From contig NZ_FTNT01000005.1 in NCBI RefSeq assembly GCF_900156495.1, forward strand, positions 64,148 through 128,147: a stretch of DNA of 64,000 nucleotides, in the 5' to 3' direction. This document shows, one piece after another, positions 1 through 64,000 of the stretch (positions are counted from its first letter, which is position 1; the number at the start of each line of letters is the position of its first letter). The stretch is from Williamsia sterculiae (GTDB taxonomy: Bacteria; Actinomycetota; Actinomycetes; Mycobacteriales; Mycobacteriaceae). The notes under the pieces were generated by a model. That model had not been told where the DNA came from. It ran no database searches and was given only the letters and a program-made list of their open reading frames with translations. A program made the position numbers and the translations under genes.

Positions 1-1379
1 CGTCCGACCCATTCGGGCGGCCCGGTGTCGGGGGTGATGATCTCGGTGATCCACCCATGCTCGCTGTCATTGACCTGGGCGTGATCGGCATCGCACGCCA
101 GGGCGAGCACGTCGATGTCGGTCAACCCACCGTTCTTCCATTCCTGCACGTGGTGCACCGCGGCGCGGGTGGCGGGTTGATCACAGCCGGGGCGGGTGCA
201 GCCGCGTTGGGAGGCGATCAACGCCATCCGTTGATCCGGGTTAGCGAGTCGTCGTTGCCGGCCGAGGAACAACGGCCGGTCCTTGTCGTCCAACAGGGCG
301 AGGAACGGGCGAGACGTCCCGGCCAGGGCGAGGGCGTCCCGGACGGGGAGGGTGCCGCCGGAGGCGGTGGTCGCGATCCCGGTCTCCGCCTCCAACTCCT
401 CCAATGTCATGACCGCGATGACCTGCGCGGGCAAGCCCCGGTGCTGGCCGAGTGCTCCGGACTCGGTGATGGTTCGCAGCATCAGGGTGAACGCATCATG
501 GTTGCGTTGCGCGGTGCTGCGGGTGTCACGTTTCGCCGCGGCGGCAAGAACGTCGGCGTTGGCCTTGTCCGCATCTCCCACCGGTGAGTCGGGGTCATCG
601 GGGTTGTTCATGCCCGGGCGGGCCCATTTCTCGGCCAGCACATCCCACAGGGCTCGGGTCATGGGATCGAGTTCGCCGCGGATCCCGGACATGTGGTCCA
701 CCCCCTGGCGACCCAGGGTCAACCCCCGACGGCGTTTGCGGTCGCGGTCGTCGTCATCGACCCCGTCGGGGTCCAGATAGGCCAACATGCGGTGCGCGGC
801 CTTGGTCAACTGGTCCGGGTCCAACATCGCCGCCAACTCACCGAGTTGCTGTTCGGCGGCTTCCCACACCGCCCGGTCATCACGTATCGCGGCCGGAAAC
901 TTCGCGATCACCGACCGCATCACCCGCACATGCGCCGCCCCCACCGTCCCGTCGCGTAACAGTGTGGCCATGGTCGGTGCGTACGGCGGCAACGTTTCGC
1001 CGGTCAACCCCACCAACGGGGCACAATGCTCGGTGGTGCCGACGCGGGCGGCGGCCTCGGCACCACTCAACCGCATAACTTCTCGCAGATACGCCTTGCG
1101 CCGCAACCCTCGTTTCGCCGGTAACCCGCGCTCCAACATCTGCGTGGTCAACGCTACCTGCACCGCTTCATCCCGCCGGGTCTGCCGCTGCAACCGCTGC
1201 GCCGTGGTCACCACCTGTTCGTCATCCACCTCCACAAACGACTTGTCGACCAATCTGTCAGACAACGCTTCTCGAACGGACAACAACTCGTCGGTGTCCA
1301 AGTCCGCCAGCGCAGCCAACACCGACGACAGGCCGGATGCAGGGCCCGCTCCGTCATCAGGTGTCGCATAGGGGAACAT
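1..1379 (-). CDS. DUF222 / HNH endonuclease-like protein (13E12-repeat family), 3' end cut by window edge
   Basis: My reverse-strand reading gives an open frame from an ATG at 1377-1379 to the left edge, about 459 codons with no stop. The N-terminal two thirds is the Leu/Ala/Arg-rich helical DUF222 region. Near residue 390 there is a Cys-x4-Cys pair, and near residue 408 the sequence AVHHVQEWKNGG followed by DIDVLALAC and a DH pair. That is the ββα-metal HNH nuclease signature of the 13E12-repeat family, which is multicopy in mycobacteria and Gordonia. The usual DNL of the HNH core reads DVL here. The cellular role of these proteins is not established; a mobile origin is often assumed. The gene lacks only its last codons in this window, so completeness cannot be judged. 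Confidence 0.85.
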   Translation of the reverse strand, partial: MFPYATPDDGAGPASGLSSVLAALADLDTDELLSVREALSDRLVDKSFVEVDDEQVVTTAQRLQRQTRRDEAVQVALTTQMLERGLPAKRGLRRKAYLREVMRLSGAEAAARVGTTEHCAPLVGLTGETLPPYAPTMATLLRDGTVGAAHVRVMRSVIAKFPAAIRDDRAVWEAAEQQLGELAAMLDPDQLTKAAHRMLAYLDPDGVDDDDRDRKRRRGLTLGRQGVDHMSGIRGELDPMTRALWDVLAEKWARPGMNNPDDPDSPVGDADKANADVLAAAAKRDTRSTAQRNHDAFTLMLRTITESGALGQHRGLPAQVIAVMTLEELEAETGIATTASGGTLPVRDALALAGTSRPFLALLDDKDRPLFLGRQRRLANPDQRMALIASQRGCTRPGCDQPATRAAVHHVQEWKNGGLTDIDVLALACDADHAQVNDSEHGWITEIITPDTGPPEWVG

Positions 1380-1454
1380 GTGTTCGACACTACCGGGCGG
1401 TGCAACCGGGTGCCACCCTTTATCCACAACCAACAGAACGGAAATGGATTCACA

Positions 1455-2618
1455 TCACCAGCCACCACCCATGACAGCGGTGAGACCTTCTCGCAGATCG
1501 TCGAGGTACCACTCCCTGGCCTCCAAGGACGGGAAATGACCGCCGCGAGCGGGTGCACGCCAGCGGACAATCTGCCGGAACCGCTGCTGAACCCAAGGGC
1601 GCGGATACTTTTCGATGTCCCGCGGGTACACCGTGATCGCGGTCGGCACATCGACCCGAAGTTCTGGATCGAGTGAAGCGTGGCTCTCGTAGTAGATCCT
1701 GGCCGCCGATGCACCCGACCGGGTCAGCCAATACAGGGTGACGTTATCGAGTAGCCGATCGCGCGAGATCGTCTCGAAGGGACTGTCGTCGGTGTCTGTC
1801 CACTCGGCGAACTTGTCCAGAATCCAGGCGAGCAGTCCGACTGGCGAGTCGACCAAGGAGTATCCGATGGTCTGCGGCCGAGTCGCCTGCTGTCGTGCGT
1901 AAGCAGTGCCATTCCGCCAGAAGTCGCGAGTCTCTTCGGTCCACCTGCGCTCGTCTGACGTCAAGCCGTCCGTCGACAGCCCGGGTGCCGCCTGCGCCAA
2001 AGTGGTATGGACACCGATCACGTTGTCCGCGAATCGTCCGCCCAGAATCGTCGTGATCACTCCGCCCCAGTCCCCGCCGTGCGCGAGGAATCTGTCGTAG
2101 CCAAGTCTGGCCATCAGTTCCACCCATGCGGCAGCGATCTTTTCCGTACCCCACCCGGTGGTCACCGGCTTGTCGCTGTACCCGAATCCGGGCAATGACG
2201 GCGCCACCACGTGGAACGCGGGACTGGACATCTCGTGCGGATCGGCCAGTTCGTCGATCACGTCGACGAATTCGACAACACTGCCCGGCCAACCATGGGT
2301 CAGGATCAGCGGGGTCGCGTCCGCACGGGGTGAGCGCCGATGCAGGAAGTGGATTCCAACGCCGTCGATGACGGTGCGGTACTGACCGATCTCGTTGAGG
2401 CGAGCTTCGAAACATCGCCAGTCGTGACCGGTGCGCCAGTAGTTCACCACGTCGACGAGGTCACCAAGAGGAACACCCTGATCCCATCGACCTGGGTCGG
2501 GTGCCTCCCGAAACACGGTTTCTGCCTCGGGTAGCCGCGCTGCGGTCAGCCGGGCCCGGAGGTCCTCGAGGTCACTGTCGGGTGCGTGTGCGTTGAAGGG
2601 CTGGACATCGCGGGTCAT
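1455..2618 (-). CDS. epoxide hydrolase family protein (alpha/beta hydrolase with EHN domain)
   Basis: A 387-residue cytosolic protein. An N-terminal epoxide hydrolase domain (about residues 5-110) precedes an alpha/beta-hydrolase core. The oxyanion-hole motif HGWPGS is at 108-113, the nucleophile Asp183 lies in GGDWGG, and the base His361 in RGGHFPSLE. The family opens epoxides to diols through an alkyl-enzyme ester on the Asp; the substrate here is unknown. Length is typical. The ATG at 2618 faces a divergent CGNR zinc-finger gene across 78 bp that holds two copies of a palindrome, so control by that neighbour is likely (inference). Stop at 1455. Confidence 0.9.
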   Translation of the reverse strand: MTRDVQPFNAHAPDSDLEDLRARLTAARLPEAETVFREAPDPGRWDQGVPLGDLVDVVNYWRTGHDWRCFEARLNEIGQYRTVIDGVGIHFLHRRSPRADATPLILTHGWPGSVVEFVDVIDELADPHEMSSPAFHVVAPSLPGFGYSDKPVTTGWGTEKIAAAWVELMARLGYDRFLAHGGDWGGVITTILGGRFADNVIGVHTTLAQAAPGLSTDGLTSDERRWTEETRDFWRNGTAYARQQATRPQTIGYSLVDSPVGLLAWILDKFAEWTDTDDSPFETISRDRLLDNVTLYWLTRSGASAARIYYESHASLDPELRVDVPTAITVYPRDIEKYPRPWVQQRFRQIVRWRAPARGGHFPSLEAREWYLDDLREGLTAVMGGGW

Positions 2619-2636
2619 GAGACCTCCCTTCTGTGG

Positions 2637-2653
2637 AACCGCCTAAGACGGTT
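2637..2653. promoter_or_regulatory. palindromic operator candidate, copy 1
   Basis: AACCGCCTAAGACGGTT reads AACCG-CT...AG-CGGTT on both strands. It lies 19 bp upstream of the epoxide hydrolase start and begins 41 bp before a second, related palindrome, about four helical turns. A dimeric regulator site, most simply for the divergent CGNR protein, is inferred. Confidence 0.55.
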
Positions 2654-2677
2654 CTAGCACCGCGGCGCCTCCGCGGC

Positions 2678-2694
2678 AACCGGCTAAGGTGGTT
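2678..2694. promoter_or_regulatory. palindromic operator candidate, copy 2 (overlaps RBS of the CGNR gene)
   Basis: AACCGGCTAAGGTGGTT matches copy 1 at 14 of 17 positions and ends 2 bp before the ATG at 2697. Its AAGGTGG doubles as the Shine-Dalgarno sequence, so occupancy would block translation initiation or transcription of the CGNR gene. Autoregulation is inferred. Confidence 0.55.
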
Positions 2695-2696
2695 CC

Positions 2697-3269
2697 ATGG
2701 CTGCCGAGTACCCCGAGTTCCGTCTCGGCAGTGTGCTGGCCACCAGCTTCACGGCGACCCTGACCGAGCGTCAGGGACAGAGGCTGGAACGCATTCCCGT
2801 ACCGCAGCGGTTGGCGGACTGGTTCGACGTCTCGGGACTCGCGGTCGAGTCCTGTTCCGCCGACAACCTCGCAGTGGCCGTGGAGCTCCGGGAATCCATC
2901 CACACTGCATTCACCGCCGCGGCGTCGCGGTCCGCACCTCCCGCGTCCGCGGTCGAGGTGATCAACGATCGGAGCATCCGCGGCAACGCCTCAGCGGTTC
3001 TGACATCTGAACTGACCCGGCGGTGGGTACTCGATTCCGCTGCGCGCGTCGAGGACGCCTTCGGTGTCATCGCCGCCGACGCGATCACCATCCTCGCCGG
3101 CGATCGCGACGGACGGCTCGCCCTCTGTGCCTCCCCGACCTGCCGAGCCGCGTTCTTCGACACCAGCCAGAGCCGCACACGTAGATGGTGCGACATGAAC
3201 ACCTGTGGGAATCGTCAGAAGAAGGCGCGGCTCAAGTCTGCGAGAGCGCAGGGCAAGTCAGCACGTTGA
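2697..3269 (+). CDS. CGNR zinc-finger domain protein (ABATE-type putative transcription factor)
   Basis: A 190-residue protein. The N-terminal about 130 residues resemble the ABATE-like domain, including the early FRLGSVLATSFTATL segment. The C-terminal CGNR finger has CASPTC near 142-147, a later Cys in RRWCDMNTCGNR, and a basic tail rich in Lys/Arg. Family members are predicted stress-linked transcription regulators binding one zinc through four Cys. The gene is divergent from the epoxide hydrolase. The ATG at 2697 is preceded by AAGGTGG, which lies inside a palindrome repeated 41 bp upstream. This arrangement suggests it controls itself and the hydrolase; the ligand is unknown. Confidence 0.85.
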   Translation: MAAEYPEFRLGSVLATSFTATLTERQGQRLERIPVPQRLADWFDVSGLAVESCSADNLAVAVELRESIHTAFTAAASRSAPPASAVEVINDRSIRGNASAVLTSELTRRWVLDSAARVEDAFGVIAADAITILAGDRDGRLALCASPTCRAAFFDTSQSRTRRWCDMNTCGNRQKKARLKSARAQGKSAR

Positions 3270-3376
3270 AGCCACTCTGAATCCCGTTCACGGAGTCCAG
3301 CGCACGCTTACGATGAGCGGACGACGCTGCGAGCGATCCCAACGGTGAGCGCGCACGATCATGACAGAATGCGCCT

Positions 3377-3847
3377 GTGACAGACCAGCGTCGGCACTGG
3401 GTGACGACGCCACACCGGTTGTGGCGGGTGGCGCACGTGACTGCGACCATCGGTATCCCTTGGGTGCTGGCTGTCTACTACTTGGTTTCGCAGCCGCATA
3501 CGATTACAGGCGAAGCCGACCTAGTTGCCGACTTCCACGCGAAGGCGGCGGTCGCAGCGAGTGTTCTCCTCTTGAGCACTATATTCTTGCGTCTCTCCGG
3601 TCGCGGGGTTGCCGCGACCGTCCCCTTCGCAGTGATGTGGATGTCAGCGCTGACGTTCTCCATCTTCCAAGTGCGTGAATACAGCGGCGAATACGTCTGC
3701 GAGGATGAGCTCTGCATACCCGATTTCGGCCTCTACCTTACTGCCGTCCCATTCGCCGTTGCAGTCTCTGTCGCCGTAGTGAGCTCGGCCGTGACCAATC
3801 GGTTCCTGCGAGATCACGGCGAGGCCGTACCTGATGAATATAGGTGA
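3377..3847 (+). CDS. small multi-pass membrane protein, unknown function
   Basis: A 156-residue protein starting at GTG 3377. I see about four hydrophobic segments: residues 19-38 (THATIGIPWVLAVYYLV-like), 58-72, 77-95 and 118-137. A hydrophilic loop holds two Cys (VCEDELC), which could form an extracytoplasmic disulfide. The C-terminal tail is short and charged. No family is recognised with confidence. It stands alone, with a 107-bp gap upstream and about 330 bp without a gene downstream. Codon use is less GC-biased than in the neighbouring core genes, consistent with accessory DNA. Confidence 0.6.
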   Translation: MTDQRRHWVTTPHRLWRVAHVTATIGIPWVLAVYYLVSQPHTITGEADLVADFHAKAAVAASVLLLSTIFLRLSGRGVAATVPFAVMWMSALTFSIFQVREYSGEYVCEDELCIPDFGLYLTAVPFAVAVSVAVVSSAVTNRFLRDHGEAVPDEYR

Positions 3848-4180
3848 GTTCGCGCCTCGGCTCCACGAGTAACCCGTTCTCCGAGACGGCTAACGAGACA
3901 CTGAGTAAAACCTGTTTGTGGGTCTGATGGACTCTGCCCCAACGACGCCGGTTGCGGCGCTGTGGATTCAGCCCTCGCGCTGTTGCCTGCGGGTCCACTT
4001 CCAGTCTGGCCAGTTGAACGCTGTTCGCCCGGGTCCACCGCGCTTGACCGAGTATCAGTCGACGGCAACGCGCCGACGTCGAACAATCACGCGTGCCACC
4101 CATGTCTTTTCCGATGGTAACGATCCCGGCTGCGACCACCGATACAACAGGTGTCGGGCACACAAGCGAAGGGAATCAGC
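3848..4180. other. gene-free stretch
   Basis: No frame here has a good start, ribosome site and plausible protein. Overlapping open frames read as low-complexity Arg/Thr/Ser translations typical of shadows. The last about 60 bases must hold the promoter and RBS of the small peptide gene at 4181; no clear -35/-10 pair is visible. Confidence 0.4.
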
Positions 4181-4288
4181 ATGGGCGACAGCAATCCGTT
4201 CTTGGGCGTCGGCATCATCATCGCCATTGTGGTCTCAACCGTGGCCGGAGGCATCGTCTTGCTCGGCCACGCCTTGGGCCTCAACTAG
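4181..4288 (+). CDS. 35-residue single-pass membrane peptide
   Basis: This short frame has an ATG at 4181, a good Shine-Dalgarno (GAAGGGA, about 7 nt upstream) and a TAG at 4286. The peptide begins MGDSNPFLG and continues with an uninterrupted hydrophobic helix, residues 8-32 (Val/Ile/Gly/Ala/Leu), ending ALGLN. A membrane micropeptide is the natural reading. It lies 40 bp before the next gene on the same strand and may be co-transcribed with it. Function unknown; no toxin or holin family is recognised. Confidence 0.55.
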   Translation: MGDSNPFLGVGIIIAIVVSTVAGGIVLLGHALGLN

Positions 4289-4328
4289 ACCACCGGCTCC
4301 GGTCCGGAGTGGAAAGCCTAGAGACAGC

Positions 4329-4922
4329 ATGACTTTACGGTTCTGTGCCGATGTGTCACCAGCGGATTGGATCACGAACAGCCAAGATGACTGGAACGAC
4401 CTCGCGTTGTTCGGGCCGTCAGGATTCGCCGGGTACGCACGCCTGCGTTTTATGCCGGATCCCGCTTACGCAGGCCAGAGCATCAATGATGCTCCCACCG
4501 CCAACCACCGCGCACACCACGACTCCGACACCACCCAAATCGCCAGGCTGTGCGCAGCGCTGGAGACTGCGACCAGCACACCCGCGGACTGCTACTTCGC
4601 CATCTGGGAGGGCTATCACAGGGTGGTGTCTCCGCTGCCGGGTGGTGCTCGGATGCGCATACCCAACCGTGGCTACCACCTCTACCAGGGGCCCCTGTCG
4701 GAGGCACAACGGTGGACCACACATGATGATCGACGCACAGCGCCGGAATTGGTCAACCATCCCGCCTTCGTGTGGCCGGCAGACCACGCCTGGTGCGTGG
4801 CATGCGACACCGACCCGCACTGGGCCGGGATCGGCGCAAGCGAACACACAATCGGCACGCTCGTGGCCCGCGACGACATCGACGTGGTCCGCGCACACCG
4901 CAGCGGACCGTTCTACACCTGA
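4329..4922 (+). CDS. conserved-looking hypothetical protein, soluble
   Basis: From ATG 4329 this encodes 197 residues. The frame is open further upstream, but that part reads as low-complexity Arg/Ser/Trp sequence and overlaps the 35-residue gene, so the internal ATG is preferred. The protein is rich in Trp, Pro and Asp. Features are FCADVSPADW near the start, YFAIWEGYH in the middle and PAFVWPADHAWCVACD with DPHWAGIGAS near the C terminus. No transmembrane segment or catalytic motif is obvious. I recall similar unnamed proteins in actinobacteria but cannot assign a function. Confidence 0.65.
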   Translation: MTLRFCADVSPADWITNSQDDWNDLALFGPSGFAGYARLRFMPDPAYAGQSINDAPTANHRAHHDSDTTQIARLCAALETATSTPADCYFAIWEGYHRVVSPLPGGARMRIPNRGYHLYQGPLSEAQRWTTHDDRRTAPELVNHPAFVWPADHAWCVACDTDPHWAGIGASEHTIGTLVARDDIDVVRAHRSGPFYT

Positions 4923-5116
4923 CGAGCAACCCAGGGCCACACCGCCTCTGGTGCTCGTCATCTACGTCGGTGCGGCGACAACACCACTCTGTGTGCGCAC
5001 ACAGGTCCCGCGCCGCTGTCACAGCCACGCGAAATTCGCGAGCTCCATACAATGCACAAAGTCAGGCTACGTTTCCGCAACCTGACCTCTGCACCCGAAC
5101 TGAGCTGAACCGCTCG

Positions 5117-5202
5117 TGGTGGGCGAAGGGGGACTTGAACCCCCACGTCCCGAAGGACACTGGCACCTGAAGCCAGCGCGTCTGCCATTCCGCCACTCGC
5201 CC
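5117..5202 (-). tRNA. tRNA-Leu (anticodon CAG), CCA encoded
   Basis: The reverse strand folds as a class II tRNA: acceptor GGGCGAG pairs with the 3' TTCGCCC, the anticodon loop TTCAGGT gives CAG, the long variable arm is GTCC-TTCG-GGAC, and the T arm is GGGGG-TTCAAGT-CCCCC. The discriminator A is followed by a genomic CCA (5117-5119). In mycobacteria a tRNA-Leu lies at the same place beyond fhaA. Confidence 0.95.
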
Positions 5203-5484
5203 GTGGCTGCCCTCCGCAGCGTGGAACCGCACTGCATTTGGACCTGAGAACGTTAGCACGCGGGACACCTGCGACGAAAATTCGTGCCGCCCGCGACCTG
5301 CTGACCACATCGTCCCTGGTCAGGGCGGCACCGAGCGGCGCACAGCCACCGGAACGCCGCTGAGGCAGGTGTTGCAGACGGTGCTGATGACTACGCAATG
5401 TCACTTTCGCGGCCCCGGGTCGCTATCATCAAAACGCACTATTGGCACGTCGACACGCTGAACGCGGGAAGGGGGTCATCCATC

Positions 5485-6732
5485 ATGGGAATCCTGCAGC
5501 GCTTGGAACGCAAGCTCGAGAGTGCCGTCGATGACGGCTTCGCCCGCGTCTTCGGAGGCAAGGTCGCCCCGCAGGAGGTGGAGAACGCCCTCCAGCGCTC
5601 CGCCGAGGATTCGCTGGAAAGCCTGGGCGACGGCAGCCGCCTGGCGTCCAACTCCTACACGGTGGTGGTCAGCTCCACCGACTATGACGAGATGGCCGCG
5701 GAGTACGAGCTCAATCGCAAGGCGTTCTCCAAGCATCTGGAGAACTTCATCCACGACAACGGCTGGCAGACCTACGGTGATGTGGTCGTCGAACTCGAAC
5801 AGTCGCCGGCACTGCACACCGGTATGTTCCGTGCCCATGGGCGCGTCGACCCCGACGCCCGCCCGATCCCCGTGCGTGGGACGAACCCGACTGCACACAA
5901 CAACTCGAACGCAGAAGCAGGAGCCGTGCCCATGACTCACAACTCCGGATACGACCAGCGCCGTGGCTACGAGGGCTCCGACCGTGGCTATGACCCGGGC
6001 AACTACCAGCCCGAGGGTCGTGGCGATCAACCCCAGCACGGTGACGACCGTGGGTACGACGACCACCGCGGATACGACCAGGGTCCCGACCAGCGGTACC
6101 AGCAGGGCTACGACCAGCAGGGGGGTTACGACCCTCGCTACAGTCAACAGCAATACGGGGACCAGCAGCAGTACGGACGCCAGGACTATGCGCCGCACGA
6201 CTACGGACGCCAGCCCGGCTACGACCAGGCCGACCACGGTGACTACGGCCGCGGATACGAGCAGCCCTACCAGCAGGGCGGCTACCAGCCCGGTTACCAG
6301 CAGGGCGGTTACGACCCTCGGTACGCACCCCAGTACGAACAGGGCTACGCCCAGGGTGGCGGATACGGCGGCCAGCAGGGCGGGTACGCGCTCGCCGGGT
6401 ACGACCAGGGTTACCAGCAGGGTTACGCCGGTGGGAACTACGCCCCGACCGCGGTCACCCTCGTGCTCGAGGACGGCAGCAACCGCACCTTCCAGCTGCG
6501 CGATGGTTCCAACGTCATCGGTCGCGGTCAGGACGCACAGTTCCGCCTGCCCGACACCGGTGTGTCGCGGCGGCACGTGGAGATCCGCTGGGACGGCCAC
6601 ACCGCACTGCTCAGCGACCTGAACTCCACCAACGGCACCACCGTCAACGAGGTGCAGGTCTCCAGCTGGGAACTCGCCGACGGTGACCGCATCCGTGTGG
6701 GCCACTCCGACATCACCGTCCGGTTCCAGTAG
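5485..6732 (+). CDS. fhaA: FhaA: DUF3662 and FHA domain-containing protein
   Basis: A 415-residue cytosolic signalling adaptor. It has three parts: DUF3662 (about 1-125, starting MGILQRLERKLESAVDDG), a long low-complexity linker of Tyr/Gly/Gln/Asp repeats (about 150-325, e.g. YQQGGYQPGYQQGGYDPRY), and a C-terminal FHA domain (about 330-410) with GRGQDAQFRLPDTGVSRRH and SDLNSTNGT. FHA domains bind phosphothreonine. In mycobacteria FhaA binds the phosphorylated pseudokinase of MurJ and is a PknB substrate; both partners are in this window. The ATG at 5485 follows GAAGGGGG. The frame opens at 5398, but the extra N-terminus is not typical. First gene of the fhaA-pknB operon. Confidence 0.95.
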   Translation: MGILQRLERKLESAVDDGFARVFGGKVAPQEVENALQRSAEDSLESLGDGSRLASNSYTVVVSSTDYDEMAAEYELNRKAFSKHLENFIHDNGWQTYGDVVVELEQSPALHTGMFRAHGRVDPDARPIPVRGTNPTAHNNSNAEAGAVPMTHNSGYDQRRGYEGSDRGYDPGNYQPEGRGDQPQHGDDRGYDDHRGYDQGPDQRYQQGYDQQGGYDPRYSQQQYGDQQQYGRQDYAPHDYGRQPGYDQADHGDYGRGYEQPYQQGGYQPGYQQGGYDPRYAPQYEQGYAQGGGYGGQQGGYALAGYDQGYQQGYAGGNYAPTAVTLVLEDGSNRTFQLRDGSNVIGRGQDAQFRLPDTGVSRRHVEIRWDGHTALLSDLNSTNGTTVNEVQVSSWELADGDRIRVGHSDITVRFQ

Positions 6733-6836
6733 GTCGCAACCGTCCGGGACGGCCGCGTCACACGGGCAACCGCCGTCCGGTCAGAGGCGACGATCCGATA
6801 ACAGTCGCCGATCTCGGCGAGCGTCGCCTCGGCCGA

Positions 6837-6868
6837 TTGGTAGAACTGCCAGACCCGGGCCCTAAGAT
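6837..6868 (+). promoter_or_regulatory. candidate promoter for fhaB and downstream genes
   Basis: The 222-bp gap between fhaA and fhaB holds TTGGTA/TAGAAC (6837-6846) and TAAGAT (6863-6868), about 95 bp before the fhaB start. Spacing fits TAGAAC-16-TAAGAT. The gap is the largest in the operon, so an internal promoter is plausible. Sequence-only call. Confidence 0.3.
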
Positions 6869-6954
6869 GCAGTCGACAAGAGTGGTCTGCGACGCACAGT
6901 GGTCGACGACCGGCGATGCGCGATGCGCACACGACCCGCGGAGGTGAACGGCGA

Positions 6955-7416
6955 ATGCAGGGCATAGTTCTGCAGCTGACGCGCGTCGGCTTCCTGCTCC
7001 TGCTGTGGCTGTTCATCTGGGCGGTGCTGCGAGTCCTGCGTAACGACTCCTACGCCGCGACGGGCCAACGGCCGCTCGCCCGTTACGCCCGGCCCACCAA
7101 ACGCAAGGACGGCCGCACCAAGGGCGCCGCCCGGCATCTGGTGGTCACCCACGGCGCCCTGGCCAACACCCGCATCAACCTGGGCACCCAACCCATTCTG
7201 CTGGGTCGCGCACCCGACTCCACCCTGGTCCTGTCCGACGACTACGCCTCCGAACGCCACGCCCGGCTCTCCCCGCGCGGCGACGACTGGTACGTCGAGG
7301 ATCTCGGCTCCACCAATGGCACCTACCTCGACCGCGCCAAGGTCACCACCGCTGTTCGCGTCCCGATCGGCACACCCGTCCGGGTGGGCAAGACCGTGAT
7401 CGAGCTGCGCCCGTGA
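6955..7416 (+). CDS. fhaB: FhaB/FipA: membrane-anchored FHA domain protein
   Basis: A 153-residue protein with an N-terminal membrane helix (about residues 3-22, VLQLTRVGFLLLLWLFIWAV). A short basic linker and a C-terminal FHA domain (about 65-150) follow, with LLGRAPDSTLVLSDDYASERHARL and LGSTNGTYLD, the phosphothreonine-binding loops. The ATG at 6955 has the Shine-Dalgarno CGGAGGTG; an earlier in-frame ATG at 6916 lacks one. Orthologues (FhaB/FipA) are PknB/PknA substrates acting in septation and cell-wall synthesis. The stop overlaps the pstP start by 4 bp, so translation is coupled. Confidence 0.95.
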   Translation: MQGIVLQLTRVGFLLLLWLFIWAVLRVLRNDSYAATGQRPLARYARPTKRKDGRTKGAARHLVVTHGALANTRINLGTQPILLGRAPDSTLVLSDDYASERHARLSPRGDDWYVEDLGSTNGTYLDRAKVTTAVRVPIGTPVRVGKTVIELRP

Positions 7417-8867
7417 CACTTGTCCTGCGCTACATCGCGCGCAGCGACCGCGGGCTCGTGCGGTCCAACAACGAGGACTCGGTGTACGCCGGTGCCCGAC
7501 TCCTCGCCCTCGCCGACGGGATGGGCGGCCACGCGGCGGGTGAGGTGGCCAGCCAGCTCGTCATCCAGGCCCTGCGTCCGCTCGACGAGGACGAACCCGG
7601 CAACGATCTGCTCAGCCTGCTCGACGACGCCACCCGGCAGGGCAACGAGGCCATCGCCGCTCAGGTGCAACGCTCCCCCGAACTCGATGGCATGGGCACC
7701 ACGCTCACCGCCATCCTCTTCGCGGGAAACCGCGTCGGGCTGTGTCACATCGGCGACTCCCGCGGTTACCTGCTCCGCGACGGCTCGCTCACCCAGATCA
7801 CGCGAGACGACACCTTCGTCCAGACGTTGGTGGACGAGGGCCGGATCACCGCCGAGGAGGCACACACTCACCCGCAGCGGTCGCTGATCATGCGGGCGCT
7901 CACCGGCGCCGAGGTGGAACCCACGCTGACCGTCCGGGACACCCGCATCGGCGATCGCTACCTGCTGTGTTCAGACGGATTGTCCGATGTGGTCAGCGAG
8001 GAGACCATTGCCGACACCCTCGGCAGCGTCAGCGACAACAAGGAATGCGCCGACCGGCTCATCGAGCTCGCCTTGCGCGGTGGCGGCCCCGACAACGTGA
8101 CCGTGGTGGTCGCCGACGTGGCCGACGTCGACTACGGCGAGCACCGGCCGATCATCGGCGGTGCCGCGGGCGGCGATGACGAGGAGTACGTCCCGGACCC
8201 ACGCACCGCGGCCGGCAGGGCCGCGGCTCTGCGCCCGCCCCGCGAGGAGCCTCGCCGCCCCGACATCGAGGCCGAACCGATCGACACCCGCAGGCACCCG
8301 CGCCGCAAGTGGTATGTCGGGTCCGGAGTGGTGCTCGCCCTGATCGTGGTGGTCGCCGGCATCTTCACGGCGAACTCCTACATCCGTTCGCACTACTTCT
8401 ACGTCGGTGTGCAGGGTGAGAACGTGGTGGTCTACCGCGGTATGCAGCAGTCGTTCCTCGGCATCGGCCGCGGTGAGGTCAGTCGCGCCACCTGCGTGCG
8501 CAATCTGAACACCGAGGCACCCACCATCGACTTCGTCGACAGCGGCACCGCCGACGCCGACTGCACGCACCTCGTCCTCGACGACGTCGCCGACAACTCC
8601 CGGGCCGCCGTCACCGGGACCCAGCCGTCGACCAGCCTGAACGAGGCCCAGGACCAGGTACGCCGGGTCGAGTTCAAGCCACTGTGCAAACCGGCTCGAC
8701 CCGCCACCCCGGCCCCCGGACAGCCCGGCACCCCCGCGCCGCCGACCACTCCGGGGGCACCACCGACGACGTCGCCGGCGCCCACCCCGTCCACCGCGGT
8801 GTCGACGTCGGCCGTACCGTCCACGAGCGACCAGGAACCCGGCTCCTGCCGGCAGGGCGGTCGCTGA
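7413..8867 (+). CDS. pstP: PstP: PP2C-family Ser/Thr phosphatase
   Basis: A 484-residue membrane-anchored metal-dependent phosphatase opposing PknA and PknB. The cytosolic PP2C domain (about 1-235) shows SNNEDSVYAG, LADGMGGHAAGE, GDSRGYLLRDG, SDGLSDVV and GGPDNVTVVV, which carry the metal-binding Asp residues. A linker leads to one membrane helix (about 305-325). The extracytoplasmic domain ends in a Pro/Thr/Ser-rich tail (about 430-475). The GTG at 7413 overlaps the fhaB stop, and its TGA shares bases with the rodA ATG (TGATG at 8865-8869). Confidence 0.96.
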   Translation: MTLVLRYIARSDRGLVRSNNEDSVYAGARLLALADGMGGHAAGEVASQLVIQALRPLDEDEPGNDLLSLLDDATRQGNEAIAAQVQRSPELDGMGTTLTAILFAGNRVGLCHIGDSRGYLLRDGSLTQITRDDTFVQTLVDEGRITAEEAHTHPQRSLIMRALTGAEVEPTLTVRDTRIGDRYLLCSDGLSDVVSEETIADTLGSVSDNKECADRLIELALRGGGPDNVTVVVADVADVDYGEHRPIIGGAAGGDDEEYVPDPRTAAGRAAALRPPREEPRRPDIEAEPIDTRRHPRRKWYVGSGVVLALIVVVAGIFTANSYIRSHYFYVGVQGENVVVYRGMQQSFLGIGRGEVSRATCVRNLNTEAPTIDFVDSGTADADCTHLVLDDVADNSRAAVTGTQPSTSLNEAQDQVRRVEFKPLCKPARPATPAPGQPGTPAPPTTPGAPPTTSPAPTPSTAVSTSAVPSTSDQEPGSCRQGGR

Positions 8868-10309
8868 TGTCGCAGGCTGCCGTCACCCAGTCCCCACCGT
8901 CGGGGCCGATCCGGGTCAGCACCGGACGCAACAGCGAACTGCTGATGCTGGTCCTCGCCACCGTGCTGTTCACCTTCGCGCTGGTCAACGTGGAGACCGC
9001 GCAGGAACAGAAGGTGTCCTGGGATCTGCTGAAGTACGTCGGCGCGTACCTTGCGCTCTTCGGCATCGCCCACCTCGTGGTGCGCCGGTTCGCCCCGTAC
9101 GCCGACCCCCTGATCCTGCCGCTGGTCGCCGCGCTCAACGGGTTCGGTCTCGTGCTGATCCATCGCCTCGATCTGGGAGCCGGTCGCACCGGCGAGACCG
9201 TCAACGCCACGGTCGATTCGCACAACGCCGATCAGCAGGTGCTGTGGACGGTGCTGGGCGTAGTCGTGTTCTCGGCGATCCTCATCTTCGTCCGCGATCA
9301 CCGCACGCTGTCGCGGTACAGCTACATCCTCGGCCTCGGTGGTCTGCTGTTCCTGGCCATCCCCGCCCTGCTGCCGTCGTCACTGTCGGAGATCAACGGG
9401 TCCAAGAACTGGATTCGCACCCCGCTGTTCAACATTCAGCCCGGCGAGTTCTCCAAGATCCTGCTCATCGTGTTCACCGCGTCGTTGCTGGTGTCCAAGC
9501 GCGACCTGTTCACCACCGCGGGCAAACACTTCCTCGGGATGGATCTGCCCCGGGCCCGTGACCTCGGGCCGCTGCTGGTGGCGTGGATCGTGACCATCGG
9601 GATCTTCGCGCTGGAGAACGACCTCGGTGGTCCGCTGCTGATCTTCTCCACCATCCTGGTGATGCTGTACGTGGCCACCGGGCGCATCGGATGGGTGATC
9701 ATCGGCATCGTCCTGTTCACCGTGGGCGCGGTGCTGGCCTACGAGCTGTTCCCGCACCTGCAGGTCCGGGTCGCGGTGTGGCAGGATCCGTTCTCCGACT
9801 TCGACGGCAGGGGCTACCAGGTGGGTCAGGCACTCTTCGGCCTGGCCACCGGTGGGGTGTTCGGCACCGGACTGGGATCGGGTCGACCCAACATCGTGCC
9901 GTTCGCCAACAGCGACTTCATCATCGCCACCGTGGGCGAGGAGCTGGGCCTGGCCGGTCTGGCGGCGATCGTGCTGCTGTACCTCGTGCTGATCGTCCGT
10001 GGCCTGCGCACCGGTCTGACCGTGCGTGACAGCTTCGGCAAGCTGCTGGCCACCGGGTTGGCGTTCACCATCGCCGTGCAGATCTTCGTGGTCATCGGCG
10101 GCGTCACCAAACTGATCCCGCTGACGGGCCTGACCACACCGTTCCTGTCCTATGGCGGATCGTCGCTGCTGGCGAACTACGTGCTGATCGCGATCCTGCT
10201 TCGTGTCTCGAACGCCGCCCGCGAACCCGACGGAGAGAAGAACGGGCCGAAGAAGAAGCCCGCGACACCGTTGCCGCAGGCTCCCACCCAGGTGGTGAAG
10301 CGATCGTGA
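8867..10309 (+). CDS. rodA: RodA/FtsW-type SEDS peptidoglycan glycosyltransferase
   Basis: A 480-residue polytopic membrane protein with about ten to twelve helices. SEDS landmarks include GSKNWIRTPLFNIQPGEFSK, the ENDLGGPLL loop with the conserved Asp, and the C-terminal TGLTTPFLSYGGSSLLANY. SEDS proteins polymerise lipid II glycan strands with a cognate class B PBP, here the adjacent pbpA. The ATG at 8867 overlaps the pstP stop; an upstream extension in frame from 8684 lies wholly inside pstP and is rejected. The stop overlaps pbpA by 4 bp. Confidence 0.95.
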   Translation: MSQAAVTQSPPSGPIRVSTGRNSELLMLVLATVLFTFALVNVETAQEQKVSWDLLKYVGAYLALFGIAHLVVRRFAPYADPLILPLVAALNGFGLVLIHRLDLGAGRTGETVNATVDSHNADQQVLWTVLGVVVFSAILIFVRDHRTLSRYSYILGLGGLLFLAIPALLPSSLSEINGSKNWIRTPLFNIQPGEFSKILLIVFTASLLVSKRDLFTTAGKHFLGMDLPRARDLGPLLVAWIVTIGIFALENDLGGPLLIFSTILVMLYVATGRIGWVIIGIVLFTVGAVLAYELFPHLQVRVAVWQDPFSDFDGRGYQVGQALFGLATGGVFGTGLGSGRPNIVPFANSDFIIATVGEELGLAGLAAIVLLYLVLIVRGLRTGLTVRDSFGKLLATGLAFTIAVQIFVVIGGVTKLIPLTGLTTPFLSYGGSSLLANYVLIAILLRVSNAAREPDGEKNGPKKKPATPLPQAPTQVVKRS

Positions 10310-11808
10310 ACGTCTCCATCCGCCGCGTGGTGATGGTGGTGATGGCCATGGTGGTGCTGTTGCTGCTGAACGCGACCTACGTCCAGGTGTTCAAGGCCGA
10401 CAAACTGCGCAACGACCCGCGCAACAACCGGGTCCTGCTCGACGAGTACTCGCGTCAGCGCGGCCAGATCACCGGTGGTACCGATCTGCTGGCACAGTCG
10501 ATACCCACCGAGGACCGCCTCAAGTACCTCCGCAGTTACCCCAACGGCAACGACGCGTCGGCGTACGCCTTCGCGCCGGCCACCGGGTACTTCTCGTTCC
10601 AGTACGGCAGTTCCGGTCTCGAACAGGCCGAGGACAGCATCCTCAACGGCAACGACGATCGGCTGTTCGGTCAGCGGTTCGTGGACATGTTCTCCGGGCG
10701 CGACCCGCGCGGCGGCAACGTGGTCACGACCATCAACCCGCGCGCCCAGCAGGTCGCCTACGACGCCATGCAGAAGGGCTGCTCGGGTGGATGCCGCGGC
10801 GCGGTGGTGGCGCTCGCCCCGAGCACCGGCGCGATCCTGGCCATGGTGTCGACACCGAGCTACGACCCGAACAAACTCGCCACCCACGATGCCGACGAAC
10901 GCGAGAAGGCCTGGAACAGCTGGACCAACGACCGCTACGAGCCGATGCTCAACCGCGCGATCAACCAGACCTACCCGCCGGGGTCGACGTTCAAGATGAT
11001 CACCACCTCGGCGGCCCTGGGCCAGGGTGTCGACGAGAACACGCGGTTGACCGCGAGCAACACCATCACGTTGCCCGACACCGTTACCCCGTTGACCAAC
11101 TACGGCAGCGAGACCTGCCCCAACTCCTCGGGTGGCACGGTGAGCCTGCATCAGGCGCTGCAGTACTCCTGCAACACCGCGTTCGTGCAGCTGGCGACGG
11201 AGAAACTGCGCAACCCCATCGACTCGTTCAAACGGCAGGCCAGCGCGTATGGCATCGACACGGACACGCCCAACATCCCGTTGGACGTCTCGGACTCGAC
11301 GGTCGGTCAGATCCCCGACCTGGCCGCGCTGGGTCAGTCGGCGATCGGTCAGCGAGACGTGCGGATCACCCCGCTGCAGAACGCCATGGTCGCGGCGACC
11401 ATCGCCAACGGCGGCGTGCGTATGCAGCCCTACCTGGTGGACAAGCTGCAGAGTCCCGACCTGAAAACACTGCAGACCACCCGTCCGCAGTCGGTCAACG
11501 AGCCGATCACGCCGCAGGTCGCCGCCACCCTCACCCAGATGATGATCGACTCGGAGAAGAACACCAGCGGGTCCGGTGGTGCGATCTCCATCGCGTCGAA
11601 GACCGGGACCGCCGAGCACTCGGCGAGCTCGGACGCCGCCGACACCCCGTACGCCTGGTACATCGCGTTCGGTCCGTCGAGCAACGCGCAGGTTGCCGTC
11701 GCGGTGATCGTGGAGAACGGCGACCGCGGCGTGCAGTCGACCGGTGGGTCGTCGGCGGCGCCGATCGGACGCGCAGTGATCAACTCGCTGGTAGGAGGTA
11801 ACGGATGA
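10306..11808 (+). CDS. pbpA: PbpA: class B penicillin-binding protein (transpeptidase)
   Basis: A 500-residue protein with an N-terminal signal anchor (about 5-25), a non-penicillin-binding domain, then the transpeptidase domain. SxxK is PGSTFKM with nucleophile Ser227 and Lys230, SxN is in QYSCNTAF, and KTG is in ASKTGTAE. It cross-links peptidoglycan outside the membrane, partnered with RodA. The GTG at 10306 overlaps the rodA stop. Just before its stop a strong GGAGGT (11794-11799) precedes an ATG overlapping the TGA. That ATG opens a 38-codon frame, not pknA itself. Confidence 0.96.
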
Positions 11809-11921
11809 CCTGGGCCGGGCAGCGTATGAGCCGTGCCGCCGACCGCCGTGGTGTCCGTCCGGCGGACACGATGCGTGGTTCCCGCACGCGGGTACCGACG
11901 AGGGGTGGGTGCAACCGATGA
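11805..11921 (+). CDS. 38-codon Arg-rich ORF coupling pbpA to pknA
   Basis: The ATG at 11805 overlaps the pbpA stop (ATGA) and sits 5 nt after GGAGGT. The frame runs 38 codons and its TGA (11919-11921) overlaps the pknA ATG (11918-11920). The product begins [19 protein letters not shown] and holds ten Arg residues. It fills the whole pbpA-pknA gap with overlapping junctions at both ends. It may be a leader peptide keeping ribosomes coupled from pbpA to pknA, or a small protein in its own right. No family recognised; function is inference. Confidence 0.5.
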
Positions 11922-13378
11922 GCCTGCAGAGTGGGACCACCATCGCCGATCGGTACCGGTTGATGCGACTGATCGCGACCGGCGGCATGGGACAGGTGTG
12001 GGAGGCCCTCGACACCCGTCTGGACCGGCGGGTCGCGGTGAAAGTGCTCAAGGCCGAGTTCTCCGACGACCAAGAGTTCCTCGCGCGCTTCCGCACGGAG
12101 GCGCAGACCACCGCCCGACTCAATCACCCCGGCATCGCGAATGTCTTCGACTACGGCGAGACGCCGGACCGCAACGGCGGTGCCCCGCTGGCCTACCTGG
12201 TGATGGAGCTGGTCAACGGCGAACCCCTGAACTCGGTGATCTCACGGATGGGCCGACTGCCCATCGCCAACTCCCTGGACATGCTCGAGCAGACCGGGCA
12301 CGCGTTGCAGGCCGCCCACGACGCCGGGTTGGTGCACCGCGACGTCAAGCCGGGCAACATCCTCATCACGCCGACCGGTCAGGTGAAGATCACCGACTTC
12401 GGCATCGCCAAGGCGGTGGACGCGGCACCGGTCACCCAGACCGGCATGGTGATGGGTACCGCCCAATACATCTCGCCCGAGCAGGCCCTCGGTGAGGACG
12501 CCACCGCGTCGTCGGACGTGTACTCGCTCGGTGTGGTCGGATACGAGGCGATCTCCGGACGCCGCCCGTTCCTCGGCGACGGAGCGATCACCGTCGCGAT
12601 GAAACACATCCGTGAGGTGCCGCCACCGTTGCCCGCGGACCTGCCCGCGAATGTTCGTGAGCTGGTCGAGACCGCGATGACCAAGGAGCCGGAGACCCGG
12701 TACCTCGACGGCGGCGAGTTCGCCGACGCCGTCGCGGCCGTCCGGGCCGGCCGTCGGCCACCACCGCCACGACGAGGGACCGGTGGTCTGGTGGTCCCCC
12801 CGGTGCCGCCGCCCTCGACCCGTGCCATGACCTCGGCGCAGCGACCGATGACGTCGCCCCCCACGTCCGGCCGGACCCGCGCCACCCCGGCCCCGCCGGC
12901 GACCCAGTCGTCGCGTCGGGCGCCTGCTCCCGCAGACGACGGGCGCTGGACCGGTGGCCAGAAGGCGCTGGCCACGATCGCCGTGCTGCTGCTGATCGCG
13001 GCGATCGGGCTGATCGGGTACTGGTTGCTCGGCAACAAGAGCACCGACACCACCCCGACGCCGTCGACCACCCCCACGGTCACCACCACCACCGAGGCCC
13101 CCGCGACGACCACCCAGCGCCGGACCACGACGACCGAGGAACCGACGACCACCGAGGAGACGACGCCCACCTCCACCACCGACGAGACCACCGAGGAGAC
13201 CACGCCCACGTCGGAGGCGACGACCACCACGCCGGAGACCACCGCCACGAGCGGTGGCGGACCCGTCATCAGCATCCCGATCCCCGGCGGCCCGGCCATC
13301 ACCCTCGGTGCCGGTGAGGCGCAGGCCCCGACCACCGGTGCCGACACCGCGACGAGCACTCCCCCCGGTGGCGTGTGA
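11918..13378 (+). CDS. pknA: PknA: eukaryotic-type Ser/Thr protein kinase
   Basis: A 486-residue transmembrane kinase. The catalytic domain (about 10-270) has the glycine loop [33 protein letters not shown] and the activation-loop [10 protein letters not shown]. One membrane helix (about 345-367) follows a Pro/Arg-rich linker. The outside segment is short and unusually Thr/Glu-rich (about 375-450), with no PASTA repeats. PknA phosphorylates cell-division and wall-synthesis proteins. ATG 11918 is chosen over GTG 11909 because it begins [13 protein letters not shown], has GAGGGGTGGG upstream and overlaps the 38-codon ORF stop. The TGA overlaps the pknB start. Confidence 0.95.
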
Positions 13379-15318
13379 TGTCCACCCCGCAACATCTCTC
13401 CGATCGCTACGAGCTCGGTGAGACCCTCGGTTTCGGCGGTATGTCGGAGGTGCACGCCGCCCGCGACCTGCGACTGCACCGCGACGTGGCCATCAAGGTG
13501 TTGCGCGCCGATCTGGCCCGCGACCCCACGTTCTACCTGCGCTTCCGCCGGGAGGCGCAGAACGCGGCCTCGCTGAACCACCCGACCATCGTGTCGGTGT
13601 TCGACACCGGTGAGGCCACCACACCCGAGGGCCCGCTGCCCTACATCGTCATGGAGTACGTCGACGGTGAGACGCTGCGCGACGTGCTCCGCGCGCAGGG
13701 TCACGTCGCACCCCGACAGGCGATGACCTGGATGGCCGATGTGGCTGCGGCACTGGACTTCTCGCATCAGAATGGCATCGTGCACCGGGACATGAAGCCG
13801 GCCAACGTGATGATCGACAAGTCGGGTGCGGTGAAGGTGATGGACTTCGGCATCGCCCGCGCCATGTCGGACTCCACATCGTCGATGACCCAGACGTCTG
13901 CGGTGATCGGTACCGCCCAGTACCTCTCGCCGGAGCAGGCTCGCGGTGAGAGTGTCGATGCCCGCAGCGACGTCTACTCGATGGGTTGCGTGCTCTTCGA
14001 ACTGCTCACCGGCGAACCTCCGTTCACCGGTGACTCCCCGGTCGCCGTGGCCTACCAGCACGTTCGCGAGGACCCCCGCTGGCCGTCGGCGGTGCGGCCC
14101 GAGATCCCACGTGAACTCGATTCCGTGGTGCTCAAGGCGATGTCGAAGAACCCGGCCAACCGCTACCAGTCGGCCGCCGACCTGCGCGCCGACCTGATGC
14201 GAGTGCTCGCCGGCGGCAAACCCGGCGCACCGATGCTGCTGTCCGACGAGGAGAAGACCGGGGTGATCACCACCGGTCCGCGACGTGCTCTGCGCGACGC
14301 CGGTGGTGGTCGGGGGGGCAGTTCGGCGCATCGCCGTTCCGACTCCGACGACGATCCGGACGACCGGCCGCGCCGCCGCTCGCGGGCCGCGCGGTGGGGG
14401 GTGGCCGCCCTCGTGGCCATCCTGGCGATCGTGGGCGTCACCCTGCTGCTGACCCGTCCGTGGGCCGAGACCTCGACTCCGCAGGTCGCCGTTCCGCCGG
14501 TGACCACCCTGACCGCCGATCAGGCACAGCAGGAACTGCAACGCCTCGGTTTCCGGGTGCTGGATCCGCTCGAGGAACCGAGCCTCACCGTGCCGGAGGG
14601 CAGGCCCACCCGCACCGCGCCGACGGCGGGGGTGCGGATACCGAAGGGTTCCAAGGTCGCGCTCTACGTCTCGTCGGGACCGCAACGGATACAACTGCCG
14701 CCGCTGGACGGCAAGACCCCGCAGGAGGCGATCGCCCAGCTTCGACAGCTCGGCTTCACCAGCACCCCGACGACCCAGAACGTGGTGTCCACGGACGCGC
14801 AGAACGGCAAGGTGGTGAGCAGTCAGCCACAGGCGGGCACCAATGCGCGGGTCACCGACCCGATCACCCTGCAGGTGGGCACCGGTCCCAAGCAGGTGGA
14901 CATCCCATCATTGGTGGGGTTGTCGCAGAGTGCCGCGTCGGCCGAACTCGACGACTTCGGGCTCAAGGTGGGCACGGTGAGCCAGGTCGACTCCGAACAG
15001 TCCGCCGGGACCGTGCTGTCGCAGAGCCCGACGTCGGGCACCCAGGTCGACGACGGGACGTCCGTGGACATCACGGTGTCGCGGGGCAACATCTTCCGCG
15101 TCCCGGATCTTACCGGGAAGACCTCCGCCCAGGCACGGACCGCGCTGACGGGAGCCGGGTGGAAGAACACCACGCTGACCGAGACCAAGCGCAACGTCCC
15201 GTTGGGCAGCCCCGACGACAACCGCGTGCTGTCGCAGTCGCCGGCAGCGGGTAGCGCAGTCCGCAACGACACGACCATCACCATCGTCGTCGGTCGCGCG
15301 AGTCTGCTGCCGAACTGA
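13378..15318 (+). CDS. pknB: PknB: Ser/Thr protein kinase with extracellular PASTA repeats
   Basis: A 646-residue kinase. The catalytic domain (about 9-275) has GFGGMSEVHAARD, VAIKVLR, HRDMKPANVM, DFGIARA and an activation loop with SMTQTSAVIGTAQY, whose Thr residues are autophosphorylation sites in the family. A juxtamembrane linker leads to one helix (about 340-360). Four PASTA repeats fill about 367-646; such repeats bind muropeptides or lipid II. PknB controls wall synthesis through CwlM, FhaA and MurJ, all encoded in this window. The ATG at 13378 shares TGATG with the pknA stop; a GTG lies one codon upstream. Last gene of the operon. Confidence 0.96.
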   Translation: MSTPQHLSDRYELGETLGFGGMSEVHAARDLRLHRDVAIKVLRADLARDPTFYLRFRREAQNAASLNHPTIVSVFDTGEATTPEGPLPYIVMEYVDGETLRDVLRAQGHVAPRQAMTWMADVAAALDFSHQNGIVHRDMKPANVMIDKSGAVKVMDFGIARAMSDSTSSMTQTSAVIGTAQYLSPEQARGESVDARSDVYSMGCVLFELLTGEPPFTGDSPVAVAYQHVREDPRWPSAVRPEIPRELDSVVLKAMSKNPANRYQSAADLRADLMRVLAGGKPGAPMLLSDEEKTGVITTGPRRALRDAGGGRGGSSAHRRSDSDDDPDDRPRRRSRAARWGVAALVAILAIVGVTLLLTRPWAETSTPQVAVPPVTTLTADQAQQELQRLGFRVLDPLEEPSLTVPEGRPTRTAPTAGVRIPKGSKVALYVSSGPQRIQLPPLDGKTPQEAIAQLRQLGFTSTPTTQNVVSTDAQNGKVVSSQPQAGTNARVTDPITLQVGTGPKQVDIPSLVGLSQSAASAELDDFGLKVGTVSQVDSEQSAGTVLSQSPTSGTQVDDGTSVDITVSRGNIFRVPDLTGKTSAQARTALTGAGWKNTTLTETKRNVPLGSPDDNRVLSQSPAAGSAVRNDTTITIVVGRASLLPN

Positions 15319-15335
15319 CCGGCATCCGCCAGATG

Positions 15336-15352
15336 AGGGCAGCCTGACCTTG
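15336..15352. promoter_or_regulatory. DtxR/IdeR-box-like dyad, copy 1
   Basis: AGGGCAGCCTGACCTTG. Its core AGGGCAG-C-CTGACCT is a near-perfect dyad and agrees with the mycobacterial iron box (TTAGGTTAGSCTAACCTAA) at 13 of 19 aligned positions. An identical 17-mer starts 44 bp downstream. Binding by an iron regulator is inferred. Confidence 0.45.
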
Positions 15353-15379
15353 TCACTGCGCCAACGTTTTTCGAGCCGC

Positions 15380-15396
15380 AGGGCAGCCTGACCTTG
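15380..15396. promoter_or_regulatory. DtxR/IdeR-box-like dyad, copy 2
   Basis: An exact copy of the 17-mer at 15336, 44 bp away, ending 87 bp before the DUF1540 start codon. Tandem identical dyads with four-turn spacing in a 165-bp intergenic region point to a real operator rather than chance. Confidence 0.45.
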
Positions 15397-15483
15397 CTGG
15401 TGGAACGACGGCGGAGGTCGTAGCGTGAGTCGTGCCAGGCGACCGGACAACCCCGTCGCCCGCGACGACTTCTGGAGGATCCC

Positions 15484-15783
15484 ATGGCCACCCTCGAAAT
15501 GCCCCACGTCTCCGACTGTTCGGTGAGCTCGTGCTCGTACAACCATGACGGCTGCCACGCCTTCGCCATCAATGTGTCCGGTGAGAACGGCACCGCCGAC
15601 TGCGCGACCTTCATCCCGCTGTCGGTCAAGGGCGGCCTCGACGTCGTCTCACCGCAGGTCGGTGCCTGCCAACGCGCCGACTGCTCCTTCAACGACAACT
15701 TGGAGTGCACCGCCGCGGCCGTGCGCATCGGTGCCGGGGAGAGTTCGGACACCGCGAACTGCCTGACCTACCAGAAGGCCTGA
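15484..15783 (+). CDS. DUF1540 domain protein, two Cys-rich repeats
   Basis: A 99-residue acidic cytosolic protein made of two DUF1540 units (about 8-45 and 58-96). Each has four Cys in the same spacing, CSVSSC...C...C and CQRADC...C...C. The pattern suggests small metal-binding modules, zinc or iron not determined. The ATG at 15484 has CTGGAGGA upstream. The gene is monocistronic: pknB ends 165 bp before it and a strong bidirectional hairpin follows. Two identical iron-box-like dyads lie in its promoter region, so metal-dependent control is a reasonable hypothesis. Biological role is not established for this family. Confidence 0.85.
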   Translation: MATLEMPHVSDCSVSSCSYNHDGCHAFAINVSGENGTADCATFIPLSVKGGLDVVSPQVGACQRADCSFNDNLECTAAAVRIGAGESSDTANCLTYQKA

Positions 15784-15839
15784 GACACACCGGAGAACCG
15801 CGGTCGCCGACGCGCCCACTCCGCAGTCGCCCGCCGATC

Positions 15840-15885
15840 GAGACCGCCCGCACGCCAGGACAGCCCCCTGCGTGCGGGCGGTCTC
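15840..15885. terminator. bidirectional terminator hairpin
   Basis: A perfect 16-bp stem, GAGACCGCCCGCACGC paired with GCGTGCGGGCGGTCTC, with a 14-nt loop. It sits between the convergent DUF1540 gene and trpG. No U tract follows, as is common in GC-rich actinobacteria. Confidence 0.75.
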
Positions 15886-15899
15886 GTCGTCGCGGGGGG

Positions 15900-16583
15900 T
15901 CAGCCGATGGCGACCGCGACCTCGTCCTCGAGCGCGGCGACCACCGATTCGGACACCGGGAAACCACACACACCGAGCCAGTTGGCGAGCATCCGATGGC
16001 CACCCTGGGTGAGCACGCTTTCCGGGTGGAACTGGACGCCATGGATCGGCAACTCTCGGTGCGCCATCGCCATCACGATGCCGCTGTCGGTCTGCCCGGT
16101 CACCTCGAGTTCCTTCGGGATGGTCGACGGCACGACGGTCAGCGAGTGGTAGCGGGTCGCCACGAAGGGGTGCGGCAACCCGGCCAGCACCCCGCCGTCG
16201 GTGTGCTCGACCAGTGAGGTCTTGCCGTGCAGCAACTCCGGCGCCCGCTCCACCGTCGCGCCGAACGCGGCGCCGATGGCCTGATGACCTAGACACACAC
16301 CGAGGACCGGGGTCCCGCGTTCGGCGGCCACCGGGACGATCGGCATGGTGACCCCCGCGCGCTGCGGTGTGCCCGGCCCGGGACTGAGGAGCACGCCGTC
16401 GTATGCGGACACCGCGGAGTCCAGATCGTCCAGGTGCGGATCGTCGTTGCGCCAGACCTCCACGTCCACACCGAGCTGACCCAGATACTGGACCAGGTTG
16501 TAGACGAAGCTGTCGTAGTTGTCGACGACCAGGATGCGGGCGACAGCGGCCGCGTCACCATCGGTCGGGTCTGACGTGCTCAC
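15900..16583 (-). CDS. trpG: aminodeoxychorismate/anthranilate synthase component II (glutamine amidotransferase)
   Basis: A 227-residue class I glutamine amidotransferase that supplies ammonia to a chorismate-using partner, for tryptophan or folate. Motifs are [18 protein letters not shown], the oxyanion region [11 protein letters not shown], the nucleophile Cys in [10 protein letters not shown], and the His-Glu pair in VQFHPES. The orthologue at this locus in mycobacteria is called trpG, but the sequence alone cannot separate it from pabA. The GTG at 16583 is preferred: it has CTGGAG 8 nt upstream, and the Val before ILVVDN is encoded by GTC. It is divergent from crgA. Confidence 0.9.
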
Positions 16584-16738
16584 AGCGCTCCAGGCTACCC
16601 ACTGGGCGAGTACGTGGCCGGTGGAGTCCGGCACGTGGGATCTGCCAGGTGGGTGGGATACCGTGGTCAGACCGACGCCGAGGGGCGCGCGGTGCCCAGA
16701 CACCCGCGATGCCCTGCCCGTACCCGATCGAGGAAGTC

Positions 16739-17029
16739 ATGCCGAAGTCAAAAGTCCGGAAGAAGACCGATTACACGATCAACCCGGCGAGCCGCACGCC
16801 GGTCAAGGTCAAGACCGGTCCATCCAGCCAGATCTACGTGGGCGTGATGCTCGGTCTGATGCTCATCGGTCTCATCTGGCTCATCGTCTTCTACCTGGTG
16901 GCCACCCCGTCCGCGCTCGGTGCCGACGGCAAGATCCTGCACTGGATGTACGACCTGGGCCCGTGGAACTTCTTGATCGGCTTCGGCTTCATGGTCGCCG
17001 GCCTGCTGATGACCATGAAGTGGCGCTGA
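16739..17029 (+). CDS. crgA: CrgA: cell-division membrane protein
   Basis: A 96-residue protein starting MPKSKVRKK with two membrane helices (about 32-53 and 75-92) and a short outside loop ([17 protein letters not shown]). This matches CrgA of mycobacteria and Streptomyces, which recruits septal peptidoglycan enzymes, contacts FtsZ, FtsQ and PBPs, and interacts with CwsA encoded 2 kb away. ATG 16739 is preceded by CGAGGAAG. The open frame extends upstream to 16403, but that part overlaps trpG on the other strand and is not CrgA-like. Confidence 0.94.
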
Positions 17030-17073
17030 TCCGGCGCTGAGCTGCAGAAACACATAGATGTAATTCATCCCCA

Positions 17074-17562
17074 GTGTTGACAGACCCTGTGGACAACTCG
17101 CCGCACGCGGTGGAATGGGCTGCCCCGCGTCTGCTCGGTGCCGCGATGGTGGCCGGAGGTATCGGCCTGATCGCCGCCGCCGCGGCCTCCGGGACCGATG
17201 CGGCCGGCCTGGTGTTGCTGATGGTGGCGGCGGTGTTGTTGCTCGGCATGGGTGCGACGTCGCTGCTTGTGCGTCCGAAGCTGGCCCTGATGGGCGCACC
17301 CGACGACGCCGACGGCATCAGGGTGCGTGGCCTACGCGGCGCGGTCGACTACCCGCGGGCCGCGATCAGCCGGATACGGGTCATCGACCTCGCCCGCTTC
17401 GGCCGTCGCGTACCGCATCTGGAGTTCGACGTCCGAGACGGTGCCGGCGACGACCGGCTGATCATGTTGGGCCGATGGGATCTCGGGACGGATCCGGTGG
17501 AGGTCGCCAACGCCTTACGTGCGTCCGGGCTCCGCGTCGAGGAGCGGCTCGGCAAGCGCTGA
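17074..17562 (+). CDS. PH domain-containing membrane protein (Rv0010c-like)
   Basis: A 162-residue protein with two membrane helices near the N terminus (about 19-40 and 44-66). A C-terminal bacterial PH-like domain (about 70-160) includes RVRGLRGAVDYPRAAISRIRV and LEFDVRDGAGDDRLIMLGRWDLGTDP. It sits next to crgA as in mycobacteria, where its role is unknown. The GTG at 17074 is 44 bp after crgA; co-transcription is likely. It is convergent with the rhomboid gene, stops being 1 bp apart. Confidence 0.85.
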   Translation: MLTDPVDNSPHAVEWAAPRLLGAAMVAGGIGLIAAAAASGTDAAGLVLLMVAAVLLLGMGATSLLVRPKLALMGAPDDADGIRVRGLRGAVDYPRAAISRIRVIDLARFGRRVPHLEFDVRDGAGDDRLIMLGRWDLGTDPVEVANALRASGLRVEERLGKR

Positions 17563-17563
17563 G

Positions 17564-18343
17564 TCAAGCGGTGACGCCGAGCGCGATCGCCACGACCACC
17601 AGGACGACGGTGGCCGCCCATCCGACGGTGTGGGACCGAACCCGGCCACCCAACCTGCCGGGGAGCAGCAGGAACGCGGCCGCGGTGGCCGCGCCGAAGA
17701 CCAGACCACCGAGGTGCGCCCACAGCGAGATGTTGGGGATCGCAAAGGTGATCGCGATGTTGACCGCGATCAGCGTGAGGACGGGCGCGGGTGAGAGCCG
17801 AGCTCGTAACACCACGATGAGGGCAGCACCCATGAGACCGTAGATCGCCCCGGACGCGCCCGCGGCGATATCGTTCGGCGACATCAGCATGACCAGAGCA
17901 CTGCCACCCAGGAGCGCGGTGCCGTACACGGCCAGGAATCGCGGGGTTCCCATCGTGAGCTCGACGTCGCGGCCGAGGACGTAGAGCGAGAACATGTTGA
18001 CCGCGATGTGCAACAGGCTGAAGTGCAGGAACCCGGAGGTGAGCAGCCGCCAGACCTCGCCGTCCGCCACCGCGGGCCCGTAGAGCACACCGTCGACGAA
18101 GACCTTCGAACCGCCGAAGGCCGAGGCACTACCGGCCTGCGCCGCGCAGATCAGGAAGACCAGGCAGTTGATCGCGATCAGCGCGTAGGTGGCGGTCGGT
18201 CGCGCGGCGCCGGTGATCCGTGCCCGGGGGACCCAGCCGCGCTCGGCCCGCACGCAGTCGACGCAATGCTGCCCCACCGACGCGGGGCGAAGGCACTCCG
18301 CGCACGCCGGACGCCCACACCGGGTGCAGGACAGGCCTGTCAC
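17564..18343 (-). CDS. rhomboid-family intramembrane serine protease
   Basis: 259 residues from GTG 18343, with six to seven membrane helices. The catalytic dyad is Ser164 in GASGAIYG and His210 in WAHLGG; the helix-2 HFSLLHIAVNMFSL motif is also present. An N-terminal zinc-knuckle-like segment, CTRCGRPACAECLRP and CVDC, precedes the helices. Related actinobacterial rhomboids normally begin the knuckle earlier with C-x-RHP-x-R. Here C-V-RHPGR lies just upstream in the same frame, which has no ATG, GTG or TTG before it. The only initiator-like codon there is CTG at 18389-18391, overlapping the ppiA stop. The true start is therefore probably further upstream than 18343. Confidence 0.85.
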   Translation of the reverse strand: MTGLSCTRCGRPACAECLRPASVGQHCVDCVRAERGWVPRARITGAARPTATYALIAINCLVFLICAAQAGSASAFGGSKVFVDGVLYGPAVADGEVWRLLTSGFLHFSLLHIAVNMFSLYVLGRDVELTMGTPRFLAVYGTALLGGSALVMLMSPNDIAAGASGAIYGLMGAALIVVLRARLSPAPVLTLIAVNIAITFAIPNISLWAHLGGLVFGAATAAAFLLLPGRLGGRVRSHTVGWAATVVLVVVAIALGVTA

Positions 18344-18387
18344 CCGGCCCGGGTGCCGGACGCACTCGTGTGCGGGGAGCTGGGTGC

Positions 18388-18924
18388 TCAGCTGATGTCG
18401 ATCTTCTCGATGACCACGTCGTCGAGCGGCTTGTCGCGCCGATCGGTGGAGGTGGTGGCGATCGCGTCGACGACCTTGCGCGACGCGTCGTCGGCCACGA
18501 CGCCGAAGATGGTGTGGCGACGGTTCAGGTGCGGGGTCTTGCCGACCGTGATGAAGAACTGCGAGCCGTTGGTGCCGGGACCCGCGTTGGCCATCGCGAG
18601 CAGATACGGCTGGTCGAAGGACAACTCCGGGTGGAACTCGTCCTCGAACTGGTAACCGGGGCCCCCGGTACCGGTGCCGGTCGGGTCACCGCCCTGGACC
18701 ATGAAGCCGTCGATGACGCGATGGAAGATGGCGCCGTCGTAGAACGGGCCGCTGTCACCACCGGATGCGTTGGGGGTCGAGTAGTCCTTGGTGCCCTTGG
18801 CGAGGCCTTCGAAGTTGGCGACCGTCTTCGGCGCCTGGTTACCGAAGAGGTCGATGTTGATGTCGCCGTGATTGGTGTGCAGGGTCGCGGTTGCGGTCTT
18901 TTGCGGTGTACTCACACCGACCAT
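18388..18924 (-). CDS. ppiA: PpiA: cyclophilin-type peptidyl-prolyl cis-trans isomerase
   Basis: A 178-residue single-domain cyclophilin without a signal peptide, so cytosolic. Active-site elements are [30 protein letters not shown] and the LNRRHTIFG stretch. It accelerates proline isomerisation. The ATG at 18924 begins [15 protein letters not shown]; a GTG four codons in is an alternative. The gene sits between cwsA and crgA as in M. tuberculosis. Its TGA overlaps the possible CTG start of the rhomboid gene, suggesting one transcript. Confidence 0.94.
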
Positions 18925-19072
18925 CTTGCCATTGGCGTCTCACGACCGGACCTGACCTGCGTTCTCTCCCGTGCACCGGGGTGGCGCGGCGCTGGCGTGC
19001 GCGGGTGCCGCCTGGCAGGGTGGTACGAACACGAACACCCAGTCATGCCGCTTGAGGGAAAGGTCACCGGAG

Positions 19073-19426
19073 ATGTCGTCTGTTGCTGCTTCGTCGCGAA
19101 CCGCGCCGGTGGTGTCCGCCGCAGGCAAGGCCGCCAAGTTCGGTGCGCGCGCCTACCTCGGACCCTGGGGTTACCTCGCGGCTCGCGTGGTGGAACACGA
19201 GAAGAAGCAGCAGAAGGCGGAGCGTCGAAAGACTGCGGCGCGGTTCGCGAAGTTCGGTCTGATCGGGGTGGCCGTGCTGGGCGCCGGCGGCGCCACCTTC
19301 GCCATCGTCCGACGGAGCCGTCGTCAACCGCCAGCGGTCGCACAGTTCCCGCCCCGAGTCCAGGACGTGCCCACCCGTACCCACGCCGATGTGGACAGCA
19401 CCCCCTCGGCGGACAGCACGTCGTGA
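19073..19426 (+). CDS. cwsA: CwsA-like cell-wall synthesis/polarity protein
   Basis: A 117-residue protein beginning MSSVAASSRTAPV with a basic amphipathic region (LGPWGYLAARVVEHEKKQQKAERRK, about 30-60). One membrane helix follows (about 65-83, FGLIGVAVLGAGGATFAIV), then an Arg cluster and a Pro/Ser/Thr-rich tail. Size, topology and position, divergent from ppiA and near crgA, match CwsA, which binds CrgA and Wag31 at poles and septum. ATG 19073 follows CACCGGAG; a longer frame from 18971 is rejected as it would overlap the ppiA promoter region. Confidence 0.8.
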   Translation: MSSVAASSRTAPVVSAAGKAAKFGARAYLGPWGYLAARVVEHEKKQQKAERRKTAARFAKFGLIGVAVLGAGGATFAIVRRSRRQPPAVAQFPPRVQDVPTRTHADVDSTPSADSTS

Positions 19427-19452
19427 CGGCGCTCTTCGGTAGGTTGTAGCGC

Positions 19453-20301
19453 GTGCATCCCGACAACCAGTCCCCTACCCCCCGGCCCGCGGGCGAGACC
19501 GCCCCACCGTGGGAGCGGCCGATGCCGCGCCGCCCGGATCAGTCGGGCCGCCATCAGCTGCCGACCGAGGGAGGAGCATCGGACGGCGCTCCGTCGGGTG
19601 ATGCTGCGCGTTCTGCACCTCCCCTCCCCGACCACCTTCGTACCGACCGGCCGCGGACCGATGCCCCCCGGGGCGGCGCTCCGTATGGCGATGGTCTCCG
19701 CGTCGGCGCTTCCCGCCCGCAGACGGACCGCCCCGGCGGACCGGCGCCCACCGGTGGCATTCCCGACCGCCGACCGCCTGCCGCGCCGTATCGTCCGTCG
19801 AATACGGACCCGGATGCGCCCCGTACCGAGGTGTACACGCGTCCACCGACAGGACCCACCGCGTATTCCGAGCAACCCCGATCGCGCGATGACACCCCAC
19901 GCTACGAACCCGAGACGGCCTACAGCCGCAGCCCTGGTCACACCGGCCCCGTCGCCAATGCCCTCGACGACCGCACGACGCGTCACGACGACGTCGAGGA
20001 CCACGATCCACACGACAGCGCCCACGAGGGCACAGAAGAGGACGGGGAGGCGATGAACGCGGCCGCAGCCCGGCGCCAGAAGCCGGTGAACCGGACGGCG
20101 ATCGCCGCACTGATCCTGTCGGTTCTGGGCGTGACCGCGATCATCGGCGTGGTGTGCGGCCACATGGCGAAGGCGACCATCCGCCGGACCAAGGAACGCG
20201 GCGAGGTGCTCGCGACTGCGGCGCTGTGGGTCGGTTACCTGTACCTCGCTGCGGCGCTGCTCTGCCTGATCGCGTATCTGTACATCGTCAATCAGGCCTG
20301 A
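19453..20301 (+). CDS. DUF4190 domain protein with long Pro/Arg-rich N-terminus
   Basis: 282 residues from GTG 19453. The first about 195 residues are disordered, rich in Pro, Arg, Asp and Thr. The C-terminal part (about 205-282) has two membrane helices separated by a short loop (GHMAKATIRRTKERGEV), the DUF4190 layout. Function is unknown; such domains are common in actinobacterial membrane proteins. It lies 26 bp after cwsA on the same strand and could share its transcript. It marks the start of the block not found between cwsA and tRNA-Ala in mycobacteria. Confidence 0.75.
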   Translation: MHPDNQSPTPRPAGETAPPWERPMPRRPDQSGRHQLPTEGGASDGAPSGDAARSAPPLPDHLRTDRPRTDAPRGGAPYGDGLRVGASRPQTDRPGGPAPTGGIPDRRPPAAPYRPSNTDPDAPRTEVYTRPPTGPTAYSEQPRSRDDTPRYEPETAYSRSPGHTGPVANALDDRTTRHDDVEDHDPHDSAHEGTEEDGEAMNAAAARRQKPVNRTAIAALILSVLGVTAIIGVVCGHMAKATIRRTKERGEVLATAALWVGYLYLAAALLCLIAYLYIVNQA

Positions 20302-20383
20302 CGCCGCCCCCCGGGTCGGCGACCACCGCAACGGGACTGCACCGGGCGCGCGGTCCCAGCCCACCCCACCAACCCGCGACCAC

Positions 20384-21883
20384 CTACCCCGCAGCGACAG
20401 TCACCGGGGTGCACGGCACGTCAGGCGTTCCGACGGGATGCTCGGCGGTACACGGCGGCAGGTTGTCGGGAGTGACCGATGGAACTGCGGACGGCGGCGT
20501 GGCGACGGTGGTCGGCGTACCGGCGTCGATGGTCGGTGCGTCCGCACCGGTCGCGACGGTCGATGACGGCGCGGCGGAATCGGTGGCCGACGCACTGTTC
20601 GACCCGGCCTGGGGGGTGCCTGTAACCCCGCTCACCACAGTGGTTTCCGTCGAGGTACCACTCGAAGTCGTCGTGGCCGACTGCTGGGCCAGCACCTGCG
20701 CGACGCGCTCGTCCACCGACGTGGCGGTGGTGGACGGCTCCGACGTGGTCGCCGCGGTGGAGGTGACGGTCGTCGGATCCGGCAGCTCGTTCGCCGCGAT
20801 CACCGTGGTCTTGGTGGTCACCGGCGGCTTGCGCAGTACGTCGAGCAACTGATCCCGACCGCTGGTGAGACCGCGGTTCCAGTTGTCCCAGTCGTGGCCG
20901 CCGTAGTTCGGCAGAGTGATCACCGAGACGCCCGCCTGCTTGAGCTGCAGTTGCAACAGCACCGTGGACGCAGCTGCCAACGCCTCCAGCAGGATGGCGC
21001 TGATCTGGTCCTGCGGGGCGATCTTGGCTTGTTCCTGCGGAGTCAACATCGCGTTACCCGACGACAGGATCAGTACCTGTCCGTTCTCCTTCAGCTTGGC
21101 CAGGTTCTTCGACGCGTCGTTGTCCTTCCACGCCGTGCTACCCGGCAGGCCCCACATGTTGACGATGCCGTTGGTGTAGTTCGAGACCACGGTCTGGGTA
21201 CCGAACACACCGAGCCACCCCAGGGGATTGTCGGTCTGGTAGTAGCCTGACATCGCCTGCACCACACGGAATTGTTCGGGATGCTTCTCGGCCAGGGTGA
21301 CCGCCGGTCCGGCCGACATCGAGATCCCGACGATCGCGTTGTTGGACGGGCTGACGCCGAACTGCTGCTGCAGGTAGGCGGGAAGCTCCGACGTCAGGAA
21401 TGTCTCCTGCTTCACCGGGGTGTTGGCCGCGCCGGCGCCGCCCTGCCAGTCCGTGTTGAAGGTGGATGCGCCACCGGCGGGCATCACCAGCGTGGTGTCG
21501 GTGCTGCCGTCGTAGACGCGCGCGGCCTGCACATCGGTGGTCCAGGCCGACCGGTCGTCGCGAGCGCGCATCCCGTCGAGCAGATACACACCCTTGTCAC
21601 TGCCGTTGGAGGCACGGATCTGCACCACCACGAACTTGTTCTGCGACGGCGACCACACCTTGCAGTTCTGCACATAGTTCTTGGAGACGTCCCACGTGCA
21701 CCCCGGGCGAAGGATCTCCGGGTGGCCGACAAGGGCTTTGGCCTTCGTCTGCGTGAGCAACATGGCAGTCAGGGCGAACAGCACGAGACTTGCTGCGACG
21801 CCGATGACGAGCGGCCGGAGAACGGTCGGGCGAGCGAGCACGGAAAGGAAACCGGCACGGGACCAGGCAGTGGTGAGACCCAT
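20384..21883 (-). CDS. secreted antigen-85-like esterase (mycolyltransferase family)
   Basis: A 499-residue exported protein. It has an N-terminal signal/anchor helix (about 24-44), an alpha/beta-hydrolase domain (about 55-345) and a long Thr/Ser/Ala/Pro-rich tail (about 350-499) ending with paired Cys. The nucleophile Ser188 is in GISMSAGPA and the His330 base in YGGHDWDNWN, the layout of the antigen 85/mycolyltransferase family that moves mycolates onto trehalose or arabinogalactan. The Thr-rich tail is unusual for the fbp proteins and may anchor the enzyme in the envelope. It is convergent with the DUF4190 gene. Substrate is inferred from the family only. Confidence 0.85.
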   Translation of the reverse strand: MGLTTAWSRAGFLSVLARPTVLRPLVIGVAASLVLFALTAMLLTQTKAKALVGHPEILRPGCTWDVSKNYVQNCKVWSPSQNKFVVVQIRASNGSDKGVYLLDGMRARDDRSAWTTDVQAARVYDGSTDTTLVMPAGGASTFNTDWQGGAGAANTPVKQETFLTSELPAYLQQQFGVSPSNNAIVGISMSAGPAVTLAEKHPEQFRVVQAMSGYYQTDNPLGWLGVFGTQTVVSNYTNGIVNMWGLPGSTAWKDNDASKNLAKLKENGQVLILSSGNAMLTPQEQAKIAPQDQISAILLEALAAASTVLLQLQLKQAGVSVITLPNYGGHDWDNWNRGLTSGRDQLLDVLRKPPVTTKTTVIAANELPDPTTVTSTAATTSEPSTTATSVDERVAQVLAQQSATTTSSGTSTETTVVSGVTGTPQAGSNSASATDSAAPSSTVATGADAPTIDAGTPTTVATPPSAVPSVTPDNLPPCTAEHPVGTPDVPCTPVTVAAG

Positions 21884-22019
21884 CGAGGGTGCCCCTTAGA
21901 ACGTCGGTGGCTGGACATCGTCCCCCGACGATGAGCCGAGCGTAACCCCTGCCGAGCGATAGCGACATGCGGCCCTCGATATTCTCAGGATCGGACCGGC
22001 GGACCGGTTCTCACCGGAC

Positions 22020-22889
22020 CTACGCGTCGTCGTAGCGGTAGAACCCCTCACCCGTCTTGCGACCCAGTTTCCCGGCGTCCACGTACTCGTGCAGCAGCCG
22101 TCGAGGGCCCTCCGGCAGGTTGGGGTTCTCGGCGGCGTAGTGGTTCTCGATGTCGAGCACCACGTCCAACCCGACCGAGTCCATCATCTGGAACGGGCCC
22201 GCAGGCATGTGCCAGTTGATGCGGAACATCGCATCCACGTCGTCGGGTCGGGCAACCCCGTCCGCGACCACCGCCAACGACTCCCGCTTGATGGCCGCCC
22301 AGATGCGATTGAAGATGAAACCGGTGCTCTCCTTGAGCGCTTCGAACGGGTACACGCCGAACTCGGGGAGGACGGACAGCAGCGAGTCGAGGGCCGCACG
22401 CGAGGTCTGGCCATCCGACATCAGGTCGATCGCATTGGACGACGGCGGCATGTAGAAGTGCATGTTGCAGAAGCGTGATTTGTCCCGGATCCGCTCGTCC
22501 ATCGTTCCCGAGGCATACGACGACGAGTTGGTGGCCAGGATGGCGTCGGCCGGTACAGCGGCGTCGATCTCGCCCCACAGCGGGATCTTGATGTCCAGTC
22601 GTTCCGGTACCGCCTCCACGGCCAGCCATGCACCGTCGGACGCGGTGGCCACCGAGTCGTGGGCGACGGCCTCCCCAGGTTCACCACCGTCTCGCTGGGC
22701 GATCACATCAGGCAGTGTCTCCGCGACGTAGTCGACGGCGGCGCGCGCCTGCTCGACATTCGGGTCGTAGATGTTCACGACGCCACCGCGGGTGGCGAAC
22801 ATCAAGGCGATACGGCGCCCGAGGGTGCCTGCACCGAAGACCGCGACCGGTCGGTTGCGGATCTCGTCGAAGGTGTGTCCGTAGGTCAT
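22020..22889 (-). CDS. 3-hydroxyacyl-CoA dehydrogenase family protein
   Basis: A 289-residue cytosolic NAD-dependent oxidoreductase. The Rossmann motif VFGAGTLGRRIA (about 16-27) is followed by the family's NSSSYASGTM segment and a C-terminal helical 3HCDH domain. The region that in typical family members reads HPFNPP reads MHFYMPPSSNAIDLM, so it is a divergent paralogue with an unassigned substrate. ATG 22889 follows GGAAGGAACGGACA-like sequence. It is the last gene of a six-gene operon running from the CoA-transferase at 28506, 34 bp after a second, more standard dehydrogenase. Confidence 0.85.
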   Translation of the reverse strand: MTYGHTFDEIRNRPVAVFGAGTLGRRIALMFATRGGVVNIYDPNVEQARAAVDYVAETLPDVIAQRDGGEPGEAVAHDSVATASDGAWLAVEAVPERLDIKIPLWGEIDAAVPADAILATNSSSYASGTMDERIRDKSRFCNMHFYMPPSSNAIDLMSDGQTSRAALDSLLSVLPEFGVYPFEALKESTGFIFNRIWAAIKRESLAVVADGVARPDDVDAMFRINWHMPAGPFQMMDSVGLDVVLDIENHYAAENPNLPEGPRRLLHEYVDAGKLGRKTGEGFYRYDDA

Positions 22890-22923
22890 TGTCCGTTCCT
22901 TCCACAGGTGTCGCTGAACACGA

Positions 22924-23847
22924 TCATGATTCTCGTCGTCCGTCGGATACGTCGTCATCGTCGGCCGCGAGCGCATCGAGTACCGCGCGTGTCCGCCGAT
23001 CGCGCCGGACCCGCAACGCCTCGTAGACGTCGGGACCGGTTCCGTAGGTGGCCTCGACCTGGGTGATGAGTCGTTCGACGGCCTCGGCGTCCGTTGCGGG
23101 TACACCCGGCTCGATGCCGCCGGTCTGCGCACCCACCCCGGCGAACAGGTGCCGGATGCCACCGGGTCCACCACCGAGCACGTTGCCCTCGAACAGGCCG
23201 ATGGTGGCCCACCGCAGTCCCAGCGAGTTGCGCAGGATGGTGTCGAGATCCGCGGGTGACACCACCTGAGACTGCACCAGGAACCGTGCCTCCCGAGAGA
23301 TGGCGCCCTGCAGTCGATTGGCGACGAACCCCGGGATCTCCTTGCCCACGACCACCGGTTCGCGGCCCAGTTGGCGGTAGAGGGCGACTGCGGCATCCGT
23401 CGTGGCCGGTGACGTGCGCCGGCCCGGGACCACCTCCACCAACGGCATCAGCTCCGGAGGGTTGAAGGGGTGTCCGACGAGGAGCCGTTCGGCGACGCCG
23501 TCGGTCAACCCATCGGCGATCTCGGAGGCGGTGATCGACGAACTCGACGTGGCGAGGATCGCCTGCGCGGGTGCGGCCGCACCGATCTCGGTGAAGAGCT
23601 GTTGTTTCACGGTCAATCGCTCGGGCCCGTTCTCCTGCACGAGGTCTGCGGCGCGGACCGCATCGGAGAGATCCGGGGTGACACGCACATCGGCGCCCTC
23701 TCCCACACTCGAGGACACCAGCTCTGCGACGTCCGGCCGCGGATCGGTGACGACGACCGTCCAACCGTGCTCGCGCGCCAACCGCGCCCAGGACAAGCCG
23801 ATGACACCGGCACCGACAACGGCCACGGTGGGCTGCTCGGCGGTCAT
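22924..23847 (-). CDS. 3-hydroxyacyl-CoA dehydrogenase (lambda-crystallin/carnitine dehydrogenase-like)
   Basis: 307 residues. The N-terminal NAD domain has VVGAGVIGLSWARL (about 10-23). The catalytic His lies in GHPFNPPELMPLVEVVPG (about 141-158), and the 3HCDH C-terminal domain shows GFVANRLQGAISREA. This form oxidises 3-hydroxyacyl-CoA or related hydroxy acids such as carnitine or gulonate. The ATG at 23847 overlaps the stop of the YWTD-propeller gene by 4 bp, so the two are translationally coupled. Together with the neighbouring dehydrogenase it supplies the oxidation step of a beta-oxidation-like route. Confidence 0.9.
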   Translation of the reverse strand: MTAEQPTVAVVGAGVIGLSWARLAREHGWTVVVTDPRPDVAELVSSSVGEGADVRVTPDLSDAVRAADLVQENGPERLTVKQQLFTEIGAAAPAQAILATSSSSITASEIADGLTDGVAERLLVGHPFNPPELMPLVEVVPGRRTSPATTDAAVALYRQLGREPVVVGKEIPGFVANRLQGAISREARFLVQSQVVSPADLDTILRNSLGLRWATIGLFEGNVLGGGPGGIRHLFAGVGAQTGGIEPGVPATDAEAVERLITQVEATYGTGPDVYEALRVRRDRRTRAVLDALAADDDDVSDGRRES

Positions 23848-24761
23848 GACGTCACTCCGACGATGCCGGTGAATGCGCTCCCCGGTACCGAGACGACCAG
23901 CCGTTCGGGCGGTGCGTCCGGACGGATCGGGACAGCGCGCACCGTGCCGTCCAGAGCGGTCACGTATGCGACTCCGGCCTCGGTGTCGACGGCGAGTCCG
24001 ATGGCCTCGGCGAACCCGTGGGCGAGGATGGTGGGAGTCTCACCCAGCTCCCCCACTGCGGGTAGCGGTGCGCGGTTGAGAGTGTTCCCACGCGGTTCGG
24101 CTCCGCGATCGGTCCAATAGAGGGTGGCCGAGCTCGAATCGATCCAGAGGTCGATGGGCTCGGGCAACTCCGACCACAGCACCTCCACATCGGTACGCGT
24201 GTCGGCGGCCTCACCGGCGGGGACGTCCATGCCGGCGCGGAAGATCCGGCCGGTGCCGCCCTTCGCCGGCCCCTTCTGCGTCCAGTACAGCTGACCGGCC
24301 GCCGGGTCCACGGCGACACCGACGCATTGGTCGTCGATACCGACCAACCCGGTGTTCGTCTCCCGGGGACGGACCACCAGGTCGGTGAGCTCCGACCCGT
24401 CGAGCTTGGACCGGCTCACCCGTCCGCCCTCGCGATCGCCCCAGTACAGCGACCCGCCGGCCGGGTCGATGTCGAGTTGCTTGCCGGTGGTGATGACGCC
24501 CTCGTTCAGAACCACCGCCTGGTCGGACCCGTCGGTCCGGGCCGACCGGATCCCACCGTTGCGGTCGGAGAAATCCGACACCGACCCGTCCTGGTGCGGC
24601 TGTCCCATCAACGTCCAATAGATGCGGTCGCTCTTCGGATCTCGGATGATCCCATCCGGGGCGGGCCCGGCGTCGGCGACCACCGTGTGTACGGCCCCGT
24701 CGAGGTCCACTCGCCGGATCGCGCCCGCCACGATGTCGAGAACCAGCAGATGATCGAACAT
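23844..24761 (-). CDS. YWTD-type beta-propeller protein (LDL-receptor class B-like / SMP-30-like)
   Basis: A 305-residue protein made of repeated beta-propeller blades marked by IYWTL, LYWGD, LYWTQ and LYWTD at roughly 40-50 residue spacing. No signal peptide is seen, so it is cytosolic. In bacteria such propellers occur near sugar or acid catabolic genes and may act as lactonase-like hydrolases or binding scaffolds; no metal-ligand set is certain here. ATG 24761 follows GAGGAGGAGAGC. The frame upstream to 24893 overlaps the acyl-CoA dehydrogenase gene and is rejected. Position between the ACAD pair and two hydroxyacyl-CoA dehydrogenases implies a step in that route. Confidence 0.75.
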   Translation of the reverse strand: MFDHLLVLDIVAGAIRRVDLDGAVHTVVADAGPAPDGIIRDPKSDRIYWTLMGQPHQDGSVSDFSDRNGGIRSARTDGSDQAVVLNEGVITTGKQLDIDPAGGSLYWGDREGGRVSRSKLDGSELTDLVVRPRETNTGLVGIDDQCVGVAVDPAAGQLYWTQKGPAKGGTGRIFRAGMDVPAGEAADTRTDVEVLWSELPEPIDLWIDSSSATLYWTDRGAEPRGNTLNRAPLPAVGELGETPTILAHGFAEAIGLAVDTEAGVAYVTALDGTVRAVPIRPDAPPERLVVSVPGSAFTGIVGVTS

Positions 24762-24771
24762 GCTCTCCTCC

Positions 24772-25977
24772 TCAGACCCCGACCACGTCGCGTTCGGCGA
24801 CGACGGCCGGGTCGGCGTTGTTGACCAGGGCGCTCGGTGATCGCAGCACCGCGTCGGATGCGACAGCACGTCGACGGGCCGCCGCCAGGCCACCGTGGTT
24901 GGTGGTCAGGCCGACCAGACGGGCCGCATGATGACCGACCTCGGACTCGTAGGTCATTCCGATCCCCCCGTGCAGTTGGATGATCTCCTCCGCCACCGCG
25001 ATTGCCGCGTCACCCACGTAGACGAAGGCGTCGTCGGCGACCTGTGTGAGATCGACATCCGCCCGTTGTGCGGAGCCGGCGTACTCCGCCAGTGCGGTGG
25101 CGTGCAGCGCCATCGAGCGTGCGAGCTCGACGGTCGCGTACAAGTCGGCCGCGCGATGGACCAACGCCTGGAAGGTCGACAGCGGCACGCCGAATTGTCT
25201 GCGGTTCTTCAGGTAGTCGACGGTCAGGGCCAACCCGGACTCCATCAACCCGACGGCCTCCGCCGTCGCGGCGATCCGTGCCCTGGCGAATGCGTCGCGT
25301 ACAGCGGCCACCGCGTCCGAGTCCGCGTCGCCGAGCAGCGTTGCCGGCGTATCGGAGAAGGTGACCTGCGATGCGTGGGTCCAGTCACCCGTCCGTCCGT
25401 CGGCACGAGTGATGCCGTCGGCACCGGCCTCGACCAGCGCGACGCGCATCGACGAGTTCGCGTCGGTCCCGGTCACCAGATAGCTCGTGGCCTGGTCAGC
25501 GTGCAATACCGGCGCCTTCACGCCCGAGATGGTCACCACACCGTCCTCACGGGTGGTGATGGCGGTGGTCGGCGCGGTATCCCAGGCGTGCGTGGGCTCG
25601 GCGTGGGCTACCGCGACGACGGCGTCACCAGCGGCGAGTGGGCCCAGCAACCCGGTGAGCTGGTCGGGTTGTCCCAACGCGGCGATCAGCCAACCCGGTA
25701 GAGCCACCGCGTCGAGCAACGGTTCCGCGGCGGCGTGCCGACCGAGCGCCTCGAGGGTGGCGTACAGCTCCGCGGGGCCCGCTCCCACACCACCGTGGTC
25801 TTCGTCGATGGTGAGCCCGGTCAGACCCAGTTCCACCAGGGTGGTCCAGACCCGGGCGTTCCAGCCGAGGACTGACGACGTCGCCGCGGCCCGTCCCCCG
25901 GTGGGGTAATCCCGGCCGACCGCGGAGTCGACGGTGTCGAGCAAGAGCTGCTGGTCGTCGTTGAGTTCGAGGTTCAT
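24772..25977 (-). CDS. acyl-CoA dehydrogenase, subunit 1 of adjacent pair
   Basis: A 401-residue FAD-dependent dehydrogenase. The N-terminal helical domain is about 1-125, followed by a middle beta domain. The C-terminal helical domain contains RRQFGVPLSTFQALVHRAAD and QLHGGIGMTYESEVGHHAARL. It introduces a 2,3-double bond into an acyl-CoA. Two ACAD genes side by side, 44 bp apart, resemble the mycobacterial FadE pairs that form alpha2beta2 heterotetramers on bulky substrates. Which subunit carries the catalytic Glu cannot be settled by eye. ATG 25977 begins MNLELNDDQQ. It ends 10 bp before the YWTD gene. Confidence 0.9.
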   Translation of the reverse strand: MNLELNDDQQLLLDTVDSAVGRDYPTGGRAAATSSVLGWNARVWTTLVELGLTGLTIDEDHGGVGAGPAELYATLEALGRHAAAEPLLDAVALPGWLIAALGQPDQLTGLLGPLAAGDAVVAVAHAEPTHAWDTAPTTAITTREDGVVTISGVKAPVLHADQATSYLVTGTDANSSMRVALVEAGADGITRADGRTGDWTHASQVTFSDTPATLLGDADSDAVAAVRDAFARARIAATAEAVGLMESGLALTVDYLKNRRQFGVPLSTFQALVHRAADLYATVELARSMALHATALAEYAGSAQRADVDLTQVADDAFVYVGDAAIAVAEEIIQLHGGIGMTYESEVGHHAARLVGLTTNHGGLAAARRRAVASDAVLRSPSALVNNADPAVVAERDVVGV

Positions 25978-26021
25978 GATGATGTGTCCTTCCGGCGATT
26001 GCGCGGTCTGCGGCCCGGCGC

Positions 26022-27194
26022 TCAGAGGCCCAGGATGGTCTTGGCGATGACTCCCCGCTGAATCTCGTTGGAGCCACCGAAGATCGACAGTTTGCGCAGG
26101 TTCAGGTATTGCGTTGCCGATGCGCTCGCCGCGGGGTCGGCTCCGAGGTCCCCGTCGGCGGTCACCAAGGAGGCATCGGCACCGGCGGCAGTCATCCGCA
26201 GCCGGGTGAGTTCCTGCAGCGCCTGCGTCCCCTCCAGTTTCAGCAACGATGAGACGGGGCTCGCGACGCCGTGCTCCGATGCTCCGGTGACGCGCAGCTG
26301 GGTGGCCTCGAGGGCGAGCAGCTGGGTCTTGATGCGGTGCATCGACCCGCGGAAGTCGGGGTCGTCGGCAAGCGGGCCCACCCCGGTCGATGTGGTCGCG
26401 GCGGATGCCGCGAGGTCGGCGTAGATCCGCTGCGCGGTCCCGACCTGAGCGATGCTGTTGCGCTCGTTGCCGAGCAGGAACTTGGCGTAACCCCACCCCT
26501 TGTTCTCCTCCCCCACCAGGTTCTCGACGGGTACGACGACGTCGTCGAAGAAGAACTCGTTGACCTCGGCGCTGCCGTCGACCAGGGTGATCGGCCGACG
26601 CTCGATGCCCGGTGTGGCCAGGTCCAGGAGCAGAAACGAGATGCCCTGCTGCTTACGCGGTGCGTCGGGGTCGGTCCGCGCGAGGACGAACATCCAGTCG
26701 CCGTACTGGCCGAGGGTGGTCCAGGTCTTCTGTCCGTTGAGGATGTACACGTCGCCGTCGCGTCGAGCGGTGGTCTTCAACGATGCGAGGTCGGAGCCGG
26801 CCTCCGGCTCCGAGAAGCCCTGCGACCACCAGATGTCGAGGTTCGCGGTGGCCGGCAGGAACTTCTGCTTCTGTGCGTCACTGCCGAACTCGGCGATGAT
26901 CGGCCCCACCATCGAGACGTTGAAGGCCAGCGGTTGCGGCACGGCCGCGCGCTGCAGCTCGGAGCCGTAGATGTGCGACTGCGTGGCCGACCAGTCACGA
27001 CCGCCCCAGGCGACGGGCCAGTGCGGAACGGCGAGACCATGCCGGTGGAGGATGCGTTGGCTGTCGACGATGTCGTCGCGCGTGGTCTGATTCAACGCGC
27101 TGCGACGCCGGATGTCGGCGGGGATCTCACCGAGGAACACCTCGCGCAGCCCGTCGCGGAATTCGATGTCGTCGCTGGAGAGTTCGAGGTCCAT
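26022..27194 (-). CDS. acyl-CoA dehydrogenase, subunit 2 of adjacent pair
   Basis: 390 residues from ATG 27194 (MDLELSSDDIEF). It has typical ACAD architecture: WSQGFSEPEAGSDLASLKTTA in the FAD/substrate middle domain, NGQKTWTTLGQYGDWMFVLART, and the C-terminal LSIFGGSNEIQRGVIAKTILGL. The last motif is the standard FAD-binding C terminus, so this subunit probably binds flavin. It lies between the CoA-transferase (49 bp away) and the other ACAD, in one operon. Confidence 0.92.
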   Translation of the reverse strand: MDLELSSDDIEFRDGLREVFLGEIPADIRRRSALNQTTRDDIVDSQRILHRHGLAVPHWPVAWGGRDWSATQSHIYGSELQRAAVPQPLAFNVSMVGPIIAEFGSDAQKQKFLPATANLDIWWSQGFSEPEAGSDLASLKTTARRDGDVYILNGQKTWTTLGQYGDWMFVLARTDPDAPRKQQGISFLLLDLATPGIERRPITLVDGSAEVNEFFFDDVVVPVENLVGEENKGWGYAKFLLGNERNSIAQVGTAQRIYADLAASAATTSTGVGPLADDPDFRGSMHRIKTQLLALEATQLRVTGASEHGVASPVSSLLKLEGTQALQELTRLRMTAAGADASLVTADGDLGADPAASASATQYLNLRKLSIFGGSNEIQRGVIAKTILGL

Positions 27195-27243
27195 CAGTAT
27201 CTCTCTCTGTGATCGTCGGGAAGTCGATGAAAGGTTGTCGACG

Positions 27244-28506
27244 TCAGGCGTGTGCCGGGACGTGGGTCGCGCCGAGCACCTCGGCGGTACTGGCTCCGGC
27301 ACGCTCGGCGTGGCGGTAGAACCCGGTCGGTGTCTGCGAGAAGTGCAGCGGATTGGCCACCACACGGATGGTTCCCTCCGTGGGGTGCTCCATCTCGGTG
27401 ATGAGCCCCACCTCACGCACGTACGGATCGTCGGGCAGATCGGCGATGTCGACCACGACGCCGTAGGGCATGTCGTTGGCGGTCAGGTACTGCTCCCACT
27501 CGGCGGTCGTCTTGGTGGTGGAGTGCGCGAGCACCTTCTCGATGCCGTCGGTGAAGACGGGCCGATCGATGACCGGCGAATCCCACACCGGATCGGCGGC
27601 ATCGGAGTCGAGACCGGCACCGATGAGCAGCTTGCGCACGGCGTCGTTGGTGTAGGGCACCGCGGCGATGGCGCCACCGTCCTTGGTGCGCATGGCAGCG
27701 TGCGCGGGGGTCAGACTCAGGGGGTTGCCCACATCACCCGCGGCGGGTACGAAGACGTCACCGCCCATGTGCTCCACCATGTTCACCGCGATCATCGCGT
27801 CGGCCATGGCCAGCGTCAGGTGCTGGCCTTCGCCGGTGCGGAGTTGGTGGTAGAGGGCCGCGAGGATGCCGTTGAGCAGGTAGAGCGCCGCGGTCTTGTC
27901 CGCGATGAACGTCGGCATGAACTGCAGCGAGTCACCCGACCGGTCCTGCAGGTTGACGAGACCCGAGACCGCCTGGATCACCTCGTCGTAGGCGGGTCGG
28001 TTGCCCTGTGACGACTCGGGGGCGAAGCCTTGGGCATGGGCGTAGATGAGGTGCGGGAACCGCTCGTGCACGTCGTCGTAACCGAGTCCGAGGCGGTCGA
28101 GGGCGCCGGCACGCATGTTGGTGACCAGTACGTCGGCGCCGGCGAGGATGCCGAACAGGTCCGAGATTCCCTGCGGGTCCTTGAGGTTCAGCGCAACGCT
28201 GCGCTTGTTCCGATTCACCTGCATGTACAGCGGTGCCATACCGGGGTTGCGGCCCGTGTTGGCCGGCGACTGGCGCGCGGTGTCGAACGGTGGCTCGATC
28301 CGGATGACGTCGGCACCGAAGTCACCCAGGATCTGGGTGGCGTACGGCCCCATCACCACGGTCGAGATGTCGACGACCGTCACACCGGCCAGGGGGCCCG
28401 CCGACTGTGGCCCCGTCGTTTGCGGCCCCGCCGTCTGCAGCCCCCTCGTTTGCGGCCCCGCCGTCTGTTCGGTCGCGACTCTGGTTCGTACGTCGTCGGT
28501 AGCCAT
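27244..28506 (-). CDS. CaiB/BaiF family (class III) CoA-transferase with N-terminal pentapeptide repeat
   Basis: A 420-residue CoA-transferase that would activate a free acid by moving CoA from a donor acyl-CoA. The family core starts at about residue 36 (AGPLAGVTVVDISTVVMGPYATQILGDFGADVIRIEPP), and the catalytic Asp174 is in AYDEVIQAVSG. Residues 15-39 are five TAGPQ-like pentapeptides not expected in the family. No start codon lies between the repeat and the core, so it is translated. ATG 28506 is the first gene of the six-gene operon and is divergent from a LysR gene. Confidence 0.92.
   Translation of the reverse strand: MATDDVRTRVATEQTAGPQTRGLQTAGPQTTGPQSAGPLAGVTVVDISTVVMGPYATQILGDFGADVIRIEPPFDTARQSPANTGRNPGMAPLYMQVNRNKRSVALNLKDPQGISDLFGILAGADVLVTNMRAGALDRLGLGYDDVHERFPHLIYAHAQGFAPESSQGNRPAYDEVIQAVSGLVNLQDRSGDSLQFMPTFIADKTAALYLLNGILAALYHQLRTGEGQHLTLAMADAMIAVNMVEHMGGDVFVPAAGDVGNPLSLTPAHAAMRTKDGGAIAAVPYTNDAVRKLLIGAGLDSDAADPVWDSPVIDRPVFTDGIEKVLAHSTTKTTAEWEQYLTANDMPYGVVVDIADLPDDPYVREVGLITEMEHPTEGTIRVVANPLHFSQTPTGFYRHAERAGASTAEVLGATHVPAHA
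28390..28464 (-). repeat. five 15-bp in-frame repeats (TAGPQ-like units)
   Basis: Codons 15-39 of the CoA-transferase read TAGPQ, TRGLQ, TAGPQ, TTGPQ, SAGPL. At DNA level this is a degenerate 15-bp tandem repeat with a GGCCCC core. It probably arose by slippage and may vary in copy number between strains. Confidence 0.7.
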
Positions 28507-28557
28507 GTTCGCTCCTTCGTCGATGATCTCGAAGTACCTGTCTTCGACGCTAGGTCG

Positions 28558-28570
28558 TTACTGGAACTAA
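28558..28570. promoter_or_regulatory. LysR T-N11-A box candidate
   Basis: TTACTGGAACTAA has the TTA-N7-TAA form of a LysR site. It lies in the 129-bp gap between the divergent CoA-transferase (start 28506) and LysR gene (start 28636). Position is right for dual control; the sequence match alone is weak. Confidence 0.35.
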
Positions 28571-28635
28571 AGGAATTACCGTCTGACTCACCCCGGTGTG
28601 TCCACAGCGATAACACCGTGCCTATCCTGTGTCTG

Positions 28636-29505
28636 GTGGAGATGCACCACCTGCGCTATTTCTTGGCCGTCGCCCGCGAGTTGAACTTCACCCGTGCGGC
28701 GCGCTCGTTGAACATGTCGGTGCCACCGTTGAGCCAACGCATTCGAGCGCTGGAGCGTGAGCTGGGTACGCCGTTGTTCGATCGGTCCACCCACCACACG
28801 CGACTGACGCGCGCCGGCGAGACGCTGCTGCCGTTGGCGACGTCGGTGGTCGCCGACTTCGACGCGATCCCCCACCTCGTCGGCAACGATCAGGAACGCC
28901 GACCCGACGTCCGCCTCGCCGTTCCGGACGTCCTCAATCCGCGACACCGACGTGAGCTGGGTGAGTCCATGCGCCGGCTCGAGAACGATGTCACGTTCAC
29001 CCTGCGACAGATGCCGTCGCTGGAGATGGAGGCGGCGCTGCTCAGCGGTTCGCTCGACATCGCCATCGCCCACGTGGGAACGACCGACGCGCGATTGTCC
29101 GTGCGCGTCCTCTACAACGAGCCACTGGGAGCCGTCGTCGACATCACCCGCTTCCCCGGCCGGTCGTCGTTGTCGTCCGCCGATCTCCGGGGTATGCGCT
29201 ACATCCAGGGACCCCGACACTGGGATCTCGAGGGCCGTCGCGGCGACCGCCTAGCGGCGGTGGGCGCCGTGGTGGACTCCGACGCCCAGTTCAGCGACAC
29301 CAACGGCCTGCTGATCTTTCTGGCCGGCACACCGGCGTTCACCCTCGCGCCGACAGAATCGGAAGCCGTGAGCGCGATCGACAGCGAGCAGTTCGCGATC
29401 CTCCCCATCGATGACATCACCGAAACCCTCACCACGTACCTCGTGCGCCGTACCGCCGACCACTGGCTCGACCCAGTGGTCGCGGCGCTGGCGACGATTG
29501 CGTAG
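28636..29505 (+). CDS. LysR-family transcriptional regulator
   Basis: A 289-residue regulator. The N-terminal winged HTH (about 1-60) reads MHHLRYFLAVARELNFTRAA and SVPPLSQRIRALERELGTPLFDRS. The C-terminal effector domain covers about 90-285. It is divergent from the six-gene catabolic operon and is the obvious candidate regulator, with a CoA-thioester or free acid as possible inducer (inference). The start is GTG 28636; ATG 28642 and GTG 28618 are in-frame alternatives. The open frame upstream to 28030 overlaps the CoA-transferase and is not LysR sequence. Confidence 0.9.
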   Translation: MEMHHLRYFLAVARELNFTRAARSLNMSVPPLSQRIRALERELGTPLFDRSTHHTRLTRAGETLLPLATSVVADFDAIPHLVGNDQERRPDVRLAVPDVLNPRHRRELGESMRRLENDVTFTLRQMPSLEMEAALLSGSLDIAIAHVGTTDARLSVRVLYNEPLGAVVDITRFPGRSSLSSADLRGMRYIQGPRHWDLEGRRGDRLAAVGAVVDSDAQFSDTNGLLIFLAGTPAFTLAPTESEAVSAIDSEQFAILPIDDITETLTTYLVRRTADHWLDPVVAALATIA

Positions 29506-29546
29506 TCCCTGAGCACGAGCGATGACATGGAACCCGGCGTCACCCG

Positions 29547-30095
29547 CTAACGGCGGTTGTCGCGTGTGGCCTGGTCTGTCCCCGCGCCGATCTCGCGGTG
29601 TGCCCAGTCGAGCCACTCGATCTGGGCGGTGAGGGATCGCCGTCCGTACTCCAGTGCGATACGGGCGTACAGGTCGGCGTCGGTGTCGTCCCACGGCACG
29701 TCCTCGGCGACCGCGTCCAGTCTGTCGCGCCAGGCGCGACTGGTGGCCTCGACCCGGTCCAAGATCCCGTCGGCTTCGGAACGACTGACCTCGGAGAGCA
29801 GGAAAACTCTGAGCAGCATGGGGTTACGGAAGGGTTCGGGATCACTGGACGTCAGCCAAGCACGCAGTTCGCCGCGTCCGTCCTCGGTGATGCGATAGTT
29901 CTTCCGGCCGCGTGCCCCGCGTGAACTGATCTCCACCAGGCCGTCGGCATCCAGTCGGTTCAGCTCGTTGTAGAGCTGGCTCTGCGTCGCGGGCCATACG
30001 TTGGCCAGGGACTCGTTGAACATCTTGAGCAGGTCGTACCCGCTGCTGTCGGGGTACTGGGCGATCAGCCCCAGCGCACCCATTCGAAGACTCAT
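29547..30095 (-). CDS. PadR-family transcriptional regulator
   Basis: 182 residues. The N-terminal PadR winged helix (about 1-85) has SGYDLLKMFNESLANVWPATQSQLYNELNRLDADGLVE with the basic wing GRKNYRIT. The C-terminal helical Vir_act_alpha_C-like dimerisation domain is about 90-175. PadR proteins repress nearby genes and respond to small phenolic or hydrophobic ligands. It is divergent from a membrane protein and a carotenoid-oxygenase-family gene. The intergenic region holds paired TTGACATGT repeats and a palindrome. The ATG at 30095 starts MSLRMGALGLI. It is convergent with the LysR gene. Confidence 0.9.
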   Translation of the reverse strand: MSLRMGALGLIAQYPDSSGYDLLKMFNESLANVWPATQSQLYNELNRLDADGLVEISSRGARGRKNYRITEDGRGELRAWLTSSDPEPFRNPMLLRVFLLSEVSRSEADGILDRVEATSRAWRDRLDAVAEDVPWDDTDADLYARIALEYGRRSLTAQIEWLDWAHREIGAGTDQATRDNRR

Positions 30096-30109
30096 ACCCC
30101 GACCTTACA

Positions 30110-30165
30110 TTCCACTATTGACATGTGGGTATTGATAGACCAGTCTTGACATGTCAGAAGTGGAA
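30110..30165. promoter_or_regulatory. repeat-rich operator region between PadR gene and divergent operon
   Basis: TTGACATGT occurs at 30118-30126 and 30146-30154. The second is part of the perfect palindrome TGACATGTCA (30147-30156). TTCCACT (30110-30116) and its inverse AGTGGAA (30159-30165) bracket the set. ACAT/ATGT elements are typical of PadR operators, so autoregulated control of both directions is inferred. Confidence 0.55.
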
Positions 30166-30196
30166 CATTGCACGCGAACACCCTCGGAGGGTCCAC

Positions 30197-30766
30197 ATGA
30201 CCATCGTCAGAGCTCTTGCCGGCTGGATCGTCTTCGCGATCGTCGGCTCCTTCGCCGCCACGACCACTGCCGCACTGGTCGCGCTGATCACCGCCCTGCT
30301 CAGCCTGGCGCTGGGACTCCGGTCATATCGGGCGCTGTCCGCGACGGTCATCGAGCTGGCGACAGTGGTGTTCTTCACCGCTTTGGTTCCGGTGACCTAC
30401 CTGCACCCCACGATCGGACACTTCGATTCCTGGGTGGCGGCCGCTTCACAACTCTGGCTCGGCCTGACCGTCCTGGTCACGCTGCTGATCGGTGCCCCGT
30501 TCACGCTGGCGATCGCGAAACAGGATGCTCCCGAGGAGATCTGGGAGACGGCGGAGTTCCGTCGGTTCAATGTCGTGATCACGCGCGCCTGGATGGTCAG
30601 CTTCTTCACCTCGGCCACCCTCATCGCCGTGCTCTGCGCCACCGGAGTCGTCTCATCGTGGATGACGACCCTCATCGTGGTCGCCGGGATCGTCGTCCCG
30701 ATCCGCTTCACCGAGCACCGGGTGCGTGCTCTCAAGACCGCGTCGGATCCGGACGGAGTCCGGTGA
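30197..30766 (+). CDS. multi-pass membrane protein, unknown function
   Basis: A 189-residue protein with about six hydrophobic segments (near 5-22, 23-42, 48-68, 80-102, 129-147, 150-168). A charged loop after the fourth reads KQDAPEEIWETAEFRRF. No transporter family is recognised. ATG 30197 follows CTCGGAGGGT. It is divergent from the PadR regulator and 35 bp upstream of the carotenoid-oxygenase gene, so the two probably form one PadR-controlled operon. Efflux or membrane housing for a lipophilic substrate is possible but unsupported. Confidence 0.7.
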   Translation: MTIVRALAGWIVFAIVGSFAATTTAALVALITALLSLALGLRSYRALSATVIELATVVFFTALVPVTYLHPTIGHFDSWVAAASQLWLGLTVLVTLLIGAPFTLAIAKQDAPEEIWETAEFRRFNVVITRAWMVSFFTSATLIAVLCATGVVSSWMTTLIVVAGIVVPIRFTEHRVRALKTASDPDGVR

Positions 30767-30801
30767 TCGTGGACCATCCCAACGAGAAGCAAGGACCGGA
30801 C

Positions 30802-32088
30802 ATGTCCCAGAACGAGTTCTACCTTCAGGGCAACTATGCCCCAGTGTCCGACGAGCGCGCCGCGTTCGACCTCCCGGTGAGTGGCGACATCCCCCCCGAA
30901 CTCGACGGGCACTACCTGCGCAACGGCCCCAATCCGCGCCGGCCCGAGGACCATTGGTTCGCCGGCGATGGCATGGTCCACGGTGTCCACCTCGAGGGCG
31001 GCCGTGCACGCAGTTACCGGAACCGGTACATCCGCACCGAGAGCTTCACCGACCCGTTTCCGCTGTACAACGCGGACGGCACCCGCAACCTGCACGCCAG
31101 CGTCGCCAACACGCACGTCGTAGGTCACGCGGGCAAGATCCTGGCGCTCGTCGAATCGTCGCTCCCCTACGAGATCACCGCCGATCTGGCCACTGTCGGG
31201 TGCTACGACTTCGGCGGTGCTCTCGCCGATTCCATGACCGCCCACCCCAAGACCTGCCCGGACACCGGCGAGCTGCACTTCTTCGGCTACGGCAACCTGC
31301 ACGAGCCGTACGTCACCTACCACCGGGCGACCCCCGACGGCGAACTCGTGGTCGAACAGCCTGTCGACGTGCCCGCCCTGACGATGATGCACGATTTCTG
31401 CCTGACAGCGGATTACGTGATCTTCCTCGATCTCCCCGTCGTGTTCGACATGACTCTGGCGCTGGGGGGTGCGGCCATGCCGTATCGCTGGGACGACGAT
31501 TACGGCGCCCGGATGGGGGTGATGCGTCGTGACGATCCGTCGGCACCGCTGCGGTGGTTCGACATCGCTCCCTGCTACGTCTTCCACACCGCCAACGCCT
31601 ACCAACGCGATCACGCGATCGTCATCACCGGAGTGCGGTACGAGGAGCTGTGGCGTACCGATGGGAACGATTTCGCACATCCATCACACCTGTGGGAATG
31701 GACCCTGGATCTGCGGACCGGCATCGCCCGCGAACGTCAACTCGACGACGTCGATACCGAGTTCCCGCGCATCAACGACGCGCTGACCGGTCGTCCCACC
31801 GATCTGGTGTACACGGCAGCCGACCACGCGTTGTTGCGATACGACCTCGCTGCGAACACCATCAGCCGACACGACTTCGGTGACGACGAGCCCGGTGAGG
31901 CGACCTTCATTGCCCGCTCGGACGCCGAGGGGGACGGGTACCTGATGAGCTACGTCTACCGCCCCGCGACCGACCTCAGCGATCTGGTGATCCTCGACGC
32001 CGGCGACCTCGGCGCCGCGCCGCTGGCCACCGTTCACCTGCCACAGCGGGTTCCGCGCGGATTTCACGGCAACTGGTTCGGCGGGTGA
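30802..32088 (+). CDS. carotenoid-oxygenase family protein (CCD / stilbene-cleaving type)
   Basis: A 428-residue non-heme iron dioxygenase-family protein with a seven-bladed propeller fold. The four expected iron-binding His are visible: His148 (TAHPK), His197 (MMHDFCLT), His262 (VFHTANAY) and His422 (RGFHGNW). The family splits polyene or stilbene double bonds to aldehydes; substrate cannot be told here. The short N-terminal YLRNGPNPR motif is conserved. ATG 30802 has AAGGA 9 nt upstream; an in-frame GTG at 30763 near the previous stop is a weaker alternative. A PadR neighbour hints at a phenolic substrate such as a lignostilbene (inference). Confidence 0.9.
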   Translation: MSQNEFYLQGNYAPVSDERAAFDLPVSGDIPPELDGHYLRNGPNPRRPEDHWFAGDGMVHGVHLEGGRARSYRNRYIRTESFTDPFPLYNADGTRNLHASVANTHVVGHAGKILALVESSLPYEITADLATVGCYDFGGALADSMTAHPKTCPDTGELHFFGYGNLHEPYVTYHRATPDGELVVEQPVDVPALTMMHDFCLTADYVIFLDLPVVFDMTLALGGAAMPYRWDDDYGARMGVMRRDDPSAPLRWFDIAPCYVFHTANAYQRDHAIVITGVRYEELWRTDGNDFAHPSHLWEWTLDLRTGIARERQLDDVDTEFPRINDALTGRPTDLVYTAADHALLRYDLAANTISRHDFGDDEPGEATFIARSDAEGDGYLMSYVYRPATDLSDLVILDAGDLGAAPLATVHLPQRVPRGFHGNWFGG

Positions 32089-32202
32089 CACGGGAGTTCG
32101 CTCCGCTGGACGGGCTGTCAGTGCGCTGCCGGGAGAGCGGGGGTGCGGACCCAGTGCGACGCCGCCCGGCCTGGCCGGGGACGAACACACCGGTCACGTC
32201 TC

Positions 32203-32823
32203 CTACCTGCTGTCAGATCGTGAGCCGTCGATGGCGGCGTAAACCCCACGGAGTTGAGAACTCGCCGTGTGCTGCCCGGGCGCCGACATCCCGCTTGCAC
32301 CGTAACGCTGCGCCCAGCCCGGTGGTACCCAACCTCCGTTGAGGAACTGTGGATGCCGCCGGTGGCGTACGCGAGCCCAGAAGGTGAATACCAGCTCGGC
32401 CCACTCCGAGCCGAGTATCCAAGTGACGTGCCCATTGGCGGAATCACCACTGAACTGGACGGTTCCTGGAGCGACCAGTTGCATTGACCCGATCGCATCC
32501 CACCACCACGAGTACATACCGCGCTGGGTCTGCATGCGGAACCCGTGAGTGCTGACGAATAGTGCGCCCTGGTCGATCTGCTTCCAACGCGCCACAGCCG
32601 CGGCCTGTGCTGCACTTCGACGGCTGCCGTTACCGAGTGCTCGTCCGGCCGCCATCCCCGCAGTCAGCGCCAATCCTGTCCCACCGCTGGCAAAGAAGAA
32701 CCCATTGTTGTGTACATAAGAGCCATCTCCCATCGCACCGAAATCGTGCAGCGTGAAGGCTCCCTGCACGACGATCCGCTCGCTCGAATCCGCTGGCGGA
32801 AACGGCGTCAGGACTTCCGGCAC
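32203..32823 (-). CDS. hypothetical protein, Trp-rich, soluble
   Basis: A 206-residue protein. After a proline-rich start come an Ala/Gly-rich segment (GGTGLALTAGMAAGRALG) and an aromatic, PH/GRAM-like stretch, THGFRMQTQRGMYSWWWDAI ... HVTWILGSEWAELVFTFWARV ... HPQFLNGGWVPPGW. I recall similar unnamed proteins in actinobacteria but know no function. Codon use is less GC-biased than in its neighbours. It is convergent with the carotenoid-oxygenase gene and the last gene of the accessory block before tRNA-Ala. Confidence 0.65.
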   Translation of the reverse strand: MPEVLTPFPPADSSERIVVQGAFTLHDFGAMGDGSYVHNNGFFFASGGTGLALTAGMAAGRALGNGSRRSAAQAAAVARWKQIDQGALFVSTHGFRMQTQRGMYSWWWDAIGSMQLVAPGTVQFSGDSANGHVTWILGSEWAELVFTFWARVRHRRHPQFLNGGWVPPGWAQRYGASGMSAPGQHTASSQLRGVYAAIDGSRSDSR

Positions 32824-32990
32824 ATCGTCGAGGCGGCCGGCGTCGAACCAGGCCTCACGCTACAGGCGAGCCACCGAGAAGGGTCGAACGCTCGGCGTTG
32901 ACTTACCCCAGTTGTGACAGACCGACAGGCCCATCGAACCAGAACAATGGCCCACTCAACGTCAACGAGGGCACGCTCGGCGTATGTGTG

Positions 32991-33063
32991 TGGAGCCTAG
33001 GAGATTCGAACTCCTGACATCTGCCTTGCAAAGGCAGCGCTCTACCAACTGAGCTAAGGCCCC
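32991..33063 (-). tRNA. tRNA-Ala (anticodon TGC)
   Basis: The reverse strand gives acceptor GGGGCCT paired with AGGCTCC (one G-U), D arm GCTC-AGTTGGTA-GAGC, anticodon loop TTTGCAA (TGC) and T arm AGGAG-TTCGAAT-CTCCT. Discriminator A at 32991; CCA is not encoded. It lies downstream of tRNA-Ile as in mycobacteria. Confidence 0.95.
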
Positions 33064-33073
33064 GTGCCGGTAC

Positions 33074-33187
33074 TCACCGGCGGGAGGGGTTGGCGTGCCA
33101 AACCTCGATCTTGCGATTCGACTCGACCAGCAGGCCGCCGACGATCAGCGCGAGCGCACCGATGACGATCAGCAGAACCTTTACCAC
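33074..33187 (-). CDS. 37-residue membrane peptide between tRNA-Ile and tRNA-Ala (DLW-39-like?)
   Basis: The frame starts at GTG 33187, 2 nt after the tRNA-Ile 3' end, and stops at TGA 33074-33076. The product MVKVLLIVIGALALIVGGLL has one hydrophobic helix, followed by a charged tail with KIEVW. Actinobacteria carry tiny DLW-39 proteins near these tRNAs with an N-terminal helix and a C-terminal charged-Leu-Trp motif; the resemblance is loose. There is no room for a Shine-Dalgarno outside the tRNA, so translation would need a processed, leaderless message. Function unknown. Confidence 0.45.
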   Translation of the reverse strand: MVKVLLIVIGALALIVGGLLVESNRKIEVWHANPSRR

Positions 33188-33188
33188 G

Positions 33189-33262
33189 TGGGCCTAGGAG
33201 GACTTGAACCTCCGACCTCTTCGTTATCAGCGAAGCGCTCTAACCGCCTGAGCTATAGGCCC
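33189..33262 (-). tRNA. tRNA-Ile (anticodon GAT)
   Basis: The reverse strand gives acceptor GGGCCTA paired with TAGGCCC, D arm GCTC-AGGCGGTTA-GAGC, anticodon stem TTCGC with loop CTGATAA (GAT), and T arm GGAGG-TTCAAGT-CCTCC. Discriminator A at 33189; CCA is not encoded. It follows gyrA and the DUF3566 gene as in mycobacteria. Confidence 0.95.
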
Positions 33263-33316
33263 GTGAACCGAGGTGCAAGATTACCCGACGGCCTCGGCTG
33301 GTGACAAAACGGCTGG

Positions 33317-34279
33317 TCAGTCCCGGTCCGCGAGAGTGACCTCGAGCCCGCCGATGAGGTCGGCGCTGAAGTTGTAGATGAACGATCCGATGGTCGCCAA
33401 CGCGGTGAACAGCACCATGTTGATGGCGCCGATCAGCGCGGCGACACCGAAGACCCCGCCCGCGGTGATCTCGAACGACGAGGTGTCCGCGGTGTCATTC
33501 GACGACACGAGGGTCCCGAAGGAGCTGTTCACCTGATCCCACACACCCATGCCGTCGAGGATGAGGTACAGCACGCCGATCGCAATCATCCAGATGAAGA
33601 ACGACGCCACCGACAGCACCGCCGAGATCTTGAACGCCGACCACGGGTCCACCCGGCGCAGCTGCACCGCGGCCCGCAGCGGCCCCCGATGTCCCTGCGG
33701 ACCCGTCTCGGTGGGCACCGCGTGGTTGTGCGCCGGGTCGGCCTGCGGATGGTGGATGGCGTCGAGATCGGGTAGGTCGTCCGCGATCTCCGAACGGTCG
33801 ATGTTGCGCGTCGGGCCGTCGATGACCCGGCCCGTCGTCGTCGACCGACCCTGACGTTCCCCCCGCGCGGGAGACTCCGGCTTGCCGTCCTTGTCGAGCC
33901 GGGTGACCGGCGCCGGAGGAGACTGCTCGGATCCGTGCGGCCGGGGTGCGGCCGTCCCGGTGATCACCGGACGGCTGGTCTGGGGAGCACCGGTCTGGGG
34001 CCCGGCCGAGGGGGACCGACCCTGGGGTCCCCGGTCCTGCGAGCCCCGGTCCTGCGAGCCCCGGTCCTGCGGGCCACGCTCCCCCGGTGCCGGCGGGATG
34101 TTCTGCGGAGCCTGCCGCTGACCGCTGCCCCGTTGCCACGGGGGAACCCCACCGGGACCGGATGCCGACTGTTGTCCGGCACCGTTGGGCCCACGGTTGG
34201 CACCGGTGCGCACCGCATCCTGATCGAGGCGATCCTGTGCCGACTGCTGCCGGTCGCCGGGGTCGTTCGGTGTGCTCAC
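33317..34279 (-). CDS. DUF3566 domain membrane protein (Rv0007-like)
   Basis: 320 residues. A long disordered N-terminus (about 1-205), rich in Gln, Pro, Gly and Arg, includes a short tandem repeat (GSQDRGSQDRG). The C-terminal DUF3566 region (about 210-318) has two membrane helices (about 222-242 and 277-300) around the loop DGMGVWDQVNSSFGTLVSS. It lies directly downstream of gyrA in the order conserved across mycobacteria; its role is not known. ATG 34279, 59 bp after gyrA, probably in the same transcript. Confidence 0.88.
   Translation of the reverse strand: MSTPNDPGDRQQSAQDRLDQDAVRTGANRGPNGAGQQSASGPGGVPPWQRGSGQRQAPQNIPPAPGERGPQDRGSQDRGSQDRGPQGRSPSAGPQTGAPQTSRPVITGTAAPRPHGSEQSPPAPVTRLDKDGKPESPARGERQGRSTTTGRVIDGPTRNIDRSEIADDLPDLDAIHHPQADPAHNHAVPTETGPQGHRGPLRAAVQLRRVDPWSAFKISAVLSVASFFIWMIAIGVLYLILDGMGVWDQVNSSFGTLVSSNDTADTSSFEITAGGVFGVAALIGAINMVLFTALATIGSFIYNFSADLIGGLEVTLADRD
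34026..34070 (-). repeat. three 15-bp tandem repeats in the DUF3566 gene
   Basis: Units of GAGCCCCGGTCCTGC (first copy GGTCCCCGGTCCTGC) encode the DRGSQ/DRGPQ pentapeptides. The two full copies are identical, implying recent slippage. Confidence 0.75.
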
Positions 34280-34338
34280 CTGGATTCCTTAGGTCGTCGC
34301 GCGTGCCTCGACCGGGTTCTCGTACTCACCCGATCCGC

Positions 34339-36840
34339 CTACTCGCCGGTCGGCTCGTCGATCTCGTCGGCGTTCCGTGCGATAGCCAAGAGCGTAGTTC
34401 CTTCACCGAGGTTCATCAGTCGGACACCCTTGGTTTGGCGCCCTGCTTTTCGGACCTGGCGGGCCGCGGTACGGATGACACCACCGTTGGAGGTGATCGC
34501 GTAGACCTCGCTGTCGTCGTCGACGATGATGGCCCCGACCAGCGCGCCGCGACGCTTGTCGTACTGGATGGTCAACACACCCTTGCCGCCCCGACCCTGC
34601 GCCGTGTAGTCCTCCAGCGGGGTGCGTTTTGCGTACCCACCCGAGGTCGCGACCAGCAGATACGTCCCGTCCCGGACCACGGAGAGGCTGAGCAGTTCGT
34701 CGTCTTCGTTGAACCGCATGCCCTGCACGCCGGAGGTCTGACGACCCATCGGTCGCAGCGCCTCGTCGGTGGCCTCGAAGCGAATCGACTGCCCCTTCTT
34801 GGACACCAGCAACAGGTCATCGGCCGAGCTGCACAGCTGTGCGCCGACCAGCTCGTCGTCGCCCCGCAGGTTGATCGCCGCGATGCCGCCGGACCGGTTG
34901 GAGTCGAAATCGCTCAGCTTCGACTTCTTCACCAGACCGTTGCGGGTCGCCAACACGAGGTACGGCGCGTCGTCGTATCCGCGTATCTGGATGACCTGGG
35001 CGATCCGCTCCTCCGGCTGGAAGGCCAGCAGGTTCGCGACGTGCTGGCCGCGAGCGGTGCGATTGGCCTCGGGCAGCTCGTAGGCCTTGGCACGGTACAC
35101 CCGGCCCTTGGTGGTGAAGAACAGGATCCAGTCATGAGTGGAGGTGACGAAGAAGTGCCGGACGATGTCGTCCTGTTTGAGTCCTGCCCCTTGCACCCCC
35201 TTGCCGCCACGGCGCTGCGACCGATAGAGGTCGGTCTTGGTGCGCTTGGCGTACCCGGTCTCGGTGATGGTGACCACGACGTCCTCACGCGCGATGAGGT
35301 CCTCGTCGTTGACGTCTCCGTCGGCGGCGACGATCTGCGTGCGCCGGTCGTCGCCGTACCGCTCCACCACATCCTTGAGCTCGTCGCGGACGATCGCGCG
35401 CTGGCGCTCCGGACGGTCGAGGATGTCCTTCAGGTCCGCGATGTGCGCCTCGATCTCGGCGAGCTCGTCGACGATCTTCTGCCGCTCCAGCGCGGACAGT
35501 CGGCGGAGCTGCATCGCCAGGATGGCGTCGGCCTGGATCTCGTCGATCTCCAACAGGTCGATCAGCCCGCGGCGTGCGGTCTCGGTGTCGGCGGCCGCGC
35601 GGATCAGCGCGATCACCTCGTCGAGCGCGTCGAGTGCCTTGACCAGTCCGCGCAGGATGTGCGCGCGCTCCTCGGCCTTGCGCAAGCGGTATCGCGTCCG
35701 TCGGACGATCACGTCGATCTGGTGGACGATGTACATCCGGATCATCTGGTCGAGGCGCAACGTGCGCGGCACCCCGTCGACGATCGAGAGCATGTTCACC
35801 CCGAAGCTGGTCTGCAGCTGGGAATGCTTGTACAGGTTGTTGATGACGACCTTGGCCACCGCGTCGCGACGCAGGGTGACCACGATCCGCATCCCCACCC
35901 GATCCGAGGAGTGGTCCTCGATCCTGCTGATGCCCTTGAGTTTTCCCTCGTTCACCTGCTCGGCGATCGACTGGATCATCCGGTCGGGGTTCACCTGATA
36001 CGGCAATTCGGTGATGACGATCTGGGTGCCGCCGGTACGCGTTTCCTCGACGGTCAGCACACCGCGCATCCGGATCGAACCGCGTCCGGTGGTGTAGGCC
36101 TCGTGAATCCCCTGCGCGCCGACGATCAGCCCGTGGGTCGGGAAGTCCGGGCCCTTCACCCGCTCCATACACGCGGCGAGGGTCGTCTCCTCGTCGGCCT
36201 CGAAGTGTTCCAGGGACCAGAAGATCGCCTCGGCCACCTCGCGCAGGTTGTGCGGCGGGACGTTGGTGGCCATACCCACCGCAATACCGCCCGAGCCGTT
36301 CATCAGCAGGTTCGGCACCCGGCTGGGCAAGACCGTGGGCTCGGAGTTCTTGCCGTCGTAGTTCGGGACGAAATCGACGGTGTCCTCGTCGATGTCGCGC
36401 AACATCTCCATGGCCAGCGGGGTGAGGCGGGCCTCGGTGTAGCGCATCGCGGCCGGGCCGTCGTCACCGCGGGAACCGAAGTTGCCCTGCCCGTCGACCA
36501 ACGGATACCGCATCGACCACGGCTGGGCCAGACGGACCAGGGCGTCGTAGATCGCGCTGTCACCGTGCGGGTGGTAGTTACCCATGGTCTCGGCCACCGG
36601 CTTGGCGGCCTTCACATAGCTGCGGTCGGGTCGGAAACCGGCGTCGTACATCGCGTACAGCAGGCGCCGGTGGACCGGCTTGAGGCCGTCGCGAACCTCC
36701 GGCAGCGCGCGTCCGACGATCACGCTCATCGCGTAATCGATGTAGCTGCGCTGCATCTCCTGCTGGATGTCGACCGGCTCGATCCGGTCGCCTCCTCCGC
36801 CGTCGGTGGCACCTTCGGGAGGCAGGGTGGTGTCGGTCAT
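34339..36840 (-). CDS. gyrA: DNA gyrase subunit A
   Basis: An 833-residue type II topoisomerase subunit that cuts and rejoins DNA. The breakage-reunion domain (about 1-500) has the catalytic Tyr134 in AAMRYTEARLT. The quinolone region is HPHGDSAIYDALVRLAQ, with Ser95 and Asp99 at the E. coli Ser83/Asp87 positions. A GyrA-box-like RRGGKGVQG follows at about 537, then six beta-pinwheel blades to the end. The Ser at position 95 differs from the Ala of M. tuberculosis and is the quinolone-sensitive state of most bacteria. ATG 36840 follows AGAAAGTG. It is separated from gyrB by 99 bp holding a parS site. Confidence 0.98.
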   Translation of the reverse strand: MTDTTLPPEGATDGGGGDRIEPVDIQQEMQRSYIDYAMSVIVGRALPEVRDGLKPVHRRLLYAMYDAGFRPDRSYVKAAKPVAETMGNYHPHGDSAIYDALVRLAQPWSMRYPLVDGQGNFGSRGDDGPAAMRYTEARLTPLAMEMLRDIDEDTVDFVPNYDGKNSEPTVLPSRVPNLLMNGSGGIAVGMATNVPPHNLREVAEAIFWSLEHFEADEETTLAACMERVKGPDFPTHGLIVGAQGIHEAYTTGRGSIRMRGVLTVEETRTGGTQIVITELPYQVNPDRMIQSIAEQVNEGKLKGISRIEDHSSDRVGMRIVVTLRRDAVAKVVINNLYKHSQLQTSFGVNMLSIVDGVPRTLRLDQMIRMYIVHQIDVIVRRTRYRLRKAEERAHILRGLVKALDALDEVIALIRAAADTETARRGLIDLLEIDEIQADAILAMQLRRLSALERQKIVDELAEIEAHIADLKDILDRPERQRAIVRDELKDVVERYGDDRRTQIVAADGDVNDEDLIAREDVVVTITETGYAKRTKTDLYRSQRRGGKGVQGAGLKQDDIVRHFFVTSTHDWILFFTTKGRVYRAKAYELPEANRTARGQHVANLLAFQPEERIAQVIQIRGYDDAPYLVLATRNGLVKKSKLSDFDSNRSGGIAAINLRGDDELVGAQLCSSADDLLLVSKKGQSIRFEATDEALRPMGRQTSGVQGMRFNEDDELLSLSVVRDGTYLLVATSGGYAKRTPLEDYTAQGRGGKGVLTIQYDKRRGALVGAIIVDDDSEVYAITSNGGVIRTAARQVRKAGRQTKGVRLMNLGEGTTLLAIARNADEIDEPTGE

Positions 36841-36875
36841 CGTGTCACTTTCTTCTGGCGGGAGCGGCCGGCCGG

Positions 36876-36891
36876 CGTTTCACGTGAAACA
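36876..36891. promoter_or_regulatory. parS site between gyrB and gyrA
   Basis: CGTTTCACGTGAAACA matches the ParB-binding consensus TGTTTCACGTGAAACA at 15 of 16 positions and contains the full TTTCACGTGAAA core. It lies in the 99-bp gyrB-gyrA gap, about 7 kb from oriC and 12-13 kb from the parS cluster at rsmG/parA. Confidence 0.85.
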
Positions 36892-36939
36892 CCACCCGCG
36901 CGCTGTCTCACACGTGTCGACGTTCAGATGTCCCGATGG

Positions 36940-39361
<2,422 letters not shown>

Positions 39362-39949
39362 TCAACCGTAGGTGTCGCGCGGGCCGCGACCCCGGACGTG
39401 TCGGTCGCCCTTACGCCACGACGGGGCCTTCGGGCCGGTGATCCGGAGGCTGGTCACCACACCCTCGCCGACGGCCGCCGCCACCTTCTTCAGGATGTCC
39501 GTCTGGATCAGCCGCAACTGTGTCGCCCAGGCTGTCGACTCCGCGCTGACGTACAACACCCGGTCGCGTAGCTGCAGCGGTTGGGCGTGCGCGGCGATGT
39601 CGGTGCCGACGATCGTCTCCCAGCTGCCCATCACGGTGCCGTCGGCGACCCTGGGTTCCCACCCTCGCGATCTCGCGACGTCGCGGGTGAGCCGCCCGAA
39701 GGGCTGCGGATCTCGGGAGTCGGCACCCGGCCCGGACCAGCTGCGGCGCGAGGAGCGGGACGACGTCCGCCGCTGCGGCGACGTCCGGCCCTGTCCCACC
39801 GCCCGTCCGGACGCCTTCGCCGCGGCACGTGCTTCCTCGAGTGCGCGGCGCGCCATCTCGTATCCGGCCGATCCCCCACCTGCCGGTCCCGGCCGGTCGC
39901 TGCCGAGAGAATCGTCATCGGACGGACCGGTCGTCTGATCGCCTGTCAC
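39362..39949 (-). CDS. DUF721 / DciA-family protein
   Basis: 195 residues. An acidic, Ser-rich and then Arg-rich disordered N-terminus (about 1-85) precedes the DUF721 domain (about 90-180) with GSWETIVGTDIAAHAQPLQLRDRVLYVSAESTAWATQLRL. DciA is the ancestral replicative-helicase loader/operator in bacteria lacking DnaC; the actinobacterial recF-linked member (Rv0004) is placed in this family. It lies between recF (21 bp) and gyrB. The helicase-loading role is carried over from homologues. Confidence 0.88.
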   Translation of the reverse strand: MTGDQTTGPSDDDSLGSDRPGPAGGGSAGYEMARRALEEARAAAKASGRAVGQGRTSPQRRTSSRSSRRSWSGPGADSRDPQPFGRLTRDVARSRGWEPRVADGTVMGSWETIVGTDIAAHAQPLQLRDRVLYVSAESTAWATQLRLIQTDILKKVAAAVGEGVVTSLRITGPKAPSWRKGDRHVRGRGPRDTYG

Positions 39950-39970
39950 CTGCTCACCGCCCTCTCGCGG

Positions 39971-41149
39971 TCATCGGAGAACCGACCGTCGCCCACCGGG
40001 TTCCACGTCTTCCACCGACACCTCGACCCGTCGGCCACCGATCTCATCCGGGATGTCCTCGGCCACCGCGGCGGTGATCAGCAGTTGTTCGGCGCCTGCG
40101 ACGAAGTCGACGAGATGGCTGCGACGCCGGGCATCCAGCTCGGCGAACACGTCGTCGAGCATGAGCACCGGTTCCACCCCGTCGGACCGCACCAGCTCCA
40201 CCGATCCCAACCGCAGAGCCAGCGCCAACGACCAGGATTCCCCGTGGCTGGCATACCCTTTCGCGAGATCCGCCCCGAGATGGAGATCGAGATCGTCTCG
40301 GTGCGGCCCCACCAGGCACACGCCTCGCTCGATCTCCTTGGCGCGCAGCTCCGCGAGTCGGGTCAACAGGACCGCCTCGATGTACTCCACGTCGGCCGCA
40401 CCCGGCGCCGGCGAACCGTCACCGTCGATCTCCGCTCCGGCCGACGCCCGGTACCGCATCGCCACCGGTCGAGAATGTGGGGCGATGGACGCGTAGGCGG
40501 CGATGACATGCGGTGCCAACGCCGCGACCGTGTCCAATCGTGCGGCCGTGACCTGCGCACCGTGTGCGGCCAGCTGACCGTCCCACACGTCGAGCGTGCT
40601 GACCACCGACGCCGCATCCTGTCCGCCGCGGCGCATCGCCGCGGCCGCCGTCTTCAACAGTGCCGAGCGCTGCCGCAACACCCGGTCGTAGTCGGCACGC
40701 GCGGCAACGAATCGGGGTCCGCGCATTGCCGCGAGATCGTCGAGGAACCGCCGCCGCTCCCCCGGATCACCCCGGATCAGCAACAGATCCTCGGGAGCGA
40801 ACATCACCGTCCGCAGGATGCCGAGCACGTCGCGCGCCTTGCGCGCCGGCGCACCGTTGATGGCCGCCCGGTTCGCCCGACCCGGTGTGACGACCACCTC
40901 GACGGTGAGTTCACGACCCGAATTCTCGACCGTCGCACTAATCTTGGCGTCGGAGGTCCCCGATCTCAGGAGGTTCTGGTCGGAGCCGACCCGGTGCGAC
41001 CGGAGGTTCGCCAGATAGAACAACGACTCCAACAGGTTGGTCTTGCCGAAGCCGTTGCGTCCGGTGAACACGGTTGCACCGGGTCCCAGCTGCAGCGTCA
41101 CCGACTCCCAGGATCGGAAGTCGCGCAAGCTCAGCTGACGTACATACAC
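39971..41149 (-). CDS. recF: RecF: recombination/replication gap-repair ATPase
   Basis: A 392-residue ABC/SMC-like ATPase acting with RecO and RecR at gaps. The P-loop is GRNGFGKTNLLESL (about 33-46). The signature LVGPHRDDLDLHL and Walker B VLMLDDVFAELD lie near the C terminus. Start GTG 41149 gives VYVRQLSLRDFRSW, the usual N-terminus. The open frame to 41200 would overlap gnd and adds an untypical leader. It lies 16 bp after gnd. Confidence 0.95.
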   Translation of the reverse strand: MYVRQLSLRDFRSWESVTLQLGPGATVFTGRNGFGKTNLLESLFYLANLRSHRVGSDQNLLRSGTSDAKISATVENSGRELTVEVVVTPGRANRAAINGAPARKARDVLGILRTVMFAPEDLLLIRGDPGERRRFLDDLAAMRGPRFVAARADYDRVLRQRSALLKTAAAAMRRGGQDAASVVSTLDVWDGQLAAHGAQVTAARLDTVAALAPHVIAAYASIAPHSRPVAMRYRASAGAEIDGDGSPAPGAADVEYIEAVLLTRLAELRAKEIERGVCLVGPHRDDLDLHLGADLAKGYASHGESWSLALALRLGSVELVRSDGVEPVLMLDDVFAELDARRRSHLVDFVAGAEQLLITAAVAEDIPDEIGGRRVEVSVEDVEPGGRRSVLR

Positions 41150-41165
41150 CTCGTCCGAAGATCTC

Positions 41166-42059
41166 TCACGAACCGCTCTTGTGGTGCATGGAGTGCCCAC
41201 CGAACTGATTCCGCAACGCCGACACTGCTTTCAGTGCGGGTGAACCGGACTCCTGCCGCGAGGCGAACCGCGCGAACAGTGCAGCCGAGATGACGTTGGC
41301 GGGCACCGAATGCCGGATCGCCTCCTCGACGGTCCACCGACCCTCGCCGGAATCGGTGGTGTAGTCGGAGATCTCCTCGAGACCCGGATCCTCCTGCAGA
41401 GCACGCACCAGCAGATCCAACAACCACGAACGGATGACCGTGCCGTGGGTCCAGGCCTGCAGCACACCGGTCACGTTCTCGACCAACGGCTCGGCGGCGA
41501 GCAGCTCGTATCCCTCACCGTAGGCGTGCATGAGTCCGTACTCGATGCCGTTGTGCACCATCTTGGCGTAGTGACCGGCACCCACCGGCCCGGCGTGCAC
41601 GAAGCCGTCCGCCCGGTCACCCGGCGGGCGCAGTGCGTCGAAGACGGGCATGGCGAACTCGATGTCGGCATCGGAGCCGCCGGCCATCAGGCCGTAGCCG
41701 TTCTCCAGACCCCACACACCACCCGAGACACCACAATCGATGTACCGAACCTCTTTCTCCGCCAACAACTTCGCGTTCACCGCGTCGTCGGTGTAGCGCG
41801 AGTTACCGCCGTCGATCACCAGGTCGCCCGGCGACAACAGATCCGCCAGGGTGGCGACCGTGTCGCGCGTGGGCGCACCGGACGGGACCATCACCCAGAT
41901 GATGCGCGGTCCCTCCAGCGCAGCCACCAGCCCCTCGAGGTCGGGGACGTCGGTGACCTCCGGACGCGGGTCGTAACCGACCACTCCGATGTCGAACTTC
42001 TTCAGGCGCTCCCGCATGTTCGCGCCCATCTTGCCGAGACCGATCAGACCAATCTGCAT
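41166..42059 (-). CDS. gnd: 6-phosphogluconate dehydrogenase, decarboxylating (short, YqeC-type)
   Basis: A 297-residue dehydrogenase converting 6-phosphogluconate to ribulose 5-phosphate and CO2. The Rossmann motif is MQIGLIGLGKMGANM. Substrate-site motifs are DGGNSRYTDD, CGVSGGVWGLENGYGLMAGG and HYAKMVHNGIEYG. The about 300-residue length marks the short form, commonly NAD-preferring (family knowledge). ATG 42059 follows AAAGGTG; GTG 42068 is an alternative. It sits between dnaN and recF, where M. tuberculosis has no gene; this placement occurs in Rhodococcus/Nocardia/Gordonia-type genomes. Confidence 0.94.
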   Translation of the reverse strand: MQIGLIGLGKMGANMRERLKKFDIGVVGYDPRPEVTDVPDLEGLVAALEGPRIIWVMVPSGAPTRDTVATLADLLSPGDLVIDGGNSRYTDDAVNAKLLAEKEVRYIDCGVSGGVWGLENGYGLMAGGSDADIEFAMPVFDALRPPGDRADGFVHAGPVGAGHYAKMVHNGIEYGLMHAYGEGYELLAAEPLVENVTGVLQAWTHGTVIRSWLLDLLVRALQEDPGLEEISDYTTDSGEGRWTVEEAIRHSVPANVISAALFARFASRQESGSPALKAVSALRNQFGGHSMHHKSGS

Positions 42060-42174
42060 GCCGCGCACCTTTCGATGTTCGCTGTGTCCCCTATGCTTCT
42101 ACTGTCTGCGGCCGCTGCGCACAACAGCTACGACGTCGGATTCCCGACCCACCGGCCCGACACGCGGGGATCGA

Positions 42175-43362
42175 TCAACCGGGCAGACGCACCGGCATCA
42201 ACAAATAGGTGAAATCGCTCGCCGGAGCGGGGAAAGCACCCGAATCATCGGCCGCCGGCGGCTCACCGGTCCCGGGCCGCAGTACGGCAGGCCTGCTGGG
42301 GGTGGTGAAGCCGAACTCCACCGTCGAGGCGTTGAGTGCCGACAGCCCGTCGAGCAGGTAACCGGGGTTGAAGGCGATGGTCAGCGGGTCGCCGTAGAAC
42401 TCGACAGGCAATTCCTCCTGGGCGCTGCCCGCGTCCTCACCTCCCGCCGACAGCTGCACCGAACCCTCGGAGAACTCGAGACGGACCTGGGCACCCCGTT
42501 CGGCGACCAGCGAGACCCGCTTGATGACGTCGACCAGTGGCGCGATGTCGGTGACGGCCATCGCGGTGTGGGTCGGCGGTAACAGCTGACGGAATTTCGG
42601 GAACTCGGCGTCGAGCAACCGACTGGTGGTCTTGCGATGGGCGCCGACGATACCGAGTAATCCGTCGGTGCCGATCGACGAGCCGCTGCCCAGAGCCAAA
42701 GAGAGATCGGAACCGTCCTCGGCACCAGCCGATTTCGCCGATTCGGAGAGAGTCTTGGCAGGTACCAACACGGCGGCGGACACCTCCGCGGAACCGGGTT
42801 GCCAGTGCACCTCGCGCACCGCGAGACGGAACCGGTCGGTGGCGGCGAGCACGATCCGCTCACCCTCGATCTCCATGCGGATGCCGGTCAGCATCGGGAG
42901 CGTGTCGTCCCTGCCCGCGGCCACAGCGACCTGCGAGATGGCCTCGGCAAAGTCCTGGACGGCGATCGCGCCGGTGGTCGGCGGCACGTCGGGCAGCTGC
43001 GGGTAGTCCTCGACCGGCATGGTGGGCAACGAGAAGCGGGCACTGCCGCATCGGATCGCGACCCGCGAACCGTCCAGCGCCACGTCGACCGGCTTCGCGG
43101 GCAGCGAGCGGGTGATGTCGGCCAGCAGTTTGCCCGAGACCAGAACCTGACCCTCATCGGCCACCTCGGCCGACACCTCGGCGTTGGCGGAGACCTCGTA
43201 GTCGAATCCTGCGACGGTCAACCCGTTGTCGTCGGCGGTCAGGACCACACAACCGAGAACCGGGACGGGCGGACGACTGGGCAGGCTACGTGCCACCCAG
43301 GCAACGGAATCGGCGAACTCGTCGCGTGTGACACGAAACTTCACGGTGGTCGGGACTCCCAT
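42175..43362 (-). CDS. dnaN: DNA polymerase III beta subunit (sliding clamp)
   Basis: A 395-residue ring-forming clamp of three similar domains (about 1-125, 130-260, 265-395). Recognisable pieces are [20 protein letters not shown] at the start, [12 protein letters not shown] in the middle and the C-terminal [12 protein letters not shown] that forms part of the partner-binding pocket. ATG 43362 (MGVPTTVKF) is preferred. The frame is open further upstream into the origin region, but that part is not clamp sequence. An Asp/Ser/Pro-rich loop near 365-380 is longer than in E. coli. Confidence 0.97.
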
Positions 43363-43537
43363 GTCGTCGAACGGTGCAGGTGACGCGATCGGCGCGAATG
43401 ACACGATCGGACTGCGACGGGTTGTCGTCGCTGATCCACTGTAGAGCTCCGGACCGGGTACGGGCGGCAATGGGTCGGTTTCACCGAGCACCTCGGGGAC
43501 CCGCTGACAGGTGTGATTCCACAGCGGCTCTTTCTGA

Positions 43538-43564
43538 AGAGATTCTTCTAGAGAGAGATTCTTC
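43538..43564. repeat. AGAGATTCTTC direct repeat, candidate DNA-unwinding element
   Basis: AGAGATTCTTC occurs at 43538-43548 and 43554-43564 in one of the least GC-rich parts of the origin region, 23 bp from the nearest DnaA box. Repeats of this kind next to DnaA boxes often melt first; this is inference. Confidence 0.4.
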
Positions 43565-43586
43565 ATGGTCATAGGTGCTGTGCAAA

Positions 43587-43595
43587 CTGTGGACA
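43587..43595 (-). promoter_or_regulatory. DnaA box (TTGTCCACA)
   Basis: TGTGGACAA on the plus strand is the exact reverse complement of the actinobacterial consensus. It lies beside the AT-richer repeat in oriC. Confidence 0.75.
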
Positions 43596-43733
43596 AGGGC
43601 GCATCGGCACAGGTCGCCCGGCCAGAGGTGATGTGCACCGGGGGTGGAACAACGCCGCGGCCGCCTCACCGCAGCTGTGCACGGACGAGAGTTGTTCTTC
43701 TCCGTCCACCCGCAGTCCACATGTCCCGGCAAG

Positions 43734-43754
43734 TTATCCACTGACTTGTCCACA
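43734..43754 (+). promoter_or_regulatory. pair of DnaA boxes
   Basis: TTATCCACT (43734-43742) and TTGTCCACA (43746-43754) are in the same orientation, 12 bp centre to centre, about one helical turn. A degenerate CAGTCCACA lies just upstream at 43713. The spacing suits cooperative DnaA binding. Confidence 0.8.
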
Positions 43755-43939
43755 GCTGGGGAATGCCCATTGCGCCCCAACTGTCACAGGAAGTTCTCAG
43801 CGAAACCCTCTGGTGTGGGTCGAGACGTGTCTGTTTTCGAGGCAGCCGACATGGCCGGCCGAGAGGCCGGAGAGGGGTGGTCGCCGAGTGCGACACGGGT
43901 GCGCACCGTCCCGAGCATGTGGTGCGAGCGACAGAAGGG

Positions 43940-45442
43940 TCAGCGGCGGGAGCGCTGTTTGATCCGTGCGGTGAGCTCTTGGACGTGCTCGTAGACCCGT
44001 CGGCGCTCGGCCATCTCCTTGCGGATCTTCTTGTCCGCGTACATGACCGTGGTGTGGTCGCGGTTGAAGGTCTCACCGATCTTGGGCAGTGAGAGGTCGG
44101 TGAGCTCGCGGCAGAGATACATGGAGATCTGCCGGGCCTGGGCGATCGAGCGGGCCTTGCCGGGACCGCGGAGTTCCTCCACCGAGACGTCGAAGTACTC
44201 GGCGGTGATGGCCAGGATGGTCGGGGCGTTGATCTCCAGGGTGCTGGAGTCGGGCAGGAGTGCCTGCAGGACGATGTCGGCCAACGAGCGGTCGAGTTCG
44301 GTGTTGTTCAGCGAGGCGAAGGCGGTGACCCGGATCAACGCACCCTCGAGTTCGCGGATGTTGCGTTCGATCTTGGAGGCGATCAGTTCCAGCACGTCAT
44401 CGGGGACCTGCAGGTTGTCCATCTGCGCCTTCTTGCGCAGGATGGCGATGCGCGTCTCGAGCTCGGGTGGTTGGACGTCGGTGATCAGCCCCCACTCGAA
44501 TCGGGTGCGTAGCCGGTCTTCAAGTGTCGCAAGCTGTTTGGGTGGACGATCGGAGGACACCACGATCTGCTTGTTGGTGTTGTGCAGGGTGTTGAAGGTG
44601 TGGAAGAACTCTTCCTGGATACCTTCTTTGCCCACCAGGAACTGGATGTCGTCGACGAGCAGTACGTCGACATCGCGGTAGCGGCGTTTGAATGCGACCC
44701 GACGGTCATCACGCAACGAGTTGATGAAGTCGTTGGTGAACTCCTCGGTGGACACGTATTTCACCCGCATACCGGGGAACAGGCGTTGGGTGTAGTGACC
44801 CGCGGCGTGCAGCAGATGGGTCTTGCCGAGCCCGGACTCACCCCAGATGAACAGGGGGTTGTAGGCCCGTGCGGGTGCCTCCGAGATGGCGACCGCAGCG
44901 GCGTGGGCGAAACGGTTGGACGCCCCGATGACGAAGGTGTCGAAGGTGTACTTGGAGTTGAGGCTCGAATCCTGCGATCCACCGACGGGTGCGGTGGAGG
45001 ACGTGCCGTTGGTGAAGTATTTCGACCACTGGTCGTCGGTGTACCGCGGGGCCTGCTCGGCACGGCGGCCGCCGAACGTGTCGTCACCGGACAGGTCGGA
45101 GACTCCGTCGGTGTCTGCGGATGTGGGGCCCGCCTCGACGGGTCGGACCTCCGAGGGCGCTTCCATCGGTGCGATCCGAACCCCGAGGTCGACGTCCTGA
45201 CCGAGATGCCGGGACAACGACGACCGGATGGACTCGCGGAGTCCGCGTTCGATCTGTTCCTGCACGAGCTGGGTGGGCACGGTCAACAGCGCGAAACCCT
45301 CGGCCAGCGTCAGCGGCTGTACCAGCGACAACCAGGCCTTCTGCTGCCGACTGAGGGGTTCGTGGGCACCGGCGGTGTCGTCGTTGAGTTCGGTGACCAC
45401 CCGACCCCAGACCTCGCCGAAACTGTCCCGATCGCCGCTCAT
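43940..45442 (-). CDS. dnaA: DnaA: chromosomal replication initiator
   Basis: A 500-residue AAA+ initiator. Domain I (about 1-95) has [12 protein letters not shown] and [21 protein letters not shown] disordered domain II (about 96-165) follows. Domain III has Walker [11 protein letters not shown] and Walker B LLVDDIQF. The domain IV helix-turn-helix has [18 protein letters not shown], which reads DnaA boxes. ATG 45442 begins [12 protein letters not shown]; the open frame upstream to 46639 is non-coding promoter sequence. Its promoter region has its own DnaA-box cluster, so autoregulation is likely. Confidence 0.98.
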
Positions 45443-46067
45443 ACGTCGGAGATGCGGTCGCGGGGCGGAAACATGGCGCGGTGGACTCCAGGCGGGACGG
45501 GCCGGACAGGAACGGGGTGGTCGCGAGTGACCTCGCGGTCCGTGCTCGTGGTGCGGCACGAACGGAGTGACCGGGTTCGACGGTAGCGTGCGGTGCGAAC
45601 CGCGTGTGTCATGACTGCACCTCGTCGTCATCTCCTCGAACCCGTCGAACCACCCAATTGTCCACACAGTTATCCACAGCTGTGAACAAATCGATATGAG
45701 ACGGGTGCCCGAGGAGCGTGTCAGGAACGCGAGATACCCGGCGGTCCCTGAATCGTGTTGGGTCAAGCTAACAGAGGTCGCCGGGACCCCACAACACGTC
45801 CACACAGAACCCGGGTGGATGCAAGCATGTCGGCGTGACGGCGTGTCGGATGGTTTGACCAGGGTCTGCCGGGTCAGTAGTCTCGAACGGTCGCCCAGGG
45901 TGGCACCGGCTCGTTGTGTGTGGACCTCTGCTCTACCGGATGTGCATACGAACAGTTGACGGCTCACACCCGTCGACCGGGTGCAGACCACGGGGCAGAA
46001 ACCACCGTAAGCAGGGTTCTGCGGCGAGAACACGCCTCGCAGGAGCCCGAACGACAAGGAGTCAACC
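45443..46067. other. dnaA-rpmH intergenic region: divergent promoters and DnaA-box cluster
   Basis: 625 bp separates divergent dnaA and rpmH. No protein-coding frame is credible. A cluster of three DnaA-box-like nonamers lies at 45658-45689, the least GC-rich part. The promoters of dnaA (leftward) and the rpmH operon (rightward) must be here, but I cannot place -35/-10 hexamers with confidence. Confidence 0.7.
45658..45689. promoter_or_regulatory. DnaA-box cluster upstream of dnaA
   Basis: TTGTCCACA (45658-45666), TTATCCACA (45670-45678) and inverted TGTGAACAA (45681-45689) are packed in 32 bp, about 215 bp before the dnaA start. The first two are 12 bp apart like the pair in oriC. Likely dnaA autoregulation or a second part of a bipartite origin. 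Confidence 0.75.
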
Positions 46068-46211
46068 GTGGCCAAGGGCAAGCGCACCTTCCAGCCGAAC
46101 AACCGTCGTCGTGCGCGCGTGCACGGATTCCGGCTGCGCATGCGCACCCGCGCCGGTCGCGCCATCGTCAACGGCCGCCGCCGCAAGGGCCGTGCCAGCC
46201 TGACCGCCTGA
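46068..46211 (+). CDS. rpmH: 50S ribosomal protein L34
   Basis: A 47-residue, strongly basic ribosomal protein from GTG 46068: [20 protein letters not shown], then [11 protein letters not shown] and the [11 protein letters not shown] tail, the full L34 pattern. CAAGGAG lies 7 nt upstream. First gene of the operon with rnpA, yidD, yidC, jag and rsmG, diverging from dnaA, as in nearly all bacteria. Confidence 0.98.
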
Positions 46212-46300
46212 TCGTCCTCGCCTGTCCGGCTCGTGCCGACAAGCGTCGACGTCCACCCGTCGGACCGGTTCCGTCGATCCGATGGGTGTGGTGAGCGACC

Positions 46301-46696
46301 GTGCTGCCCTCCCCGCAACGGATCAGTCGCGGATCCGAGTTCACCCGCACGCTGCGCAGCGGTGTTCGGGTGAACGGTTCTGCCGTCATCTGCTATGTCG
46401 CCGACCCGTGTGCGTCGACGTCCCCCATCGGTGCTGAACCGGTGATCACCTATGGTGGTCCGCGTTTCGGACTCATTGTGAGCAAATCTGTCGGCGACGC
46501 CGTGTGTAGGCATCGGGTGGCCCGTCGCCTCCGCGCCGCGGCCGCCGCCGTGAGCGATGACTGCGAGTCCCAGTGGTCGGTGGTGATCCGCGCGCTGCCC
46601 AGTGCCGCGTCGACCCCGACCTCCGAACTGGAACGTCAACTCCGGCGGGCCGTGGGCAGAGCCCGGTCCCGCTGGTCCCCTACCGGGATGGTCTGA
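46301..46696 (+). CDS. rnpA: ribonuclease P protein component
   Basis: 131 residues. The protein cofactor of RNase P, which with the RNA subunit trims tRNA 5' leaders. It begins [20 protein letters not shown] and has [24 protein letters not shown], the central RNR-type RNA-binding helix. The C-terminal helix is cut short compared with some homologues but within range. GTG 46301 is the most upstream sensible start. It lies 89 bp after rpmH and 5 bp before yidD. Confidence 0.95.
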
Positions 46697-46701
46697 CGGC
46701 C

Positions 46702-47037
46702 ATGCAGCAGTGGCCGCAACGGATCGTCATCTTCCTCATCCAGCTGTACCGGACCTGGGTGTCGCCGATGCGGCTGCCGACCTGCCGTTTCGAACCGACC
46801 TGCAGTTCGTATGCGGTCGCGTCACTCGAGCGGTACGGACTGCTCGGCGGAGGCTGGTTGGCGGTGATCAGGATACTGAAGTGTGGACCGTGGCATCGGC
46901 CCGGTTACGACCCGGTACCCGACCGCTGGGATGTGCTGGGTAGGCACCACGATGTCGAGCGACCACGAGAAGACCCGATGAACAGGGTGACGCCGGCGGC
47001 GTCACCGACGACCGAGGAGTCCCATACGCCGTGCTGA
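46702..47037 (+). CDS. yidD: YidD: membrane protein insertion efficiency factor
   Basis: A 111-residue small membrane-associated protein. It has an amphipathic N-terminal helix ([16 protein letters not shown]) and the conserved Cys-bearing core [26 protein letters not shown], followed by [17 protein letters not shown]. It helps YidC insert membrane proteins. ATG 46702; the stop overlaps the yidC GTG by 7 bp. The C-terminal tail is longer than in E. coli and hydrophilic. Confidence 0.95.
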
Positions 47038-48269
47038 ACTTCATCTATTACCCCGTCTCCGGGATCATGTGGGTCTGGCACTGGCTGTTCGACCACATCT
47101 TCCCGAACACCCCGGGCTGGGACGGCATCGCCTGGGCGCTGTCGGTGGTCTTCCTCGTCTTCACCCTGCGCGCCATCCTCTACAAGCCCTTCGTGAAGCA
47201 GATCCGCACCACGAAGAAGATGCAGGAGATCAACCCGCAGCTGCAGGCGATCCGGAAGAAGTACGCCAAGGACCGGGTCAAGATGACCGAGGAGATGCAG
47301 AAGCTGCAGAAGGAGCACGGGTTCAACCCGTTGCTGGGCTGTCTGCCGATGCTGTTGCAGATCCCGGTGTTCATCGGCTTGTTCCACGTGTTGCGTTCGT
47401 TCAACCGCATGGGGACGGGCATGGGGCAGTTGCACATGTCCGCACAGCAGACCCGATCGACAGGCAACTATTTCTTCAGTGTCGATCAGGTGCAGAACTT
47501 CCTGGACGCCCGGCTGTTCGGGGTCCCGCTGTCGTCGTTCATCTCCGAGAAGCAGACGGAGTGGGTGGCGTTCACCAAGACACTGAACGTCGACGACATC
47601 GACTTCACCCGCGGAACCATCGCCTTCGTGGTCGTCCCGTTGGTCATCATCTCGTCCATCGCGACGCACATGAACTCGCGGGCCTCGGTCGCCCGCCAGG
47701 GTGCGGCTGCGTTGGAGAACCCGCAGACCCGCATCATGAACAACCTCGCGCTGTACGTCTTCCCGCTCGGCATCCTGGTGTCGGGTGCGTTCTTCCCCGT
47801 CGCGATCCTGCTGTACTGGGTGAGCAACAACCTCTGGACCTACGGCCAGCAGCACCTGGTGTTCGGCAAGATCGCCAAGGAAGAGGAAGAGGCCAAGCTG
47901 GCCAAGCAGGAGAAGTTGAAGGCCAACGCGCCCAAGCCGGGCGCCAAACCACAGGTCGGCAAGGGTCAGAACGCCAAGGGTGGACAGAAGCCGAACACCA
48001 ACGGCGCGCCCGCTGCGGAGACATCGCAGACGTCGAGCCCGGTGAACGGTCAGACCGACCTCAGCAAGAAGGTCGGTAGCAAGAAGGTCGACGGGGCCGA
48101 GAAGGCTGACGGGGCCAAGGTCGACGGGGGCAAGGTCGACGGGTCGGCCGACGCAACCGCGAGCACGTCCACCGCTGCGGACGGTAGTCGTCCGCCCTCC
48201 GCGCCGCGACCCGGCCAGCGACCGCAGGGTCGAGGACAGAACCGATCGCGCAGCAAGAAGAAGCGCTGA
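47031..48269 (+). CDS. yidC: YidC/Oxa1 membrane protein insertase
   Basis: 412 residues, Gram-positive-type YidC without the large periplasmic domain, but with about five membrane helices. The coiled basic hairpin is [26 protein letters not shown]. Conserved [23 protein letters not shown] and [13 protein letters not shown] follow. The C-terminal tail (about 285-412) is long and Lys-rich with a repeated KVDG unit, which may aid ribosome contact. GTG 47031 overlaps yidD. Confidence 0.96.
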
Positions 48270-48344
48270 CCCCGGGGCGGTGCGGGCAACCCGATGCCCC
48301 CGCCTCTGTACCGAACTCATCGCAACGAAGGAAAGTGGAACGCC

Positions 48345-48965
48345 ATGACCGCAGATACCCATGACGACGTGCGTGACCCGGAGGTGGAGGAGGTCACCAC
48401 CGTCGAGGACGCGGCGCTGCAGGACGACGGAGTTGCGACCACTCCCCTGCCTGCCGACGCCGACACGGACGCCGATGGAGATGACGCCGATGGAGATGAC
48501 GAGGACCGACTGGTCGAGGAGGGCGAGATCGCCGGCGACTACCTCGAGCAACTTCTCGACGTCTTGGATTTCGACGGGGACATCGACCTGGACGTCGACG
48601 GTGACCGGGCGGTGGTCAGCATCGACGGCGGCTCGGATCTGGCCAAGCTGGTCGGCCGGAACGGCGAGGTGCTCGACGCGCTGCAGGAGTTGACGCGATT
48701 GGCCGTACAGCAGGCGACCGGCGATCGCAGCCGTCTGATGCTGGACGTCGCACGCTGGCGCGCGGATCGTCGTCAGCGCCTGGCCAAGCTCGGCGCCGAG
48801 GTGGCAGACCGGGTGCTCGCCCAGGGCGGGCGGGAGTCGTTGGATCCGATGACCCCGTTCGAGCGGAAGATCGTGCACGATGCGGTGGCGGCGGTGAACG
48901 GTGTCATCAGCGAGAGTGAAGGCAACGAACCCCACCGGCGCGTCGTCGTCATCAAGGAGGGATGA
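48345..48965 (+). CDS. Jag/KhpB-like RNA-binding protein (KH + R3H domains)
   Basis: A 206-residue protein with a very acidic N-terminus (about 1-60, Asp/Glu-rich DADTDADGDDADGDDED). A KH-type domain follows (about 75-135, DLAKLVGRNGEVLDALQEL) and then an R3H domain (about 140-206, RLAKLGAEVADRVLAQGGRESLDPM). It is a presumed RNA chaperone linked in other bacteria to cell-shape and sRNA control. ATG 48345 follows GAAGGAAAGTGG. It lies in its conserved place after yidC and is followed by a strong hairpin. Confidence 0.93.
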   Translation: MTADTHDDVRDPEVEEVTTVEDAALQDDGVATTPLPADADTDADGDDADGDDEDRLVEEGEIAGDYLEQLLDVLDFDGDIDLDVDGDRAVVSIDGGSDLAKLVGRNGEVLDALQELTRLAVQQATGDRSRLMLDVARWRADRRQRLAKLGAEVADRVLAQGGRESLDPMTPFERKIVHDAVAAVNGVISESEGNEPHRRVVVIKEG

Positions 48966-48992
48966 GCGGCGACGCTCCTCCGACCAGCGATC

Positions 48993-49024
48993 GGTCCCCG
49001 GCAGTCTCGACGACTCCGGGGACC
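48993..49024 (+). terminator. terminator hairpin after the jag-like gene
   Basis: GGTCCCCGG-C-AGTC pairs with GACT-CCGGGGACC around a 5-nt loop, followed by GTTTGCT. It lies 28 bp after the jag-like stop and separates it from rsmG. Confidence 0.65.
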
Positions 49025-49072
49025 GTTTGCTGTGAGGCGAACGAATAACATCGGTGTAGTTCTTCGAGAGGG

Positions 49073-49819
49073 TTGTTTCACGTGAAACATGACTCCGATG
49101 CCACGGCAGGTGATGTACCCGCGCAGGCCGCGCGCGTCTTCGGCGACCGCCTGCCCTTGGCGGAGCGGTATGCGGATCTGCTCGCGACCGCGGGTGTCGA
49201 GCGGGGTCTGATCGGCCCACGGGAAGTGCCGCGTATCTGGAGCCGACATGTTCTCAATTGCGCGGTCATCGGCGACGAGATCGGGCAGGCGCTCCGTGTG
49301 GTCGACGTCGGAAGTGGCGCGGGGCTGCCGGGTATCCCCTTGGCCATCGCTCGTCCCGACCTGACGGTGCAGCTTGTCGAGCCGTTGTTGCGCCGGGTGA
49401 CATTCCTGGAAGAAGTCGCCGTCGAACTCGGGATCGACGTCGAGGTGGTGCGCGGTCGCGCAGAAGAACGGACCGTGCGACGTCGGGTTGGTGAGGCGGA
49501 CGTGGTGACGTCACGGGCGGTCGCTCCCCTGGATCGCTTGGCGGCCTGGTCGGTGCCGCTACTCGCGGCGGGCGGACACATGGTCGCGATCAAGGGTCGG
49601 TCGGCAGCTGAGGAGATTGACACGCACCGTGCATCGACCGCACGGCTGGGGCTGACCGCACTGTCCGTCCGCAGCTGTGGATCGGCGATACTGGACGAAC
49701 CGACGACGGTCATCGTCGGCGAGGCGACCGCACACGGCACAGGCAAGGGTCGTGGGCGGGGTTCGGTGCGAGATCGGCGTGGCTCCGGTAGAGCACGTGG
49801 CGTGGCGGGCGCAGAATGA
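49073..49819 (+). CDS. rsmG: 16S rRNA (guanine-527-N7) methyltransferase
   Basis: A 248-residue SAM-dependent methyltransferase. Motifs are [19 protein letters not shown] (SAM loop), [28 protein letters not shown] and [16 protein letters not shown]. It modifies 16S rRNA, and its loss gives low-level streptomycin resistance in many bacteria. The frame begins at TTG 49073, whose first codons (MFHVKH) are the parS sequence; GTG 49082 is an alternative. Its stop overlaps the possible parA ATG at 49816. Confidence 0.94.
49074..49089. promoter_or_regulatory. parS site at the rsmG start
   Basis: TGTTTCACGTGAAACA, a perfect 16-bp palindrome identical to the consensus ParB site. It overlaps the first codons of rsmG, 0.8 kb from parA. 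Confidence 0.95.
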
Positions 49820-50829
49820 TGGGCAGACGTGGACGAAGGGGCAGTGCGATGGTGGAGGATTCCGATGTTTCACGTGAAACGGTTTCACGTGAAACGAGCG
49901 TCGAGAGCGACCAGGACACTCCGATAGCGGCGGCGGCTCGACGCGCAAGCCAGCTGCGGACACCCGGCGGAGCAGGCAAGCTCCCGCGCCCCACAAGCCC
50001 CCGAATCATCACCGTCGCCAATCAGAAGGGCGGTGTGGGCAAGACGACCACCGCGGTCAACATCGCCGCGGCGCTGGCCCTGCACTCACTGGGAGTGCTC
50101 GTCGTCGACCTGGATCCGCAGGGGAACGCAAGCACTGCATTGGGCATCGATCATCGCTCCCCCGACATCGATTCGGTGTACGAGCTGTTACTGGGTGAGG
50201 TGGAGTTGCGCGACACCATCCAGCGCAGTCCCAACAACGAGAACCTCTACTGCGTACCCGCGACCCTCGACCTCGCCGGCGCCGAGATCGAACTGGTCTC
50301 GATGGTCGCCAGAGAGAACCGTCTGCGTAACGCGATCAACGGCGATCTCCTCGCCGAACTCGGTATCGACTATGTGTTGATCGACTGTCCGCCGTCGCTG
50401 GGGCTGCTGACCGTCAACGCGATGGTCGCGGCGCGCGAGGTCCTCATCCCGATCCAGTGTGAGTACTACGCACTCGAGGGTGTGGGTCAGCTGCTTCGCA
50501 ACATCGAGTTGGTGCAGGCCCATCTCAACCCGGCGTTACACGTCTCCACGATCGTGCTGACGATGTACGACGGGCGGACCAAGCTGGCTGATCAGGTGGC
50601 CGAGGAGGTGCGCAATCACTTCGGTGACCGGGTGCTGTCGACTGTCATCCCTCGGAGCGTCAAGGTCTCCGAGGCGCCCGGGTACGCGATGACCATCATC
50701 GAATACGACCCCGGATCACGTGGCGCGATGAGTTATCTGGACGCAGGACGCGAATTGGCGATGCGGGCCCATCGGGAAGAGAACTCGTCCAACCGGGTCG
50801 GCGAAGCACAGACGGGAGCGGTGTCGTGA
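49816..50829 (+). CDS. parA: ParA: chromosome-partitioning ATPase
   Basis: Up to 337 residues. The deviant Walker [15 protein letters not shown] is near 73-86, followed by [12 protein letters not shown] and [12 protein letters not shown]. ParA moves ParB-parS complexes and, in mycobacteria, interacts with polar Wag31. Start is uncertain: ATG 49816 overlaps the rsmG stop; ATG 49849 has GAAGGGG upstream and is equally good. Both versions translate the tandem parS sites as [10 protein letters not shown]. The stop overlaps the parB GTG by 4 bp. Confidence 0.95.
49866..49881. promoter_or_regulatory. parS site inside parA, copy 1
   Basis: TGTTTCACGTGAAACG, one mismatch from the consensus. It abuts the next copy with a 1-bp overlap and is read in frame as part of VSRET. 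Confidence 0.92.
49881..49896. promoter_or_regulatory. parS site inside parA, copy 2
   Basis: GGTTTCACGTGAAACG contains the complete GTTTCACGTGAAAC core. The 15-bp centre spacing to copy 1 places the two ParB dimers almost back to back. Confidence 0.9.
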
Positions 50830-51845
50830 CGCAGCAACGCAAGGGTGGACTCGGGCGTGGTCTGGCCGCGCTGATCCCGACGGGTCCCGCGGAGGGGCCC
50901 CGGTTGGGCAACGCCGCCGCCGATGTGGTGCTGGGTAATGGCTCCGGGATCGCGGACAACCGCACGCCCGTCGCTCCCCCGGCGGACGGCACTCCTCACG
51001 CCGACGCGGAGCTGGGTGAGGTCGGGGCGACGTATCGGGAGATCGCCCCCGCGGATATCCAGCCGAACCCCAAACAACCCCGTGTCGCCTTCGACGACGA
51101 GGCCCTGGCGGAACTCGTGCACTCGATCCGCGAGTTCGGACTCATGCAGCCGATCGTCGTGCGTGAGCTCCCCGCCGCCACCGGTGGTCCGCACTACGAG
51201 CTGGTGATGGGTGAGCGCCGTTGGCGCGCATCCACCGAGGCCGGGTTGGCAGCGATACCGGCCATCGTGCGCGAGACCCCCGATGACGCCATGCTCCGCG
51301 ATGCTCTGTTGGAGAACATTCACCGCGTCCAGCTGAACCCCTTGGAAGAGGCGGCCGCATACCAGCAACTACTCGATGAGTTCGACGTCACCCACGACGA
51401 ACTCGCGAGCCGGATCGGCCGGTCGCGGCCGCTCATCTCCAACATGATCCGGTTGTTGAAGCTCCCGGTGCCAGTGCAACGACGGGTCGCCGCCGGCGTG
51501 TTGTCCGCAGGCCATGCCCGGGCGCTGCTGACCCTCGACGGCGGGCCGGACGCGCAGGAGGCGCTCGCGGCGCGGATCGTCGCCGAGGGTATGTCGGTGC
51601 GGGCGACCGAGGAAGCCGTCACCCTGGCGAACCGTGGCGACGGCACGGATGCCCCGACGCCGCCGACCAAGCGGAAGCCGATGCAGATGCCCGGCCTGCA
51701 GGATGTCGCCGAACGACTCTCCGACAGTCTGGACACCCGGGTGACGGTGAGCCTGGGGCGCAAGAAGGGAAAGATCGTCGTGGAGTTCGGCTCGGTGGAC
51801 GATCTGGAACGGATCGTCGCGTTCATCGACAAGAATGGGCGCTAG
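50826..51845 (+). CDS. parB: ParB: centromere-binding CTPase
   Basis: 339 residues starting GTG 50826 ([18 protein letters not shown], the ParA-stimulating N-terminus). A linker precedes the ParB/Srx CTP-binding domain (about 72-165) with [17 protein letters not shown] and GERRWRAS. A parS-reading HTH (about 190-250, [25 protein letters not shown]) and the C-terminal dimerisation domain (about 275-339) follow. It loads and slides from the parS sites seen nearby. Confidence 0.97.
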
Positions 51846-51985
51846 ACGTCGAGATCGGCGCGATACTCGGTATGGGGACATAACGTCACTGTGACATCGG
51901 GAAGTGTGGAAGTGGTCATCGAACAGCGGAAGCGTTGTCGCGCAGCAGATCTCATCATGATCAGCGCCGCGTGGGGGTCGTGGTC

Positions 51986-52678
51986 GTGAAGATCATGCCG
52001 CTGACGCTGGACTTGTTCGAATCGCTCCCCCCGCACCCACGGCGGTGTGTCTTCTGGGAGGTGGAACCCGACGTCGCTCCGGGCGAGCAGGGTAAGAGCT
52101 TCTCCAGTGAGTTCGACAAGGAAGCCTGGTTGTCGATGGTGATGCTCGAGTGGGGTACCTGCGCGCAGATCGCGGTCGAGGAGTCGACGGACACGACGAT
52201 CGGGGTGGCGTTCTACGCCCCGCCGGGCCGAGTCCCCCGCGCGCGCTCCTTCCCCACCGCCCCGGTGAGTGCGGACGCGGTTCTGCTCACCTCGGTGCGG
52301 ACCGCACCCGGTCACGACGGCGTCGCGGAAGCATTGGTCGGGGCCGTGGTGGCCGATCTGGTTCGCCGTGGGGTGCGGGCAGTCGAGGCGTTCGGCATCG
52401 TCCGGTCCTCGGCGACGACCACCGGCGAGGGTGAGGAGCTCTGTCCGGGTTGCGTGATCGACGCGCATTTCCTCAAGGAATCCGGGTTCGACGTGGTGGC
52501 CAGCCATCCCCGCTTCCCGAGACTGCGCTTGGAACTCGACGAGGGGCTCGGGTGGAAATCGGGTGTCGAGGCCGCTCTGCAACGGCTGTTCGTGATCGCG
52601 CAGATCGACCTCACCGGATCGGAACGCGCACCGCTGGCGGTTCCCGTGGGCAGCGCTCGACACCGCAGCGCGGGCTGA
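51986..52678 (+). CDS. GNAT-fold protein (Rv3916c-like)
   Basis: 230 residues from GTG 51986 (MKIMPLTLDLFESLPPHPRR). The layout suggests an N-acetyltransferase: a beta-rich start with CVFWEVEPD, the middle VSADAVLLTSVRTAPGHDGVAEALVGAVVADLVRRGVRAVEAFG resembling the acetyl-CoA-binding strand and helix, and a C-terminal VIDAHFLKESGFDVVASHP. It follows parB in the order seen in mycobacteria. Substrate unknown. The start is uncertain: GTG 51980 and an upstream frame to 51935 are also open. Confidence 0.8.
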   Translation: MKIMPLTLDLFESLPPHPRRCVFWEVEPDVAPGEQGKSFSSEFDKEAWLSMVMLEWGTCAQIAVEESTDTTIGVAFYAPPGRVPRARSFPTAPVSADAVLLTSVRTAPGHDGVAEALVGAVVADLVRRGVRAVEAFGIVRSSATTTGEGEELCPGCVIDAHFLKESGFDVVASHPRFPRLRLELDEGLGWKSGVEAALQRLFVIAQIDLTGSERAPLAVPVGSARHRSAG

Positions 52679-52693
52679 CCGCCGGTCGCCCGC

Positions 52694-53866
52694 TCAGCGG
52701 GCGATGTGTTCGGACGCGAGCAGGTCGGCGAAGGTGTAGGTCCCGGTGGGACGGTCGTTCTTGCCCAGCAGGTACACACGCTTGACCGCGACCAGAATTG
52801 CCTCGGCGATGGTGTCGCGGAGAACCGGATCACTGAGAAGTTCGACGTCGGCGGGGCTGGACATGTAGCCGACGTCGATCTGTGACACCGGCATCCGGGT
52901 CAAGCGCAGGATGTCCCAGGTGCGTTCGTGTGATCGGCAGTCACGCAACGGGGTTCGGGCGACGATCTCGCGCTGGATGAAACCGGACAGCGATCGACCG
53001 ATCGCCGACGCGGATCCGTGGGAGTTGCCGAAGTAGAAGCTGGCGACACCGTTGGCGGCCGGACTCGAGTAGTGCGCACAGCGGAGGCAGATCACCAGAT
53101 CGGCACCGACCACGTTGGCGACCCGGGCGCGTTCGGCGTCGTCGGGATCCTGGTGTTCACCGCGGGACAAGTAGGTCTGCATACCCGCGGCGGCCATCCG
53201 ACCCTCGATGCGGCGCCCGAGATCCCACAGGATCGCGGACTCGCGTTCGGCGATCGCGCCGGTCGACAGGTCGTGGTCTCCCCCGTTGCCGGGGTCGATG
53301 AGGATTCGCTTCCCGGACAGCTGGGGTCCGGAATTGCGTACGTGCTCCTCCTCGCGGATCGCGTGTGGGGAACCGCCGCTGACCCGCGTGCCGAGGTTGT
53401 TCAGCGACCGCAGCGTCTTGGGTCCACAGATCCCGTCCGGCGTCATCCCGTAGTCGTGCTGGAAGGTGGTGAGCGCGGTGTGCGTGTTCTCGCCGAAGGT
53501 GCTGTCGATGAGGCTGGTGTAGTAGCCGAGATTCTGCAGTCGTGCCTGCAGGGTGGCCACGTCGTCGCCGTGCATGGGCGCCGACACCAGGAACGACAGG
53601 ATCCGAGAACCGAGGTGGTACGAGGATTCGCGCAGCACCCGGTAGGTGGCGGGCCCGACGATGCCATCGACGATCAGCCCGCGCTGTTGCTGGAATGCAC
53701 GCACCGCGTGGTCGCAGTCGTCATCGAAGACCGGCTCCGCCGTGGGCGGCGACCAGCCGTGATCGGTGGGGAGGACGTCCGGATCGGACAGCAGGCCCAG
53801 GGAGGTCAGGATCATGCGCACTTCCGCGACGGCCGAGCCACGATCGCCGAGGCGAAGTAGACGCAT
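52694..53866 (-). CDS. cwlM: CwlM: peptidoglycan-synthesis regulator, amidase_3-like
   Basis: 390 residues. Two peptidoglycan-binding_1 domains (about 1-85 and 95-160) precede an amidase_3 domain (about 185-360). The zinc-site residues look degraded: the DPGHGG motif reads DPGNGG (Asn194), the second ligand Glu209 is kept, His265 is kept, and the catalytic Glu of the VEIGF motif reads Asp331 (IDVGYMSSP). This fits the known non-enzymatic role of CwlM, a PknB substrate that activates MurA. ATG 53866 begins MRLLRLGDRGSAV. It is convergent with the GNAT gene. Confidence 0.93.
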   Translation of the reverse strand: MRLLRLGDRGSAVAEVRMILTSLGLLSDPDVLPTDHGWSPPTAEPVFDDDCDHAVRAFQQQRGLIVDGIVGPATYRVLRESSYHLGSRILSFLVSAPMHGDDVATLQARLQNLGYYTSLIDSTFGENTHTALTTFQHDYGMTPDGICGPKTLRSLNNLGTRVSGGSPHAIREEEHVRNSGPQLSGKRILIDPGNGGDHDLSTGAIAERESAILWDLGRRIEGRMAAAGMQTYLSRGEHQDPDDAERARVANVVGADLVICLRCAHYSSPAANGVASFYFGNSHGSASAIGRSLSGFIQREIVARTPLRDCRSHERTWDILRLTRMPVSQIDVGYMSSPADVELLSDPVLRDTIAEAILVAVKRVYLLGKNDRPTGTYTFADLLASEHIAR

Positions 53867-54008
53867 ACCACGCCTTCCTGTCAGGTGCGGGTCATGACGG
53901 GCAGCCCGCTCGGTCGTGCCGAAAAACACTCTAGAGTCTGACAGGCGTGCGCGGCGTCAACAAAACCGGCAGTTGCCAGACTGCAACCAGGGATTCGACG
54001 CACACCAG

Positions 54009-54043
54009 CGACAGGCCGGACCCGGAGCGGATCCGGCCTGTCG
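54009..54043 (-). terminator. terminator hairpin after trxA
   Basis: CGACAGGCCGGA pairs perfectly with TCCGGCCTGTCG (12 bp, 11-nt loop), 10 bp downstream of the trxA stop. It separates the trxB-trxA pair from cwlM. Confidence 0.75.
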
Positions 54044-54052
54044 GGCGCGGGA

Positions 54053-54394
54053 TCAGGATGCGGACGGAGTGAGTACGCCGTCGAGCTCGCTGAGCAGGGC
54101 GGCCTTGCTCTTGGCGCCGACGATGGTCTTGGTCGGCTTGCCACCCTGGAACAGGATCATCGTCGGGATGGACATGATCTGGAAGTCGCGGGCGACACCG
54201 GGGTTCTGGTCCACGTCGACCTTGGCGATGGTGAGCTGATCGCCGTGGCTGCCGGCGATCTCCTCCAGAACCGGCGCGACGATCTTGCACGGGTGGCACC
54301 AGGTGGCCCAGAAGTCGACAAGAACCGGCTTCTCGGACTGCAGGACGTCGTTGGCAAAGGTTGCGTCGGTGACGGCAACGGTGTTGGCTCCCAT
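54053..54394 (-). CDS. trxA: thioredoxin with CHPC active site
   Basis: A 113-residue single-domain cytosolic thioredoxin. The active-site segment reads VDFWATWCHPCKIVAPVLEE with Cys33 and Cys36. I checked the codons TGG TGC CAC CCG TGC. Position 34 is His instead of the nearly universal Gly of WCGPC. The cis-Pro loop MSIPTMILFQGGK is normal. It reduces protein disulfides using TrxB, encoded 73 bp upstream on the same strand. ATG 54394 has TAGGAGGAAAATC upstream. Confidence 0.95.
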   Translation of the reverse strand: MGANTVAVTDATFANDVLQSEKPVLVDFWATWCHPCKIVAPVLEEIAGSHGDQLTIAKVDVDQNPGVARDFQIMSIPTMILFQGGKPTKTIVGAKSKAALLSELDGVLTPSAS

Positions 54395-54467
54395 GATTTT
54401 CCTCCTAGATGAGAATGAGAACGGGGTGGTGAGTGGCGGCGGTGGTCAGTGGTGTCGGGGGTGATCT

Positions 54468-55460
54468 CTACACGGCCGAGACGACGGCGGCCGACGCCTC
54501 GTCCACCGGTGCGGTCTGCGACTGCTGGTCGGCGAGCCACCGCTCGGCGTCGATGGCGGCGCTGCAACCGGTACCCGCTGCCGTGATGGCCTGTCGGTAC
54601 CGGTGGTCCACCAGGTCGCCCGCGGCGAAGACCCCGGCCAGCGAGGTCGCGGTGGTGCCGCGCTGTACGACGACGTACCCGTCGTCGTCGAGGGCGATCT
54701 GACCGCGGACGAGATCGCTGCGCGGATCGTGTCCGATCGCGACGAACATGCCGGTCACGTCCAGGGTGCGGACGCTGCCGTCTCGGGTGTCCCTGAGCTC
54801 GAGCCCCGTGACGGAGTTCTCACCGAACACCTTCTCGACCACCGCATTGGTGACGAAGCGGATCTTGTCGTTGGCGCGGGCCCGTTCCAGCATGATCTTG
54901 GACGCGGCGAACTCCTCGCGGCGGTGGATGAGGGTGACCGACCGGGCGAACTTGGTGAGGAAGGTGGCCTCCTCCATCGCCGAGTCGCCACCGCCGATGA
55001 CGGCGATGTCCTGATCGCGGAAGAAGAAGCCGTCACAGGTCGCACATGCGGACACGCCGCGACCGAGCAGTTCGGTTTCTCCGCTCACCCCGAGGTAACG
55101 GGCGGCCGCCCCCATGGCCAGGATCACCGAGCGCGTGCGGAACACCTCACCGCCGACCTCGACCTCCTTGATGTCACCATCGAGGCGGAGCGCATCGACG
55201 TCCTCCATCCGCAGGTCGGCGCCGAAGCGTTGAGCCTGCTCGCGCATCTCGTCCATGAGCTCCGGTCCCTGGATCCCGTTGCGGAATCCCGGGAAGTTCT
55301 CCACCTCGGTGGTGGTCATGAGCGCGCCACCGAACTGCAGTCCCTCGAACACGATCGGCGCCAACTCGGCACGGGCCGCGTAGACCGCCGCGGTGTATCC
55401 GGCCGGACCCGAACCCACGATGATCACGTCGTGGACGGTGTCGGTTCCTGCCTCACTCAT
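54468..55460 (-). CDS. trxB: thioredoxin-disulfide reductase
   Basis: A 330-residue flavoprotein that passes electrons from NADPH to thioredoxin. The FAD motif [19 protein letters not shown], the redox pair in [11 protein letters not shown], the NADPH motif [12 protein letters not shown] and the C-terminal [21 protein letters not shown] are all present. ATG 55460 follows GGAGGGCAC; the frame extends to 55529 without typical sequence. It lies upstream of trxA in one operon. Confidence 0.96.
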
Positions 55461-55606
55461 GTGCCCTCCATACTCCTGGGCCGGCCCGGTGAACCCTACG
55501 TTCGTGGCGCCGGCACGTCTCGTCAACACCAGGGTAAGGGCAGATGTTCCCGGGTCCGGGACGAGCGGGTAGGGACGAGCGTGGGGTCGGTGACCCGGCG
55601 GGGCGG

Positions 55607-55831
55607 TCAGTGGCCGGCGTCGATGTGCAGCGCGTGTCGGATCCGGAGATCCACCGCTCGCGGGATCGGTTCGGTGATCACCGGGAGGTCGGCGAGCAGA
55701 CGGCGCAGCGGCGCGAGACCGATGTGCTCGCCGGACCGTGCGCGCACTGCGGTCTCGGCCTGCTCGTCATCGTTCCCGGGGTGGTCGGTGGCGACGTCGG
55801 GGGCACTGGATGTGTGGCTGGAACTGGTCAT
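55607..55831 (-). CDS. 74-residue hypothetical protein in the anti-SigM gene position
   Basis: From ATG 55831 the frame encodes a small, soluble, Ser/Thr/Asp-rich protein whose C-terminal half, [20 protein letters not shown] and RIRHAL, is helical and basic. In mycobacteria the gene between trxB and sigM is the membrane anti-sigma factor RsmA. Here no frame in the interval has a membrane helix or a full anti-sigma domain. It may be a degenerate or minimal regulator or unrelated; it may also not be expressed. Confidence 0.4.
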
Positions 55832-56122
55832 GGTGTTCGCCCTCGTCTGCTGTGTCTGTCGGTGACGGCCGGGGCGGGCATCCGATGACGCAGTGCACGG
55901 GTGTGAGAGCGGTGCGTCGTAGCGATGCGCGCGTGCGGGGCCCGGTGTCCCGGTCAGATGTCTCGTCGGTCGTTTCTGTCCGTTGGACGCGCGACACCGG
56001 TCGTCGGTTCCGCTCCGCTGACGTCGATCTGGCTGCGACCGTCCCCGACCAGGGTCCGTCCGGGTCGCGGTTGTCCACACCTGTGAATAACACTGTTGAT
56101 ATTCACACCCGCACCGCGTTGA

Positions 56123-56737
56123 TCAGGTGCGACGTGATCCGGTACAGGGGGCCGTCGGCGCATCGGTGGGTCGCAGGTGGTGCAGCGCCTCAGCGAGTTT
56201 CGCGCGTCCGCGCGAACAACGACTCTTGATGGTCCCTGCCGGAACACCGAGCAGCGTGGCGGCCTCGGTGACCGATAGACCCTCGACGTCCACAGCGATC
56301 ACCGCGGCACGCTGCTCGGCGGGCAACGTCTGCAACACCCGACCGATCGCGAGACCCAGGTCGACGTCGGCGGTGGCGTCTCGGGGGTCCGCGAAGATCG
56401 TGTGGTCCTGCGGCGGCAGCGGCACCGTGTGCCGCACCTTGTTGCGGCGGATCAGGTCCAGACAGGAGTTCACCACGATGCGGTGCAACCAGGAACTGAC
56501 ACGCGCGTCGGCGCGGAACCCGTGCGCCATCCGCTGAGCCTTGAGCAGGGCATCGTGCAGGGCGTCTGCGGCGTCCTCGGAACTGTGGCTGGTCCGGCGG
56601 GCCACGGCCCACAGGTGGTCACGGTGGCGCAGGTAGATGATGCCGAACGCCTCGGCGTCGCCGGCGACGTGATCGGCGAGGAGTTGTTCATCGGTGCGCG
56701 GATCCCTCGGCACCGGATACTGTCCCGGCAGGTTCAT
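56123..56737 (-). CDS. sigM: ECF sigma factor SigM
   Basis: A 204-residue extracytoplasmic-function sigma factor. Region 2 (about 20-90) contains FGIIYLRHRDHLWAVARRT and the promoter-melting segment ALLKAQRMAHGFR. Region 4 (about 135-190) contains LPAEQRAAVIAVDVEGLSVTEAA and GVPAGTIKSRCSRGRAKLAEAL. Position between murJ and trxB matches SigM of mycobacteria, which controls surface proteins and type VII effectors. ATG 56737. No obvious anti-sigma partner lies downstream. Confidence 0.93.
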   Translation of the reverse strand: MNLPGQYPVPRDPRTDEQLLADHVAGDAEAFGIIYLRHRDHLWAVARRTSHSSEDAADALHDALLKAQRMAHGFRADARVSSWLHRIVVNSCLDLIRRNKVRHTVPLPPQDHTIFADPRDATADVDLGLAIGRVLQTLPAEQRAAVIAVDVEGLSVTEAATLLGVPAGTIKSRCSRGRAKLAEALHHLRPTDAPTAPCTGSRRT

Positions 56738-56891
56738 GGCAGGACCGTAACCAGCGAAAACGCGGCGCGAGGAGCCCGCACGACAGGGTTCATTCGGGCG
56801 GCGGACCGCCTGTGTACCGACCGAATGACCCCCGGTTACGTCGACCGGACGACACCGGCGTAGGTGTCCCCGGGGTGTCCGATGACGAGCG

Positions 56892-56923
56892 AGGCCACCG
56901 GACCTTGTGAGTCTCGGTGGCCT
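56892..56923 (-). terminator. hairpin after the nitronate monooxygenase gene
   Basis: AGGCCACCG pairs with CGGTGGCCT across 14 nt, about 90 bp downstream of the nitronate monooxygenase stop and before sigM. Probable terminator of the murJ-tag-monooxygenase transcript. Confidence 0.5.
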
Positions 56924-57010
56924 ACGCGGTGGCGGGTTACGCCAGCGGGTTCAACGGAGATGGCGACCCGTGGTGTTCCGGTACGGACGTGCGATTCGTG
57001 TCACGTTCGC

Positions 57011-58075
57011 TCAGGATCGTGACCTGGTCAGCAGTGGCTCGGCCCGAGACCACAGTTCGGTGACCACCTCGCCGGCGGGGCGATCGGTGGCGGCACGAAA
57101 CCCGGTCCCCGCCCACATGTTCAGCGACTGCGGGTCTTCGGCACGCTCGGCGGCCGCGCGTATCGGTCCGGTCAGCGTGTTGACCTCCGGATATGCCGCA
57201 GGTGTGACGTCGGCGAAGTCGGTCATGAAACGGTTCGCGATTCCTCGGGCCGGTCGGCCGGAGTACGCCCAGGTCACGGCGGTGGTGGTGAACGCGGGGT
57301 CCATCATCGCCGTGCGGTGCAACGCCTTGGTGCCCGCCTCGGGGGTCCGCAGCAGCAGGGTGCCCACCGACACCGCCCGAGCACCCGCGTCGAGTAGCCG
57401 CGCGACGTCCGTCCCGCCGGCCACGCCACCGGCCGCGACCGCAGGCGTCGACAACGATCCGGTGATCTCGGCGAGGAGCTCGGGCAACGGTTGAGTGGGT
57501 GGCTGCTCGTCGGGCCGGAAGGTGGACCGGTGGCCTCCGGCGTCGGGACCCTGCACCACCAGCAAATCGGCACCGCGATCGACCGCCCGGCGCGCGTCGT
57601 CGGCCGTGGTGACCGTGACCCCGATCGCGACGTCGCGGTCGTGCAACACCGCGACGTCGCTCTCGCTCGGCAGTCCGAACGTGAACGTCACCAGCGGTAC
57701 CTGCGCATCCGCCGCCACCCGGACCTTCGCGGCGTAGTGATCCTGTCTTTCGTCGTCGCTGCCGAAGTCGGGAACCGGCGGGATGGTCACGTCGTCGGGC
57801 GCCGCCGAGACCAGCGTGTCGCGGTAGCGCTCCAACGCCTCCCGGCCGACCGCGTGCTCACCGACCACGAAGATGTTCACGCCGAATCGAACGCATCCGA
57901 GCTCGCGGACCGCGCCGATGCGTCGCGCCGTCTCCTCCGGCGACGCGTAGGCGGTGGGGAGCATGCCCAGACCGCCCACCCCACTGACCGCGGCCACCAG
58001 CTCGACCGTCGACGGACCACCGGCCATCGGCGCACCGAGGATGGGTATCGACAGCTCGTCCAACGTGAAGGTCAT
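57011..58075 (-). CDS. nitronate monooxygenase family protein (2-nitropropane dioxygenase-like)
   Basis: A 354-residue FMN-binding TIM-barrel protein. Recognisable parts are PILGAPMAGGPSTVELVAAVSGVGGLGML at the start, DLLVVQGPDAGGHRSTF with the catalytic His region, and TPAVAAGGVAGGTDVARLLDAGARAVSVGTLLL, the phosphate-binding loop. The family oxidises nitronates such as propionate-3-nitronate; some members are other FMN enzymes. ATG 58075 overlaps the tag stop (ATGA), so translation is coupled to the glycosylase gene. This gene is not between murJ and sigM in M. tuberculosis. Confidence 0.9.
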   Translation of the reverse strand: MTFTLDELSIPILGAPMAGGPSTVELVAAVSGVGGLGMLPTAYASPEETARRIGAVRELGCVRFGVNIFVVGEHAVGREALERYRDTLVSAAPDDVTIPPVPDFGSDDERQDHYAAKVRVAADAQVPLVTFTFGLPSESDVAVLHDRDVAIGVTVTTADDARRAVDRGADLLVVQGPDAGGHRSTFRPDEQPPTQPLPELLAEITGSLSTPAVAAGGVAGGTDVARLLDAGARAVSVGTLLLRTPEAGTKALHRTAMMDPAFTTTAVTWAYSGRPARGIANRFMTDFADVTPAAYPEVNTLTGPIRAAAERAEDPQSLNMWAGTGFRAATDRPAGEVVTELWSRAEPLLTRSRS

Positions 58076-58698
58076 GTCCACACTCCTGACGTGCCGCGGC
58101 GATGTGAGTCCAGCAGGTGGGTGTCCACCAACCCGACCGCCTCCATCAGCGCGAACATGGTGGTCGGGCCCACGAAACGGAACCCGCGGGTACGCAGCGC
58201 CTTCGACAGCGCCACCGATTCCGGCGACGAGGTGGGGATCTCGTCCAGCGTCCGCGGCCGTGGCGTCTCGACCGGACGGAACGACCAGATGAACTCCGCC
58301 AAACCGCCATCGGCCCGCAGGTCCACAGCGGCCCGGGCGTTGCCGATGGTCGCGACGATCTTGGCGCGGTTGCGGATGATCCGGGCGTCGTCCAGCAACC
58401 GATCCACATCCGCGTCGTCGAAGGCGGCGACGGCATCGATACGGAAATCCGCGAAGTCCTCGCGGAACGCCGGTCGCTTGCGTAACACGGTGGCCCACGA
58501 CAACCCCGACTGGAACGCCTCCAACGACAACCGCTCGAAGTGGGCGTCGTCGCCGTGAACGGGCATCCCCCACTCGGAGTCGTAGTAGTCCTGCATCAGA
58601 CCGGGTGTGGCCGCCCACACCGGCCGCAGCAGGCCGTCGTCGCAGCGCACCGCGCCGGTCGCCGTGTCGCCGTCGACCGGGGTCGGGGAGTCGGCCAT
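58072..58698 (-). CDS. tag: DNA-3-methyladenine glycosylase I family protein
   Basis: A 208-residue protein. The family core is clear: DSEWGMPVHGDDAHFERLSLEAFQSGLSWATVLRKR, then IIRNRAKIVATIGNARAAVDL and the C-terminal RTRGFRFVGPTTMFALMEAVGLVDTHLL. Tag excises 3-methyladenine. Of the four zinc-snap ligands of E. coli Tag (Cys4, His17, His175, Cys179), I align Cys19 and His194 but Tyr39 and Ser198 replace the others, so zinc binding is doubtful. ATG 58698 overlaps the murJ stop (TGATG). Confidence 0.9.
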   Translation of the reverse strand: MADSPTPVDGDTATGAVRCDDGLLRPVWAATPGLMQDYYDSEWGMPVHGDDAHFERLSLEAFQSGLSWATVLRKRPAFREDFADFRIDAVAAFDDADVDRLLDDARIIRNRAKIVATIGNARAAVDLRADGGLAEFIWSFRPVETPRPRTLDEIPTSSPESVALSKALRTRGFRFVGPTTMFALMEAVGLVDTHLLDSHRRGTSGVWT

Positions 58699-61600
58699 CA
58701 GGACGCGGCGGTGACCTGGGTGATGCCGGCCTGATAGGTCGACGAGGTGGCGCCCCGCGGGAGCGCGGTGATCCACACCAGGAAGTACTGGGTGGCCCGC
58801 GGGTTGGCGATGGTGATGTCGGTGGATGTGGAGTCGAGTGCCGCCGCGGCCACCTGGGTGGTGTCGTCGAAGCTCGCACCCGGCGAGGGCGCCGTCCGGA
58901 TCTGTACCTGTGCACCCGGGGTGTCGGTGCGGATCGTGACCTTGGTCAACGGCGCCGAACGCTGCATGGTGAATATCAGCCCGAGACCCGATTTGAGGTT
59001 CCCGAACTGCGGCCCACCGCGGTAGGCGTCGGTGCGCCAACTGGGCGACGCCCCCGTCAGCACGTTGGGGAGGTTGGCGCTCGAGTCCGGTGGCTGGTTG
59101 GAGTAGTCCTTCAGCGCGACACTGGTGAGGGTGACCGGCCCGGCGGGTGCCGCCGGGGCCGGACGTGGCCCCGACGACGACGGGGTCGCCGCTGCGCTGG
59201 TGGTCGGGAAGAGTTGCGAGTCGATGTCACCGCTGCTGCTGTCGCTGTCGAGGCCACCGCTGAGCCACACGATCAGCGCGATGATCAGGAACAGGCTCAA
59301 CAGCACCGCACCACCGATCAGCCCCAACGCGCGCATGGAGCGTTTGCGTTGCGGTCGACCGCCCCGGTCGTGGGCGCGGGAGACGTTGCTGGTCGGCTCC
59401 TGACGATCGGAGTCGACCACGGGCAGCAGGTCGGTCTTCTGATCCAGCACGGTGGCCTGGTCGAGCACGTGCTGGACCGTGGCCGCGGTCCGGATACCGC
59501 TGTCGCCCTGCAGTGCACGCGCGGCGACTGCCGAGATCTCGAAGGGGACCTCCGTACGGGCCGCACGCGGTTCGACGGGCTTGCCGTCGTCGTCGGGCTC
59601 GGCCACCGGCAGCCCGCCGATCGGTTCGCTGACGTCGCGGGAGGTCGCCAGGCCGGCGCCGGTCTCCGGATCCAGGGGCCAGTGGGCCAGCAGCAGGGCG
59701 TAGAGCACGGCGCCCAGCCCGCGCACGTCCTGCGAGTTGGCGTCCCCGGCGAGGGTGCCGGGGAAGGCCAGCACCGCGTTGCCGTCGCTGCTGATGCGGA
59801 TGCGGTCGGGGTGGTCGATGGACAGTGACGTCCCGGTGCGATGAGCGGCCTCCGCGGCGGCGGCGAGGGCGCGGACGGCTCTCGCGGCGCCCACCGGCGA
59901 CGGATTGGTCTTCGCGACCTCGGCCAGCGAACTGCCCGGCACCCACTCGGAGACCACGATGCCGCCCGACGAACCGCGCACCACGTCCAGCACCCTGGCG
60001 ATACCTGATGAGTTCACCCGGCCCAGGCGCAGCGTGCGCGACAACACGGCCTGCGGTCCTTCGCGGCGGGCTGAGCCGCGGTCGTCGGGGTCCACCGGCG
60101 GTGCGATCTGTTCGGCGTCGACGAAGGTCAGGCCGACGTCGCGGTCGAGGTTGATGTCGCGCGCCCGCCAGAACTGCAGCCCACGACTGCCGCCGTGGTG
60201 CTGCAGCAGCCGGTACCGACCGCCGGCGACCGCAGCACCCGGGATCAGGCGCGGTCCGCGTCGCACCGAGTCGGTGTGGTCGGCGGCCGCGGGGGTTCGT
60301 GGACCCCCGACGGGAGTCGAGGGACCGGATGCCGGGGGGACGACTCCGGGGACCTCAGGGGTCGACGGCGCGGGTGTGGAGCGATCCGCAGGGGCGGCGT
60401 CGGTCGCGCCGGTGACCGGGGCGTCGGGGGTCGTGATCGCCGCGAATCGGCGGGTCTCCTCGGCCGCGGACGGGCGGCTCGGTCGGGCCACGGGACCGGA
60501 CCCGGCGCTGGTGTCCACAGTGCCCTCGGGGCCTGTGCGATCGGTCGGCGACCCGGCACCCGGAGCGTTGCGGTCGGCCACCTGCCCCACTCCCCTCCTG
60601 CGGTATCGCAGATCGCGCGGCATGCCCGGTCGGACGGTGCCGACGGCCCCGCCGCTGTGCTCCGAATATGCCTGCCAACTGGCCGTTCCCTGGTCGAAGC
60701 GGCGCAGCACCTGTACCTGACCAGAATACGGGAGCGCCTCGTCGCCGTTGATCCGCGGGAACTGCACGGTCATCGTCGGGGCGACCTCGGTGTCGGGGGT
60801 CGACGTCGGCGCCAGCGCGGGGATGAATCGACCCAGCACGCGGCGCAGCGAGACGCTGATGGCGATGACGTCGGGCACCCGCAGCGCCACCAGGGCCAGG
60901 TAGGCGAGTCCGAGAGCGAACACCGCGGTCAGCAGCAGATAGCAGATCGAGCCGATCTTGCCGTGCCCGGAGGCGAGGCCGCTGAGCCCGGAGGCCTTCG
61001 ACAGTGCCCAGATCACCGCACTCGACGCGATACCCGCGATGAGCACCAGTGCGGTGGTGCGGGACACGTTGGTCATGCGCACGTCGCCCAACCGGCGACG
61101 CAGCAACCAGTGCCCGACCACCGCACCGACCAGGTACCCCAGCCCGTTGGACAGTGCGAGCCATCGGACCACCAACTCGGGATCGCTGAACAACACCGGA
61201 CCCAGGTAGGACGCGACCACCTTCACCGCGGTGATCCCGACGACCATCAGCGTCGGCGTCCAGGCATCCTCGCGGGCGTAGAACACCCGCAGCTGCACCA
61301 GCGTCATCGCGTACGGGATCATCGTGAACGCACCCCACGACAACACCGATCCGAGCTGGTCGGCGGCGTGCGTGTCGAACTTGCCGAAGTTGAACACGGC
61401 CAGCGCGATGGCCGGTCCGAAGAACGTCATGAAGCTGATCACGGGGACCAGTGCGACCATCGTCAGTCGGGTGGCCAGCGACAGGTCGTCGACCACCGCG
61501 TTGGTGTCCTTGGCGGCGGCGTTGCGCGACAGCCGCGGCATGATCGCGGTCAGGATGGTCACTCCGAGCACCCCGTACGGCAGCTGCAGCAGCTGCCAGT

Positions 61601-62750
61601 GGGTGGCGTAGACGCTGACGCCGGACGCCGTCGCGTGGGCGGCGATGCGATAGGTGATGATCAGCCCGACCTGCAGTACGGCCACGTAGAAGACGATGGC
61701 CAACGCCATGTTGCCGAACTTCTTGAGTCTGTCGTCGATACCCCACTGCCAGCGCAGCCGTACCCCGGCCCTGCGCAGGTGGGGCAGCAGCACGGTGGCC
61801 TGAGCGACCACCCCCAGGGTGGTGCCGATACCCAGGATGAGGAGTTTGGTGTCGCCCATCCGGACCGGGTTCAGCGAGATGTCCCCCGGTGCGACCGCGT
61901 AGGCGACCAGGGTGACGATCTGCACGATGTTGTTCAGGACGGGTGCCCAGGCCCCCGGTTTGAAGAGGCCCTTCATGTTGAGGATCGCGATGAACAGGGC
62001 CGACATCCCGTAGAAGAGGATCTCGGGGAGGAGCAGGTAGGCCAGGCCGGTGGCCAGTGGACGGTTGACCTTGCCGTCGCCCAGGTTGAGCAGCGTGAGC
62101 AACGGCGCGGCGATCAGCGCGATCACCGTGGCCGCCCCGAGCAGCAGCGACGCGACGGTGAAGATCCGGTTGATGAACCCGGCTCCACCGTCGTCGTCCT
62201 CGGCCTCCGCCCGGACCAGGACCGGGATGACGATTGCCGTCAGCACCGCCCCCAGCACCACCTCGGCGACCATGTTCGGCAGCACGTACGCGGCCTGGAA
62301 CGACGAGGCGACAGCCGGTCCGAGCATGGCCAGCACCAGTACGGTGCGGATGAACCCGGTGATACGGCTGGTCAGGGTGGCGATGGCGATGGACCCGCTG
62401 GTCCGCAACACGCCGGCGTCACCCTGGTCGCGACGCCTGGCGGGCGCTTCCGGCGGGTCGGCGACGGCGGTGGGGGTGCCGGCCGTGCTGCCACCGGCGG
62501 TCGGTGTGTCCGCGACGGGACCCGGGACCGTGGTCTGCGCGCCGACCTGTCGGCGGCGGCGGGTGGACCCGGTGGGGGACGCCTGCGGGTCGGCGGGGGT
62601 GGCGGCCCGCGGATCCGGGCCCGCACCGGGGAGCACCCGACGCGGGGCCGCCCGCCGACCCGAGCCGGTGACCGGTGACGACTCGGATCCGGACACCGAT
62701 GGGGAGGTGTCGGGGTCGCCGCCGTGACCGCTGCTGTGCCGGTCGGTCAC
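58698..62750 (-). CDS. murJ: MurJ/MviN lipid II flippase fused to pseudokinase and extracellular domain
   Basis: A 1350-residue giant MurJ. A disordered N-terminus (about 1-110) precedes the flippase core (about 112-640, around 14 helices, with RITGFIRTVLVLAMLGP and FQAAYVLPNMVAEVVLGAVL). A Pro/Thr-rich linker follows, then a cytosolic pseudokinase (about 850-1110) lacking HRD and DFG (the loop reads SIDHPDRIRISSDGNAVLAF). Next come one helix (about 1148-1168) and a C-terminal beta-sandwich outside the cell. In M. tuberculosis the phosphorylated pseudokinase recruits FhaA. GTG 62750 overlaps the DUF6049 stop; its own stop overlaps tag. Confidence 0.95.
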   Translation of the reverse strand: MTDRHSSGHGGDPDTSPSVSGSESSPVTGSGRRAAPRRVLPGAGPDPRAATPADPQASPTGSTRRRRQVGAQTTVPGPVADTPTAGGSTAGTPTAVADPPEAPARRRDQGDAGVLRTSGSIAIATLTSRITGFIRTVLVLAMLGPAVASSFQAAYVLPNMVAEVVLGAVLTAIVIPVLVRAEAEDDDGGAGFINRIFTVASLLLGAATVIALIAAPLLTLLNLGDGKVNRPLATGLAYLLLPEILFYGMSALFIAILNMKGLFKPGAWAPVLNNIVQIVTLVAYAVAPGDISLNPVRMGDTKLLILGIGTTLGVVAQATVLLPHLRRAGVRLRWQWGIDDRLKKFGNMALAIVFYVAVLQVGLIITYRIAAHATASGVSVYATHWQLLQLPYGVLGVTILTAIMPRLSRNAAAKDTNAVVDDLSLATRLTMVALVPVISFMTFFGPAIALAVFNFGKFDTHAADQLGSVLSWGAFTMIPYAMTLVQLRVFYAREDAWTPTLMVVGITAVKVVASYLGPVLFSDPELVVRWLALSNGLGYLVGAVVGHWLLRRRLGDVRMTNVSRTTALVLIAGIASSAVIWALSKASGLSGLASGHGKIGSICYLLLTAVFALGLAYLALVALRVPDVIAISVSLRRVLGRFIPALAPTSTPDTEVAPTMTVQFPRINGDEALPYSGQVQVLRRFDQGTASWQAYSEHSGGAVGTVRPGMPRDLRYRRRGVGQVADRNAPGAGSPTDRTGPEGTVDTSAGSGPVARPSRPSAAEETRRFAAITTPDAPVTGATDAAPADRSTPAPSTPEVPGVVPPASGPSTPVGGPRTPAAADHTDSVRRGPRLIPGAAVAGGRYRLLQHHGGSRGLQFWRARDINLDRDVGLTFVDAEQIAPPVDPDDRGSARREGPQAVLSRTLRLGRVNSSGIARVLDVVRGSSGGIVVSEWVPGSSLAEVAKTNPSPVGAARAVRALAAAAEAAHRTGTSLSIDHPDRIRISSDGNAVLAFPGTLAGDANSQDVRGLGAVLYALLLAHWPLDPETGAGLATSRDVSEPIGGLPVAEPDDDGKPVEPRAARTEVPFEISAVAARALQGDSGIRTAATVQHVLDQATVLDQKTDLLPVVDSDRQEPTSNVSRAHDRGGRPQRKRSMRALGLIGGAVLLSLFLIIALIVWLSGGLDSDSSSGDIDSQLFPTTSAAATPSSSGPRPAPAAPAGPVTLTSVALKDYSNQPPDSSANLPNVLTGASPSWRTDAYRGGPQFGNLKSGLGLIFTMQRSAPLTKVTIRTDTPGAQVQIRTAPSPGASFDDTTQVAAAALDSTSTDITIANPRATQYFLVWITALPRGATSSTYQAGITQVTAAS

Positions 62751-64000
62751 GAGTCGGATCCCTCGGTCGGATGCGGTCGGGCGGCTCCGGAGGACGATCG
62801 AGACCCCGCGGTGTCCGGCGCCTCACCGGGGAGCAGCACCACGTCGTCGAGCGGTGGTCGCCGTGAACTGTGGTGGAAGTGACTCTGGGCCATCATGCGC
62901 TCCCGCTCGTCGGGTTCGGGGCGATCGAGGTCGGCGGGGTCGGGGCGACCGCGGAACCGACGCCAGAGACGCCGGCCCGAGAGCAATACCAGCAGGACCC
63001 CGGCGACCACGGTGATCCAGAAGAGTGGCTTTCCATATGCGTTGGAATGTACTGACAGCGACACACCGCTGCCCAACGTCACCCCGGTGGTGGTCGAGAG
63101 CGACATGTTGACCCGCACCGACCGCGACGAGTTCGCCGTGGCGGGCACCTGGATCTGCCGGGTGCCCCGTGGCGGGACCTCGATCACTCCGGCGTCGTCG
63201 ATTTTCAGCTCCTCCGGAGCCGACGTGCTCAACCGCGTCCGGATGGGGACCGGGAGGTCGTTGCGGATGACCAACAGCAGCGGACTGCGCTCGGAGGCGA
63301 GCGTGTACCCACCGCCCGGGTCGAGGATGCTGACCGACGCCCGCATGGCCGACAGTGTCGCGGTGGTCGCGGTCAGTCGAGCCTGCGACGCGGCGGCACC
63401 GGTCTGCACGTCCGCGACGGTGCCCTCCGGGTTGGTGTGCATCGCCCGCAGCATGTCCTCGTGCAGCGGGGCCAGATAGGTCTGCGGTGAGAGGTCGGCG
63501 TCGGAGCGCTGCACCATCGAGCCCTGCAACTGCCACGTACGGTCGGTCACCCCTCGCACGGTGTTCACGGTGCCGGTGGAGACATACGTGCCACCGACGG
63601 TGGTGTCCGGCGGCAACACCGATCGACCGGTGGTCGTGGTGCGCGACAGCGCGTCGGACAGGTCGGGCAGCGAGCGGGGGTTGGCCACCCCCGATTCCAC
63701 CAGCATCGATGCGGTGTCCAGCACCGCCGCGGCGTCGTCACCGGTGGCGTCCCAGATGGGGGGTGGCACCACCAACTCGCTGCGGCCCGCCGCGGACTGC
63801 CGCGCGGGGTCGGCGTCCGCGGCGGTGTCGGACGGGATCAGCGGGCTGTACGCCAGCGCCGCGGTGGCGGCGGCACGCCTGCTGACCGCCGACTCGTCGT
63901 CGAGCGGGAACCGTTGGTTCGCGCGGGTCAGCGCGGGTGTCGCCGGGGCCCGGCCCAACGCGGCCAACGCGGTGGTGACGGCCGGGTCGTAGGTGGCCAC
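62747..64000 (-). CDS. DUF6049 family membrane protein (Rv3909-like), cut by the right window edge
   Basis: The C-terminal about 417 residues of a large exported protein. The visible part is an extracytoplasmic region with beta-rich stretches (VTDRTWQLQGSMVQRSDADL, VSILDPGGGYTLASERSPLL, TRQIQVPATANSSRSVRVNM). One membrane helix (LFWITVVAGVLLVLLSG) and a cytosolic tail with Arg/Asp-rich sequence follow. It precedes murJ with a 4-bp overlap (GTGA), as in mycobacteria, which suggests a joint role in envelope assembly; the function is not established. The 5' end lies outside the window. Confidence 0.88.
   Translation of the reverse strand: MATYDPAVTTALAALGRAPATPALTRANQRFPLDDESAVSRRAAATAALAYSPLIPSDTAADADPARQSAAGRSELVVPPPIWDATGDDAAAVLDTASMLVESGVANPRSLPDLSDALSRTTTTGRSVLPPDTTVGGTYVSTGTVNTVRGVTDRTWQLQGSMVQRSDADLSPQTYLAPLHEDMLRAMHTNPEGTVADVQTGAAASQARLTATTATLSAMRASVSILDPGGGYTLASERSPLLLVIRNDLPVPIRTRLSTSAPEELKIDDAGVIEVPPRGTRQIQVPATANSSRSVRVNMSLSTTTGVTLGSGVSLSVHSNAYGKPLFWITVVAGVLLVLLSGRRLWRRFRGRPDPADLDRPEPDERERMMAQSHFHHSSRRPPLDDVVLLPGEAPDTAGSRSSSGAARPHPTEGSDS

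Follow-up and report, generated by a model that had tools for sequence, protein, structure and literature searches.

Results

A 38-codon ORF fills the gap between pbpA and pknA

In the window (the whole stretch of DNA analysed, 64,000 nt from Williamsia sterculiae), the genes stand in the order FHA-domain gene, FHA-domain gene, PP2C phosphatase gene, rodA, pbpA, pknA, pknB. The features around the pbpA–pknA junction are listed below.

10306-10309, plus strand: GTGA at the rodA–pbpA junction, where the pbpA start overlaps the rodA stop
10306-11808, plus strand: pbpA, transpeptidase with a PbpA dimerisation domain (Pfam PF00905, 1.7e-62; PF21922, 7.1e-27; ORF list)
11794-11799, plus strand: GGAGGT Shine-Dalgarno in the last pbpA codons, 5 nt upstream of ATG 11805 (anti-SD duplex -11.6 kcal/mol)
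11805-11808, plus strand: 5' junction ATGA, start of the small ORF over the pbpA stop TGA 11806-11808
11805-11921, plus strand: small ORF of 38 codons filling the pbpA–pknA gap (sequence, ORF list; bridge rule in relatives)
11900-11909, plus strand: purine-rich stretch GAGGGGTGGG in the small ORF, candidate Shine-Dalgarno for pknA
11918-11921, plus strand: 3' junction ATGA, pknA ATG 11918-11920 over the small-ORF stop TGA 11919-11921
11918-13378, plus strand: pknA, Ser/Thr kinase (Pfam PF00069, 2.5e-44)
13375-13380, plus strand: GTGATG at the pknA–pknB junction, where the pknA stop touches the pknB start
13378-15318, plus strand: pknB, PASTA kinase, next in the coupled chain (NCBIfam NF033483, 1.5e-233)

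The gap between pbpA and pknA measures 109 nt and, since rodA–pbpA and pknA–pknB overlap, the small ORF leaves the rodA–pbpA–pknA–pknB run unbroken. The sequence confirmed the anatomy described in the original prediction, namely a 38-codon ORF stitched by ATGA to the pbpA stop and to the pknA start with GGAGGT ahead of it, as well as the Arg-rich character of its peptide (10 of 38 residues). This peptide had no match in Pfam or NCBIfam. Its GC content by codon position (0.68/0.78/0.73) differs from that of pbpA (0.59/0.49/0.91) and pknA (0.65/0.59/0.89), and the ORF is without the GC3 bias of coding sequence.

Read from ATG 11918, the PknA N-terminus begins with MSLQ, common to the Gordonia and Williamsia relatives; translation might alternatively start at GTG 11909, which is in the same frame. 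We rejected an in-frame N-terminal extension of pknA, as the two ATGs lie 113 nt apart, which is not a multiple of 3. The 18 nt containing GAGGGGTGGG gave an anti-SD duplex of -11.1 kcal/mol, close to the value for the start of the small ORF, so that independent initiation at pknA is possible. We also found a direct repeat, GCAGCGTATGAGCC at 11819-11832 and GCAACCGATGAGCC at 11911-11924, with 11 of 14 positions matching. It may have been left by a duplication of the pknA start, although two-copy repeats as short as this often arise by chance.

Of the dinucleotide shuffles of the window gap, with flanks kept and frame free, 13% contained a single ATGA..ATGA ORF and 36% a bridge of any kind by permissive rules; the first figure is explained by the flanking ATGA sites staying fixed. 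The layout in the window is therefore within chance when taken alone, and its significance rests on the relatives.

Every sampled gap between pbpA and pknA is bridged

We collected pbpA–pknA junctions from two sources: named loci, of which the best 80 of 582 were taken, and further genomes of the same family, a subset of the 333 genomes (out of 401) that gave a match. Out of 250 sequences, window included, 241 contained pknA and 240 an adjacent pbpA, giving 208 distinct junctions when identical ones were counted once. The excluded sequences were nine without a pknA match (all of them short own-genome matches) and one locus in which pbpA was missing at a contig end (L240). Start codons were assigned by rule, leaving one junction (L072) without an assignable start; the window shares its row with L256. 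Unbridged gaps and in-frame N-terminal extensions of pknA would both have counted as failures, and neither occurred.

The 208 junctions fell into 126 with a gap of at most 8 nt, most often -4 or -1, none at 9-17 nt, 81 at 18-147 nt, and the unassigned one. All 81 gapped junctions were bridged (80/80 without the window), 77 by one ORF and four by two ORFs in series (L127, L133, L140 and L148), joined by ATGA or GTGA. These four belong to genus g29, presumably Mycobacterium, and L148 has three copies of a repeat unit. Within this genus a gap was present in 33 of the 69 distinct junctions fetched (30 + 39), and a bridge in 33 of 33.

The ends of the bridges followed few forms. At the 5' end the first bridge start overlapped the pbpA stop as NTGA (-4 overlap) in 44 of 81 junctions, window included, and in the other 37 it lay 2-8 nt downstream of the first stop-codon base of pbpA. 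At the 3' end we found ATGA in 43 and ATGNTGA in 38, with TGA as the final bridge stop in 80/80 gapped junctions (window left out). Gap length modulo 3 was 1 in 68/81, 0 in 11/81 and 2 in 2/81; the lengths that were not 1 belonged to the four double bridges and to single bridges with a shifted start. Nocardia-type loci show a looser stitch than ATGA, since their ORF usually starts 4-5 nt past the pbpA stop and ends in ATGCTGA. In the Nocardia-type cluster, with gaps of 31, 34 or 37 nt, the ORF was intact throughout, and the 33- and 36-nt members carried an out-of-step base before the ORF start.

Two further observations concern individual loci. In L055 and L085 the bridge begins with MSPR, as does pknA itself there, which suggests a local duplication of the pknA start. 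The contig CAJCHX010000372.1 (L021), titled Acidobacteriaceae bacterium, carries a junction closely like those of named Tsukamurella loci and is therefore probably misbinned.

Bridging exceeds chance at this junction and only slightly elsewhere in the genome

One explanation is that the gap has no function and that its frame just happens to be open. Stops are scarce in GC-rich DNA, and 13-36% of the window-gap shuffles were bridged. However, the 81 bridged gaps formed 30 mutually dissimilar clusters (clustering threshold 65% identity), and when one random member per cluster was compared with shuffles, frame free, 30/30 clusters were bridged vs 9.3 expected (P=1.6e-17). Under a stricter junction rule 22/30 clusters passed vs 6.9 expected (P=1.2e-10) and 8/30 failed. 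A FastTree tree built from 207 junctions required at least 24 changes between the overlapping and the gapped state. Neither the gap clusters nor the changes on the tree are entirely independent cases, but the bridging result does not depend on a single lineage. Broken frames in relatives would speak for chance, and there were none among the 81 gaps.

As a control within the same genome, we examined gaps of 18-150 nt between same-strand neighbours in 864 kb (two 400-kb stretches plus the window), with starts called by simple rules. Among 226 pairs, a permissive rule found 26 bridged vs 17.9 expected, and a tight rule 14 vs 8.6; these pairs include pbpA–pknA itself, which was started at GTG 11909 and scored as unbridged. 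Leaving it aside, 26/225 pairs were bridged at the called start and 35/225 when nearby in-frame starts were allowed, vs 27.3 expected. As this is only slightly above chance, the control shows no general bridging rule, and the low count in other pairs of the genome (26-35 of 225) is a further argument against a chance origin at pbpA–pknA, which we regard as improbable. A second gap in the window, of 34 nt at 22890-22923 on the minus strand, is filled by an ATGA..ATGA ORF, MIVFSDTCGRNGQ; its flanking genes were called by script.

The neighbouring junctions were scored in the window and the named loci (best 80 of 582). There, rodA–pbpA was ungapped in 81/81, pknA–pknB had 8 gaps among 76 scored junctions, with 2/8 bridged, and pbpA–pknA had 21 gaps among 80 scored, with 21/21 bridged.

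Close relatives overlap pbpA and pknA directly or carry other bridges

The window's own genus was represented by one genome in the sampled set. The original prediction had looked to Gordonia, Williamsia and Dietzia for the same frame and both junctions; the first two were recognised among the loci. In Gordonia the ORF is absent: all 17 named loci (among the best 80 of 582) have a direct pbpA–pknA overlap, ATGA in 15 and TGATG in 2, with no ORF between the genes. In Williamsia the bridging held, since 3 of the 7 named loci (among the best 80 of 582) are gapped, with bridging ORFs of 8-21 codons in all three. Genus g18, near to the window by its pknA (matches of 85-88% identity in 7 of 8 genomes) and probably Williamsia given that its junctions match named Williamsia loci, had gaps in 5 of 7 junctions.

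The bridges of these relatives are unlike that of the window. In Williamsia and g18, gaps of 22 nt encode MRHDKGTR, MWHDKGTR or MSLYDRGTR, a 19-nt gap encodes MTCERGNG, and a 58-nt gap encodes MSRGGIRGATTGFGSGERGNG; the bridge of Jongsikchunia (83 nt) encodes MRTSFVTERNSTAASGIAAVGTEWSDR. The 58-nt gap of W. serinedens (L017) and the 19-nt gap of an uncultured Williamsia (L013) have a common 3' end and are 39 nt, or 13 codons, apart.

The GGAGGTAACGGATGA of the window recurs unchanged in Gordonia asplenii (L016), where it stands directly before and as the pknA start. Together with the direct overlaps in Gordonia, this makes the 5' junction of the window look like an old pknA start, and GGAGGT at 11794-11799 is probably the ancestral ribosome-binding site of pknA.

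We also noted, in genus g30, a second PknA-like kinase (genome G029, contig C55:167169-167993) that is 74% identical to the kinase region of the window PknA. Several more g30 genomes had two strong PknA matches each.

The frame appears to be selected, the peptide not

According to another explanation, the basic 38-residue product has a function of its own, as a micropeptide that targets PbpA, PknA or the membrane. The open frame, the excellent ribosome-binding site and the abundance of Arg would fit such a role. In-frame pN/pS was 0.37-0.79 in all five testable groups (4 clusters; 3-11 sequences each), below both shifted frames, and in some groups of relatives it was well below 1 (0.37-0.47). 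This pattern is as expected of translated sequence under weak constraint, in small samples. However, conservation of the peptide was not found among lineages: the bridges total 6-50 residues and are unrelated in sequence and length. Together with the missing family match and the codon-position GC described above, this leaves the micropeptide with little probability. Of the two roles proposed originally, the metering of PknA by reinitiation gained comparative support in its coupling part from the 81 bridged gaps, in which the two junctions recur around unrelated filler, and a lowering or tuning of PknA is conjectural; the basic micropeptide was not supported. Judged from these comparisons, it seems that the frame is selected and the peptide is not.

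Where a bridge precedes pknA, the median anti-SD energy at its start was -8.4, better than the -6.5 of same-base shuffles and weaker than the -10.9 of overlapping genomes. With a cut-off of -5, the bridged and overlapping classes hardly differed.

The insert resembles MIRUs in layout

A dispersed mobile repeat of the MIRU type could also have landed in an ATGA site. MIRUs are described as short ORFs inserted at a start codon and coupled by -4 spacing (Supply 1997, as cited in PMC12548453 and PMC2734929), and 41 locations are given for M. tuberculosis H37Rv in PMC2734929. Like them, the window ORF is short, runs in the same direction as its neighbours and is NTGA-coupled to both. In contrast to the dispersed MIRUs, the window insert was single-copy in a DNA search of its own genome, with only the self match above 34 bits and the next best match covering 23 nt (E 0.036), and bridges at this junction vary among lineages. 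In g29, the 19-nt core of a common bridge (1 mismatch allowed) occurred only at the pbpA–pknA junction in 4/4 carrier genomes and in 0/3 others. Being single-copy, the insert is MIRU-like in layout and not shown to be a MIRU; an origin from a mobile repeat of this type is very unlikely. In the open-licence literature, we found no paper on a MIRU with senX3 and translational coupling and, among the matches listed, nothing relevant on MIRU-like repetitive units in Nocardia, Gordonia or Rhodococcus.

Finally, we give scant credence to the gap regulating pknA as a promoter, terminator or RNA structure, with the ORF incidental or an attenuator leader: in its favour are the presence of a gap here and none at rodA–pbpA or pknA–pknB, and the 11/14 direct repeat, but a sigma-70 scan, which does not cover all actinobacterial promoters, and a terminator search revealed no such site in the gap, there was no Rfam match, and folding was no better than in shuffles (z 0.28).

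Discussion

We propose, with a probability of roughly 0.78, that the window ORF is a relay that keeps pbpA and pknA coupled by termination and reinitiation after an ancestral overlap was split. As the gap is filled in many relatives by unrelated frames of other lengths, the ORF probably serves to hand over ribosomes and is not there for the sake of its peptide. Originally, pbpA and pknA probably overlapped directly, by ATGA or TGATG, as they do in the sampled Gordonia. About 113 nt would then have entered between pbpA and the present kinase-coding part of pknA, with the old ribosome-binding site and its ATGA staying behind at the pbpA stop. Ribosomes ending pbpA would reinitiate immediately on ATG 11805, read 38 codons of arbitrary sequence, terminate at TGA 11919 and begin again on the pknA ATG at 11918. 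Under this proposal, pknA would depend on the handover, and selection would act on the open frame and on both junctions, and hardly on the peptide.

The distances agree with reporter work on reinitiation. According to PMC10666635, reinitiation in H. volcanii is almost lost once about 20 nt separate the genes, and a spacing of 38 nt lowers it by 80-100% in E. coli. These data fit our sample, in which no gap measured 9-17 nt and 0 of the 81 pbpA–pknA gaps of at least 18 nt was left unbridged. The family offers many replicates of a natural experiment that asks if ribosomes need to pass directly from gene to gene within an operon, and it suggests that the synthesis of PknA is tightly linked to that of PbpA. 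It also cautions against assuming a functional peptide for every small ORF that lies inside an operon behind a good ribosome-binding site.

The principle of such coupling is known from MIRUs and from the coupled small ORFs of mycobacteria. RTGA-coupled small ORFs are over-represented in mycobacteria, and their linkage is sometimes kept with the peptide unconserved (Shell 2015, PMC4633059). With 38 residues the window ORF is within their range of 5-50, it shares ATGA at 11918 with a downstream start, and its family shows the same combination of kept linkage and divergent peptide (81/81 bridged, 30 sequence clusters). It differs in that the set in which enrichment was tested starts as leaderless ORFs at transcript 5' ends, whereas the window ORF is operon-internal and stitched at both ends, and so needs no transcription start of its own. 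It therefore extends the RTGA-coupled kind to both ends and to the inside of an operon. A comparable small ORF, mgtQ, occupies the operon gap from mgtC to mgtB and promotes translation of the gene that follows; it reportedly acts via stem-loops and early acidic codons (PMC8092293), whereas folding in the window is ordinary and the first 12 residues of the ORF contain no Asp or Glu. We found no paper on a pbpA–pknA small ORF or on translational coupling of pbpA and pknA in the open-licence literature.

A doubtful extension of this proposal is that strong selection on the handover turns every surviving insertion into one or more relays. If each relay costs ribosomes, their number and quality would form an evolvable dial for the PbpA:PknA ratio, and content-free peptides would be by-products.

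At another locus (G000, contig C10, 251011-251128, within L278), where the flanking genes were called by script, we observed three ATGA-stitched mini-ORFs encoding MTGRRP, MTGRRP and MTGADHGG..., a chain that could possibly be a multi-step relay produced by tandem duplication.
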